Origin: Salminus brasiliensis | Lineage: Eukaryota; Chordata; Actinopteri; Characiformes; Bryconidae | Reading direction: 5' to 3' | DNA: 64,000 nt | Assembly: GCF_030463535.1 (NCBI RefSeq) | Contig: NC_132893.1 | Span: 17,654,027 to 17,718,026 of the forward strand | Shown: piece by piece, positions 1 to 64,000 of the stretch | Layout: each line of letters begins with the position of its first letter | How positions within the stretch are numbered: the stretch's first letter is position 1 | Notes under the pieces: model-generated | What the model was told of the DNA's origin: nothing | Seen by the model: the letters and a program-made list of their open reading frames with translations, nothing else | Databases searched by the model: none | Program-made: the position numbers and the translations under genes

Positions 1-303
1 ACCTTGTATCTCCATTTTCCCCTTTTTTTTCCATTTTTTTGTATGTTTTTAAAACTGACAGCTGCTCTTCATATCAAGTCACAGTTTCATGAAATATGAA
101 CCAATAGAAATACTCTTTTTACACTGGCGTCCATTTTGGCGTTGTTTTGGAAGAATCAAGCTGTTTGGATGAGAGCGACAATGTGACAGTTATGTACGTA
201 AGTTATAAATATTACATATACAGTAATACTCTTTTCATACCTGACAAATAAATGCCTTCCGTTCTGCATACAACATCCTTCTGACAATCTCAAGCACACA
301 AAA

Positions 304-1056
304 ATGACAGAGTTACGTTATTGAATTGAGCAACACACAGTACAATGGGAGCTCAGTGCAGTGCAGGATGGTTATAGATTTACACAAGTCAGGATTGTCT
401 CTTGGAGCCATTTCTAAATGACTACAAATTACCTAATCACTAGTTCAAAGAAAGTACATGTTATTTGGAGGTGTAGAACTCTGGAAGAAGACCCAAACTG
501 TCACCCTTAGCTGAGATTAGCAGATATTTCGAATATTAGTCAGAAACAACCCAGCCTTCAACTAAAAACTGCTGGAACATCAGTGTCACTGTCTACAGTC
601 AAGTAAGTTTTAAACAGGCATGGCCTAAGAGGTCTGCAGCCCAAGGAAGAAGCTCCTGCTCCAAAAACGATACCTTCATGCCAGACTAAAGTGTGCACCT
701 GACCATATGGAAAGCACAAATAAAGCACCTTTGGGAGAAAAGCTTTATGATCAGATGAGTCAGAGATGATTGAAGGAGTAATGATGAGGCATTTAACCCC
801 AAGAACACCTTACCAACTGTTAAGCATGGTGGTGGTTGCAAACAGTAGATGGAATAATGACGATGATTAAACTATCAGCTGGATGGTTTATACTTAGACA
901 TAGCTGGATGTTTCAACAGGAAATTGATCCCAAAAGCACATCAGAGATGGTTGTGGAATGGATAAAGTAAGGTAACATTAGGCTTTGGGAATGACCTTCC
1001 CAAAGTCCAGACCTCAAATATGGGGACTGTATTGAAAAGTCGGATCGGTGTCAGAA
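304..1056 (+). pseudogene. Decayed Tc1-like transposon copy, left arm of an inverted duplication
   Basis: Broken + strand translation shows Tc1 transposase landmarks: PTVKHGGG near 815-835, a PKSTSEMV block near 930-950 (the region of the DN..H motif) and a WPSQSPDLK-like end near 1000-1015. The frame is interrupted by stops and shifts. The same sequence recurs inverted at 2745-3446. Confidence 0.75.
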
Positions 1057-1081
1057 ACGGTTTTCCATTATAGACAGCTCG

Positions 1082-1291
1082 TAGACACTCACCTAACATT
1101 TAACGAACATTCAACTGAATGTCTGTTAAATGAACTCTAAGCTGAACAGCTGAAAATGATTGTCAATTGATCGTAACCCTACAATTAACCCTATCCATTA
1201 CTTTAACCTTACCTTAAGGTAAGGTTAGGGTTGGGATTCAGGGCTGATTCAAGGCTAAGGGTAAGGTTAAGGTTAGTCAGGTGAGTGTCTA
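1082..1291. mobile_element. Short inverted-repeat element (MITE-like) with a central palindrome
   Basis: The 13-bp terminal repeats TAGACACTCACCT (1082-1094) and their complement (1279-1291) bound about 210 bp. A perfect 24-bp palindrome lies inside at 1204-1227, within CTAACCCTA/TAGGGTTAG-like sequence. There is no coding capacity. It lies just inside the left arm of the large inverted duplication. Confidence 0.5.
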
Positions 1292-1299
1292 TGAGGCAT

Positions 1300-1984
1300 C
1301 TATCACGGACCATCCAAGTAAAGTGATACCTTAAAAAACGTGAATCACTGAATTGACTTGATTAAAATGGAACAGCATTCAAACCATCAACACATGTGTG
1401 TCTTTCACTTTGCCTCAGTTTTTGCAGTAGTTCAGTCAGAGTAATTCCCAAGTATAAAACTGATGCAGTAGGAGCGTTAAGAGTCACAGCCTCAGTGCTG
1501 CAGAGAGGGAGAGAGAGAGAAAAAAGTGTGGGCCTGTATCTTTAAATCGGAGTGATGCCATGTTGCTGGGGAAATGAAGCTGTTTACTCCACCAGTGTGA
1601 GCTAGCTGACTCTTCCGTTCTTACACGTTCCCGCTTCTTCTTCCTTCCTTCCCTCATTCCTTCCTTCCTTCCTATTCTCCATCTGTCTCTCTGCCTTTGC
1701 TGCTTTCCTCTGCTATCTTTGTCACGTCAGAAATGGGAAATGTAGCGAAAGAGACTAAGCTCATAATTAAAACACGGAGTGGTGATGTACGCCGTGCAGT
1801 GCCAAAAAGCACAAATGGAAAACAGCAGGCACGAGCAAGAGAAATGACCCGCTGACCCATATTTTAATGAAGGATCCTCCTCAGCCCTCTTTGGGCTCTC
1901 TTTTTAAGCCTGCGGTGCGCACAGATCGACGTCACATTTGTACTTTTTCGCATTTAGACTGTGGAGCTGCACCCATTGGGATTG
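1300..1984. other. Single-copy-looking spacer within the inverted duplication
   Basis: About 700 bases with GA-rich and TTCC-rich tracts (1505-1525, 1635-1675) and no recognised gene or repeat. Confidence 0.4.
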
Positions 1985-2744
1985 CCAGTGGCATGCAAAA
2001 GTTTGGGCACCCCGCTTAACATTTCTGTTACTGTGAATAGCGGAAAGTGAGCAGAAGATGAACTGATCTGCCAAAAGTTAAAGATGGAATCCGCTTTTTA
2101 AAAATGCTTTCTGCTTTTTGGTGTACTCTTTTGTTCCTAATGTAATTCTGAAATGACACTTAACACCAGTGGTGGAGGCCTATAAGAGCCAGCAGGAGGT
2201 GACCTATAAGAGTATTTAGTAGACCCTGAAGCGGTAGTGCACTGTTCTACTGTGCAGCAATACCTGCACAAATATGATTTTCATGGAAGAGTCTTCAAGA
2301 AGGAAACCTTTCCTGCACCCTCAGCATCAGATGTTTTCAAAAGAACATCTAAACAACGACTTAAGCATTTTGCCAGCAAGATGAAGTTAAACTACAAATA
2401 TTTGGTATGTTTGGATGAAAATCGTGTACATTTTAATGAAAAGATCCCTGTTCCAACTGTGAAGCACAATTGTGGGTAAATCATACTCTGGGACTGTGTT
2501 ACAGCCAGTGGCACAGGAAACATTTGCACAGCTGCAAATTCTGTAAAAATAAAAAGTGAAGATGGAAAGAGGATCTAGGGTAATGATCCTTAACACCTCA
2601 AAATCTGAAAAGCTGAACGTTTTGCCATGGCCCTCAGAGTCCCCAGACCTAGACATCATTAAAAATGTGTGGGCAGACCTTAAAAGAGAACAGCAGCAAG
2701 CAGTTGACCAGTCTTATTGGAGAGTTAAATTCAATTGATTGGTT
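1985..2744 (+). pseudogene. Second, different Tc1-like element remnant inside the inverted duplication
   Basis: It begins with GCAAAAGTTTGGGCACCCC, a terminal sequence typical of one fish Tc1 family. Transposase pieces follow in shifted frames: YLHKYDFHGRVFKK and CLDENRVHFNEK (2260-2450), PTVKHNCG (2455-2477) and PWPSESPDLDIIKNVWADLKR (2625-2690). The N-terminal domain is largely missing, so the copy is dead. Confidence 0.75.
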
Positions 2745-3446
2745 TTCTGGCACTGATCCGAATTTTCAATACAGTCCCCATATTTGAGGTCTGGACTTTG
2801 GGAAGGTCATTCCCAAAGCCTAATGTTACCCTACTTTATCCATTCCACAACCATCTCTGATGTGCTTTTGGGATCAATTTCCTGTTGAAATATCCAGCTA
2901 TGTCTAAGTATAAACCATCCAGCTGATAGTTTAATCATCGTCATTATTCCATCTTTTGTTTGCAACCCCCACCATGCTTAACAGTTGGTAAGGTGTTCTT
3001 GGGGTTAAATGCCTCATCATTACTCCTTCAATTATCTCTGACTCATCTGATCATAAAGCTTTTCTCCTGAAGGTGCTTTCTTTGTGCTTCTTCCTTGGGC
3101 TGCAGACCTCTAAGGCCATGCCAGTGTAAAGCTTACTTGACTGTAGACAGTGACACTGATGTTCCAGCAGCTTTTAGTTGAAGGCTGGGTTATTTCTGAC
3201 TAAGTTTCGAAATATCTGCTAATCTCAGCTAAGGGTGACAGTTTGGGTCTTCTTCCAGAGTTCGACAAAGTGTCTACACCTCCAAATAACATGTACTTTC
3301 TTTGAACTAGTGATTAGGTAATCTGCAGTCGTTTAGAAATGGCTCCAAGAGACAATTCTGACTTGTGTAAATCTATAACCATCCTGCACTGCACTGAGCT
3401 CCCATTGTGCTGTGTGTTGCTCAATTCAATAACGTAACTCTGTCAT
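2745..3446 (-). pseudogene. Decayed Tc1-like transposon copy, right arm of an inverted duplication
   Basis: This is the reverse complement of 304-1056 over almost its whole length, with substitutions and small indels. The outer ends pair ATGACAGAGTTACG (304) with its complement ending at 3446, and the inner ends pair at 1056 and 2745. The two transposase remnants face each other tail to tail. Confidence 0.8.
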
Positions 3447-4172
3447 CCAGTTTTCTCTTGTACAACATCCAGAGAATTTGACCCTTCCTCTCTAGAGAGG
3501 CCGCCCAGGTGCTCGTTCAGTCTCTCATCACTTCAAGACTTGACCACTGCAACTCTCTTCTGGCTGGTCTCCCTCTGCGCATCATCAGGCCCCTGCAACT
3601 CATCCAGAATGCAGCGGCACGGGTTGTCTTCAACATCCCTAAATTCAGCCATGTCACTCCACTGCTGCGTTCTCTTCACTGGCTTCCTGTAGCTGCTTCC
3701 CGCATCAGATTCAAAACCCTGACGCTGGTCTACAAAGCCAAGAACGGACCAGCCCCTCCATATCTGATGGCAATGGTCAAAAGCCGATCCGCACCAAGAG
3801 CCCTTCCAGCTTCAAGTACGGCTCGGCTCGACCCGCCATCCCTCAAAATCCATGGAAGACAAGCGTCCAGTCTTTTTTCTGTCCTGCACCGAAGTGGTGG
3901 AACGAGCTTCCCCTGGGTGTCCGAACGGCAGAGTTGCTCACTGTCTTCAAACACAGACTGAAGACCCACCTCTTCCCAGAATACTTGAGCGAATAGCAGA
4001 GTGGTCACCTTATTGACTTGTGTCTAGTAGTGTCTAAACTTAGAGATATCTTTGAATTTTAGCCTTTTCAAACTAGCTGAGGTTTTTCTTAAGTAAATAG
4101 CAAAGCACTTTTGTAAGTCGCTCTAGATAAGAGCGTCTGCTAAATGCTGTAAATTTAAATGTAAATGTAAGT
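3447..4172 (+). pseudogene. 5'-truncated L2/CR1-type LINE, reverse transcriptase C-terminus and 3' tail
   Basis: A 150-codon open stretch (3509-3961) shows the LINE RT C-terminal pattern: LVQSLITSRLDHCNSLLAGLP, LQLIQNAAARVVF, HVTPLLRSLHWLPV and RIRFKTLTLVYKA. It ends in the fish L2-type 3' tail GTAAGTCGCTCTAGATAAGA and a short TGTAAA-type run near 4150-4170. It abuts the right arm of the inverted duplication at 3446/3447. Confidence 0.85.
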
Positions 4173-5800
4173 TCCATCAAACAAACCTTTTAAAGGATAA
4201 AAGAAAAAAGCCACTAAAGTAATACTTAAGAAAATTCTAAAGGATCCCCTATTTTGAGGGAATTCAGATAATTATGGTTACTTACCATAGTATTACATAC
4301 CAAGTATTATACTCAGCACTACAGGACGATTATAGAAAGTAGAAAAATATTACCATGGCAAGCCATGACTTTTAGACCAAAGCCTTGAGTTCAGGCCATA
4401 AATGTCAAAACTATCAAAAAACACTAGGCAAAACTAGGCAAAAAACACCCACCTCTATGATAGAGCTAATTACTAAAGGAAAAAGCTAGCAACAAAAATA
4501 CACATTTATTTCTTATAAAACATTGAAAGCAATTAGTATGAAGATTGTAACAGACATTAAGATATGCTTTACCTTGTATGTTGCGGTTCTATGGTGAAGA
4601 GTCCTGACTGAATCCTGGTTAGACTTCCACTCCTCCACACAGTCAGTGGCATATCTTTCAAAAGACTTCCAAGGGGGATTTTTTAATGAAACTGATCCCA
4701 CCCACTGTGCATCAAACCATGATTGGTTGATTCCTTTTTCACTTTCACTTTTTTATGTTGATGGTTAAACTGACATGTGTGGCGTCAACCTATTGGAGAG
4801 CTCGCTTAGATGCATCTTCTTAGACATTAAACATAATCCTGATTGGACAATAGTGTAACCCTTTTGTGTAACCCTTTTGTTGCCACCCAAATCTTGGAAT
4901 AATGGAACGAACGCTGTATTTTTTACAGTTTAAATACAATTCTATCACAGCTAGTTTCCATCCCGCATGTGATTGGCTGAGAGACTATGAGTGGTTATAC
5001 TGCATGATAATGGCACTTTGACCGAAGCTCTTCAAGTATTACTCATATACACACGTAACCTAGCAACGACGCCAGCGCTTACAAGACGAAAATAATAGCC
5101 ATAACAAAGCAGTGACATTAGTATTATACAGGTAAAAGCCTGACAACATGAATGACCCAGGTACACGTAGGTGTTGTTTTGAGAAATGAGATCAGTCAAT
5201 CAGAGATGGCAGGTCATCTTTATCTTAAAATCTAACAATAAACCGCAATAACGGAACTACGGCCGCAGCACACCAGTGCCAATAGCTCATGTTACAGCAC
5301 TCCCTCTGAGGTATTATTGCATAAGCATCATTCTGTTATTTCATAAAATGTATAAAAAATTCAAGTATGTATTTTTTAATTCCTAGAAATCATAATTACT
5401 TCTGTGAAGGCCTAGAAGGCTCTAAGGGTACCCCCACAGTTTTTCCCACAGACAAAAGTATTAAAAAGCACTACAGAATTCACACAAATTTATTGTAGTA
5501 TTAAAGCATTTAAAGCAACATCATGTATTATTTTACCCTAAAATAGCAGCTTCAAAACCATGCCGATGCTCCACTGACATGTAATAGGGAGAATAGCATC
5601 TCTATCATTGCTACTCTAGGCTCGGCATTCTCGTAACTGCACTGCAACTTCCGAGAAGTGGGCAGGAAAACGTTTGCGGGAGGTGCATAACGAGTCATTA
5701 TAGTGTAAAACCCTGTGATGTTACTCGACTGCCTCGGATCACATGTTTCTTTCTCTCAGCTTGCCCAGAAATGCCTGTGTAACGCACACCCTTCTTAAGG
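4173..5800. other. Intergenic DNA, no recognised gene
   Basis: AT-rich sequence with a short direct duplication of GTGTAACCCTTTT near 4853-4880. No coding frame with protein-family character was seen on either strand. Confidence 0.5.
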
Positions 5801-5874
5801 GGCTTAAAGCATAAATTCCACTTCCTGACTATAGGGGGCAAGAAATGAGCAAGAAATACAGATTCTCACATGCT

Positions 5875-6223
5875 TTAAAGCAACACTATGAAAAATTTGC
5901 ATTTCTTGCTGCTGGGCTCCCCCTACAGTCAGGAAGCGCAATTTGCACTGGAAGCCAACACTAAAGGACACGTTTTTTTCCAGACAAGCTGAGAGATACA
6001 GAACTGACACTGACAGTGAAAGAAGTGTTATGCAGCAATAGAGTTAAGCAGTTCTTGCAAGCTTTATCCTGCCCTGCTTCTCTGATGTTACATACTGCAG
6101 TTAGCAGTGTGTTGAGCCCGGAGCAGCAATGACAGCGATGCTGTTCCTCCTCTTACAGTCAGGGTAGCATTTGATTTTGAAGCCATAATTTTAAGGTAAC
6201 AATGCTACATAGTGTTGCTTTAA
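5875..6223. mobile_element. MITE-like element with 16-bp terminal inverted repeats
   Basis: TTAAAGCAACACTATG at 5875-5890 is the exact reverse complement of 6208-6223; about 350 bp are enclosed and no protein is encoded. An overlapping imperfect inverted repeat (5821-5842 with 5913-5936, both containing CTTCCTGACT) suggests two related elements or a compound copy. A diverged TTAAAGCAGCACTGTG copy of the end is seen near 41724. Confidence 0.6.
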
Positions 6224-6594
6224 TACAATTGATTTTTTGTAGAAGACAATGAGACTTTTCTGGTAATGTTCTGCAACGTGTTGCTTCTCTGAGGTCATTA
6301 TTTGAATTCTATGTGTGCATGTTGTGTAATTAAAGAGATGTGGAGTTTATAGAAGCATGAGTGTGGACATAGAAAAAAGCTGATATGTCCAAATGGTTTG
6401 CCATTGGATCTGAAAATGCCACAAGGCTGACATCTGGAGGCTCTAATGAGCACTGCGTCCACGAACACAGACATGAGGCACAGCCGTAACCCAGAACTAT
6501 CCCGTGTGGCGACATCTTGGTTTATCTCTGCTGGTGGTTAAATGTGTTCCTGTATTTGCATACCAATTTTGTATGTTTTTTCAACACGCTTACT

Positions 6595-6599
<5 letters not shown>

Positions 6600-6669
<70 letters not shown>

Positions 6670-6690
6670 ACATACATACACACACAAAAG
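6600..6690. repeat. Compound (CT)n-(CA)n microsatellite
   Basis: A CT run of about 20 units is followed directly by a CA run with AAACACA interruptions. Short open frames here are products of the repeat. Confidence 0.95.
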
Positions 6691-7164
6691 AGTCGACATG
6701 ACTCACTAAGATGACTCACCCTGCTCTCATTCACACACAGCAGTGCCTTCTTCAGAAAGAGAGAAAGAGAGGCAGAGATTTAATTATTAATTTAATTACA
6801 TTTTCACTGGAAGGACTCGCCAGGGCTTGGTATCTGAAATGAGATTTGAGCATCAGAACAATTGCAGGAGTGATACTGCTTGTTTGCTAATAGAGCAGAA
6901 ATCATACTGCTGATTAGAAATGGCTGAATACCTTGATTTGTTTTCAGCTTTAAAACGAGCACGTTTTCATTAAAGCTCTTCACTTAGGATGAGCATCTAA
7001 AAGTAGGCAGCTTAAACACACAGCGATCAACATCACATCCCACTGTGTGAGTGCGTGTGTGTGTGCGGTTTTAGACTGGATGTGTCATAAGATTGGACCA
7101 GATTCCCACAGGTGTTGGCCTGGCGTAGATAATCGTCAATATATGATCCTATGATTGATGGATA

Positions 7165-8592
7165 TACAGTGCTGTGAAAAAAAGCACTATAAAGCACCAG
7201 ATTCTTCTGTTTTTGCATATTTGTCATATTTCAATGTTCTAGATCATCCAACCCTTTGTAAAATAAGACAAAAGACAACATGTGTGAGCATACATTGTGT
7301 TTATTTAAATTATCCTTCCATTTATTGAAGATAAAGATGAAGGTTTATTTAACCTATAATCTATTAGCCTAAGTCAGGGCTGCTCAATCCTGGTCCTGGA
7401 GATCTACCACCCTGAAGAGTTCAGTTGCTCCTGAAGGCCTTCGTTACCATGTGAAAAATGTGTTAACTTTGTTCCTTTTGAGCCATTCAGAGGTGGACTT
7501 GCTTGTGTGCTACTGATCATTGTCCTGTTGCATTACCCAACGGCGCTTGAGCTTTGGTCACAAACAGATAGGCGGACACTCTCCTTTAGGATTTTCTGAT
7601 AGAGAGCAGAATTCATGGGTTCATCAGTTATGTCAAGTCATCCAGGTCCTGCAGAAAGCTGCCCCAGACCATCACACTACCACCACCATGTTTGACAGTT
7701 GGTATGATGTTCTTATGGTGGATTGAGGTTTTAGCTTTACACTAGATGTAACAGGAAATTGTCCTGTCTTCCAAAAAAATCCAGCTTTGACTCATCTGTC
7801 CACAGAATATTATCCCAAAAGTCTTGGGGTCATCTACATGTTTTTTGGCAAATGTGAGACAGGTCAGCAGTGGTTTGCCCCTTGCAACTGTCCAATGGAT
7901 GCCATTTTGCCCAGTGTGTTTCTGATTGTGGGATCATATACATTGACCTTAACTGAGGCAAGTAAGACCTTTGTTCTTTGGATATTTTGGAGTTGTTGTG
8001 TGACCTTGATAGAGGAGTCAAACATGTAGCTGTTGGTGAAATATTGGTAGGCCAGCCACTCTTAGAAAGGTTCACCACTGTTCCAAGTTTTCTCCTTTTG
8101 CGGATGATGGCTCTCAATGTGGTTCGATTGAGACTTAGCTATGGTTTTCTTTACAGACTGGTAGATTTAAACAACTTTGTTTTGCATCTGAATTTGAATC
8201 TATTTAGAACGTAGGCTTATCATGTGTGGCTTTTTGAGACCTTCTATATTGCTATTAATTGCCAGACAGATTCTATTTAGGTGATGTTTCAGATTAAACA
8301 GGTCTGGCAGTAAGCATGCCTAAGTATGCCTAGTGAAACTGAATCCATTTGTCAGTTAAATTTGGTTAACTGGTTGATTTAGTAGCTAAGTGGCCAAATA
8401 ACTTTGCCCCCATGGGTGATATCGGGTTTGAATAAATCTGTTTCTTTAAAAAATGGAATGATAATTCAAAAGCTTTTGTGTTTCCTTGTGTTGTCTTTAT
8501 CTTATGTTACAATAAGTAGATCTGAAACATATACACGAGTTAAATACACAAAAAAAGGACGAATTTGTGAACTTGCAAATACTTTTTTACAG
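7165..8592 (-). pseudogene. Decayed Tc1-like transposon, nearly full length
   Basis: The left end TACAGTGCTGTGAAAAAA and the right end AATACTTTTTTACAGC are the terminal repeats of a known fish Tc1 type. The minus strand gives transposase pieces such as KLGTVVNLSKSGWPTNISP (about 8030-8110) and MYMIPQSETHWAKWHPLDS (about 7895-7965); PTVKHGG-like remnants read from CACCACCATGTTTGACAG near 7682. Many stops and shifts. A separate repeat piece (CTCAATCCTGGTCCTGGAGA, about 7383) lies inside. Confidence 0.7.
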
Positions 8593-9270
8593 CAAAATCA
8601 CAGTTAACACATAATCCTGACCTTCAGTAAAGCTTATATTTCCTTATTCATGCATATATTCATACAAGTACATACACGTTGTACATGTACATTCACAAAT
8701 ACATGTCATATGATAATGTCAGATGATGTTAAGTAACTATGACATGAGATGTCACAATTTAGTAGACATGTTATTAAAACAAACTGAACAAACTAATTAA
8801 GAAGATTGGAACTGTTGTAGCAGTAATGCTGGACACTCAATCATGGAGCTTGTGGCATGATGGAGGGCTTTTAATAAGCCACTGGTCAATTTGGATAATA
8901 CCTCACAACCCCTGCAACTCAACACTGGCAAAAAAGAGGCACATTTAATGGCTATGCTGTGTTAAAGAACACAATGTGAGCTCATTCCCTACTCCAATAA
9001 AGCTCTAAAATGAGTCTCCATATAGCAGGGTCAGCACTAACAGAACTGACAGAACTGTTCTGAAGTGAATACTGTACAGCTCAGTGTAAACAGTACCTTG
9101 ACCTGAGCTCTGCTATTTTCTGTAACCTCTATGACCTGCTACTGCTATCACACTTCCACTTTCAATACATTGTATACCATAGGCAGATAATATTGCTGCT
9201 ACTCTCAGTAAAAATATATTACTCACAGAATATTAAATATTTAGTGCTATCTACTGCCATCCCATTCTTA
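8593..9270. other. Intergenic DNA, no recognised gene
   Basis: AT-rich, with short CATAYATTCATAC/ACATACA motifs near 8650-8710 and no coding potential recognised. Confidence 0.45.
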
Positions 9271-9274
9271 ATCC

Positions 9275-9686
9275 ATAGGGTTTAATATGATGTCAGGCCA
9301 CCCTATGAAGCTATAACAGCTTCAACTCATCTGGGAAGCTTTCCACAAGGTTTAGGAGTGTGTTTATGGGAATTCTTGACTATTTTTCCAGAAGCGCATT
9401 TGTGAGGTCAGACACCGATGTTGGCTCTCAGTCTCTACTCTAATTCATCCCAAAGGTTTTCTATCGGGTTGAGGGCAGGCAGGCCAGTCAAGTTCGTCTA
9501 CACCTAACTCGCTCGTCCATGTCTCATCAGGACCTTGCTTTGTGCACTGGTGCGCAGTCATGTTGGAACAGGAAGGGGCCATCCTCAAACTGTTCCTGCA
9601 AAGTTGGGAGCATGAAATTGACCAAAATCTCTTGGAGATTTAAAAAACAACCCCACACCATAATCCCCCCTCCACCAAACTTTACA
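9275..9686 (-). pseudogene. Tc1-like element, C-terminal/3' part, split by a LINE
   Basis: Reading the minus strand, the TGTAAAGTTTGGTGGAGG segment at 9670-9686 encodes the VKFGGGGIMVWGCF block of the transposase, followed by degraded sequence to the 3' end. The matching 5' half lies at 10958-11590, so one element has been interrupted. The right terminal repeat is not evident near 9275. Confidence 0.8.
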
Positions 9687-10957
9687 TTGACATTTACAGC
9701 ATTTAGCAGACGCTCTTATCCAGAGCGACTTACAAAAGTGCTTTGCTATTTACTTAAGAATAACCTCCGCTAGTTTGAAAAGGCTAAAATTCAAAGATAT
9801 CTCTAAGTTAAGACACTACTAGACACAAGTCAATTGGGTGACCACTCTGCTTTTCGCCCAAGTATTCTCTGAAGAGGTGGGTCTTCAGTCTGCGTTTGAA
9901 GACAGCGAGCAGCTCCCAGAGGAAGCTCGTTCCACCATTTCGGTGCAGGACAGAAAAAAGTCTGGACGCTTGTCTTCCGTGGATTTTGAGAGATGGCGTG
10001 TCGAGCCGAGCTGTACTTGAAGCTCGAAGGGCTCTTGGTGCAGATCGGCTTTTGACCATTGCCATCAAGTATGGAGGGGCTGGTCCGTTCTTGGCTTTGT
10101 AGACCAGCGTCAGGGTTTTGAATCTGATGCGGGCAGCAGCTACAGGAAGCCAGTGAAGAGAACGCAGCAGTGGAGTGACATGGCTGAATTTAGGAACATT
10201 GAAGACGACCCGTGCCGCTACATTCTGGATAAGTTGCAGGGGCCTGATGGTGCGCAGAGGAAGACCAGCCAGAAGAGAGTTGCAGTAGTCAAGTCTTGAA
10301 GTGACGAGAGACTGAACGAGCACCTGGGTGGCCTCTCTAGAGAGGAAGGGTCGAATTCTTTGGATGTTGTACAGGAGAAATCTGCAGGACCGAGTTACGT
10401 TTGCAACATGACTTGAGAACACCAAGGCTTCAAGCTTCTGTAGAAGGAGTGACCAGTGATTTCTTAAAGGAGATGACAAGATTGTTTTTAGGTCCGGCAG
10501 TTCCCGGGATGTACAGCAGCTCTGTCTTGCTGGGGTTGAGTTTGAGGTGGTGAGCCGTCATCCAAGAAGAGACGTCAGAGACATGCTGAGATATGTGCGG
10601 AGACCTGTGTGTCAGACGGTGGGAAGGAAAGCATGAGTTGAGTGTCGTCGACATAACAGTGGTAAGAGAATCCATGAGAGGATATCACTTTACCAAGAGA
10701 GCTAGTGTAGAGTGAGAAAACCTTTTTTAAACCTTTTCACCTTTTGAAAAGAAGAGGACCAAGAACCGAGCCTTGTGGAACACCAGTGAAGACACTACAA
10801 GGAGCAGATGTGTTCCCCTGCCATGTTACCTGGTATGAGCGTCCCTGCAGGTATGATACAAACCATTGCCATGCAGAGCCGGTAATTCCAAGGCTGGCAC
10901 GGAAGCTTTAGCTGCATGGAGCTTCTCTGTTACTGCAATGAGAGCAGTTTCAGTAGA
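9687..10957 (-). pseudogene. 5'-truncated L2/CR1-type LINE inserted into a Tc1 element
   Basis: The 3' tail (complement of GACATTTACAGCATTTAGCAG) starts at 9687. Upstream on the minus strand are a 223-codon open RT C-terminus (9808-10479; LVQSLVTSRLDYCNSLLAGLP, LQLIQNVAARVVF, LRSLHWLPVAAARIRF) and SSWMTAHHLKLNPSKTELLY near 10510-10575 in a shifted frame. It is closely similar to the copy at 3447-4172 but longer and in the opposite orientation. Both edges meet Tc1 sequence that is contiguous in intact elements. Confidence 0.85.
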
Positions 10958-11590
10958 GCACAATGCAGTCAGACAAGTAGCGTTCTCCTGGCAACCGCTA
11001 AACCCAGACTCTTCCATCAGATCGGAAAAGTGTGATTCGTCGCTCCAGAGAACACATCTCCACTGCTCTAGAGTCAGGTGTTGGCGTGCTTTACACCACT
11101 GCATCCGACGCTTTGCATTTTGTTTGGTGATGTAAGGCTTGGATGCAACTGCTCGGCCATGGAAACCCATTCCGTGAAGCTTTCTATGCACTGTTCTTGA
11201 GCACATGCAGTTTGGAGGTCTGTAGCGACTGACTCTGCAGAAAGTTGGCGACCTCTACACACAATTCGCCTCAGCATCCACTCACCTCGCTCTGTCATTT
11301 TACGTGGCCTACCATTTCGTTGCTGTTGTTCCCAATCGCTTCCACTTTGTTAAAACACCAGTTGACTGGAATATTCAGTAGAGAGAAAATTTCACAACTG
11401 GACTTGTTGCACAGGTGACATCTTATCACGGTACCACGCTGGAATTTACTGAGCTCCTGAGAGCGACCCATTCTTTCACAAATGCTTGTAGAAGCTTGGT
11501 GCTTGGTTTTATACACCTGTGGCCATGGAATTGATCAGAACATCTGAATGATTTGGATGGGTGAGTGAATACCTTTGGCAATATAGTGTA
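10958..11590 (-). pseudogene. Tc1-like element, 5' part with N-terminal transposase pieces and terminal repeat
   Basis: The terminal repeat at about 11550-11590 reads TACACTATATTGCCAAAGG on the minus strand. Transposase pieces follow: MGRSQELSKFQRGTVIRCHL (11415-11472), MTERGEWMLRRIVCRGRQLS (about 11240-11298), and VHRKLHGMGFHGRAVASKPY plus EQWRCVLWSDESHFS (about 11030-11190). The frame shifts between pieces. The coding sequence stops at 10957, where the LINE has entered. Confidence 0.88.
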
Positions 11591-11844
11591 TATATGTACA
11601 AAGCCTCTAAAGCATCAAGACAGAAAGACATATTTAAAGACATAAACTATATATACATATAAAATGCCACTTTTAATAATGACTGCAGTCTCCGAATTAT
11701 TTAACCCCTTAATGACAAGCATATTCAGTGCTTACAGCACCCTTTTGATGCTGCAAATGTGATCAGCCTCTGAACTGTTGCTGATGCACCGTGCAACAAA
11801 CACACTCAGAGGAATGCGCCAGGTACCCAGCCCTGATGCATCGG

Positions 11845-12330
11845 GATCACACTGATGTGAAGAGGGCGTGAACAAGGAAAGAACAAGGCCAATTATGCTC
11901 TCTCAGACTCCGGCTGCTAATAGCAGACAACATGACCCGGGTCTGTGGCTTATTTACATGGTTTTGAGCAGACCGGAGCTGACTTTTTTTGTGCTTTTGG
12001 GTCAGTAGAGGTGTACAGGCATGGAGACCTTCACCGCTTAGTTTGTGCCTTACTGAACAAACTGAAACCACAGTGCCTGCTGCCACCACATCTTCCTGAA
12101 GCTCTTCTGCTGTCACTTGAGGGTTTTTGACCACCTGTCTTCTTAGGAATCTGGCTTCCTCTTTCCGCCACGTCCAGGTAGTGTAGCCAGTGTTCCTTTA
12201 ACTTTGAACCTTTAAACTACGTCTCCAGCTGTATCCCAAAGAACATTCAGTGGCTTTGCTCTCTGTTTGTATCCTATTCCTTGTTTGTACAAGGCCGCGA
12301 TCTCTTCTCTGAACTGTCTTGATATTTCTG
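11845..12330 (-). pseudogene. Fragment of another Tc1-like transposase
   Basis: The minus-strand frame at 11847-12134 gives MVKNPQVTAEELQEDVVAAGT and LLTQKHKKSQLRSAQNHVNKPQ, matching the paired-like N-terminal part of Tc1 transposases (NP..T..ELQ..L...G..V). Sequence to about 12330 continues the family with no open frame. No terminal repeat was identified. Confidence 0.65.
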
Positions 12331-12794
12331 ACACGCAATACAACGTCACAGTCAGCAGACCCCTAGCCAGCCCAGGTATTTGATGTGTTTTATTACAAGC
12401 TCACCTGCAAATAATGAAGCCCCTGATTTGCCACTGGATTCTAGTTGGATGATTGAACAAGCTGACTGACAAGCTAACAGCTGTGAATTTTGATAATAAA
12501 TTGTAATTATTAATGTAATAAAGTAATAATGTAATTATTTAATATTGACCAAAATTGTTGATCTATAAAATATTTCAGAAATAAATATTTGTTATGAATG
12601 ATTGACTGTTTTTTAAGTGATTGTTTTAAAAACAAACAGCACTACACACACCATAACTGTCAGGCCATAATCTACAACAGTCCAAGAGACCACAGCAGGC
12701 TTCATTCCCACTGTTCGGTGAAACGCGTTCAGGGAGAGCGGGCGAGTTTTTGGTCCCTCTGAGGCTCCGTATGTTTGTGTTTGTGTTTGTTGGT
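12331..12794. other. Region upstream of smg6, including its likely promoter
   Basis: It holds an AT-rich TAATNATTAAT block (12490-12600), then more GC-rich sequence from about 12710 to the smg6 start, with GGGAGAGCGGGCGAG at 12732. No TATA box was seen. The promoter call is by position only. Confidence 0.35.
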
Positions 12795-12812
12795 GACGAA
12801 AATGGCGGACGA
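12795..12812 (+). promoter_or_regulatory. smg6: Start-codon context of smg6, embedded in a YY1-like AAAATGGCGG motif
   Basis: The initiator ATG at 12802 lies in gaaaATGGCGGAC, a strong Kozak context (A at -3, G at +4) that also matches the core AANATGGCGG of YY1 sites, which often overlap translation starts of housekeeping genes with short 5' UTRs. No TATA box was seen in the preceding 100 bases. YY1 binding is inferred from the motif only. Confidence 0.5.
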
Positions 12813-15800
12813 GCTGGACAGAGTCCGGATTTCAGCGGCGGAGCTGCGAGCAGAGGCGCACAGAGAGAACTTTAAAGGTTAGAGCTGCTGTTTGTATTAC
12901 CGAGGGAATCCGTGCGAAAACGGTAAGCCGTAATTATACCGGTGAAATACCTGAACGCGGTGCAGTTACAAGTTAGCTAGCTAACGTTAGCCAGCCAGCA
13001 TGCTAGCGCTAGCTAACCCGCTGTCGGCGTGTAGAGGCTTGTTTGCTAACTTAGCTATCGCTAGCTATCTAGCTAGCACTCGCGCTAGCTTTAGCGTTAG
13101 CTCGCAGGCTAGGTGTGGATTGCTGCTAGCTCGGTTTCAAAAGTGCCCAAACACGTTTTCCCACGGTGCAAGAACAAGAGTCTGCGCCCATTAGCGCAAC
13201 ACTCGTAACTTCCAGCCGTCCCGTTTCACCCAGTTAGCACGATAGCTAGCTAGCTAACTGTCTGTTCTGTGACTTTACTGAGAGCAGCGCGATAAACTTG
13301 TGTCTGAGTGACCTAAAACTGGCACTTAACTCGGCTAGCAGGAGAAGCTTTGGCTTGCTAACGGTAACTTCTCTGAACTCAGCAAGGTTGCTTCTTTAAG
13401 TACTAGCTAGCAGCTTTGCAGTGTTCTTCATGTTGTCACCCCAGCCTCTGATTTTCTGTAGCTTGTAGCTAACTAACTAAAGGCAGAGTAAAGTTTACTA
13501 GCTGGCTACCATAGCTGGGCTTCAGTGGATATATTGTGTGTGCAACAGGTTGTGTTTGTGTTCTTAAGTGTTGTATTTTTGGGTGTTTTTATTTTTTGTG
13601 GTTTTTTGGTGGTCACTTGTAAATTTTGCAGAAGTGTAGTAAAATCTCTCTCTCTCTCTCTTTCTGTCTGTTCCTTTCTCTCACAGATTCAGTAGAGACC
13701 AGTAAGAAGCAGCGACAGCGAGAGGGAAAACGCCCAGACCTGCAGCGGTACCAACCTGGAGTAGGGCAGACACGCAGACGCAAGGGCAGTGCAGAGGGAG
13801 AAGTGCAGGCAGCCTCCTCTGAACGTGAACACACATCAGGCGAGCGTGGAGGGGACCCCGATGTGAAAATGCCCACCAGCTCTCCACCGAGTTCTGACCT
13901 AAAACTCATCAGCAGGAATTGTCAGTCTAGTCCGAGCGTCACGAACACGGACTGTAACAGTGCTAATGACATCAATCAGCATGCTGGGAGAAACGCTGTT
14001 AAAGACGGCCAAGGGCCAGGCACGAGCGCGCTCGAGTCTCGTAAAACACGTAAACCTGATCGTGAGATATACCAGCCGGGTGGGAGAAGGTCTCAAGGCA
14101 GCAGAGATTCTGGTTCAAACAAGGACTTGGAGCGAGGCTCCAAAGAGGAGGTGAAGGGGGAAGAAGGAGAGAGTGGTAAGCAAAGAATAATGGGGTTAGT
14201 GGAACAAAATAAGGAGGTGCATGTCGAAGCTGGGAAGGACAAAGAGGAGAAAGGAAAAGCAAGAAAAGGCAAAGAAGGCAGGAAAAAACGGGAGCTGGGA
14301 AAACAGCAGAGAAGTGTAGACTTGTCTTCTGCTCATAACGGTCAGACCTCTGTTGAAAACGTAACTGGCAAAGTGGAGAAGCTCAACATCAGCAGCCCTG
14401 CAGCCTTAGAGCCCGAAGAAAAGAAAGGAACGAAGGGTGACGATGGCGGCGACAGGAGAAGAAAGTCGAACAGCGAGAGCCGAAGGAGCAGAGCAGGTGG
14501 AGGAGAGGGGGCAACGGGTGAAGAAGATGAGAAGAGGAAGCAGAGATCTAACCGGCGGTCTAGAGGGGGCAAGGAGAGAGGTTCAAACCAGGCTTCTGGA
14601 AAGCGGGAGGAGGGAGAGGGTGGGGAGAAGAGCTCATCAACAAACCAGCTTGAGAGAAATACTGAACGAACAGTGGAAGGTGGATTTCAGTGGGATGCGA
14701 AAAGGAAAGATGCTTATCAAGACCAAAACATGCAACAGCAGAAGCATAGAGGGAACCAGACAAGAGAGAGGGATGGAGAGAGGCGCAGGGCATCTGAAGG
14801 AACTGACCCTGGTAAAATGAGCTCCTCTTCAAAACGTTACTCGAAGTCAGACATCCGGCGGCCTCGAAACCGGACATACAGCACAAGCTCGGCAAGCAGT
14901 GGTGCCAGTATGGATGGGCCTGGAGAGTCTGAAAGACGTAGGACTAAGGCCGGTGTTGGAGGAAGAGAGAGAGGAGAAGGAGGGCTGCCTCCTAGGTCTC
15001 ATGAAAGGACGACTGAGGAGAAGGACAGGACTATGGGAAACCAGCCTAGACAGAGGAGGTGGACCACCAGAGATGTGTCTTCCACGGATTCCTTTGAGGA
15101 GAGTGAGGTCTGGGACAGGAATGATGAGAGGAGAGGTTTGAGGAGCAGAGAAGGTGATGAGAGTAGGAATTCAAGAATATGTAAAGGGCACACCAAGGGG
15201 CCTAGAGGAGCTGTGGGTGGAGGTCGAGGTGGAATCCTGAGGGTTAGTTTGGACAGGCAATCCAGCGCAACCTCAGGAGCTGGGGAGGACCCAACAAAGC
15301 GAAAGAATCAAGGCCCTAGAGGTAGAGGCATTCTTATCCTCCCAGCACACACTGAACTGACAGCATCTCCAGAGCCTGGCCCTCGGTTGATGGGTGGCAT
15401 GAGAGGTGGAATGGGCCTGGGTAGAGGACGAGGGGGCCGTGGAGGAAGCACACGGCGACTCTGGGACCCCAATAATCCTGATAAGAAACCTGCCCTGGCC
15501 AGCAGCCAGCAATCCCAGCATTCACCTCTGCAAACGTCACTATATCTACATCAAGGAGGTTATGGCCCGCTGCATTTCTTGGACACTGATGATGAAACTG
15601 CAGGGAGTCCTCCAGTTCGTCAGGGGGAGCACCTCCAGAGCCATCAGGCTGCTGCCATGGCTTATTACAAATTCCAAAACTCAGACAACCCTTACGGTTA
15701 TTCTTTGCCAGCGAATACGACAAACACACCTCCACGGTATGCATATCCTTATCAGTTCCCATATCAAATATCTGGCTCTAATGGGATGTACCCTACTGCT

Positions 15801-18190
15801 GCCATGCCTTTCTATGGAGCGTATGGTCAGAGTGGCCAGAGTTACCCTGCTGGAAGTGGCACCACCGCAAACACAGAGGAGGCAGAGGTACAAACTAGAG
15901 GAGAGCTAGGTAAGCTGCTTCGAGTGGCTGACAGCCAGGAGCTCCAGCTCAGCAACCTGCTCTCCAGGGAACGACTAAGCCCAGAAGGACTGGACCGGAT
16001 GGCACAACTGAGGTTAGTATAGGTTGTGTTCTTTTTGAATTTAGGAGCTGTAGGATCACAGTTGACAGTATCGTAACAAATTCTATTGCAGAATGTCAAA
16101 ATATGCTTTTCTGAGCCCATTGTGGATATCAGTTTCATTGTTCATTCTAACAAGGGAAGCATGACATATTATAATATGATATATTATAAATTAAAAGCAT
16201 GTTTAATATTATTGGTCTGATGACCGATTGGTCCATTTTCTAAAAAAGCAACTCAGGGTTGTCCAATCTTATTTGCAAAGGGTCTGTGTGGCTTTCACCC
16301 TAAACAACCAGCAGCACACCTGACTACCCTTGTTAAATCAATTTTGTGAGTCAATTTTTTATTAAATCGTTACAGACTGAAGTTGGCCTCTTATTCTCTT
16401 ATTGAAATTTTCCATTCCATCTTAAATAGTGCCTTAAACACATTGCCAGAAAAGCACACAGCGAATACGCTTTTTATTTTTAATGAACAGCCTATAATAG
16501 CCCTTGGTGGAGGGTGCAACAAGAGACAACCAATCGCTTAACAGGTGTATTATTTGGTTGCACATGAGGCTGCACATGAGGCTGCACAAGACAAAATCAG
16601 CATGGAGTGAGAAAATGTGTGCAGACTTTGTGCAGACAAAATTGATAAAGGAGGGCTGATCAGTTTGCCAGTATGGCAGGTTTGGATTCTGAATTCTACT
16701 AAACATTTACTGCTCATGAGTTGTCATATGTGTTTAAAACACTCATTTGTTCTCTTTGGTCCAACATTCCTCTCTGCTGTGCTGGTTGTTTGTATTTTAC
16801 ATTATTTGCTGCACTAACATACACTTTTAATGGTAGGCAATTTTTCTGCATTACTTAGTGGAAATAGTTGTGCTTTGGGCCACAGCCTTTGTGCTTCTTG
16901 TAAGAGGCAAGTAAGGGAAATGGCAAGTGGCTGAAACTAGGGATCAAGATATGGAAAAAACTGACACTGGAATATGTTATTATATGTGTATATATGGTAT
17001 ATATACGTGGTATTTTTAACATGTTGACGGTATCTCAAAATCAGGACTGTATATCAAAATTCAAAGTCTTCTTTAATTTTCAAAAAGTTGTTAGTAAATT
17101 ACCGGTAACTTTCCATGGGAACTTAGCTCGGGAACTTATGAAATATTCCAGAATGTAAACTTTTCATGGATATTGAGGACTATGGGAATTTAGGAAGTAG
17201 CTAGCCATCGTAAACTAACCTCTTGCTTGCCTGCAAGACTTGGTGAACTAGTCTCAAATGAGATTGCTTATTAAGCTTTTCTGATTTACCAGACAGCAAC
17301 TGTGAGATTTCATAGTTGCTTAAATGTTTCAGTGCTATTACTGTCAATAATAATATGAACCTTCTCAAAACTTACCTAACGTTAGGCAGTCCTTTGGTCC
17401 AAATGCGTGCTTTTAGTAGTGGTGAGAGTCAGGTTTCTAGAAATCATCTGGACATATGCTGTACATGTGATGGAGGTTTAAACAGTGAATGCAGGGGCTG
17501 TGGTCTCAATGGCCCTTCAGTGTGTAATTGTTTATTTCAAGATTATGATTCAGTATATTTGTTACCAAGTATGTTTCTCACCTTTAGCTTCTAATATTTT
17601 CATTTAATTCCTGTTAATTCCCAATGGAAATTTCCCAGAATTTTTGCAACCCCAGCCAGTATTTGGGTTTTTGAATGAACACTGACATGGTAACATTTTA
17701 AATTTTTAAAATTAGTAAAAAAAAAAAAAGTAAATTATTACTGTAATACTTTTCAGCTGGGAACTTTTTTGATTCTTAATGCTTTAAATCACTGTTACAA
17801 CATTAAGCAGTCATCTTTATTTTTTGTCTTTCTCCCACTGAGCTGTAAAAGCTCATGTGACTGAAACATATTAAGATGCTGTAACACTCAAATAGGGTAC
17901 TTGATAACTGAATTTGCACCCCGTTAATAGCATTTATGGTGACGATAATCTAAAGTCTACATTATATTATTGCTCAAGTCTAATTTTGTTTATGCTGTAT
18001 CGATCAGCCGTAAGTCATTGTCGCGGGGACAGTGGTGGCTCAGAGCTTAGTGCTCCAGGCTATTGATGACAGGGTAGTGGGTTTGATACCCGGGCTCGGC
18101 AAGCTGTCACTGTTGGGCCCTTGATCAAGACCCTCCACCCTCTCAGCTCTCACTGCTTTGGATGTGTGCGTGTGCTCACTGCCCCTAGTT

Positions 18191-18234
<44 letters not shown>

Positions 18235-21200
18235 CACTACCACAGATGTGTAAAATGCGGAGGACACATTTTGTTACAGTGACAAATACCTGCACCTTTA
18301 CATCTTTACCTTTTTTAGTTCATGACATGTTCCTGACCTATTACTCTCCTTCCTGATTTCCTGTCCTCAGGGCTGAGCTCCTGACATTGTACGAGCGAGT
18401 GATTCTAACAGACATCGAGTTCTCTGACTCTCAGAACTTGGACCAGGCACTGTGGAAGAATGTGTTTTATCAGGTCATTGAGAGATTCAGACAGCTTCTG
18501 AAGGACCAAGACTCGGATACAGCACCAGGGATGAGGGCCATGCTTTTGACAATACTTGAAGAGGTAAGCGCTCAGCATGTCCTGTTAGTTCTTTGGTTCT
18601 GGGGCTATTTCTGCCTGTAGTTTTTGTTGGTACTGTTATTTCTGGGTTGAGAGCTGTAGTTATCTTGTTATCTGTAATTGTCTCAGCAGGTTCTATTGAA
18701 TTATGATGGCGTGTTTTTGTTGAGGGAAAGACGCATTGTAATTGAAAACATTTCTGTTCTTATTTTTGGTTCAGAGGCCAATATGAAAGCATTGTGTTCT
18801 GTATCTTCTAGGGGGCATTGTTCTTTGATTCCCTGCTGCAGAAGTTGCAAACTATATTCCAGTTTAAACTGGAAGACTACATGGATGGAATGGCCATACG
18901 TGCGAGACCTCTGCGCAAGACGGTAAAATGGACATCATAGCAATAACTGATGTCTAAAATATCTGTAAACCCTACATAGTGCACTTTGTAGGGAACTGTG
19001 AGGATTATTGGAATGCACCTAGAGATTTCCACTGCATGGCTGAACGGAGTACACACAAAACCGTTCAGTGGGAGGGCTTATTGACGTTTGGGTCCCATTG
19101 TTGGCTCCATATTTGCATCACCTTAGTGCCACAAGATCCTGGGTCTTTTTATGTCTTTGTGTGTTGGTTGTGCCATTATTGCGTATTTCAAGTGTCCTGA
19201 TCATTAGTGTAGCCACAAGTACGCTTTACTGCACTGTAGAATAATAAAGTTTAGCATATGTTAGACCGCTATGGGCCTCATCCAAGATTGCTAGCTCAGG
19301 ATCTGACATGTCTAGCGTGGCGCTAGCACAGCACAGCATAGCACTTGTATATTTTAGGGTTCCTGTATTATTAGTTGACGTGGGACAGCTGTGCTGGACT
19401 ATGTTCATGGTTTTATGACTATTATAATTTATGCCAGGGCCAAGGCTATAGCTTTCATTTAGTGTAGTGCTAAATTGTCACACACACTTGCGTCAACCAC
19501 AAACTGACTTGTTTAAGTGGATTTCAACAGTATTTGGCATACGTACTTTTATACGTCTGGGAAATGGCCTCCTTGGCACGGTTTGAGCGAAGGTGATTTA
19601 GGCACAGATAAATTAGATAAATTTGACAGATTTCACAGATAAATTACGGCCTCAGTAAGTTACAGTAAGTTAGCCTTGCAGTTGTAGTAGCTGTGCACCT
19701 GATTTAGCAACACAGCAAATGGTAAAAGCAACCGCAACCATGCTAAAGGGTTCGCACATGCGCAGAACGCTACGGCGCGGCCCTTGTAACAATTTGGCCC
19801 TGCAGTGGAAAAGAGGCCACTGTGTAGTGTTGGAGTACACTAAGCCGTCTTAATTCTTTCAGATGAAGTATCCAACGTTTATCCTATCAAGTGTATCCCA
19901 AGTCATTCATGGATTTCAGTGCCAGGTATCACTGTTACCACTGTGTGTTGCATTTGCTGTTAATTCAGGTGAAGTACGCTCTGATCAGTGCCCAGCGCTG
20001 TATGATCTGTCAAGGAGACATTGCAAGATACAGAGAGCAAGCCAGTGATTCCGCCAACTATGGCAAAGCTCGCAGGTCAGCCCTTTTGTACCAGAACTTT
20101 TAAGATTACAGATTACACTGCATCACACTGTGCGTAGCAATTTGTTTGTTCCAATTGCTCTTTTCTCTTCTGCAGTTGGTACCTGAAAGCTCAGCAGATT
20201 GCTCCAAAAAACGGCCGACCCTACAATCAGCTTGCATTGTTAGCTGTGTACACAGTGAGCTCACTTTCATTTCACTTAATCATTTACTGAGTCGTGTGCT
20301 GTGCCTTTTTTTTTTGTATTAATAGATTCCAAATCTCCTTTTCTCTTTTTCGTTCTTCTTTCCTCTCTTCTCTCTGTTTTTTCCATTGGTAGAAGCGCAA
20401 GCTGGATGCTGTGTATTACTACATGCGTAGCCTTGCTGCAAGCAACCCAATTCTGACTGCAAAGGAGAGTCTGATGAGTCTGTTTGAGGAAGCAAAGCGC
20501 AAGGTAAAGAAGTTTGCTATCTGAGATCCATGTCAATTAGTCTGCATCAGTCATACTTAGATGTTGAACCCTAATAAAAGATCATAGTATTATATATTTA
20601 GTCTTGGTTGTGGAATGTAATGAGCATTATAATAAAAATCATTGCAGTCTGTGCCACTACATAAAATCCAGTGTCTTAAAAAAAAATTCTGCATTTGTGC
20701 ACATTTAAAACATAGAATAATGTTGCACTGTAAACCAAAACCTAATAATGTATAAAGGAAAACACAGAACATGATAGTGTGATGGACATCTTATGGGTCT
20801 GTTGAAAAAATATACAACATCCAGTCCCTTTTTGTAGAAGTGATTGGCCCCTTCCTTTCAGTAGCTGGTTAGTGGCAATAACTCTAGCCTCTGTGCGTTC
20901 TCCAGGTTCTCGTATACCAGCAGAACTTGTGTTTTTCATATGCCAGTATAACCGATTTAATGGATAATGCGAGGTATGTCTTAGAATGATAAGGAAAGGT
21001 GAAAAGCCACACAAATTTAAGAATGAGGTCTATGTCATCAGATTAATGATTAGGCAAGCACCAACCACAAAGTTGAAATCAGTTCTATGGAGTATAGAAA
21101 CAAGGAGGTGGTATCAGTGTTCTGGCTGGTTTAAATGCTGTGACTGATCAGTGTGTGACTGCAGTATTGTGCAAAATATTTAATGATAAACAAAGTTACA

Positions 21201-23288
21201 CATTGTAATAGACTACCTAATGTTTTAATACATTCAGGAATGGGTTTCAGGAGTGCCCTACTTGATATTGAAATGCAAGTAAATTTGACATAAGAATAGT
21301 AGATTGTATAACAATACAATACCGTACAACAACAATGAATCATTTTTTAAAACCATCAAAGCTGGACAAATGTAGGTAAGACCGCTTGTCTAGTTCTGGC
21401 ATTGGATTATTTAATATTAATAGTATTTAAATATATTTAAACTCAATAAAAAGTTTTTTAAAAAGCAGGATGGTCGTTTCATCAAATTGCCCGCCACCTA
21501 GATTGTTCTGACCAAGCATTAGTTTGCAGTGGTGTCGTAACGAGAAACCTGGACTGCCATTGACTGGAATCGCATTGTCTTTAGCGTCGACTCCAGATTC
21601 TGTTTGGGATCCAACAATGGTCCTGTAGTAGCTTTACATTCACACACAGTTTTATTCGATTCCAACTACTTGGTGCAGTGGTTGTTTGTTTTTTTCCCTC
21701 CCAATAAGTGTAGTTTACCAATTTTTAACATCTGTTGCTATTAGACCCTCAGCCTGTTATGAGCAATTAAAAAGTAGAAGTCCGGAGTTCAGAGTTCACA
21801 AGCAGTCCAGTTCTGGAGATTGAGTCTGTTTTTGTTTGTAGCAAAGGTGTGTAGGTTGCTTGCTGGAGCTCTCAGCATGTTTTGCACTGCTTGTTTGTTG
21901 CACTGGTGTACCATGCTTGTTTGTATCAGGAATGATAAAGTCCCCCTCTCTCCCTCACTAGGCTGAGCAGATCGAGCGCAGGCGGAAGCAGGATATGGAG
22001 GGAGGCGTACGTGGCCCACGGGGCCGAGGATGGGGTCGGGGCGAAGACGCCACCCGACTGGAAATCTGGATCCGGCCCAGCGGGCCACCAGGAGTGACAT
22101 CCCGCTTAGCGGGCAGAGAGTCGAGCAAAGACTCAGAACAAGACGGAGGCTTGAGCACGCTTAGCGCCGTCGACGTGAGTAATGCTGCACCACACCTGTA
22201 CATCCTCACTAGCTCATTTATCACTTGTATGTGGAAGTGCACTGTCTAGCTGTAAAGCAGGGATGTAGCTTTCATGGAGTGGAGGCTTCTATGATGTGAT
22301 GATATTCTAGTAGACACAGAAGAGCCTAAGAAGTCGTATTTGTGGAAGTATTTAGTCTCTGTAGTTCACTGTAGTGTGTCTGTGTGCTTTAGCTAATAGT
22401 ATATTGTTCATTCTGCATTTGTTTTGCACTCCTACCTCCCTGACAGGAGTGTGAGAGCTTTTCTTCTTGCTCATTAGCAAAACCCCTTAACACTCCCACT
22501 GCTCAGGGTGTGGGTGTTTGTCTAGGATGGGGGGGCGTATCTATAAGTTTCTTCACATAGTTCCTCAAAGCATGTGCACAGACAACCAAAATACTGCACA
22601 CACCCCCTTGTGTCTCTTTTGCACAGAGAAACTTGAGCTCAATAACACCTCCTACACAGAACCAGAGAGTGAAAAAAAAAATACATGCTTGAACTCAATA
22701 CCCTCATTCTCTCTTCGTTTTAATCCATCTCAAGTCCTCTAAAACTTTTCATTTCCTTTCTTTTTTTATGTTCATTTCATATCGCTCTTTTTCCGCCCAA
22801 CCTTCCACTGTCCTCATGATTTCCTGTCTTTTTATTTTATGCTCCCAGTTCCGTTGATGAGTCTAAATCAAAGATCTATGCCGGAGCAAGAAATAAGAGA
22901 CCGGAAGAATTACTCATGATTTATTGTACCCTCATATTCATTGTAGTAAACATGCTTTGTTTAGTGTTCTGTGACAAGTACCATCGTCTCTCGTCTATTT
23001 TTTTTTTTCCGTGTAACACAGCATGTAATTAGCTAATACTAACTATCCCGCCTCAGTGCAGCTGTACCTTTGCCCAAATAAAAATAATTTCCTACACAAA
23101 TACACATGAGCACACAAACACGCTTGGAGTGGTGAAGAGGTCAGTCTGAGTTGTTTTTAAGCCTTGCACAGGATGTAGCCACACATGACTCACCCTCCAT
23201 GGCAGAGAAGGGCGTCAGTGGGTCGTGATGCGTCCGTCATCTCTGTTACCTTGGATATTCGCCCACGTCAGCATAAACAAACACACAA

Positions 23289-23322
<34 letters not shown>

Positions 23323-26300
23323 ATAGTCTTTCCTTTGCGCTTTTTCACTTTTAAATACAAACTTTCTCATCATTTTGGGCCCCCGCTTCTGCCTTTAGGC
23401 TCTACACAGATTTTTTTTTTTTTTTTTGCAGCATCACTTTGCACAGATAAACTTAAGTCTTGCCACCACTAGCTTCTTCTCTGCCCTGACCTAAATTTTT
23501 TATTTAGTAGTTATTTTTTCTAATTATTCCAGTGCCTTTCCTGGTAACCAGTAAGAGACAACAGGGCACAAGCTAACAGGTTGTAAATGCAACGCTGTTG
23601 GTTTTCTTTTCTCCTGTTTTTGTGCCATAAAAGTAACAGTTTTCTTCTGCAGTGTTTCTTGATTGCTGAGTTGCGTGTAAGGCACAGAATTCACACCCAT
23701 GTTAATTTAAACTCCCTGTTGGCGGCTATAATGTAGCATCGTGTTGAAGCAAGTAAATAACTTTTAGTGAAAGCTGGACAGGCTAAAATTCAGCCTCCAC
23801 AAAGCAGTGTTGGTTGTAACCTAGTGATGTGTTCTAAGCCTCCCAGTTGAAAGCAATGTGAGAAGTCTGTCTATTAGAATAGTTAGTTTGTGTGGAGTTG
23901 TTTTCCCTCTGCACACTTGTCAAACATACTATAGATGTCATGTAAATAAAATATGTATGAAGTAGAACGGCAAACTGTCTCACTGATATGTGGAAATTTT
24001 ATTTTGGGGCACAAAGGAACAGCAAGTGGTGCAGCCTCTGTTCACTAATCACATTAATTTAGATATTGATATTGTGGAACCTAGAACTGTGCTAAAGTAC
24101 ATCAGTGGTCTAGACCTTCCATCTGTTACAATTAACCCTGCCTATGGGGTAAGCCACCCTTCTGAATTGTTCATAAACAGGTGCTGGAAACAGTGTTTTG
24201 TTTTATACTTTCTTTTTCACCACATATTTGTAGGTTGCTTGTGTAAAAATAAATATATATATTCTTGCCCAATTATTAAAAAAATGTTTAGCAATACACA
24301 CAAAAAAAACTGCTAGAACTTCATACCTCAAACTGAACAAAGGCCCACTGATTTGATCATGGCTCATCTGTCATGTAGATTCAATTCATTGACCCACAAA
24401 ACCACCCTATATTCATTCTAGTTCAACTTTCTTACCCTGACAAGTTACAAATATGAATATTGGCCAACATTAGCATCATAGTTATGTGCCTTATTTTGTT
24501 ATCCCTGTTCTATCTCTCTTTTTTTAAATATATAGCTCAATAAGAGATTCATCTTGAGTTTTCTCCACACTCATGGAAAACTCTTCACTAAAGTCGGGTA
24601 AGTTGCTACAATGTGGTCTTGTTTTGCAGTATTAGTTTTTATATTTTTATCATATTTATATATAGATATCTATATTTATAGATAATTATATCTTTCTTAA
24701 TCTCATTATTATTTTTTTGGGCAAATTATTATTATTATTATTATGGGTCTTATTATTAATTATTTGCCCCTCAGGATGGAGAGCTTCCCAGCTGTGGCCA
24801 GTCATGTATTGCAGGAGTTCCGGGCCTTACTGCAGCACAGCCCGCCCCCCCTGGGCAGCACACGCATGCTGCAGATCATGACAATCAATATGTTCACCAT
24901 TCACTATGCTCAGACCAGAGGTAAAACCCACACCATAAATACCCTACCTAGATGGTCACAGATTTTTTTTTAACTGAACTCTTGAGCACATGATACATCA
25001 GATGTTTTGAAGCACATCTGCTTTTAAATGATCACAAACTTTGTCCATGTGTTGACCCCCCCCCCCCCCCCTTTTTTTTTTATTATTATTTTTTTTTCCC
25101 TCTGTATGTCTTCATCAGGTGAAAGACAGGGAGAGACTCGTTCAGTACTGGAGGAACAGACCACATCTCTTGGCTTGGCCATGTTCGGGCTACTGGTTCA
25201 GCGTTGTACTGATCTTCTGAATGAAACTGCTGCAGGTAAAAATCAAGTCAGTTGTCAGTTTCTCCACTGGTTTCTCCAGTATTCCTGGAAGAATGTGTAC
25301 AATATCAATTAGTGAGTCACATTAAATGGCTAAACCCATAGTTGGACAAGTCTTGCATATGTATGAACAAAATGAGAAACTTTTTCTAACTAAGCTCAAG
25401 AAGCTTGTACATAAGCAAATTTACTGGTGAGGAAAGTAAATTTGAGCCAGACTTTGCCAATCAGTTGTCTCTCTGTTGTGACAGAACCCATCGCAGTGGA
25501 AGAGCTGGATGACTGCGATTTAGTGGAAGAAGAGTCCATGGTTCGAGTGTCTGCTTTTCCAGCCGACCTGCGAGAGCTCCTGCCTAGCGTAAAGGTTTGG
25601 TCAGATTGGATGCTTGGCCATCCAGAGCAATGGAATCCCCCACCCTACAGCATAGAGTGAGTACTGATTAAGCAACACACATAGAATATTGTGGAAAACG
25701 TTTGACATCTGTGAAAATTAGAATGAATGAAATGGTTGCTTCCTATTATGTGTGGCGATAATTCAACAACATTTTTTGCTGTAAGTAATTCATTATGCTG
25801 AAAGAAACCTAGAACCTCATGAAAAATTATTATTATTGTAATTATATTATTTTTTAAAATTTCATTATTTGTTTAAATAGGAAATTCTTGTTGCTTTCTG
25901 CAGTTTCTTTGTAGTAATTTTAATGTTCTTTTATTTATTACAAGACAAAGCACACGTACAGTTAATGTAAGCAAGTGGCTGTAGCTTTTGGGTTTACAGT
26001 CAGAGTCTAAGTAAGAGTGTAACTAATGTTTTTGTATGTCTCCAGTGGAAGTCCTGATGTGTGGCAGTGCTTGGCAGACTTATGTAATGCTCTTGCACGT
26101 GTGTATCACGGCGAGACTCCACTCTATAAGGCAGATGGTGATGGAGAGGGGGATGAGGAGCTCCGGCTGTTAGTGCTGGAGGAGGACAGAATGCTGGCTG
26201 GATTCGTCCCCCTGCTGGCTGCTCCACAGGAGCCATGCTTTACAGACCCCCAGACAGACACTGTGAGTCATAAAAGTATGCACACACTCATGGGAATCTC

Positions 26301-29300
26301 CTTGACTGGCCCATGTTTATATACACAGACACACTCTTGTTGCTGCAGCTGCAAAGTTTGTCGGATGCGAGATCTCTCGCACATACTCATTAGCAACCAC
26401 CTTGGCAGTGATGCATATGGAAATGTGTGTGTCTTGGGTTTCGTAGGCCATGGCATCTGACTGTAAGAGAGTGACTGTGCTGAAATACTTCCTGGAGGCT
26501 CTGTGTGGGCAGGAGGAGCCACTGCTGGCCTTTAAAGGTGGGAAGTACATTTCAATTGCAGTGTCCCCTGTTCCCAGCCAACAAGTAGAGGACAAGAGCG
26601 AGTCACAGACCCACGAGCAAAACGAGGTGAGTGCACACCCCAGCCCCTCTCGCACACAGCCGCCTTACAGCGGCATATGCTAAAATGATCATCCTAAGCT
26701 GAATTAAGTGACTACATGAGCTCATAGCAATATTAATGTACAGCTATATGTTTATTTCCTCATTTCCTCATTCCTCATTCCTCATATTTCCTCAGGTTTC
26801 TACAGTAAAAAAACTTCTTCTTGCCAATAAAATACAGAGATTCAGTTTTTTTTATCCCATAGCGATGTAGAGAAACCTATCTATGTACATGTTATGAGTA
26901 GCTTTCTTCACTCAGCTTCTTAAGAAAACCGTACAACAGATTGCAACAAGAAAAATCCTAATTTAAACAAAAGAGGCCACATTTCTAATTTATACCGGTT
27001 CTAACTAAAGTCCTTTTACTTGCTTTTAAAAGCTGTAAAGGGCTGAACTCCCGAGATTTCCACAGCCTGTCTGTTTGCTGTAACTCTTAATCTTGGATCT
27101 GTAAATCCAAATTTGTTTTCTGGCCTTTTGCAAAAAACAGAAAACAATTGTAATTGTAACTGTAATTGTTCTGTAACTCTAAACTGTGCTTCTTATTAGA
27201 CAGTTAAGCTTAGCACATACTTAACATTTTGTTCAATGAATTATCTTTTTTGGGTGGGATTGTTCTTTAATAAATCTGTTTTTCTAATATCTGTTTTTAT
27301 GAGCTTTAAGTTTCATTTAAATGTTTTATTGTATTGCTGTTGATTGAGAGTAACAGTAACAAAGCACTGAATGATTTTCTTTTGTACAGTTTCATCTTTA
27401 TGAAAAGAAGTATTATTGATTTTGCTTACTGATTGGCTGAGTGAGTTGACTGACTAACTTTGTTGAAATCGTATACACAAGGACTGCCTCTTGTTTGGCT
27501 AGAAAATACATTTTCTCATGTGGTACATTTTACCACAAAGCTAACAAGTATATGTGCTGCAGAGAGGAGATGTGTAGTCTTAGTTGAGCTGAGGTTGTGT
27601 CTCATTGCTTGAAATAATATAGTAAAGGGAAGTGGTGCAAAGACATACTGTGGCATCAGCCACGCCCAGCCGGTCTCATGCAGCAGTGACACTGTGGTGT
27701 TAATCACAAGCCTTGTTCATGAGGTTCTGGGCCCTTCACATCTAGTACAAATGTAATCTACATCTTAAGGCTCTGAGGGCAAGGCTAGAGTCCTTTACCA
27801 GGCAGGGTCACATGAAATGGTACATGAAACATAATAGATGTTGTTTCATGCCATGAACCTTTTTCGAAAAAAAAACAAAAGGGCATATATTTTGGTCCCA
27901 AACTCCCCCTTGATTGTATGCAGCCACTGGCGGTCCAGCAAAACAAGGCTTATAATATTCCTCTTATAAAGTGTGTTTATTTGTTCCAGGAGGACGATGT
28001 CATAGTGGAAGAATCGTCTCTTTCTGCATCGGAGGGAGAGATAGATGAAGAGATTGAGGGAGATGGAAGCGAGGACGACATCAGAGAGTTAAGAGCCAGA
28101 CGCCACGCTCTAGCCCACAAACTGGCACAGCAGCAGAAGCGCAGAGACAAAATACAGGTACAGTACCCACAGAGGTATTCCCGCAGCAACAAATGTTACA
28201 TTGCAGCTAACTGAGTGACTCTGTGTGTGTGTGTGTGTGTTCTCTAGGCTGTTCTGCAGACTGGTGGTCAGCTGGAGCTGGAAATCAGACCCTTTTACCT
28301 TGTCCCTGACACCAACTGCTTCATTGACCATTTAGAGGGCCTGAGGAAGCTTTTGGCCTGTGGTACATACATTCTAGTGGTTCCTCTGATTGGTGAGTCT
28401 TTAGTTCATTGCTTGTGACCTTCACTCCTCTGCATGAATGCTTATCTAGACTATGCCACTGTTGATGACCTAACCAAAACAAGTATTTATTTATAGACCT
28501 GTGTATATCCATTCCAGCAAAGTCAGACCCTGAGAGTTTTCTGCAGTTTTTCTTTTTTAATTTGGTTAAACAATATTACATTGTTTCACATGAGGGGACA
28601 CCTATTGTAAATTTTATATTTCACACAACGTGTACACATTTATGGCATTTGGCCGAGGCTTTTATTCACAGCAACTTGCATTTATGTCACACAGGTAACA
28701 GGAGTTATATAGAGTTAGGAGTCTTGCCCAAGGATCCTTATTGTTGTGGTGCGATTTGCTTGACTAGCTGGGGGAAATTTAAACCCTGGTCTGCCACAGA
28801 CAGTCTGATGAAATGGCACAAAATCGGTGTGCATGTCCACATTTCGTCAGACTATGACAGTCATCAAAGTGTGCTGTTTACATAACTATAGCTTTAGATA
28901 ATTGGAACCATTATTCTGCAGATGAATGTGGTTATTGCTGTTCTGTACAGTATCTGGGATGTTGTAAACTGTGCATGTAACCAACTCCTTTAACATTTTT
29001 GTTTCCCTGCTGTGTATTTTTCAGTGATTACAGAGCTCGATGGCTTAGCAAAGGGGCAGGAGAGCCGCGATGGAGACTCTGCTGGTGTAGGCGGGGCTGC
29101 TCACGCCAGGCTGGTGCAGGAGTGTGCTAAAGCAGCTGTGACTTTCCTGGAGAAGGGCTTTGAGGCCCGAGAGCCAGGCCTCAGAGCACTTACCAGCAGA
29201 GGGAATCAGCTGGAGTCCATTGCCTTCCGCAGTGAGGATACATCTGGACAAAAGGTGTGGATGCTCTCTAGTCAATAGATCACTGTGGTAATTGTTGCAC

Positions 29301-29861
29301 TTCTTAGTAATCCATAGTTGATTAGGATTCCAAAATACTCTCTACAGCAAAGGTCTCTGTTGCCTGAACTCTCCTCATGTTTGGAGAGTACAACAAACAT
29401 GGTATATTGAATTCAACACTGAGTGCAGAACCTTTCATATACAGAATACCGAATGTGCTGCTGTTCTGTTTTTCCAGGGCAATAACGATGACGTGATTCT
29501 GTCTTGCTGCCTGCATTACTGTCAAGACAAGGCCAAGGATTTCATGCCTGCTCATAGAGGTGAGCTCAGTTCCTGTTTATCTAAGCCAAAAAAAACCCCT
29601 CTGTGCAAGTTAGACTTTGGTTTCAGTTCTAGTAATGCCATGTTTAATGGCTTGTCAGCTTTTGAAGCCCCACTCGATGGTGGTCACTCTTGCACAGTGA
29701 ATCATAACCAATGCTTTTATGTTCTCTCAGATGGGCTGGTCCGGCTGCGTAGGGAGGTGGTTCTCCTGACAGATGACCGGAACCTGCGCGTGAAGGCCTT
29801 GACTCGCAATGTCCCAGTTCGAGACATCCCTGCTTTCCTGAGCTGGGCTAAAGTGGGCTGA
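12802..29861 (+). CDS. smg6: SMG6 (EST1A), PIN-domain endonuclease of nonsense-mediated mRNA decay; 19 coding exons
   Basis: Coding exons: 12802-12877, 13687-16012, 18371-18563, 18812-18922, 19969-20075, 20176-20254, 20393-20503, 21962-22174, 24536-24597, 24775-24920, 25119-25235, 25485-25656, 26046-26262, 26447-26626, 27990-28157, 28248-28392, 29025-29254, 29478-29559, 29731-29861 (TGA). All introns are GT/AG, phases match throughout, and the total is 4,866 nt (1,621 aa; human SMG6 is about 1,419, the excess lying mainly in exon 2). Start: MADELDRVRIS, like the human N-terminus. Two exon-junction-complex-binding motifs are visible near residues 40-57 (RPDLQRYQPG) and 144-160 (KPDREIYQPGG). 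The 14-3-3-like/helical region runs from about 760 to 1390, an acidic linker lies in exon 15, and the C-terminal PIN nuclease domain starts near 1437 with the three catalytic Asp at about D1447 (VPDTN), D1555 (GNNDD) and D1594 (LTDDRN). In the family this enzyme cleaves mRNA near premature stops. Exon ends are read by eye and alternative splicing cannot be excluded. Confidence 0.97.
12878..13686 (+). other. smg6 intron 1, dense in GCTAGC/GTTAGC words
   Basis: The intron runs from a GTTAGA donor to a pyrimidine-rich CACAG acceptor. Between about 12970 and 13520 it is packed with GCTAGC, TAGCTAGC, GTTAGC and CTAACG words, far more than base composition suggests. No open coding potential was recognised. 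Confidence 0.7.
13687..16012 (+). CDS. smg6: smg6 exon 2: large disordered N-terminal exon
   Basis: This 2,326-nt exon encodes most of the N-terminal half, mainly Lys/Arg/Glu/Gly/Ser-rich and low in complexity. Islands that match vertebrate SMG6 are the two EJC-binding motifs, an RGRGILILPAH block near residue 570, TRRLWDPNNPDKKPAL near 615, LHFLDTDDE near 655 and YYKFQNSDNPY near 684. It ends in the start of the 14-3-3-like region (LLRVADSQELQLSNLLSRE). The reading frame stays open upstream of the acceptor to 13626, but a CT-rich tract plus CACAG at 13686 and the phase with exon 1 show that the real exon begins at 13687. Confidence 0.93.
16013..18024 (+). other. smg6 intron 2, unique part
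   Basis: About 2 kb of AT-rich intron with a TATATG-rich stretch near 16975-17005; apart from the SINE at its end no repeat or gene was recognised. Confidence 0.5.
18025..18302 (+). mobile_element. tRNA-derived SINE copy 1 (in smg6 intron 2)
   Basis: It has an A-box-like TGGCTCAGAGCTTAG and a B-box-like GGGTTTGATACCC about 35 bases on, typical of a tRNA-derived head. Then come CTGTTGGGCCCTTGATCAAG, a (GT)n tract (18199-18232) and the tail CGGAGGACACATTTTGTTAC. It shares this layout with 34126-34412 (inverted) and the head with 33187-33330. Confidence 0.75.
21020..21140. repeat. Fragment of an ATAACATTA-type inverted-repeat element in smg6 intron 7
   Basis: AGTATAGAAACAAGGAGGTG followed by GTTCTGGCTGGTTT resembles one end of a fish DNA-element family that ends in TTAATGTTATGGCTGAT. 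The terminal repeat is eroded. Confidence 0.3.
22175..24535 (+). other. smg6 intron 8, largest unique intron
   Basis: About 2.4 kb with a (CA)n microsatellite at 23291-23320, a T run at 23410-23428 and otherwise AT-rich sequence. No gene or SINE was identified. Confidence 0.6.
26627..27989 (+). other. smg6 intron 14
   Basis: About 1.36 kb; a short CCTCATT direct repeat cluster lies at 26756-26790. No recognised gene or transposon. Confidence 0.6.
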
Positions 29862-31575
29862 GAAAAAGGGGGCCAGACATCGCTGTAAAAACCGCTCAAC
29901 CTCCACTGCAATGGAGTGGAAAGCAAGAACACAGCACAGGGGAGAGAGAGAGAGACAGTGTGTTTGTGTGAGAGGCGAAAGCAAGGAGCTTTTTTTTGTC
30001 AGACCAACAACAACAACAAAAAAAAGCATAGAATGAGAAATGAAGTCATTTTCAAAGAGATGAGGAAGAGTTTCTTTATCCCCTTAATACCAGAATGCTT
30101 GGAGACTAGCAGGAGAGAGTTTGAGAAGGTGAGTCAGATTGAGCTGAACAGGGGGTCGCACCTGTTAGGTGCAGGGAATGGTTTTGAGGTGCAATTGCAG
30201 GGCTGTGTGTGTTTCTCAGCGAGTGAGTGCGAGTGTGTATGGGAGAGAATAACACAGACGGGCTTTCTCAGCTGTACTGTGTAGTCTACTGTATGCGTGC
30301 TGGCTAGCAATATTGAGCATAAAGTAGTTCAGTGAGGGAGAGCTGGAGAGAGCTTGTGGTTCGAGCTTGTGTAAAGTCAGACCACAATGGTTGGTACTCT
30401 TCCTGTGCATGACTACTTTGGCACCCCACAGGGCAGCCTGTGATGAGTGTAGAGCTCCTGTTGGGGCAATGTGAGGGACTTGGGGCAGAGAGCTGGGGGG
30501 ATGTTACCTTCTGTCTTTGCTCTTGCTCCTGTTCTATGGCCTACAAGACCTTACATGAGACATTTTGTTGCCTCTGTAGTTGCTTTAGTTGATTTCGGCT
30601 TGATCAGCTTTATTATTTGCAGTGTCGTCTGGCTTTTGTTTTGTTTGTTTTTTTTTCTCAAAGGTTCGTTGATCTATCTATAGTGCTGTGGACGCGTGGC
30701 TTGTCGTGGTGTGGCTTTGATACATGTATAAGTACAGCGGTGCTCTACTTTAATGTTTAATGCATTAATTACAACCAGCATCACAGTAGCTCAGCCAGCA
30801 CCACCCTAAACGTGAAGTGATTTCACTCATTGCAAAATTAACGCCGACTGCTGCGGTTTCATAGCTTTCCCAGTTTGTTTGTTTTTTCCTGTGGGTGAGG
30901 AGACACGTGGACACAAAGAAGAAGGAGAAGTGATTGCCAGGCTCAATCTGAATGATTGCATTTTTCTCCTTTGCTAACACTGTTCCACAGTAGGACAATA
31001 TTTGGTTTAAGCTGTGTGTAAATTTTGGCCATGCATTTTTCAGTCTCCTCCGATTCTCCTTTCGTTAAGATCTATTAGAATATCTGTAAAAAGCCTGTCA
31101 CATCCCACTTTCACTGCAATCACTATTTTTAATAGTCATTTACATTAGTACAATACTTTTTGCAGGTCTGATTAGTTTGTTCCCACAATAATTAAATTGT
31201 TTCAACAGCATAATCAAAAAGGGTCCAAACTCCTCTTAAACTATGCTTTTTGTTTTTTCCCTTGTTTTTCTTTCTTCCGAGTGAAAGTGTTTATTTGCAG
31301 ACATATTGTATTTGTCCTCCATAATGTAACTCTTTGCTGCTCCTTGTCATAGTCCAGGATTTTTTGGAAATGTGGTGTTTTGCAACATCCTCAGCTTAAT
31401 GGCTTCTGATATTTCAGTTTGCTGGAGTCTGTAGTTTATGGCACCATCTTCTATGGCATATTGATGTTAAAAGAGCGCATTAGCAGTGCATCATTTATAG
31501 CAGCAAATGCCCACGTTTGACCCCATGGAGAATTTGCATCTTCAGTTGAATAAATGCTTTCAGTTCTCCTTGCTG
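29862..31575 (+). other. smg6: Probable smg6 3' UTR
   Basis: Sequence after the smg6 TGA contains no recognisable coding exon. The first clear AATAAA on the + strand is at 31549-31554, which would give a 3' UTR of about 1.7 kb. The end is inferred from the signal alone. Confidence 0.45.
31549..31554 (+). terminator. Candidate polyadenylation signal for smg6
   Basis: AATAAA in TTGAATAAATGC, followed by T-rich sequence (a run of T near 31590). It is the first canonical hexamer found downstream of the smg6 stop codon in this strand; usage is not shown. Confidence 0.4.
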
Positions 31576-32279
31576 CTGCTGTTATTTTTTTTTATTTCTT
31601 ATTGATGGTCGTCTTATTGATGCCATGAGTTGCAACCTTTATCATGGCCCATAGATGGCTCCCTTTTCATGCTGATACACTGGTTTACCTTTGGACCTAA
31701 TGTCTCGTCTGGTTGGGGGATTCTGCTTCTTTAAGGTGAACGCAGTGCTCTGCATCAGCCACCCAAGCGTAAGCTCGCCATGACCAAGGTCAAGCATTGG
31801 CTAGAGGGTTTGTAAAGCTTCTCAGTTTTGGGCGGTGGACCACCAGCCTTTCACTCTGCTCCCGGAGAGTTACCTTCCTGCAAACTTTGCCTGTCTGAAT
31901 GCGGTGTGGTAGATTTGGTTCTGAGCTGAAACCTGCAGCTAGGAAGCCCTTTAGAAAAAAGGGCTGGATATTACTGCTCTGTAGTAACCAAGCTCCCATC
32001 AATAGCTTTGTGAGGAGTTTGAGTGGTCATCCAAGTGGTCAACGAGTCATCCAACATTAGTAATTGAGCTCACTAATGCTCTCATGCCCAAAATGCAATG
32101 GATCTTCACGGCAGTTATCTAGCATTAATTGTCAAGGAAGCTAGATGCTGTTACTGCACCAACGTGTTGGCAAACTACCTATTAATATCCTTCATTTCAG
32201 AAGAAACATTACCTGACCAAGTGTCTACAAACTTTGACAAGTGTATTTTTAATGTTTTATGCTGAACTAGAGAGAAAAA

Positions 32280-32287
<8 letters not shown>

Positions 32288-32347
<60 letters not shown>
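32288..32347. repeat. (TA)n microsatellite
   Basis: About 29 TA units preceded by an A run, in the smg6-zdhhc20 convergent interval. Confidence 0.97.
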
Positions 32348-32349
<2 letters not shown>

Positions 32350-32428
32350 ATTCTGACAATTATTGTAAACCTAACATGACGCAGTAAAGTGACACACCTG
32401 AAGCATAACGGGGAACCAAAAAGCAATG

Positions 32429-32434
32429 TTTATT
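32429..32434 (-). terminator. Candidate distal polyadenylation signal for zdhhc20
   Basis: AATAAA on the minus strand, followed downstream by a T/G-rich stretch (gctttttggttcc). It is one of several candidates and would imply a 3' UTR over 4 kb long containing SINE copies, so it is a weak call. Confidence 0.2.
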
Positions 32435-33186
32435 AACAGTTCATAATTACACATACTAGAAATTTGAAGTGTAATCTACAAAATACAAACCTTATTAGAC
32501 ATAGGGGGGGGGCATAAATCTGTGCAAACTGTTTAGACTTCTGAAACTTTTTGTTGTTTAAATATTACATCATAAGCCCAAAGTGGGCTGGAGGTAAGTA
32601 CAAAAACAAAATACTGTACATGCAAACAAATACATTTTTATGTAAAAAATACTAATGCTTAATACTAACAGCAACATGGTCCTTGATCAATGTTTGGTAT
32701 TTGATTCCAGTAACATTTGAAAAATGAAGAGGTTATCAGTCATTAGTGGGATCCATCATTCTGAAAAGCATTTGGTATTGATGTTGATCATGGTCCTGAA
32801 GTTTAACTTAAAATCATGTGAAACGTCTCCAGGAACACTGTTAATATTCAAGTTTTGTAAAATGCAGAAACACATTCAGTGCTCACTGGAAAGGAATAGT
32901 TGAAACATCAGATTAACATGATTTATCACTCATCCTAGATACAGTCGTTTAGCGGAGGTGTGTTTGATATCTGACGTGCTTCTTTAGTTCCCAGCGAGGG
33001 ATCCTAGGCTAATGTTGCTAACATGATCACCAATAGCAAGGATAGACCTTTGAGCTATTTATTTAACTAAACTAAACTACTTATCTTGCAAAATGTCCCT
33101 CTCTGTTTTGGTGTCAAACTGGGCTGCAGTGTGTGGGGTAAGTCAACATGGCTACCCCACATTTTGCTACGTGGAGAACTCTTGAC

Positions 33187-33330
33187 TAAAGGAAGTGGTG
33201 GCTCAGTGGTTAGAGCACTAGGCTGTTGATGAGAGGGTTGTGGGTTCGATACCCACACTTCCTTGGGGGTGGCGGCGATGGCTGCCTGTTGCTCCAGGAG
33301 CACATGCTCACCGTCACACACAGTGTGTGT
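33187..33330 (+). mobile_element. tRNA-derived SINE copy 2, head portion
   Basis: AGTGGTGGCTCAGTGGTTAG (A-box region) and GGGTTCGATACCC (B box) form a tRNA-like head. The body diverges after TTGGGGGTGGCGG and the tail is absent or unrecognisable. Confidence 0.65.
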
Positions 33331-33962
33331 ACACTAAAACGTCCACCAGAAGAGGTGAATATGCTTAAAACAAACCACTTTGTTTTGAGGGATGGGTTGA
33401 GAGACATGTCTGGGGCATGTACTTACTCTTTTATTGTAAATTTTAATGTTAGCCTAGCATCTCCCATCTCTAGACTAAATAAGCAAACATGAATAGCAAA
33501 CCTGCCTTATGGCCTGCATCTTAACCAAGAAATAAATCACAGTCATTAGACTGTTCCTTGCGCTGCTGCTTAAAGAAGTTATTGTCTACTCTTTAACAGC
33601 ATTTGATGTTAAAAGCGGTGCTGTGGCTATAGCTGATTTGTTTCTGCAGGTTACTGGTTGGTGAACTGCTGATTCAGGTTGAGGACACTGATATAATTTG
33701 CATAATTAGTTTGGAGAGTAAAAGAAAAGGCAAAGTATAAAAGTATTTACATGGGATGTTTTACTCCGTTTTGTGTATAGATGTAAATGTATATAGAACT
33801 GTTGAGCAGGAGGATCAGAAGGTTTGTATAAAGTGAGCACATGGCATGACAAGCAACATCATAAAACACTGGTAATGTTCCCCTGCAGTAGCCACAGGGG
33901 AGTAGAAGAGAACAGAAAACTGACCATGTAAACAGAACTTAAAAAATATATAGAAAATCTCA

Positions 33963-34128
33963 ATCAGCCATAACATTAAAGGGACAACGGTCAAAGCATC
34001 AATGACTGAGGCAGAGCAACTCAAACTGCAGGGGTGTTGCCAGTATCCAGCTTGACGGGTCAGAACAAGGGAACAGGGGGGGGGCCTTCGGCACATTATG
34101 CAGGTGGCTTAATGTTATGGCTGGTTGA
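33963..34128. mobile_element. Short element with ATCAGCCATAACATTAA terminal repeats
   Basis: ATCAGCCATAACATTAA at 33963 is matched in reverse complement by TTAATGTTATGGCTGGTTGAT ending near 34128, enclosing about 130 bp. Half of the same repeat (CATCAGCCATAACATT) recurs at 34491. The end resembles a non-autonomous DNA element common in otophysan fishes. Confidence 0.55.
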
Positions 34129-34412
34129 TGTAAAGGTGCACATATTTGTCACTGTACACTGTACAGCGAAATGTGTCCTCCTTTAACCCATCTGGTAGTG
34201 AACACACACTCACACACACATGTGTTAGGGGCAGTGAGTACACACTGGTGCCCACAGTGGTGGGCAGCCAACTCCAGCGCCCGGGGAGCAGAGAGGGTAA
34301 AGGGCCTTGCTCAAGGGCCCAACAGTGGCAGTTTGCCGAGCCCGGGAATCGAACCCACAACCCTGTTATCAATATCCCGGCGCTCTAACCGCTGAGCCAC
34401 CACTGCCCCTAA
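34126..34412 (-). mobile_element. tRNA-derived SINE copy 3, complete, directly beside a DNA element
   Basis: On the minus strand: AGTGGTGGCTCAGCGGTTAG at the head, GGGTTCGATTCCCGGGCTCG (B box), GTTGGGCCCTTGAGCAAGG, a CA/TG-rich part and a tail reading GAGGACACATTTCGCTGTAC and then TGCACCTTTACATCAACC. It is the best-preserved of the three copies. Confidence 0.8.
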
Positions 34413-34906
34413 TTGGAGTGGAGACAGAGCACGGGCATGTATGTACAAACCAATGTAAAAACTTTACATTTTTGGAGAATTTCTATTGGCCATCAGCCAT
34501 AACATTTTGACACGTTTGTGAAAGGCAGCTGGTGTTGTCCAAACATGTCAAAGCGTATGAACAAAAAGTAGAACATCCTATGTTTCAAACCTTAAAATGA
34601 GGAACTTCTGAAGTGCGTGCTTTGTGGAGGAACAATAAACCATGTGAGTCTGTTAATATGCTAATACCGTTTAGTTTCAGTGCAGAGTGAGAATGATTAG
34701 ACGATGGGGAATACAAAAAAAAGTTTATACGTTCTAAAACACTCTTTTGCCTGAGTTCTTCTTCACTGACCTGAAGTTCTAAGCTACTATGTGAAATCCT
34801 AAAGCTGAAGGCACAAGGCTTGTTTTCTAATATGCAAGGGGTGCATTCTTAAACAGGCTGATAAATTTTAAACCTTTGTTTTGTGATGAATACAATGATA
34901 CACTAG

Positions 34907-35260
34907 CATTCAGAAGTTTGGAATCACTTGAACACACATTCATTTATATATATATAAATGGATTTAAGACTGAGATTTTGTTAGACATTTCAGAAGAATA
35001 AAAAAAAAAACATTATGGTTTATTTATCTATTATGTATCTGCATTCAGTATAATAAATTTGCCATGAAAGTTGGCCTCCACTATTGAAATAATACATTTT
35101 GGATATTTGATGAATTTCAAATGTATTATTTTAATGAAATTCAATTTCTTAACTTTTATTATATAACTGCTGTACATTTAACAACTAATTCACTTATAGA
35201 TAGAGCATATAAAAAAGTTCTTAACAAATAATTGCAGAAAATATTGATTCCAAACTTTTA
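34907..35260. mobile_element. Non-autonomous Tc1-type MITE
   Basis: CATTCAGAAGTTTGGAATCA (34907-34926) and its complement TGATTCCAAACTTTTA (35245-35260) bound about 350 bp of AT-rich DNA with no transposase. AGTTTGGAATCA ends are typical of a fish Tc1 family. Confidence 0.6.
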
Positions 35261-36298
35261 ACTTTATGTATGTTCACTGTAAACTGACTTTTTATGTCTG
35301 AAAAAGCTTGCCTTCATAAGCACTTCTGCTGTAAAGTTTTTTCCAAACATCTAGCATCAGACACTGTACATACTAATATTGTAGCACTGTACCAACGATT
35401 CCTGAACAAGGCCTAAAATAGGCCTTGGTCAACGCTGAAGGAAGTTGGAGGTGGTTCATTCATCCCACAGAATCAGTCATGAGGTCTCAGAAGAGTGCGG
35501 TTGAAATGCGAGGACAAGCTTGTCCTGTTCAGTGAACGTCTAATGGAAACCACGTCAAGAGGTACCACCTCAACGAGCTGTCACTTCAAAATGCGCTGCT
35601 ATTTGTGCACTGAACTTTCAGTTGTTTTGTTGCATTTCTGCAAGTGTCAAGTAGGGCTTATTCCATAGATGACACATATCAGAGAGCTTGAAGACAAAAA
35701 ACAAACAATTTTTTAACATAATCTCTTGCTGCTGCTTCTCTGCGGACAGTCATTTCCAAAAAATAAACCAACCAAACAAAAACACATATCCAAAACACAC
35801 ATTTCACATTTTGCTTCAGCATCTGCCCATAGGCTCCTTTTTGTGCTTCAAGTCAATACTATTTCAGCTCTTTCTTAATTACAGGAAAATTATTGTGCAT
35901 GGAAATCTGCCCTTGTGCTTCAAAAGTGACATACAATAATAATAAAAAAAAAGATAAACCCTTGAGGCAGCTTGAGAGACAGTGGTCTCTATCAAGGCTC
36001 TGAGGACAAGCTGTCTTTTTCCTTCTCAGCTTCCTCGAAAAAACACACACTGGCCTTTAACTTGGCGAATCCTATTGTTTTACAGTTTTTTAATGCCTTC
36101 AGAAGACTGTAGTGTTTACTACCAGTTATTCCAAGTAGCCTGAGTGCCAGATTGCTTGATACAGGCATTTCTGCTGCCTGTCCAAAAATGATCAAACTTT
36201 CTTTACTTTCCATGTAGTAGTTGAAGTAGTAGACATAATAATAATAATAATAATAATAATAATTTTAAATATAAAATTTTAAGCATGATATTTCACTG
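35261..36298. other. Possible zdhhc20 3' UTR or intergenic DNA
   Basis: No coding frame with recognisable protein character. An (AAT)n run lies at 36235-36262 and the inverted words AGGCCTAAAATAGGCCT at 35411-35427. Confidence 0.4.
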
Positions 36299-36299
36299 T

Positions 36300-36792
36300 T
36301 ACTCCAGTTCCTTAAAACTTAATAAACTTCCTAGCAAAAAAAACAAAACAAAAACACCCAAAAGGTAAAAAAAAAATGCTAGCAAATGGCTGAAGTACCA
36401 TAGCTTTGACATAATCATGTTTTGCATTGTTTGTCTCAAAACGTCCCAGTAAAAATATGAGACTTGAATCAGTCCAAAAAGAAGAAACAAAGAATACAAC
36501 TGGAGTATTTGGTCAAAGAAAAGTGTGTTGGTGTAGGAGTGTACAAGATGGAAACGGAAAGCAGGTCCCATTAGTACAGGGGAGACAGTACTGAGTGATG
36601 AAAAAAGTCCATAGCGACATGGATGCTGCTTCGCATGTGTGTTCATTGGTTACCGGTTTCCATAGAGATCAGTGGGAGCTGCAAAGCTTAAGGCATCTGT
36701 GATGGCTCTGTGGTCTCTCGAGTTAAACAAAGAGCGCACAGCTCCAGAATGGTCAGACTGGCTTGTTACCAATCACTTCTGGCCCGAAGATC
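36300..36792 (-). other. zdhhc20: Candidate 3' UTR exon of zdhhc20 (low end unknown)
   Basis: The last coding exon has its TAA at 37946-37944 and then GCAG|gtaagc, a strong donor at 37939, four bases after the stop. A matching acceptor with a pyrimidine tract (ccttttctcatag) lies at 36793, so a non-coding terminal exon probably begins at 36792. Its end is not resolved; minus-strand AATAAA words occur at about 35023-35028, 33058 and 32429-32434. Confidence 0.5.
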
Positions 36793-37481
36793 CTATGAGA
36801 AAAGGCAAGGATTCAAATATTTAATTCATCCTTATCACTACTGCAAATCACTTTAAGGCAATAAATAAGCCCAGAAATAATTGCAATAAGCAATACGGTC
36901 ATTTAATGATATATCTATCTATCTCTATATATGTGTATAACATTTAACAGCACAAGAATTTTATTACACCAGTTACACCATTAATGGGCTCTGCTCGTTA
37001 ATCCGCAGCTTTGAAACCAAGTCCATTTGGACTCCCTCTTCCTAGCTTTCAGGCTGGAATTATGCAGTCTTTGTGGAAATACAGCTATTAGCTTTGAGTA
37101 ATACGTTGCTAGCGGTGTAATGGATCTCAGAACCCGTGGTTCAGAACGTGATCATGTTTTTTGGAATCACGGATTGGATCATTTTTTTTTATATCAGCAA
37201 AAAAGGGAGACAAAATTTGCTCTCACTGAAACTTCAGGTGTGTGGCCATGCTTGATGAATTACCATTGTCTCTTAAACATTAAAAACAGACCAACTGCCT
37301 TTTTGCGTGACGTTCAAACTTTTCTGTGGTGCTCATTTCACAGAGGACATAACGCGTCCCGTTTGTCCTACTTTGAAATACAGGCTACAAATGTCAGTGT
37401 AACGCTCGAATAAATGGTGTGAAAGACTATGGCAGCAGTAAATCTGCATTCCACACTGCTATTGTTAAGCTTTTTGGTTCA

Positions 37482-37485
<4 letters not shown>

Positions 37486-37564
<79 letters not shown>
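37486..37564. repeat. Long uninterrupted (CA)n microsatellite
   Basis: About 39 perfect CA units in the likely 3' UTR intron of zdhhc20. Apparent open frames here are products of the repeat. Confidence 0.97.
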
Positions 37565-37571
<7 letters not shown>

Positions 37572-37943
37572 AGAGGTGCGTATGGACGTGCCATTATTGA
37601 TGCACTGGTCATTGTCACACTGTACTTTTGTCCTACACGTTAGATGTTGCTGTCCTCTCAACACACTGACTGGCTAAAATACACGCGAGTAAATACACGC
37701 GAGTAAACAGTGGGTAACATCAAGTATTGCAAAAATGATCATGGTCATGTCCATATATTGTACGATAGGTCAATAACATAATTATCATGACAGGCCTATA
37801 GGAAACACCAAAAGAATAACATAGAAGGCTGGGTTATGTGCCCCAGATTATGCCCAGGCTTGGACTGTAGCCATGTGTACACATGCCAATACTATGAACA
37901 TGCCCATGTGTGTACGTAATCCCATCTTCACCTGCTTACCTGC

Positions 37944-40900
37944 TTAGGACTCACTCTCCATAGTGACTGTGACTGTCAGGCCATTATCTGCAGCACAGAA
38001 AACGTCACAAAGTTGAACACGACTTTAAAAGGTCCATTACATTGGTCACAAGCTTCTTAAAGAGTACAGTAAAATACACTGGACTCTTCACTAGTTGTCG
38101 CTGTGAAATTAACATTCTGATGTCCTACAATGTAAGTAACTCTAATTACTGAGTAATTACGCAGCATTTCATCCTACCAGTCTTTGCAATGTTGCTGTCC
38201 TTCTGTTCGTCTGAATGCACATCGTTGCTTAGGAGATGATTCTGTGAGTCACTCAGAGGCCTGCTGTTGACTTGGCCATCAACAGCACTGTAAATGATAA
38301 ACTTAGTGGGTTTTTTTTTCCTTTAGATACTTCAGCAATTAGACAGATGTACATGATTTTATTGCATACATGGATATATTGTTGCTGTCGTAATGGAAAT
38401 TGTGCTTCCGAAATAGCACAAAATTGAATGCATGGCAAATATTATTTATAATAAAGATTTTACATTTACATTGCCCAGTAAAAATAAAAAGTTTTACTGG
38501 GCAACTCAATACACAATGTACAGAGCAGCTGGCATTTTTGAGTGGTGTGTAGTATTGATATTAATGGCTGTACTGATACGAAAGCAACAATATATACAAT
38601 AAAATATTGCAGAGAATCTCATCTAGATCTAGCTATGCATATTTAACAATGTTTGTACCATATAGATAGAGAGAGAGAATGAATTAATTACATAAATAAA
38701 TAATAGAGGAGATTACCATTTTGAGTTGGCCTGGTGGTCTACATTGCCTTGTTCAGAGTCAATGTTGACTAGTCGAGTAGGGAATGTATAACCATCTCCC
38801 AAGCTTAATAAAAACAGAGACTGATTAGTGGTTCGCTTATGATGATGACGACCAATAAATCATTCTGCACAGCAATGACAACTACAGCAAATCCGCTCTA
38901 ATCAAATACTGATATTTTACATATCTAGTCCACCATAATGTAATCTTCCCAGCACTGTTTTAAGGTTCTCTGACTAGTGTGGATAAAATTTGCATTACAG
39001 AATATTAAAACTAAGCAGAAAAAAAAAGACATTTTATTCTCTCACAAAATCAATTTCATTTAAGTGCTGATAAAATGGAACAGGTTGTGCAATTATTTTT
39101 ATAAAAGCATTTACAAACAATGTCCAGAATGTACTACAGTGAAATTAGACCATGTTATTACCGGTTGAAAAAAAAGCTACAGTTTTGAGAAAGAACAGTG
39201 TTGTGTGGTGATAAAATGTTTAGGGGCGGCATTTTTGTATAGACAAGTGTGGGCATCAAGCCGCTATCCAATAACAACAATGTAACAAATGTAGTTTGAC
39301 AAAACAAACAAAAACAAACAAACAAACAAAAACCCACAGACAATGATACTGTGATGTGACCTTTCGTTGTGTGTGGTAGTGGAGTAGTAGAGTGCACCCT
39401 ACATGAACATGCGCATATGAATGAGTAAATTTACCCTCAGTATCGGCGGGTTTACTGCGTTCTTAGCACATTTGAAACATGCACGTTAGAGAGTCAGTAA
39501 ATGAGCTTGTGGGGGGAGGGCTTAGTGAAGCCTTGGCAGGGTAGAGAGCAGCCGATCCGAAACTTTTCCGCTCTGTACATTGCCACTGTGACCAGTGGGA
39601 GCATCAACATTCATGAGTAACAGCTTAAAACACAGTAAAAATTTATTTATAACCATTTTGAAACACAGAAAAGTAAAGGTTTCAACATAAAATGGTTATT
39701 GTTATAACTAATAATAAAAATCACTTGTTTGTATTTAATGCTCTGAAGAGTATTTATGTGGAAAAAATACTTTTCCAAGAAGAAATGTTGGATCAGTATC
39801 TGCTGATAATCAAGATACCTGTATCTCAATAGAAAATGTGGTATCTGTAAAATGTTGTCTTACATGGATAATCGCTGTCAAACTGTCAGAGGTTTTTCTT
39901 ACCTTGTGTAAATAGGCAAGCACCAGTACTTCTTTTGGTCTCCAAAAACCTGGGTGAAATTCTTGCGGAAGCCCACAGTAAAGCCATTTTTATCAGGGCC
40001 GTTTCTGAACACTGGCGCTCTGAAGGCCTCTGTCAGGAGAAAGGAGACGGTGAACCAACCACTACAATTTCACACACAAACGCAAATACCTTTTCTCTTA
40101 ACGTGACTGCTGTGTATTGTCTTAAACATTTTTGGCCGTTAGTCAGATATTTCACACTGTAGGCAGACTGTAGCTGTACTCGGTCCTCTGTACGGTAGGA
40201 TCCAGAAAGGTTTTATGGGAGTACCGTCACTGTTTTCTGCTCTGCCCTCTTCCCCTTAACAGCAGTCTTATCAGACTAAAACAACAGTCTGGTAGGTCAT
40301 TAAAGTTGTCATCGAGGCCACCCAAATAAGGTCAAACTAGGTCATAACGAGAAAAAGAAACAGGGAGACAAAAGACTATAACTAAATCCTGTACTCAATC
40401 CACCCATTTCACAACTAAGATTTGGAAATCAATGGGTAAACTGTTAACTGTAGAGTCTAACGAGGTGGGTTACCTATAGTTGTCCTGTTCTTAGCGACAA
40501 GCCAGATGTGGTAGCTGAACAGGGACATGATGCTGATGAAGAACATGGCTGCCACAAAGAAGAGGAACAGCACGTGGAACTTAGCGTGAGTGTCCGGCAG
40601 CTGATTCTAGTTAGGGAGAAAAGACACTTTTAGAAACAAATTTACAGCCAAATTAAAATGTAGCCTGAGATCTAGAGTCTATAGATCAACAACAATTCCT
40701 GGGCTTGAAACAAACCAAACCAAAGACGTCATTTAGTCTGCCAGGGCTGATAAGGTGACAGGAAGTTCAAAAGCTATTTAAAGAAAGACACAAACTAAAT
40801 ATCAAAAACAACAAAATATCTAAACACCTGTTTTCATGCATACAAATTTAACTACGTGGTTGTGTACCTTTATAGCTAGGGTTACCTAACCTACTAGCTC

Positions 40901-43900
40901 TTTAAAAGCAGGTCCAACAGCAGAAAGACTCCAAAAGTGCACCAAAATGTTAAGCAAACAGAACCTATAAATAAGACTGACTGACATGTAAAAGGCTAAC
41001 AGCAGCTCTGACGTCTTTCCTCCAGGAAAGTGGGTCTAGTTGAGACTAATCACACAACCGCACACACATACACAAACAAATCACAGGAGCAAAGCAAGCA
41101 CACATAGTTTTTACCTCTGGACAATGCTCTATTGCTCTTCTTCGGCAAAGCTTTAGGCAGAACGTTAGAGACATGGACAGAATGTTAGATACAGAGACAA
41201 GATCTCTCTCTCACACGCATCTGCTTGCACACACACACATCCACAGTGTGAAGACAACAATGCCCTTTGTTGCTTTAAGCTTTTTCACATATGGGTCAAG
41301 AACAATGCTCCTACAGACGCACAACAAGGTCTGACTTTGAGTTCCACATCAAATCTGAGGGTCAGTCGAATGATTCTGTTAGATTTTAAGTTAAGGCCTA
41401 ATATGCTCATATACTGGTTATTCATTAATGGGTGTCTGCAAATTAGTGTGTGTGTGTGTATACTCACTGTCCAGAATTTGATGAAATACTGCAAGACGGT
41501 GGCTGCGATAAATACACAGTACAGCATGGAGTAGGCCAGGAACAGCACAAAGAACTTGTAGTTTGAGAAACCCACACAGTTATTAACCCTGAAAGAGAGA
41601 AATAAATCAATGAATCAATCGTAAACTAGGGTGCATTTCACTGATAGGAAAAGAAATTAGGGGTAGACAGTCCTATTTGGGCTTAAATCATCTTCTCAAC
41701 TGAGCAATTCTGCTTTGTGCTTTAAAGCAGCACTGTGTAGATCCCATCTCGCACCTTACCTCTAGACCAATTACCAGTGGTTAAAAACAACAGAATGCAT
41801 AGAAGAAATGAGCCTTCAGTAAAGTAAAGCAAAACATTACAGAGGTTTTACATTAGAGGTAAACAATACTGGTTAAAAAAAAAAAAAAAATTTCAGTATG
41901 GTATTTTTAATCAAAATGATATTCCGATAATCAAAATGATTTCTGAGAAGTAGAATTTGTAATTTTAATGTGTGTGTATTTAATGTGTGTGAATGTGTTT
42001 ATTTTATTATTTTTTTTCCCTGTATACAGTTATACAGAAATTACCCAGGTTACGCAGCATTACACATTTCTCAAGAACGTCCTGTCTGATCCTTTAAAGT
42101 TCTATAGCGTAGTAGCAAAAGATGTGAAAAAAAGCTAGGGATGCCCAACCCTGTTCCTGGAGATTTGCCCTTAAAAATGCTGACCCAACACACCTGGCTA
42201 TAATATTCAAAATGCCCCTGAAATCCTTCACTAACTAAATCAGGAGTGTTAGATTTGGGTTGGGGCTAAACTCAGTAAGGTGATCTCCAAGACCAGGACT
42301 GGGCATCCTGCTCTAGGCTTTCAGGAAGTGTGAGATACGTAATCGCCTGTGAAAACAAGTCAGAGTTCACAAGTTTTAGTGAGTTGTTGGAAAAGGGAAA
42401 CAGAAGCAGCTCTGTGCAAGACTTGTTAAAGGAAATGGAGTTATGTACAAGGGAAAGAACAAACTTGGAATCATGAAACATGGACTGTTCCTTAAAAGCT
42501 TCAAAAAGCTTTAATATATTAAAGACAAATATTAAATATTTGTAAACTTTACATGTGGTGAGATTACATACAGACAGGCATGAGTTTTCTTTTCTGCCTC
42601 ATTTCAAATCTCTTTTAAATGAGGGTTTGACTAGGAAGGAGGGGGTGGGCAGAGGGGGTGCTAGTTCTTGTGTACTGACCTCCACTATGAACCAAGACCA
42701 TGCCGACCTTTAATATACATTTTATCCAAATACCCAAAGAACATCTGTGGTTGTTCAGCTTGCAGTACACTTAAAAGCCACTGGTGATCGGTTAGGCTCA
42801 TTTCCATAGTGTAGACTTCTGTATTAATCAGTATAACTAAGGCTGATATTGTAATAATGATTAACAAAAGTATTTAAATGTAAGTGATCTGACCTACTCA
42901 CTTTCAGTTCATATGAAATCTTTAAATGGTTACATACCAGGGGCAATGATGATCCATTTTCAGCACACATCTGAAATAAAACAGAATATGGAAAACATAA
43001 CAGAATCAAGTGGGGTTTCCTGAATGATACCGACATAAAGCACACCATTCTCACGAGTTCTGAATGAAAAGGAATTTGCTCACTGGTCACATGTGGAGCA
43101 GTGGTGGCATCTGTCCGGCTTGATGAGCTGACAGTGGTCACAATAGCGGATGGCTGTGAAAACCGACAACAAAACACAGTTAAAGCCCATATATAAGAAA
43201 AATCTATGTTTAGGAGTACAAGCTTATTATGCTGTTTTTGCAACCCAATATAACCTAAACCAACTGTTGTGTTGAGGTTTTTAAAGCATGCGTGCTGTAC
43301 TGCTGACCTCCAGAGCCAGTACGGGTGTAGATGGGTAAATTTCTGGCCACTCTCTTGAGGATCTCCTGCTGGGCTTCCGGCCTCTCCTCCTTTTCATACT
43401 GCTCCTTCTCTGCTTTCGCCAAACAGAACTGGGAAGGACAGGGGAACAGTGTTAAGGCAGCAAGAGTCTATGAATGACTGTAATAATGTTTCAATTTTAA
43501 AAGCTGTTTGTATTAATATGTCCATAAATACCTCCTTATCATCACGCACAGAAGAGTGAGACACGCACATGCAAAAAATAAAGAAACAAATCAGGAAAAA
43601 AAAAAAAAGAAATGCACTAGGCCTTGAAACTACAGGCTTCTTTGATGCTCTTCTTGCTCTGATATTATCAAGTTTGTCATTATGGTTTTGTGGTATTGTA
43701 ACTACAGGCTACGCAGTGAGCCGCCCAGCAGTGCCATGCCCACTGCTTGGCATGTGAGGACGACCACAAGCGAGTAGAAACGGCCACACCAAATCTCTAC
43801 AAAACTCTACAGTGTGTCTGGTAATATACCATTTGCTTTGTGGACTAGATCTACTATCCCAGTGAGTGCTAAGTGACGTGAGAAGTCCATGGATGAACCT

Positions 43901-46177
43901 TGCAAGCCCAAGCTTGAAGATAGCCCTATACTATATGAAAGTTTATCATCTCTCCTTTAATTGGACAAGCTAGACTAGATCAAGTTCTCTGGCTAAACAG
44001 AAAAAGCCTGCTGTGTGAAATATCCCCCAAGTAGATTTTAGTTCTACATCCCTCAAAAAAACAAATAAACCGCTTAGGCTGAATCCAGCTGTCCCATGAA
44101 CATCTTGATGTCTTTGTGCGCTCACTGGGCCACTAAACAGAAGAAGACGAAAAAGAAGAAGAAGAACGTAGTGGTAGAAACACTGTACCTCCTTTGAAGG
44201 GTTGCTGGGTTTGGAAATGATAGTTTTCCAGTATGACCACATAAACATTATGAAGCTGATATGAAAGACTATCAGATAAATAACTGGAAAAGAAAAGAAA
44301 AGGGGAAATAGTGATTTTATTTCCATCGGTCCTCTAACGTACAGTTTTAGGTTCAACATCGTTCAGCCTAAACAAGCTGCATTGAAAGAGGTAGCAATCC
44401 ATCACAGCATGAATGAATACACTCGTGTAGCAAAGTGTGTTGTGTTCTACAAGCAGACCCACTCTTACCTTGCTCTTCAGTGTTAGGGATTGTGTCTGGA
44501 GGGGGGAGAGAGAAGGAGAGAGAGAGAGAAAGAGAGAGACACTAAGTGAGAGTGCGATCCATTGATTAAGTGACAATCCTCCTCCATTCAGAGGCAGCTG
44601 CTGAGTGCAGATTGGCAGCCGAGTTGTCCGCCTTGCCTCTCACCTCCTCTCCCCAGCCAGGCCAGTAAGGCCAGTCCACGGGGAGGCTGGCACTGCCATC
44701 TGGCCCGGAGAAAGCCCTCCTTGTGTTCAACAGCAAGGAGATACCTCCTCTAGAACAATGACAACTGAACAACAGGTGCTTCTTTTATATGACTGGATGT
44801 AAACCTCTATACTGCTGGACTGTAGCGTAAGCTTATTCATTACCCAGCGTGTGCGTGTGTGTGTGTGTGCCTTTATACGTCCGAATCAAGGAAACTGCCT
44901 AAAGCTCTGCACTTTGATCTGATCTGCTAGGCCAGTGTAATTGGGACAAATGACACAAGGAAGCAGACACTTAAGAGCTGTGTTTATTTTACATGGGAAG
45001 GAGAAGGCGGCCTAGGGCGTTAATGTGAGAGTGACTCACAGGAAATCCTCATGTTCTGCATGGAGAGCTGGTAAGACTACAGGCTTCAAAGCTGTCATAT
45101 TACAAGAGAGACAGGTAGAGAGACAGGCAGAGAGACAGACAGAGAGACAGGCAGAGAGACAGGCAGAGAGACAGACAGAGAGACAGACAGAGACAGATAG
45201 AGAGACAGGTACAGAGACAGGCAGAGAGACAGGTACAGAGACAGGCAGAGAGACAGACAGAGAGACAGGTAGAGAGACAGACAGAGACAGATAGAGAGAC
45301 AGGCACAGAGACAGATAGAGAGAGAGACAGAGAGACAGGCACAGAGACAGATAGAGAGACAGGCAGAGAGAGAGACGCAGAATAAGGAAAGAGGAACAGA
45401 GAGGGGGGAAAACGACTGATTTTGCCAAATTAACCATCAGAATTGTGAAAACTTAGACATGTCCCAACAACACTTGTTGAAAAGGCTGGTTACGGAAATG
45501 AGCCTCAGCTCGGTCAGTGAACCGGACCTGTGGGGGAAGACATGAGCTAACGGCTCTGGCCGCCGAATTAGCGAAGTTTTGGGCGAAATTTGCAGAGAAA
45601 AAGTCTGTAAATGCTGAAAACTGGATCTGACACTTTTTCCTCAGCAAATTTCGCCCAAAACTTCGCTAATTCGGCGGCCAGAGCCGTTAGCTCATGTCTA
45701 CCGTCACCGCTTTTGACAGCTGAGAGCTGAGGAAGCCCCCCGTTAGTCTACTGAGAGCAGTTTCACCGGCGACTTTACGGATATGTCGGCTTTCCGTCGC
45801 TCACAACACACAGCATTGAGGTTAAACTACGTGAGACAGCGAACTGAGCCACTGTAAAAGTTTGGAGACGAACTGGACCCGGTTCGTGAGGTGAAGTGGG
45901 AGGTAGTTGATAAGTTAGTCCAGATTTGAGAAAGATCATCACCGGTACCAGGCAGACACAGACACTCCACAGCGGCGCTGCCGTCTCCCCGACCAACCCC
46001 TCAAACAGGCGGGCTAGCTCTCCTCTCAGAGAAACCCCACAGAAATGTGTGCTACTTACAAATGCAGAGCTCCACGACGTAGGCATAATAGGACCAGCAT
46101 ACGACCAGGTTGATAAAAATAACAGGTATCCACGATAAGCCCCGCTGACAGCATCTCAACACATGAGAGGGCGCCAT
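37944..46177 (-). CDS. zdhhc20: ZDHHC20-type DHHC palmitoyltransferase; 13 coding exons
   Basis: Coding exons from the start (minus strand): 46177-46060, 44495-44469, 44283-44189, 43428-43308, 43153-43084, 42970-42938, 41588-41468, 41150-41115, 40606-40474, 40029-39903, 38803-38717, 38287-38178, 37987-37944 (TAA). Junctions are GT/AG, phases agree, and the total is 1,122 nt, giving 373 aa, the usual family length. Two membrane segments lie near residues 14-34 and 50-72. The Cys-rich domain, about 124-166, carries DHHC at 150-153 (catalytic Cys about 153). Two further membrane segments follow near 163-193 and 215-240. TTxE is at 249-252 and the PaCCT motif (N...VFG) at 275-281. The N-terminus [18 protein letters not shown] and the ELC..T start of loop 1 match ZDHHC20 better than ZDHHC2 or ZDHHC15. 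The family S-acylates membrane-protein cysteines, ZDHHC20 mainly at Golgi and plasma membrane. Which teleost duplicate (a or b) this is cannot be told. Confidence 0.95.
38471..38504. repeat. Perfect 13-bp-arm hairpin in zdhhc20 intron 11
   Basis: TTGCCCAGTAAAA (38471-38483) and its exact complement (38492-38504) are separated by 8 bases. No element was identified around it. Confidence 0.6.
41115..41150 (-). CDS. zdhhc20: zdhhc20 exon 8: 36-nt in-frame microexon, candidate cassette
   Basis: A 36-nt exon encodes [12 protein letters not shown] between the exons ending ..YFIKFWT and starting [10 protein letters not shown]. It has an AAAG acceptor and a GAG|gtaaaa donor and is phase 0 on both sides, so skipping removes 12 residues in the loop between membrane segments 3 and 4 without a frameshift. 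As I recall it, the human reference protein passes directly from FWT to NEL, so the exon is probably alternatively spliced. Confidence 0.7.
42135..42317. mobile_element. MITE with GGATGCCCAA...TTGGGCATCC-type ends in zdhhc20 intron 6
   Basis: The left end GGATGCCCAACCCTGTTCCT and right end AGGACTGGGCATCC are imperfect inverted repeats of about 26 bp around a non-coding core. Related half-ends (CTCAATCCTGGTCCTGGAG) occur near 7383 and 47018, a family common in fishes. Confidence 0.6.
45105..45376. repeat. 12-bp-unit minisatellite (AGACAGGCAGAG variants) in zdhhc20 intron 1
   Basis: About 270 bases of tandem AGACAGNNAGAG units in which NN is GC, AC, AT or GT. The open frames on both strands are products of the repeat (period divisible by three), not genes. 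Confidence 0.95.
45538..45699. repeat. Perfect 56-bp-arm inverted repeat in zdhhc20 intron 1
   Basis: Arms 45538-45593 and 45644-45699 are exact reverse complements; the 50-base spacer can pair further at its edges (AGAGAAAAAGT with ACTTTTTCCTC, one or two mismatches). The arms are GC-balanced and unrelated to the nearby minisatellite. It lies about 360 bp downstream of exon 1. Confidence 0.92.
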
Positions 46178-46182
46178 CTTTA
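46168..46182 (-). promoter_or_regulatory. zdhhc20: Start-codon context of zdhhc20 with YY1-like AAGATGGCG
   Basis: The ATG at 46177-46175 sits in ttaaagATGGCGCCC: A at -3 and G at +4, overlapping AAGATGGCG, the YY1 core. About 25 bases upstream is GTGACGTCC, a CRE-like half-palindrome near 46202. These are motif matches only. Confidence 0.45.
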
Positions 46183-46571
46183 ATCCGCCTGTGGAGAGGC
46201 CGTGACGTCCCTCAGCCCGGCCAGAACAGCTGAGCCAAACAAAGAGGGTGTTTTTTTTTCACTGGCAAACTGATTCACAGTGAAGGGAAGATGAAGAATG
46301 GCGTCAATTATTTAGCTAGCTAAATTACAAAAAAAAAAGAAAGAAAAAAACGGGAACGGGATTGGTCTAATTTTAATAAAACGGTAGCTATGTTTTCCTA
46401 GCTAGCTGTGTTTTCAACGATTAGCATAAATGCTAGCCAATGTGTCTGAACTATATTACCGTAAAATCTATTTTTACTATATTTCTAATCTAAAATGAAA
46501 GTTTTCTACTACCATTAAAATTCTTCCTGGACGCTGTAGCAAAAATACAGTTGCAACAATTCCACTCTTGT

Positions 46572-46585
46572 CCACCAGATGGCAG
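46572..46585 (+). promoter_or_regulatory. CTCF core motif match upstream of zdhhc20
   Basis: CCACCAGATGGCAG satisfies every position of the degenerate vertebrate CTCF core (CCASYAGRKGGCRS). It lies about 400 bp upstream of the zdhhc20 start, in the interval shared with the divergent AMER-like gene. Binding is not shown by sequence alone. Confidence 0.55.
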
Positions 46586-46650
46586 CACCACAATGACAAA
46601 ACCTATAGTACCTCTGCTCAACCACTGCTCTTTTAGCAGGGTGTGGTATC

Positions 46651-46651
<1 letters not shown>

Positions 46652-46709
<58 letters not shown>
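46652..46709. repeat. (CT)n microsatellite upstream of zdhhc20
   Basis: About 29 perfect CT units, just distal to the CTCF-like motif. Confidence 0.97.
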
Positions 46710-46844
46710 GTTTTATTTACATACTTAATAACTAATGCTTTTTTTGCTAATGGAATTGGTTTAGTGATTACCATTACAGGCTAGTTTCCTGTAGAATCCC
46801 GTAAAATAAAGACCTTACTCCCCTTTTATTCTACTGCTGTTATG

Positions 46845-46990
46845 TTATTTGTGTCGACCAGAGGAGAATGTGTCCCCCCTTCAAGTCTTGGTTCCTTCTC
46901 AAGGTTTCTTCCTTTTGATGAGAGGGAGTTTTTCCTTGCCACTGTCACCATTGGCTTCCTCAAAAGAGCTTGGATTTTCATTGAATGTGA
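46845..46990 (+). repeat. Interspersed fish repeat with TCTTGGTTCCTTCTCAAGG core
   Basis: GACCAGAGGAGAATGTGTCC, then CTTGGTTCCTTCTCAAGG and GAGGGAGTTTTTCCTTGCCA, form a pattern I recognise from many fish genomic sequences, usually as the 3' part of a retroelement. The class cannot be assigned from this fragment. Confidence 0.5.
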
Positions 46991-49900
46991 ATTAAACCAT
47001 TAGGATCCTTTACACCAGTGGTCCTCAAGCCTGGTCCTGGAGGCCCACTGCCTCCACTGCTTTGACAAACCTACTTCAACTCAGGCCAGGTGTGCAGGGA
47101 GCAGGGAACAGTGGGCCCTCAGGACACATAGCACATAGCAACCCCCTGACTGTTAAACTGTTAGATTGTCCATGTCCAAATCAACCTCTTAATGATTTCT
47201 ATGTGTGTGTGTGTTTCCAACAGGGTTTTCAGATTGTTTTCAATGAGAGTGAGTCCAGTTCCTCATCACTTGGCGGTATGTACATCCACGGCAGATGCCC
47301 CCAAACTGTTTTTCTTGGGGGTCCAAAAGTGCATTGTTTGTTAAAATGTTAAAAGTGGAAATGAAAAGGAGTTTACTGAGCTATACACTGAATTAAATAC
47401 GGCTGCTTTGTCTTTGGGTAAGAGGTGGGGTGAGGGTGACTTTCACACTTTTTTTCACAAGTTACACTTTTAGCAGCAGTGGCATCAATATCAGACCGCT
47501 ATCAGTAGAAAATGCTTACTTGGTATAAACCTGATTAATACAAATAAAATATGTAGTTGGGCCATACTTAAGGTTCCAGAGTTAATATCAGATATATTGT
47601 CATCTCTGCTTATCTGTACTTGTGTATTAAGGTGTATTAATATCTATCATTAGCCTGATAGAAGAATGCAGCACTACAGAAAGCTGACATGTGCTAAATG
47701 TTTTACAGACAAGACAAGTAGATGTTTACTAAAGTGTGTGAGGCTTTGATTGATTGATACAAGCTATAAAATCTAAACGGGCAAAGGTTGGACTCGTGCA
47801 TAACCCATATTTAATCAGTACAGAGTAAAGCTGCTCAGTGGAGTGTTTTGTTACGACAGCGAACTTTATTAGCAGGTAAACACACTCAGGTCTATTTAGT
47901 GCAATAGCGCCACAGCACTGCTTCACAGGCCCTAAGGGGTCCCTTGGTTATGTCACAAGAACAAAGCTTTCTTTCACACTGAGCCTCAAAGAAAGGGCGA
48001 TCTTGTGCTGGGCATGAATAAAGGCAAATCTTCCCTTCAGGCTCATCTAACTAAACACACTGAGTTTCAATGTATTTATACTCACCTTCATCTCCCACAC
48101 TAATTTTCAATAGGACTGGACTGTTGGATGTTCCACTAGATGCTAAGATTTTGCCCAGATTTCAAAGAGGTCAGTCCACTGCATTGACTGCAGTGAGCTA
48201 CGATTCCACCAGTGCATTTCTGTCAAATGAAAGCATGTAGCTAATCTCCACCGTTTGACTGTAATCTGTGGCTTTGTGGGCCATGAAACTTAATGACCCC
48301 TAGTGTAAGTCTGAGGAGTTTGTAAACATAATGGGCATCATGAAAGAGAATAGGAAAGCAAATGAAAGAGAGAGAGAGAGAAAGCAAGAAATGTGTGTTT
48401 TATTGATTTGTTCACATGGTTTGTGTGTGTGTGCACATGGTCTGTATGCCACGCAATAAGAAATTATAGCTTGCCCCAGCTCTTCACTGACTGCCCAGAA
48501 TATTTGGCCTGCAGCTGCATTTGAGTGCAGTGGGCATGGGCTTTGACTCATCGTAGGACGAGCACTGACTCGGAGAGAGGGAGTGATTGATGAGTCGTAA
48601 TTACATTTCTTAAATAAGATTTCAAACAAGGCAGTGAGATTTCAGTCCTGTTCGGACTGGATTAGGTTTACATGGGGGAGTGGGGTAATATCGGGGGGGG
48701 GGGGCAATTCTAAGGGCCTGTGACTGGCAATAGCCGTACAAAAACATTTACTGATTATCATGGCAGAATTGTTAGAGTTGTAGAGTTGGACTGGACTGCT
48801 GGAGGTTCCACTAGATGGTACTATTTTGCACCTGGATATTATTGTCATTATTGAGCTTTTTGTCTAGTCTGAATGCACCATGCCAGTCATTTTTTACTGA
48901 CCAGTAAGTAAAGATTCTGCGCCTTTTACCTTTTGCCACAAAAATAACCTCAGGTTATATGAATTTTGTGTAAATGTTGCGTCATATCCTGTGAAAACGT
49001 TTTTTTGCAGCTTTTCTCAAATGCAGAGGCGCTCGAGGGGCCATTAAGGTACCTCTGGTCAAGTTTTTGGCAAAGCTCAGGTGTTGTACGTCTTTCAGCG
49101 TTCAATTTGAGAAGGCGAGCCGTAGCTTATTGCCTAAATTTTCCAATTTTCCCACAAAAACATTTATTTAATTCCTAAAAATATTTCTATCATTTATGCT
49201 GAGATTTCTTATCCCATGCTCATCACCTGTTAAGTCGTACAGACGTACTGTGGTAAAGTTCATTGCTCCACCACCCAATGTGAAACGATTCCCATCCAAA
49301 TAAGGCTTTAGTAAGCTACTTACTTTTTTGGTAGACCAGTGTAATACATTCTGGGCCAGAACCATTCAGAGTCTGCGGCTATCTGGGCTATGCTTTCGCG
49401 CCCCTACGTATATATCGCGTCCCGAACAAGCTTTGTCATTTTGATGCTTCTGCATGTGCGTCTCCTGTGTGGGGGGTCTCTCAAGGCTGGCGAGTAGCCC
49501 CTGTTTGGTAAGCCACAATGAAAGCACCACTTGAGGGATGAATGCACGCATTGTCTCGTGGTAATGAACTAGAAACGAGGAGGAGAGAACAGTGCTTTAA
49601 AAGAGGACCTACTAAGCAGATCAAGAGTGAGATAGATGCACAGGAAGGACGTAAAGGGATAGAGGTTATCAGTAGGACTGGGGGGACACGCTTGATTATA
49701 TGTGGAGAGAAGGAGGGGAAGAGCAAGTGTGAGAGTGAGATTAGTGATAATGAGATGTAGTGGTGAGAGTGCTCTTCTCGTGTCCACGGGGACTCTCGGA
49801 AACAGCGTTTGACACTGTTATGGAGGAAAGGAGGAGGCGGAGAATATTATATAGATCGTGCTGTAATCTCTAGGAGTTTGTGTGTGAGGAAGAGAGAGCA

Positions 49901-50280
49901 AGGGAGAGTTGGCATGTAAAAGGAAATAAAGGGAACACACTGGGGAGAAACTGTGCTTAAGCACAGACAGTGCACTTAGCGATTAATGCATAATGCAAAA
50001 CGTAAACAGTAGATAACAGCATTTTGCAACCTGCATGTCATTTTTAATTCTTTTTTTTTTAAATAGGGGAAACCTGAATTATTTTAACGGATTTATATTT
50101 TTTTGAGTGGCTGCTGTGTAAATCTGTCAGGACTTTTTGAAAGCAAGCTCTTCTTTGTCTTTGTGTTTTCCACAATAGCTGCAATTCCGATGTTCATATG
50201 CAATGAAGGACCATACTGTAGAAGCAGGACAGATCGATGGATGTGATGGAAAAGGATGAGACGGTGGAGAACGCAGAAAA
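46991..50280. other. Intergenic DNA between zdhhc20 and the AMER-like gene
   Basis: No gene recognised. It holds a GGTCCTCAAGCCTGGTCCTG repeat end (47017), a pair of related 40-base segments around TTCCACTAGATG (48127 and 48806), a GA run (48366-48381) and a 12-G run (48693-48704). Confidence 0.5.
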
Positions 50281-50291
50281 TGAGAGAGAGA

Positions 50292-50334
<43 letters not shown>

Positions 50335-50726
50335 CAGCGTCTGGAGTACGATGATGACAGCCCTTGGCTCCGCTCCATTGCTGACGAAAGCTGCTTAGAC
50401 CCTCAGTTGCCATGGAAACCAAATGGAGCAGCCAGAGAGAAAGAGAGAGCAGGAGGGCGGAGGCAAAGGGAGGGAGGAACAGTGCGCGCGCGAGAGAGAG
50501 AGAGAGAGAGAGCGAGCAAGCGAGAGAGAGAGAGAGAGCTGTGATAGAAGGAAGGAACAAGAACAGAATCAGATTCATAGCATTAGCTGCTATTCTGCAC
50601 AAGCACAGGTAAAGATAGAGATATATTTATTTACTCATCCTTAATTCATCGTATGTAATTCATCTGTGTTAGTGGCAGGCTGAGAGAGAACAATAGGACA
50701 GAGATACGCTGCAGTGGACCACCAAT
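50281..50726 (+). promoter_or_regulatory. Probable promoter and 5' UTR of the AMER-like gene
   Basis: The block holds GA-rich tracts (about 50281-50330 and 50494-50540), an RFX X-box match at 50406-50419 and then sequence leading to the ATG at 50727 in context ccaatATGGAC. A possible 5' UTR donor is acagGTAAAG at 50607 and a possible acceptor is gtggcag near 50680, so the 5' UTR may be spliced. The start site cannot be fixed. Confidence 0.4.
50406..50419 (+). promoter_or_regulatory. Near-perfect RFX X-box (GTTGCCATGGAAAC)
   Basis: The 14-mer matches the canonical RFX palindrome GTNRCC-N2-RGNAAC at both half-sites. It lies 308 bp upstream of the AMER-like ATG, a promoter-proximal distance typical for functional X-boxes. 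Occupancy is inferred. Confidence 0.6.
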
Positions 50727-53261
50727 ATGGACACCCAGTCAGAGAGCTGCGAGCCCCCACCATGCGATCCTCAGCCACCAGGTAAAATAAGAAAGGCCTT
50801 GAAGCTATTCAGCAAGCGCAAGCCAGGCAGCAGCATGGCCAGCATCTTTTCTATGCGCGGCAAAGGCGAGGCAGAACCCAAATCACCCCCCTCAAGGAGC
50901 AAAACCTTGGATGGATTAACGGAGACAGGGGCTCCAGAAACTGAATCAATGGACTTGGATCAGGAGGAGAGTCAAAAAGAGGACGCACCGATGGAGGAGC
51001 CCACAAGCAGGGAGGGTAACTTGGAAACAACCCCGACCAGACAGTCCATCTCTTCTATCACTTCTGCCAAATCGCTGAGCTTTCTCAATATGCTTCGGCG
51101 AAGTCGTAAAGGAGGCGGGGGAGAGCGGTATGCACAGACCGAGTCTCAGAGGGCTGGACGGCAGAGAAAAGGCCTAAAGGGTCTGTTTGGGAGTGTACGC
51201 TGGCATGGGAGAGATAAGGAGGGGGTTGACGAGGTTGAACCTGGTCCTCCCCTCCTTGCCTCCCGTTCCAACAGTGTGGAGATCATCAAGGAGAACCTGA
51301 CTCTGACTCCAAGGCCTGCGCCTCGGTCTCCGGATGAGTCGGAGATTGAGCAGCAACTCCCTGCATCGCAGGATGAACCTACTTCGTCCGAGGACACTAC
51401 AAAGGTGAGCGAAACTACTAAACCTCCAACTAACGACAGACTGAGCACACTGCTTGGAGACATTTCATCCATACTGAGTTTTGACTCTTTGACGGGTGGT
51501 GGAGATATAGTTGCTGATGTAGAAGCAGAATGGGTCAAAGTCAGCAGTCGGGTGGAGGGAACAGATGAAACTGGGAAGAAAGACAAGGCTTTGTCAGCTG
51601 CTTTTTCGACCAAACTTAAACCTACCCTCTCTCCTACATCTACCCTTAGCTCTACATCTTCCTCTAAACCCTCTCCTACAACTACAGCGCAGCCCTTTTC
51701 TTCCTCCACCACATCTCCTAAACCCATGCCCAGTCCAACAACGAAGTCCACACTTCCCCCTGCATCTTCCCCAAGCCCTAGTATTTTAGTTAAGCCTACT
51801 CCATCCCCTACGTCTGCCCCTACCATTAGTCCTGCAGCAAAGGCAGAGCCATCCTCTCCTCATACCCCTGTACCATCTCCTATCCCATTGCCCAAACTCA
51901 GTCCAATTCCTAGTACAAAACCCATGCAATCTCCTCCAACTACTCCAACCTCAACTACTTCAACCAAACCTGTTCTCATTCGACCATCTACTCCCACCCT
52001 TGAACTGACCCCTACTCTTGCTCTAGCTACTCCTTCTCCTTCTCCTTCTCCTACTCATGCTCCTGCCCCTGCCCCTGCTACTATTTCTGAAAAGTCCATC
52101 TCACCCATAGTTAAATCTGCTCCAGAACCCACTGCTCCTGCTGTTGTCAGTACTGAGCCCATCCCCGTCCCTACCCCAACTGCTACAACCAAACCAACCC
52201 CAACTCCTGCTCCTGCACCCACTACAAAACCCAGCCATACTGCGGTTCACAGCGCTCCACCAGCACCCAAATATCCTCCGTTCTCCACATCAACCAAACC
52301 TGCTCCGTCTGCTCCAGTTACCAGACCGAAAATTGTAACGACATTTGGATTATCGACCAGCAGAAACACTGCACCTATTGCCAAACCCGAAACAAAGCAG
52401 CCTGTTCCTGGTACGAAATCAAGTCCCCCCTTATCGCAAACTGACAAAAGTGGGTCAGTATCAGCGAAAAGCCCAACTTCAGAATATGGACCTCCTCATC
52501 CTGCTAAACCTGCAGCTCAATCTCATGTCCCATCTTTGGCAAAGCCCCAAGCTGCGATTTCAAAACCTATACCAGACACTGCTACCTCTTCAAAACCTAC
52601 ACATAAACCAGAACCCTCTGCTACTTCTGTGCTGCCTTCTGAATCTCCTCCGCTCCAAGTCACATCCACATCCGTCAAAGAGCCGGACGATGTGGCCAGG
52701 CGAAGAGGGGTGGAGAAGACAGGAGCGCACGCTCGGCCACAGAAGGTGGAGCCCCAAACTACTGCTGGCCAGGATCAGTTGCCTGTTGCCGTTTACAGAC
52801 CAGAGAAGAGGAGTCCAGCTGTAAAGCCTACAGCTCTCAGTAAGATCCCTGTAAGCGGTGGCGGAAGGCCTAAGCAGCTCCACAAGGATGGCCAGTCCAA
52901 TGGCGACGAGGGACACTGGAATCTCCCTACCCCGGTACATGAAGAGGAAAGCCCTATTTCTCTCTCACGAGAGAGCAGCAGCAAGGAACCCCTGAGTGAC
53001 TTCTCCACTGGATCGGGGGCTGTTACCCCTACCCTGAGCCACAGCCATGAGGATATCCTGGACTCTCGCCCCATATTTGGGGCAACAAGTTTACCCAGGG
53101 AGTCCAAGATCCCTATGAAACCTGGTTCCACTGCAACGTACCACTCTTTGCAGGGGAAAACAGAGGCAGCACGCTCCAAGATCCCTGTATCTAAAGTGCC
53201 CGTTCGCCGGACCAGCAATAAACCTCCGTCCACTGCCACAGCCACTGCTCCTCAGAAATAA
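50727..53261 (+). CDS. AMER (FAM123) family protein, AMER2-like, with a long Pro/Thr/Ser-rich region; single coding exon
   Basis: An 844-aa uninterrupted frame starts at MDTQSESCEPPP and ends in TAA. Family signatures are all in the first third: a basic KLFSKRKPGSSMASIF block (residues 26-41), RSKTLDGL (57-64), GLKGLFGSVRWHGR (149-162) and LLGDISSILSFDSLTGGGDI (242-261). These correspond to the GKxxKxxFKLFKxRK, SxTHDGL, KGLKGxFSS and SFDSLTGCGDI motifs I know from AMER1/AMER2. AMER proteins bind PtdIns(4,5)P2 through the basic N-terminus and recruit APC to the plasma membrane, tuning Wnt signalling. Residues about 290-690 are a low-complexity Pro/Thr/Ser/Lys region. The tail has three SKIP motifs (about 705, 793, 817). 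The SDEGYYDS and DSYSGDALYE blocks of typical AMERs are absent. AMER2 is also intronless in its coding part and, as I recall, lies on the same human chromosome as ZDHHC20. It is either a divergent AMER2 orthologue or a fish-specific paralogue; a database may name it proline-rich or mucin-like. Confidence 0.78.
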   Translation: MDTQSESCEPPPCDPQPPGKIRKALKLFSKRKPGSSMASIFSMRGKGEAEPKSPPSRSKTLDGLTETGAPETESMDLDQEESQKEDAPMEEPTSREGNLETTPTRQSISSITSAKSLSFLNMLRRSRKGGGGERYAQTESQRAGRQRKGLKGLFGSVRWHGRDKEGVDEVEPGPPLLASRSNSVEIIKENLTLTPRPAPRSPDESEIEQQLPASQDEPTSSEDTTKVSETTKPPTNDRLSTLLGDISSILSFDSLTGGGDIVADVEAEWVKVSSRVEGTDETGKKDKALSAAFSTKLKPTLSPTSTLSSTSSSKPSPTTTAQPFSSSTTSPKPMPSPTTKSTLPPASSPSPSILVKPTPSPTSAPTISPAAKAEPSSPHTPVPSPIPLPKLSPIPSTKPMQSPPTTPTSTTSTKPVLIRPSTPTLELTPTLALATPSPSPSPTHAPAPAPATISEKSISPIVKSAPEPTAPAVVSTEPIPVPTPTATTKPTPTPAPAPTTKPSHTAVHSAPPAPKYPPFSTSTKPAPSAPVTRPKIVTTFGLSTSRNTAPIAKPETKQPVPGTKSSPPLSQTDKSGSVSAKSPTSEYGPPHPAKPAAQSHVPSLAKPQAAISKPIPDTATSSKPTHKPEPSATSVLPSESPPLQVTSTSVKEPDDVARRRGVEKTGAHARPQKVEPQTTAGQDQLPVAVYRPEKRSPAVKPTALSKIPVSGGGRPKQLHKDGQSNGDEGHWNLPTPVHEEESPISLSRESSSKEPLSDFSTGSGAVTPTLSHSHEDILDSRPIFGATSLPRESKIPMKPGSTATYHSLQGKTEAARSKIPVSKVPVRRTSNKPPSTATATAPQK

Positions 53262-54373
53262 CGGGGCAGTTTCACTTTCTACTACAAAACTCACAACATT
53301 CCAACTCGCAGCTGTTCCGACACTTGGACAGGCTCGATCTCAGTCTTTTGCAGCAGATCTCCTCACAGAAACAATGCAGGATCGTTACTGTTATTTGAAT
53401 CGAAATACATGTGTCGACCACACTATATATACTGGGTGTTTCTATTCATATTGTGTCACTGTAAAAGACACTGATGCTGTGGATATTCCATGTGCACCGC
53501 CAGGAAGAGAGAGAGAGAGAGATCACATAAAAGCCCAGTTGGAATTATCTCAATGGTAAGTTATGGTGTAAAAAAACCGAGGCAGATGCTGAAGCACAAC
53601 ACCCCTCTCCTGGGAACTGAAGCCATGTAGACCTCTCCCTGAGGAACCGAGCAGTGCACAGGTCAATTACCTTTGGCTTTGAGGATATCACCTACACCGA
53701 GAACAACTGCTTGGTGAATGAAGATGTTTTGCACTCATGGGAGCTCTCCATACGCAATCTTAAAATGGAGTCTTATTCGTCCAGGTCATGTGGTTTTTAT
53801 TCAGGTCTCGAACCATCAAAAGGGGTTTGAACGTCACCACGTATCGGTGCTTTTTTTTCCTGCCACATTGAAGCCAATGTTTTCTAATGGCGAATGGAGA
53901 AGTTTTGTAGCCTTTGTTACTTCCATTTTTGTAGACCTTTTCGTGTCTGACGTCCTCAGTCTTTTGTTTTCAGCAAATGTTGTGGATCCATGTTCGTCTC
54001 TGTTGGAACTCTCCTGCTTATGAGAAAAGAGGCAGAATCTCTCTCTCTACATACATTAACACCAGGACAGGATCTCTCGCATTATCTCTGAATGTATGTA
54101 GCAGACCGCATGCCCTACTTTTAAACTGAAGGAGCCACTGTGCTCCTTCTGCTTCCACATCTCTCTCCCATGTTTCCCTTTCTCTCTATCTTTTCTCTTT
54201 TTTTTTCTTTTTTTTTTTACACTGTGTTGAATCACACAGTGCCTGTCGGTTATCATGCCCATTTGAATACTTGTCAGAGAAAAACACTTTGGCTTATGGA
54301 TCTAACCCTTGGGACATACTGGATTGCTTGTCGATATGGCTGGAGTGCAATTTGGATGAGACTGCTTTGATGA

Positions 54374-54379
54374 AATAAA
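54374..54379 (+). terminator. Candidate polyadenylation signal, AMER-like gene
   Basis: AATAAA in gaAATAAAgcc, the first canonical hexamer after the stop codon on the + strand. A second AATAAA lies at 54579-54584, preceded by a (GT)n tract. Confidence 0.45.
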
Positions 54380-54578
54380 GCCTTGGAACAATGCTAGCTG
54401 TTTCATGGACAATCAGAATAGGTAAGGCTGTATGGTTGATGAAGGTTTCAGTCAAGCTCGGGATGGATAGATCCTTTTGCCAGTGTCTAATGCTTTGTCC
54501 ACATGCCTAGTAGAGGACTATTTTTGTGTGTGTGCGTGTGTGTGTATATCTTAATGTTGCTCTGTTTCCTATTTAATC

Positions 54579-54584
54579 AATAAA
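54579..54584 (+). terminator. Second candidate polyadenylation signal, AMER-like gene
   Basis: AATAAA in tcAATAAAacac. Use of either site depends on transcript data. Confidence 0.4.
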
Positions 54585-54605
54585 ACACAACTATACTTAG
54601 AACGT

Positions 54606-55060
54606 ATTAATTTTTGCACCAGTTACTTTGGAATCTAACGAATGCATTCAGCTACTTTACCCATTGCTGCACCCATTGCTGATACAGATGTGCAAATAAA
54701 CACACACACAGCTTGTCTTGTCCCTGTAGTAGTAAAATAACGCCAATAGAATAGGACTCCCTGGACCAGATAAACATGAACCTACTGCCAGGTGTAGGCT
54801 CGAGGTGTATAAAGCCCTCCAGCATTGAGCTGTGGGGAGGTGGAGCTGTGTTCTCTGGAATGATGGTGCTCCATCCAGTACTTTTGGGATGAGGTGGAGT
54901 GGTGATGAGCGATGCTCCAAAATCTAGTAGAAAGCCTTTCCTGGACAGTAGAGGCAAGTCACTCCAACAAGCAGGAAACGCTAGTTTTAATACCCTTAGA
55001 TGGAAACAATGAATGTCAAACAGGTGTCCCAATACTTTTGTCCATGTGTTGCAGCTGGTA
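54606..55060. repeat. Interspersed repeat, probably a non-autonomous DNA element
   Basis: CACCCATTGCTGATACAGAT at one end and GGTGTCCCAATACTTTTGTC at the other are familiar from a widespread fish repeat; the second motif is the typical end of Tc1-type elements. The minus-strand open frame of 150 codons (54652-55104) has no family character and is read as repeat sequence. Confidence 0.5.
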
Positions 55061-55462
55061 AAAGAAATATGGCTGTATGAATCATGCATGCTTTGTTTAG
55101 ACATTCAAGAAAGAAGGGGGGGGCTTGATTCTTTTCTTGTGGATGACTGTTTGGATGATGTCACTTAGGAGGGTGAATTAAAGCATGCGTTTTAGTGTGA
55201 GAGTGGATGGGGGATAGTGAGGCAGCATTGACCAATGTCTTTATATGCATGCATTCCACTCTGCTTAGGCTTTACGGAGCCACAAATGGAGAAATGGAAA
55301 CTCTACAGCTGTCGAATATGCAGATGAATGGTTAACAGTAAATTGGACATTGTAGTATTTCATTTAGGACTGGTCATCTTAGTGTTCTGTGCTTAGAGAG
55401 TCCTGCCATTGTTGGTGAGCATCCTACTAATCTCAGTAGCATACCTTCATAAATGTCAGGAT

Positions 55463-55760
55463 GTGGGCTAAAATGCTATAGGTACACTACAGCCATGCCG
55501 AAGCATTTGAAAGGAATGAAGGAATGAATGATCCTCTCTCTTATGCTGCTCCTGTGGGAGCTTTGTGCGCACTTAGTGCACCGTGTGAATGGCAGCAGTG
55601 CTTGTGCAGAGAGCTGTGGGATAAAATGGGATAGGAACACTGCAGCCATGCAGTAGCACAATGCAGTATCTGAGCACGTCTCCAAACGAATCATTATCTT
55701 GACCCCGATGCTGTTTCTGTTGGAGCTCTGGGTGCAGTCAGCTGTTGTCTTCAGTTTGTG
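55463..55760. repeat. Diverged tandem duplication of about 150 bp
   Basis: Two neighbouring segments share the order CTAAAATGCTATAGGTACAC/ATAAAATGGGATAGGAACAC, CAGCCATGC, then GCTGCTCCTGTGGGAGCT/GCTGTTTCTGTTGGAGCT. Similarity is moderate by eye. Confidence 0.45.
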
Positions 55761-56831
55761 AGAGGCGGCCAGCCAGGGCCGTGCCAACACTGATAAAAGT
55801 GAATACAGGGAGAAAAGGGAGCAATACATGGCTACAGAGAAGGGGATAGTGAATAGGGGGTTTGGGTTGGTGGGGGGAGGGAGTGGGTTGTGACGAGCCC
55901 CTTCGTTCCAGATAGACCGCTGTTTCACAGTCCAGATGGAATTCAAGGCTCGTACAAAAATATGTCCTATTCCCTCTTTGCATTCAGTGCGCTCCTAAAA
56001 ATGGGTCACCGAGAGAAAACCTGGTTATCAAGGAGGAAAAAATGAGACACACTGCATAAATAAAGTAAAGGCATGATGAGGGCGTTGTGGAAGATGACAT
56101 AGGCAGAGATGGAAGAGCAGTGACAGACTGAGACCACATTGGGGAATGAAACTATTCCTGTTTTGTCTGTTTATAACCCAGTAGACAAGGGCACTCGGAA
56201 AGACTGATGTGGGCAGAAAGGAGCAGGCTGGAGTTTGCCTAGAAAAAAACAGTGGTCAGATATGACTTGCAAGATAGAGAGTCTCAGAAACGATCTGGAG
56301 TCACAGGGAGAGATTTGGGGTCTGATCAGCAGTCATGGGGCAAGCCAGAATAGGGAGGAGGGGGAGGGGTGTATTTCTTTCTGAAAGCAAAACGAGAAAC
56401 AAAGAATTGATATTTATAGAGGAGACCCTGCAGCCGCACAGTACAAACAAAGCTCTGTTCATTGAGTAAAGCCCAGGGCTGTGAAACTGGGAAGAGAACG
56501 GAGTGTTTAGCTGGAAAACCACGCGGCTCTCGCTGCTTGGCGGCCTGAATCGCCCCAGCAAGAACGAGCAACTGTTAATGCAAACCTGCTCTGTTTACAG
56601 ATGAGCCAACGCCCGGGGTCTCCAATGGAAGATGAAAGACCTTTTTGAACAGATCTAGGACCGGCTCTTTCTCTTTAAAGCTCGTTAGAGAAAATGCTAA
56701 AGTGCTCTCTAATCTGCAAGATCGAAATAGCCTACTAGCCATGGTTCCAACTAAAACTCGGTCCTGCATCTAGTACCATAGACTGCAGTGCAATCTGATT
56801 GATTCCAGTTTAACCAGACAGCAGGACCACA
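55761..56831. other. Intergenic DNA, no recognised gene
   Basis: G-rich on the + strand near 55855-55885 and 56340-56370. No coding frame with protein-family character. Confidence 0.4.
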
Positions 56832-58203
56832 TACAGTGTATTTGGAAAGTCTTCAGACCCCTTTGCTTTTTGCACAGTTTGTTCCCCTGCATTTGTTAAA
56901 AAGGAAAAAACTAATATATTGCATTGACATAAGTATTCAGACACTTTACTCAGTACTTAGTTGAAGCACCTTTGGCATTGACTGCAGCCTCCAGTCTTCT
57001 TGGGTACGACGCCACAAGGTTTGCAAACCTGGATTTGGGGATTTTCTGCCAAGCTCTGTCAGGTTGGATGGTGACTGTGAGCATGTTTTCTCAGGTCTCT
57101 CCAAAGATGTTTAATTGAGTTCAAGTCAGGGCTCTGGCTGGGCCACTTAAGGACATTCACTGAGTTGTTCGTAAGCCATTCCTGTGTTGCCTTGGCTGTG
57201 TGCTTAGGGTCATGGTCTTGTTGGAAGGTGAACCTTCGGCCCAGTCTGAGGTCCAGATAACTTTGGATCAGGCTTTTTTTAAATTAAGAACATCTCTGTA
57301 CTTTGCTTCATTCAGCTTTTCCACAAACCTGACCAGTCTCCCTATCCCAGCTGCTGACAAACAACCCCACAGCATGATGCTGCCACCACCATGCTTCACT
57401 GTAGGGATGGTATTGGGCAGATGATGATTGAGCAGTGCCTGGATTTTTCCAAACTTGACACTTAGAATTAAAGCCAAAATGCTCAATCTTGGTTCCATCA
57501 GACCAGAGATTCTTGTTTCTCACAGTCACAGAGAGTCCTTTAGGGGCTTTCACATGTCTTTTACTGAGGATAGGCTCATGGCTGGACACTCCATAGATTG
57601 GTGGAGTGCTGCAGTGATGGTTGACTTCTGGAAGTTTCTCCCATTTGCACACAGGATCTTTGGACCTTAGCCAGGATGACTACTCACAGGGTTCTTGGTC
57701 ACCTCTCTTATGGGGGCCCCTGATTACTTAGTTTGGTGGGGCCGCCAGCTCTAGGAAGAGTCCGGGCTGATCCAAACTTCTTCCATTTAATAATGACGGA
57801 GGCCACTGAGCTCTTGGGAACTTTCAGTACAGCAGATTTTTTTTGTAGCCCTGAGCTCTACAGGCAGTTCTTTCCTCCTCATGGCTTGATATTTGCTCTG
57901 TTATGCATTATCAGCAGTTGGACCTTATATAGACAGATCTCTGTCTTTCCAAATAATGTCCAATCAACTGAATGATCACAATTGGACACCAATCAATGTG
58001 TAAAAACATCTGAAAAATGGTAAAAATAAATGCCCCCAGAGCTAAATTTCAAGTGTCATAGCAAAGGGTATGAATACTAATGTCAAAATTGTAGTTTTTC
58101 CTTTTGACATTTGCAGATATTTCTAAAATTCTGTTTTCACTTCTTATTACGGGGTGTTGAGTTTAGATTGATGTGAGGAAAATGACTTTCTGAATGCATT
58201 GTA
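56832..58203 (-). pseudogene. Decayed Tc1-like transposon, near full length with both ends
   Basis: The left end TACAGTGTATTTGGAAAGTC and the right end GACTTTCTGAATGCATTGTA are inverted repeats with substitutions. The minus strand gives [20 protein letters not shown] and [19 protein letters not shown] (57268-57420), the central Tc1 transposase region. Other parts are broken by stops and frameshifts. The size, about 1.37 kb, suits a complete but inactive copy. Confidence 0.85.
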
Positions 58204-59616
58204 CATGATTTACCACAACTGAATGACTTATTTAAAGCATCCTGTTGAGACTGGAGTTTGGACCAATATATTATGTATATCAGTTGGATAGTTCAGGACA
58301 GGATTACATTTACATGGAGTCCTGCAGTAATTTCCTCTTTTACAAGTTCTGCTTCACAAATGCTCAATGTTTTTCACCAAACTCAGGAGTGTTCGGTTTA
58401 ATCCTGCCCAGATAAACATGTCCATGAATTCTCAGGTATTTGTGGCCTCACTCTGTATTTAGTCCCCTTTCCTCAAGTATCCATAGCGAAAACTTCCCAA
58501 ATGCTTTGCAAGAGGCTCCCACCCCTTTACTTAAATTAGGTGAATGGATGGTAGAACGTGGTCTCTCATTCTTATTAATAGGGGCAGTTCCAATGGCAGC
58601 TATGGCGATTAGGCTATATAATTACATTGAGGTAATTGTCCCCATTGGAACAAAACCCAGTATCTCCAAACTAGTAACTCTACAAGAGAAAGAAAAACAC
58701 TCATAACTTGTAATGTATGATTCAGTGGACTTTAGTGGAAGTAAGGGGCAGCTGTGTTTTTTACAATGGGAACGAACTGACATATAAGGCTTCTAAAATT
58801 CTGAAAGTGACAATATGCACAACATCATCAGCTTTTAGTTTTCGAGAAATAACTAATAGCTGTAAACCTCATATGACCACATAGTTCTTAAATGGTAGAG
58901 CAAGCATCACTCTGAAAAACTCTCTACACGTAAAGATGATCTTTACAGTAAGGTGTTTTGGGAAATTGGGCCCAGGTTTGTAGAATACATCACAAGTTTT
59001 ATCACAACGTGTAATTCTATATTGTATTGTATTATATACTTGTATTACTTGTATTGTAGAATGTCCCCTCATAAACCAGTCTAATCCAAACTGGACATTT
59101 ACTTAACTATTCTTAACTAAGCCTTCTCTCAAAGGCTAGCAGTAGCTGTGAAGACCACAAAGTTGATGAAAATGTGCATAGGTAAATTCCTCAAAGGATG
59201 TCTATTTTAAACCTCACTATTACTATGCATTGTGTATGTAATAGGGGTCAGGGTTGCGTTCAGTACATTATGTATTACAAGTTCAATATATACAGAATAG
59301 AGTGGTTCGTGTACTGTAAAATGAATGAATGGGTTTTAGACTGAAAGCTAATTTCCCAGAAGCTCTTGAAAAAGTATTCCAGCATTTTAGCCTAATCGCT
59401 GTCTGGCCTCCGTTCCACACAGCAGCAGAAAGGTTTCCACTGTTGTTATGTCAGAGAAGCCTTTTTAGTATTATATAGAACCATTTTTAGCATAGACGAT
59501 AATTTCCTTATACTGAGAAAAGTACAAAGAACCTGCCAATAAGGCGTTTTTTTCAGCATGTGCAGATTGTGTTCTTTTGTGAGTATATTTGTATAGTATA
59601 TTTGAGTCAGTGGGTT

Positions 59617-59662
<46 letters not shown>

Positions 59663-61680
59663 TATACACGTACAGTATTTATCATTTCATCACCAAATGT
59701 GATGTGAAAGTCTGTGTAATTAATACTTTAAATCTATTAAAGTTTAAATCTACTTAAGGCACTACTTAAATATTTCATGGCATCTTATTGCTTTAAATGA
59801 ATTTAGAACTGCTCACTCAAAGATACATTATTTGACATACAGCTGTTAACTGATAATATTTATGCTACATTAAAGTTTGTGCCTCACTGCAAACACTGAT
59901 GATGGCACGACAGGACTATGAGTGCTAAATGATGCATTACTGCATAAGTAACAAACTATCAAAATCACCCCCAATAAGAAATAGATTGGTCAATAACTAG
60001 TTGTTTATCTTTAAATTAGCAATATAGGCAGAGTTGGTAATCTGCAACCCAAAAGACCAATATGGTCATTATAATACACACCAATAAAATACATCAGAAC
60101 CTTAAACATGAACAGGTTACAACATGTAATAATCAATTCTTCTGATTATGAATCACTTGATTGCCAAATAAGTCTTATGTAGCTATCAGCTTTTACATTT
60201 GACTTGAGGTTGTTTTATGCATTTGCTAACTAACAATGAAGACAATAAAGATTAATATCTTGTTCAAAAAATCCTTCCTGCTAATATAAAAAATATTGCT
60301 CCAATATCTTTCTTCCTGCCAAAAACTAAAACCAATGATGTGCAAATCAGCAATACAATATAACAAAATTAAATGCATTTACCCTGAATCAATTTCCCCA
60401 TTTCTTCTTTTTTTTTTTTTTGCAAAAATGTGACACTTTTTTATTATTAGTCACAGTATGTTTGTGATGTTTTTTTTCTTTCATTCTGGAAAATTACACA
60501 TTAAAATTAATAGTCAACTTCATTGTTCTAAGGTGGACTTACTGAAGATCTTTTTACACTCAGCCCGTGTCCATATGAGACTTCCACGCCTCACACTAAT
60601 ATAACTCTGCTCTCCACTAACACACCAGAGTGATATCACTGCAGATGTGTGGCTGTGCTTGAGGTTTTGCCTGCTGCACGCTGAAAACACTGTGTTTTCA
60701 CTGCAGCTTTGTGTCCAGTTTGAGGGAGTTATTACTGTAAAAATGACCAGCAGCAGTAAAACTGTATCCCACGCTGTTATGGTTAACTCTGTAGTTCATG
60801 TGTGTCCCGAATCTCAGGGGACAATCTGTACGGATCACGGATTATCTGACGTGTTTTCTTTTTAGATGCTGGAACATGGAGGACATCTTTACAAATAGTA
60901 CACCTGACTTTTTTTTTCAGAGTTAAGTGTGAAATGTTTTCAATCCCCTAACCCAAAACCCAAAAACCCAAAAAGCTTTATTTCAAGTGATAAACTGATT
61001 TTGAAAATCATAAAAATAAAACTAATCAACACACACCAATAATGTCTTTTAAAATGACATCAGATATAATACTCATAATATATCGTTGAAGTGTCTGTAA
61101 ATGTATCATGGATGCCATTTAAAAATTTTTATTACCAGTTTTATGAAAAAAAGGAAAAAAGAACCGCACTTGATACCTAGTAAGCACAGATTGACATGAG
61201 ACGTCCATGGACATCCAGTTTCATCTGTTCAAAATACATTGCTCCAAAAGTCAGCAGTTGTGTCCAAAACTGTGACCTATTCACTATATATGGCACTATT
61301 TTTTAGGGGCCAGGTTTTTGCACTTTAACAATCCCATAACTGATTATTTACACTAAATGATTTACATTTGCACAAATGATTTACACTAAACAGGCGTGGA
61401 ATACAAACATCCCATCCCGCTGTTCTTCTCTGAGGAAAGCTGACGTTCAGATTGTTCATGCGATGCACTCTGCTGTATCACACACATAACGGCATGTCTG
61501 AAACCGTTCACTGCCTCATCAAATTCTGTTCCATATAATAGTGCTCTATATAGTGATCTGGATTATTGCATGCAGGGAATAGTAGATAGGGCCCAGTTTC
61601 AGATACAGCTCTAGTGTTTTGTCCCCCATTGCACACCTCCAATGACAATCGAAATGCCGTGTTTTGACATTCAGCTGTGA
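58204..61680. other. Intergenic DNA, no recognised gene
   Basis: AT-rich throughout; it holds a (CA)n run at 59621-59660 and a T run near 60408-60421. No protein-family signal was found on either strand. Confidence 0.45.
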
Positions 61681-61689
61681 CATGAGCTA

Positions 61690-62240
61690 CCTATAAGTCC
61701 AGTGATGACATTTTAGGATGTTTTAGGAGACTTCTTTACGCATGTTGTGGTCTGCTGTTGGACTGAACTTGCCAGGGCGGCCTGACCTGGTCATATTGGC
61801 AGTTGTTTCGTTTTATGGGCAGTGGAATAGCTTATGTCTAATTATTCCTTCCCTGAGCCTCTTAGACACATCTACAACCTTCTTTCTGAAAGCCTCAGAA
61901 AGCTCTTTGGATCTGGTCATGATGATATCACTTACTTCAACAATTAAGAGCCAAATAAGACAGGTTCAAATAAGACAGGCTCCTCCAAATTCCTCTGTAA
62001 CCATGTTCTTATCACCTGATTCCAATTTTAGACATTTTAAGTCATAAGAAATGTGGGGGCTGTAATGTTTCCTCTTATAAGAAAATTGCATTTCTATTAA
62101 TTACATTTTACAAACAATTATAATGATATTACCTTCAGCTCTCTTGTATTGTATCGATTAAATGAAGATCTAAAGTCTGTTTAAATATGTAAAACTCCCA
62201 AAACTAATGGGGTGTTCTATTTTTTTCACATGGCTGTAAT
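61690..62240. repeat. Probable decayed DNA transposon
   Basis: The sequence around GAAAGCTCTTTGGATCTGGTCA (61898-61920) and the end GGGGTGTTCTATTTTTTTCA near 62209-62230 look like a familiar fish DNA-transposon remnant, but no transposase frame or paired ends could be confirmed. Confidence 0.3.
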
Positions 62241-62963
62241 TACAAAAAATATGAAGCTTTCTTCAGACAGTTTTTCTTGTGTATATATTCTGTATGAATT
62301 GGTGAATGGCGGATCCTATCTGCAACCTGCAACCTATCTGATAGGTGGTAGGGGTTGGTGTTGCGTACGAGCTGAAAATGAAGGGCAGGGATTTTCAGTG
62401 CATTACTTATTGCAGGCTTTTAACCAAAGCTGAGCACCAAAAGCAGCAGATGTTTCATGTGCCATCACATACACACGCAGTGTCCCGAGTGCAAGGGATG
62501 AAATTACTAGCAGAGGATTAACTGTAAGGGTTAACATGATCAGCATATGCTCACATTCACGGCCATCCACTTTGAAATTCCCCTGGGTAAAGAAGTGAAT
62601 CTGTTTTCACATCATAGTGACATGAGGGACTTTCCAAACCCTAAAGCAACCCAAGCTGTAAACGTCCAAGCTTTCCCAAACCATTCATTTACCTCAGACA
62701 CGTTTCATATATGTGAACGCTAAGCTGGCATACAACTGGTGCATCACCACTGCACAATCCTGCCCATTCCAACCTAGTTAGACAGACTGTATTTGCATGA
62801 ACAGTTTTCAGGCTCTAAAACAGGTCAGGGGGTCAAAATAAATGAGTCAGGAGCCCAATGTTAATGTGTGTATGTGTGTGTCTGTGTGTCTGTATATGTG
62901 TATGCCCCCCAGCGTAAAGATGCACTCTATTATCAGCATGTTTCTCTAATTATCCATGCCCCA

Positions 62964-62965
<2 letters not shown>

Positions 62966-62999
<34 letters not shown>
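62966..62999. repeat. Poly(A) run
   Basis: About 34 A residues with no retroelement body recognised on its upstream side. It could be a slipped microsatellite or an old retroposon tail. Confidence 0.9.
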
Positions 63000-63002
<3 letters not shown>

Positions 63003-63462
63003 CCATGGCAACCACACAAGGTCAGCCAATAGGAGTCTGGGAAAGAAGAGGGGCGTGGCCCGAATGTAGAGTGTACTAAAAGATATTCTCATATTACCTA
63101 CAGAAAGCACATAGAGTTAGCTGGACATTAATAACATTATTCTAATAATGAATAATCTTCTGGATATTTTTACTGGAGATTTCCACGTGACGCAGGAGAT
63201 CAAGGCATCGTTAGTGTGTGTGACAGATGGAGACAGTGGTAATTGTGTTTCTAATGAATTAATTGGGTCACAGTTTCACATGAGAGGCTGCTGCTGGGTT
63301 TGAGAGGCAGCATGTAAACGGCTGACTAGCTATGTGTTAACCAAACCTGACAACTACACTCTACCCCTCACACCGGCATGAGCCATGCAGCAGAGGCAGC
63401 CACATGTGTCAACACACACCCACTACTCACACTGTACAACAAACACAGCCTAGTCCTGTTTT

Positions 63463-63510
63463 CATTATGTAATGTAATGTAATCAAAAGATTACATTACA
63501 TTACATAATG
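63463..63510. repeat. Perfect hairpin, 22-bp arms with 4-base loop
   Basis: Arms 63463-63484 and 63489-63510 are exact complements, made of ATGTA/TAATG units, with an AAAA loop. They are not part of a recognised element. Confidence 0.9.
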
Positions 63511-64000
63511 CCGGATGGTTTACAGACAAAAAAAAAATCTTTACTTCACATAGTGGGTTATTCTCCCACACAACTGAGGCCCCTCCAAGTCCCGGGACCC
63601 CACTTGATCAAAATGAAATGAACTGGTTGGTTCCTAGTGGAATCATTAAAAAGTAAACATGAATAATGTAATTGATTAAAAATACATCTTTAATATCATT
63701 TTCTAGCATAAGGTGACACATTTTCATTACTATAATACAGTAAGATCAATATAGTATTATGCAAGTTTATCTCTTGACAGCAATACCCTCATATCCACTG
63801 AGGTTTTATAGTAGTATTATTTGGCCCACATATATTTATATATTTTGTTGTTAAAGTTTGCTAGGGATGCATTAAAGTTTAGGCATTTACCAGTTAACCC
63901 ATTCACAAGTATGTTCTGGCTATCTGTAATGGTCCACCCAGAGTGAGTTTCTTTTCTGTGACATTTTAGGGATGCACTGTATGTTGTGGGAAGACTAATT

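Follow-up and report, generated by a model that had tools for sequence, protein, structure and literature searches.

A perfect 56-base inverted repeat within predicted intron 1 of zdhhc20 and its possible origin by a replication template switch

The stretch of DNA analysed in this study (64 kb, hereafter the window) carries a zdhhc20 gene on its minus strand, and a perfect inverted repeat able to form a hairpin lies between the coding part of exon 1 and the later exons of this gene (Table 1). Exon 1 was recognised by its translation, with 46061-46177 matching the DHHC palmitoyltransferases of PDB, and the splice donor GTAAGT comes directly after its coding part, at 46059-46054 (minus strand, read from the sequence). 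The best PDB match of the exon 1 peptide (39 residues) was 6bms_A (E 1.1e-11), which was slightly better than the ZDHHC20 entry 7khm_A (E 3.9e-11), so that exon 1 alone does not pick the member of the DHHC family. A later exon segment scored 63.9 bits for human DHHC20 (E 2.7e-17) against 51.7 bits for 6bms_A (E 2.8e-13), and the gene was therefore assigned to zdhhc20. A peptide resembling exon 2 begins near 44280. Since exon 1 and the later exons flank the hairpin, it lies in the predicted intron 1; both this placement and the distance of about 360 bp from exon 1, given in a first-pass annotation of the window, agree with our results, the right arm being 360 bases (45700-46059) from the exon 1 coding sequence.

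Exact matching of the two arms confirmed their length of 56 bases, their complementarity (56/56) and the spacer of 50 bases, that is, a perfect inverted repeat with its copies close together, the form sought for a template-switch product. A repeat search widened the arms to 73 bases with 93% complementarity (45530-45602 / 45635-45707). The arms are not made of simple repeats, as had been stated, and have 52% G+C and 5 CpG each. All 56 pairs in the core are plain Watson-Crick pairs without a single G-U pair, and five-base A and T tracts are located directly inside both arms. The observed/expected ratio of CpG was 1.02 in 45501-45800 and 0.87 in 45701-46000, and was 0.13, 0.06 and 0.62 in the scanned segments starting at 44901, 45101 and 45301, respectively; the arms are thus CpG-rich, as is the DNA between the arms and exon 1. 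The same intron also has an impure 12-base tandem array (AGAGAGACAGGC, about 22.6 copies) at 45105-45371, about 170 bases from the hairpin, which is purine-rich on the plus strand.

Table 1. Features of the zdhhc20 hairpin and its surroundings (positions in the window)
Feature	Position	Strand	Basis
Later zdhhc20 exon segment	40475..40594	-	Best match to human DHHC20
Possible left outer diverged extension	45503..45537	+	24/38 columns identical to complement of 45700-45732
Left arm of perfect inverted repeat, 56 bases	45538..45593	+	Exact reverse complement of 45644-45699
Spacer / hairpin loop, 50 bases	45594..45643		Sequence separating both arms
Left inner imperfect stem extension, with A-tract	45594..45604	+	10/12 columns identical to complement of 45632-45643
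Right inner imperfect stem extension	45632..45643	-	10/12 alignment columns with 45594-45604
Right arm of perfect inverted repeat, 56 bases	45644..45699	-	Exact reverse complement of 45538-45593
Possible right outer diverged extension	45700..45732	-	24/38 columns with 45503-45537
zdhhc20 exon 1 coding part	46060..46177	-	Translation; match to DHHC palmitoyltransferases of PDB

With uniform bases, about 2e-27 such pairs are expected in 64 kb. When 45500-45740 was folded and compared with 200 dinucleotide-preserving shuffles, the z score was -18.1 (minus strand) and -19.6 (plus strand), and the single-stranded DNA fold of 45538-45699 gave a z score of -20.8. A chance origin of the 56-base inverted repeat was ruled out by these values. 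RNA of the inverted repeat is predicted to form a long hairpin.

We also scanned the window for closely spaced inverted repeats (perfect arms of at least 12 bases, with no more than about 210 bases between them), from which the arms dominated by one dinucleotide were dropped first. Twelve inverted repeats were left, and the zdhhc20 hairpin was at the top with 56 bases, followed by arms of 22 bases (itself a repetitive case) and 15 bases. Seven longer exact inverted runs (58 to 68 bases) were listed for the window, all of them inside two widely separated inverted pairs toward its left end, which are 92-97% identical overall. The arms had been contrasted with the diverged repeats elsewhere in the window, and this contrast held for the zero substitutions in 56 bases but not for exact identity over such a length, which also occurs within the 92-97% identical pairs. 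What is unusual in the zdhhc20 hairpin is the short spacer, together with the fact that no other copy was found in the window, rather than the length of the exact run.

As for the other repeats in the window, a large inverted repeat at 304-1057 and 2744-3446 was aligned in two pieces, one of 346 bases (96.5% identical) and one of 361 bases (93.4% identical). Its copies are about 1.7 kb apart and share exact runs of as many as 68 bases; it has the appearance of two transposon copies in opposite orientation, or of a single element bearing long terminal repeats. Another inverted pair, 3431-4165 and 9681-10401, is 92% identical over 735 aligned bases, and each copy has a UnaL2 LINE 3' element (Rfam RF00436; 4100-4153 on the plus strand and 9693-9746 on the minus strand). 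The UnaL2 matches agree with a fish as the source of the DNA but do not prove it. The sequences at 18025-18149 and 34286-34409 form an inverted pair of a dispersed repeat (about 125 bases, 86% identity). A tRNA model matched 33192-33262 barely at the threshold (29.1 bits vs 29, E 0.057) with a negative result by ARAGORN, and this region is perhaps a tRNA-derived SINE. In the blastn comparison of the window with itself, mirror rows were dropped and a match was printed if it exceeded 100 bases or began at 45401-45799; this comparison was not used for the absence of short copies.

Complementarity continues beyond the core in an imperfect form, for about 12 bases inward and perhaps for about 35 outward, and the pairing of the spacer edges reported in the first-pass annotation was recovered as the inner extension (Table 1). 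We evaluated extensions anchored at the core against random point pairs (1,500 local pairs and 1,500 pairs from 20000-60000, for each edge and for each of three scorings). The inner extension was significant under all three scorings (P = 0.001-0.007), and the outer extension was significant under two scorings (P = 0.005-0.012) but not under the stricter third scoring (P = 0.29-0.33). In a separate anchored test with first-order Markov resamples, the observed extension was reached in 2/300 (inner) and 5/300 (outer) cases. Unanchored local alignment gave weaker results, the score being reached by 81/1000 (inner) and 31/1000 (outer) resampled pairs. For the number of differing columns in the core (0/56) and in both edges (16/50), Fisher's test gave 1.3e-6 (0.029 for the core vs the inner edge alone), although both values are optimistic because the edge alignments were chosen by score. 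Taken as observations, the inner extension of the stem is credible and the outer one is uncertain, so that the fading edges have statistical support on the inner side and are suggested on the outer side.

A perfect core within an imperfect inverted repeat is the trace expected of a template switch that rewrites one arm from the other, and we therefore infer, with somewhat better than even confidence, that an older, imperfect inverted repeat underwent such a switch during replication, and recently, which made the 56-base arms identical. Replication would have stalled in the CpG-rich DNA following exon 1, and the nascent strand would have folded back, or crossed to the sister strand, copied 56 bases of the opposite arm and then resumed its own template. 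Such an event would leave the core perfect and the former imperfect pairing intact at its edges, and today the zdhhc20 pre-mRNA would contain the product as a long hairpin, which would be spliced out with intron 1. The exclusively Watson-Crick pairs of the core point to DNA copying or youth rather than selection at the RNA level. According to PMC8794818, template switches can both create inverted repeats that are perfect and correct stems that already exist, and PMC7954356 indicates that a subset of great-ape events may be the conversion of quasipalindromes to palindromes and that A/T tracts of 4-6 bases are linked to the initiation of the switch; the zdhhc20 arms have their five-base A and T tracts just inside them. 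The length of the core is a point against the template switch, as 56 bases contrast with the expected copied length of 10 set for the great-ape events in PMC7954356. Among the patterns that PMC8794818 names for rRNA, the largest (up to 59 bases) did not pass the quality control of that paper.

The edges also bear on a one-step inverted duplication, in which template switching or break repair placed a reversed copy of a single ancestral arm close to the original and the pairing at the edges is due to chance. Such a duplication would give the same 56-base perfect core, and it explains the data nearly as well as the correction of an older repeat, because the outer extension vanishes under the stricter scoring and the unanchored edge alignments are weaker, with the inner match attained by 81/1000 of the resampled pairs. 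The anchored extensions argue against it, being significant in three of the three scorings on the inner side and in two of the three on the outer side, and on the whole we regard the one-step duplication as unlikely, though a serious alternative.

The inverted repeat could also be an ordinary mobile element. MITEs can be short elements in which long inverted repeats enclose a small loop, as in the fold-back MITEs of fishes, e.g. the Angel elements of zebrafish. The zdhhc20 feature resembles these in being a short inverted-repeat element able to form a hairpin, and the presence of other inverted repeat copies in the window (92-97% identity) would also be compatible with a fold-back MITE, or another non-autonomous transposon, with the two arms as its long terminal inverted repeats. 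Unlike these elements, it showed neither a target-site duplication beyond chance, within the ends and lengths scanned, nor a second copy in the window. No 12-mer of 45501-45740 occurred elsewhere in the 64-kb window (outside 45400-45800), and even when 3 mismatches were allowed, a 17-mer of the arm matched only the two arms in the window. Direct repeats of at least 2 bases were absent at the arm ends, where the flanks share one base on meeting the arms. In a wider scan for target-site duplications of 4-10 bases over 105 x 108 end positions, the best was a 7-mer (45490-45496 / 45775-45781), which was not accepted since 0.69 such matches are expected by chance. The arms also share their richness in CpG with the neighbouring DNA toward exon 1, a further point against an inserted element. 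We consider the MITE explanation doubtful. Two exact patterns taken from the arm had 0 matches each in viral contigs, and blastn of 45490-45790 found no match in phage records; neither collection is expected to contain fish DNA, so these negative results carry little weight.

Alternatively, the stem could be a conserved functional RNA in intron 1, such as a microRNA-like or regulatory hairpin, with its perfection kept by selection. The very stable fold predicted for both strands is compatible with this, as are sub-threshold Rfam matches to the microRNA families mir-4659 (E 1e-10) and MIR1888 (E 5.7e-9). Nevertheless, the scores are far below the gathering thresholds (54.2 vs 92 for mir-4659 and 49.6 vs 72 for MIR1888), MIR1888 scores the two strands about equally (49.6 and 47.9), and selection on RNA pairing would tolerate G-U pairs, which the core lacks. 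At the gathering threshold, no Rfam family, including the microRNA families, matched over the hairpin, and the two sub-threshold matches were set aside as generic to long hairpins, a decision made by judgement without a control hairpin. A continuous stem of 56 bases plus the edges also seems long for a microRNA precursor. Judging from the pair types, selection on an RNA stem is not needed and is weakly disfavoured, and a functional stem is a very unlikely explanation.

We likewise infer that the predicted stem would be transcribed in the pre-mRNA, where it is likely to be neutral and to have no function, and probably the likeliest biochemical consequence of the predicted hairpin would be editing by ADAR. 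A more far-reaching idea is that a recent template switch in intron 1 yielded a 56-base perfect stem which, being already transcribed from the host promoter, would enter the double-stranded-RNA machinery (ADAR, or Drosha/Dicer) as a proto-microRNA or hairpin-siRNA locus before any mismatch had arisen; this we regard as a long shot. A literature search for the combination of a first-intron inverted-repeat hairpin, ADAR and zebrafish, which was not directed at zdhhc20 itself, found no paper joining them.

Perfectly identical arms may also arise as an artefact of assembly or library construction, from a fold-back or a chimeric read. The flanking sequence, however, runs into the exons of zdhhc20, with exon 1 on one side and the later exons on the other, and the complementarity of these short, local arms fades on either side of the core without running to the contig end. 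Because of this continuity and fading, a fold-back artefact is unlikely, and we give it the least credence among the explanations considered here. The first-pass annotation had left four options for the perfection of the arms, namely recent origin, gene conversion, selection on the stem and an assembly fold-back. A template switch, as a recent event or a form of conversion, agrees best with the data, while the fold-back and selection fared less well for the reasons given above.

The age of the perfect core was approached from the zero changes in 112 sites. Under neutral evolution from the time when the arms became identical, the probability of seeing none drops to about 5% once 0.027 substitutions per site have been reached. 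We took the substitution rate as 5e-9 to 1e-8 per site per year. Given neutrality and this rate, the arms would be younger than roughly 3 to 5 million years, but this bound would be meaningless under repeated conversion between the arms. Perfection alone is also a weak clock, since perfect runs of similar length are present in the 92-97% identical inverted repeats of the window.

The hairpin is most likely the product of a known mutation process. In the parts of PMC7202029 and PMC3820800 that concern quasipalindrome-associated template-switch mutations in E. coli and yeast, the arms are perfected within a less perfect inverted repeat, as would be the case here, and the yeast events (PMC3820800) arise in transcribed DNA, just as the present hairpin is located in a predicted zdhhc20 intron. 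The zdhhc20 case differs from these in that the core is long (56 bases), and lies in an animal intron, and that the switch itself is a proposed one. An R-loop as the cause, suggested by the transcription-linked quasipalindrome mutations of PMC3820800, was unsupported, with a G/C skew of only -0.045 to -0.006 across 45550-46149. Reverse-complement repeats at microRNA loci, e.g. MIR633, are explained by a single switch in PMC8794818. The zdhhc20 hairpin is similar to hairpins of this type in that a single copying event can account for its perfect stem and in that its arms enclose a loop, but it is a case from one sequence.

If the template-switch reading is true, the zdhhc20 hairpin would be a clean and datable case in an animal gene of one replication error giving rise to a perfect RNA stem of this length, which is the step by which hairpin RNAs are proposed to be born in PMC8794818. 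It could then be used to study the frequency with which such stems appear close to gene starts, and the pace at which they decay or acquire a role, whereas a MITE copy or neutral debris would be ordinary. The hairpin would be of most use for testing how hairpin RNAs originate, provided that related introns carry an imperfect or single-arm ancestor.
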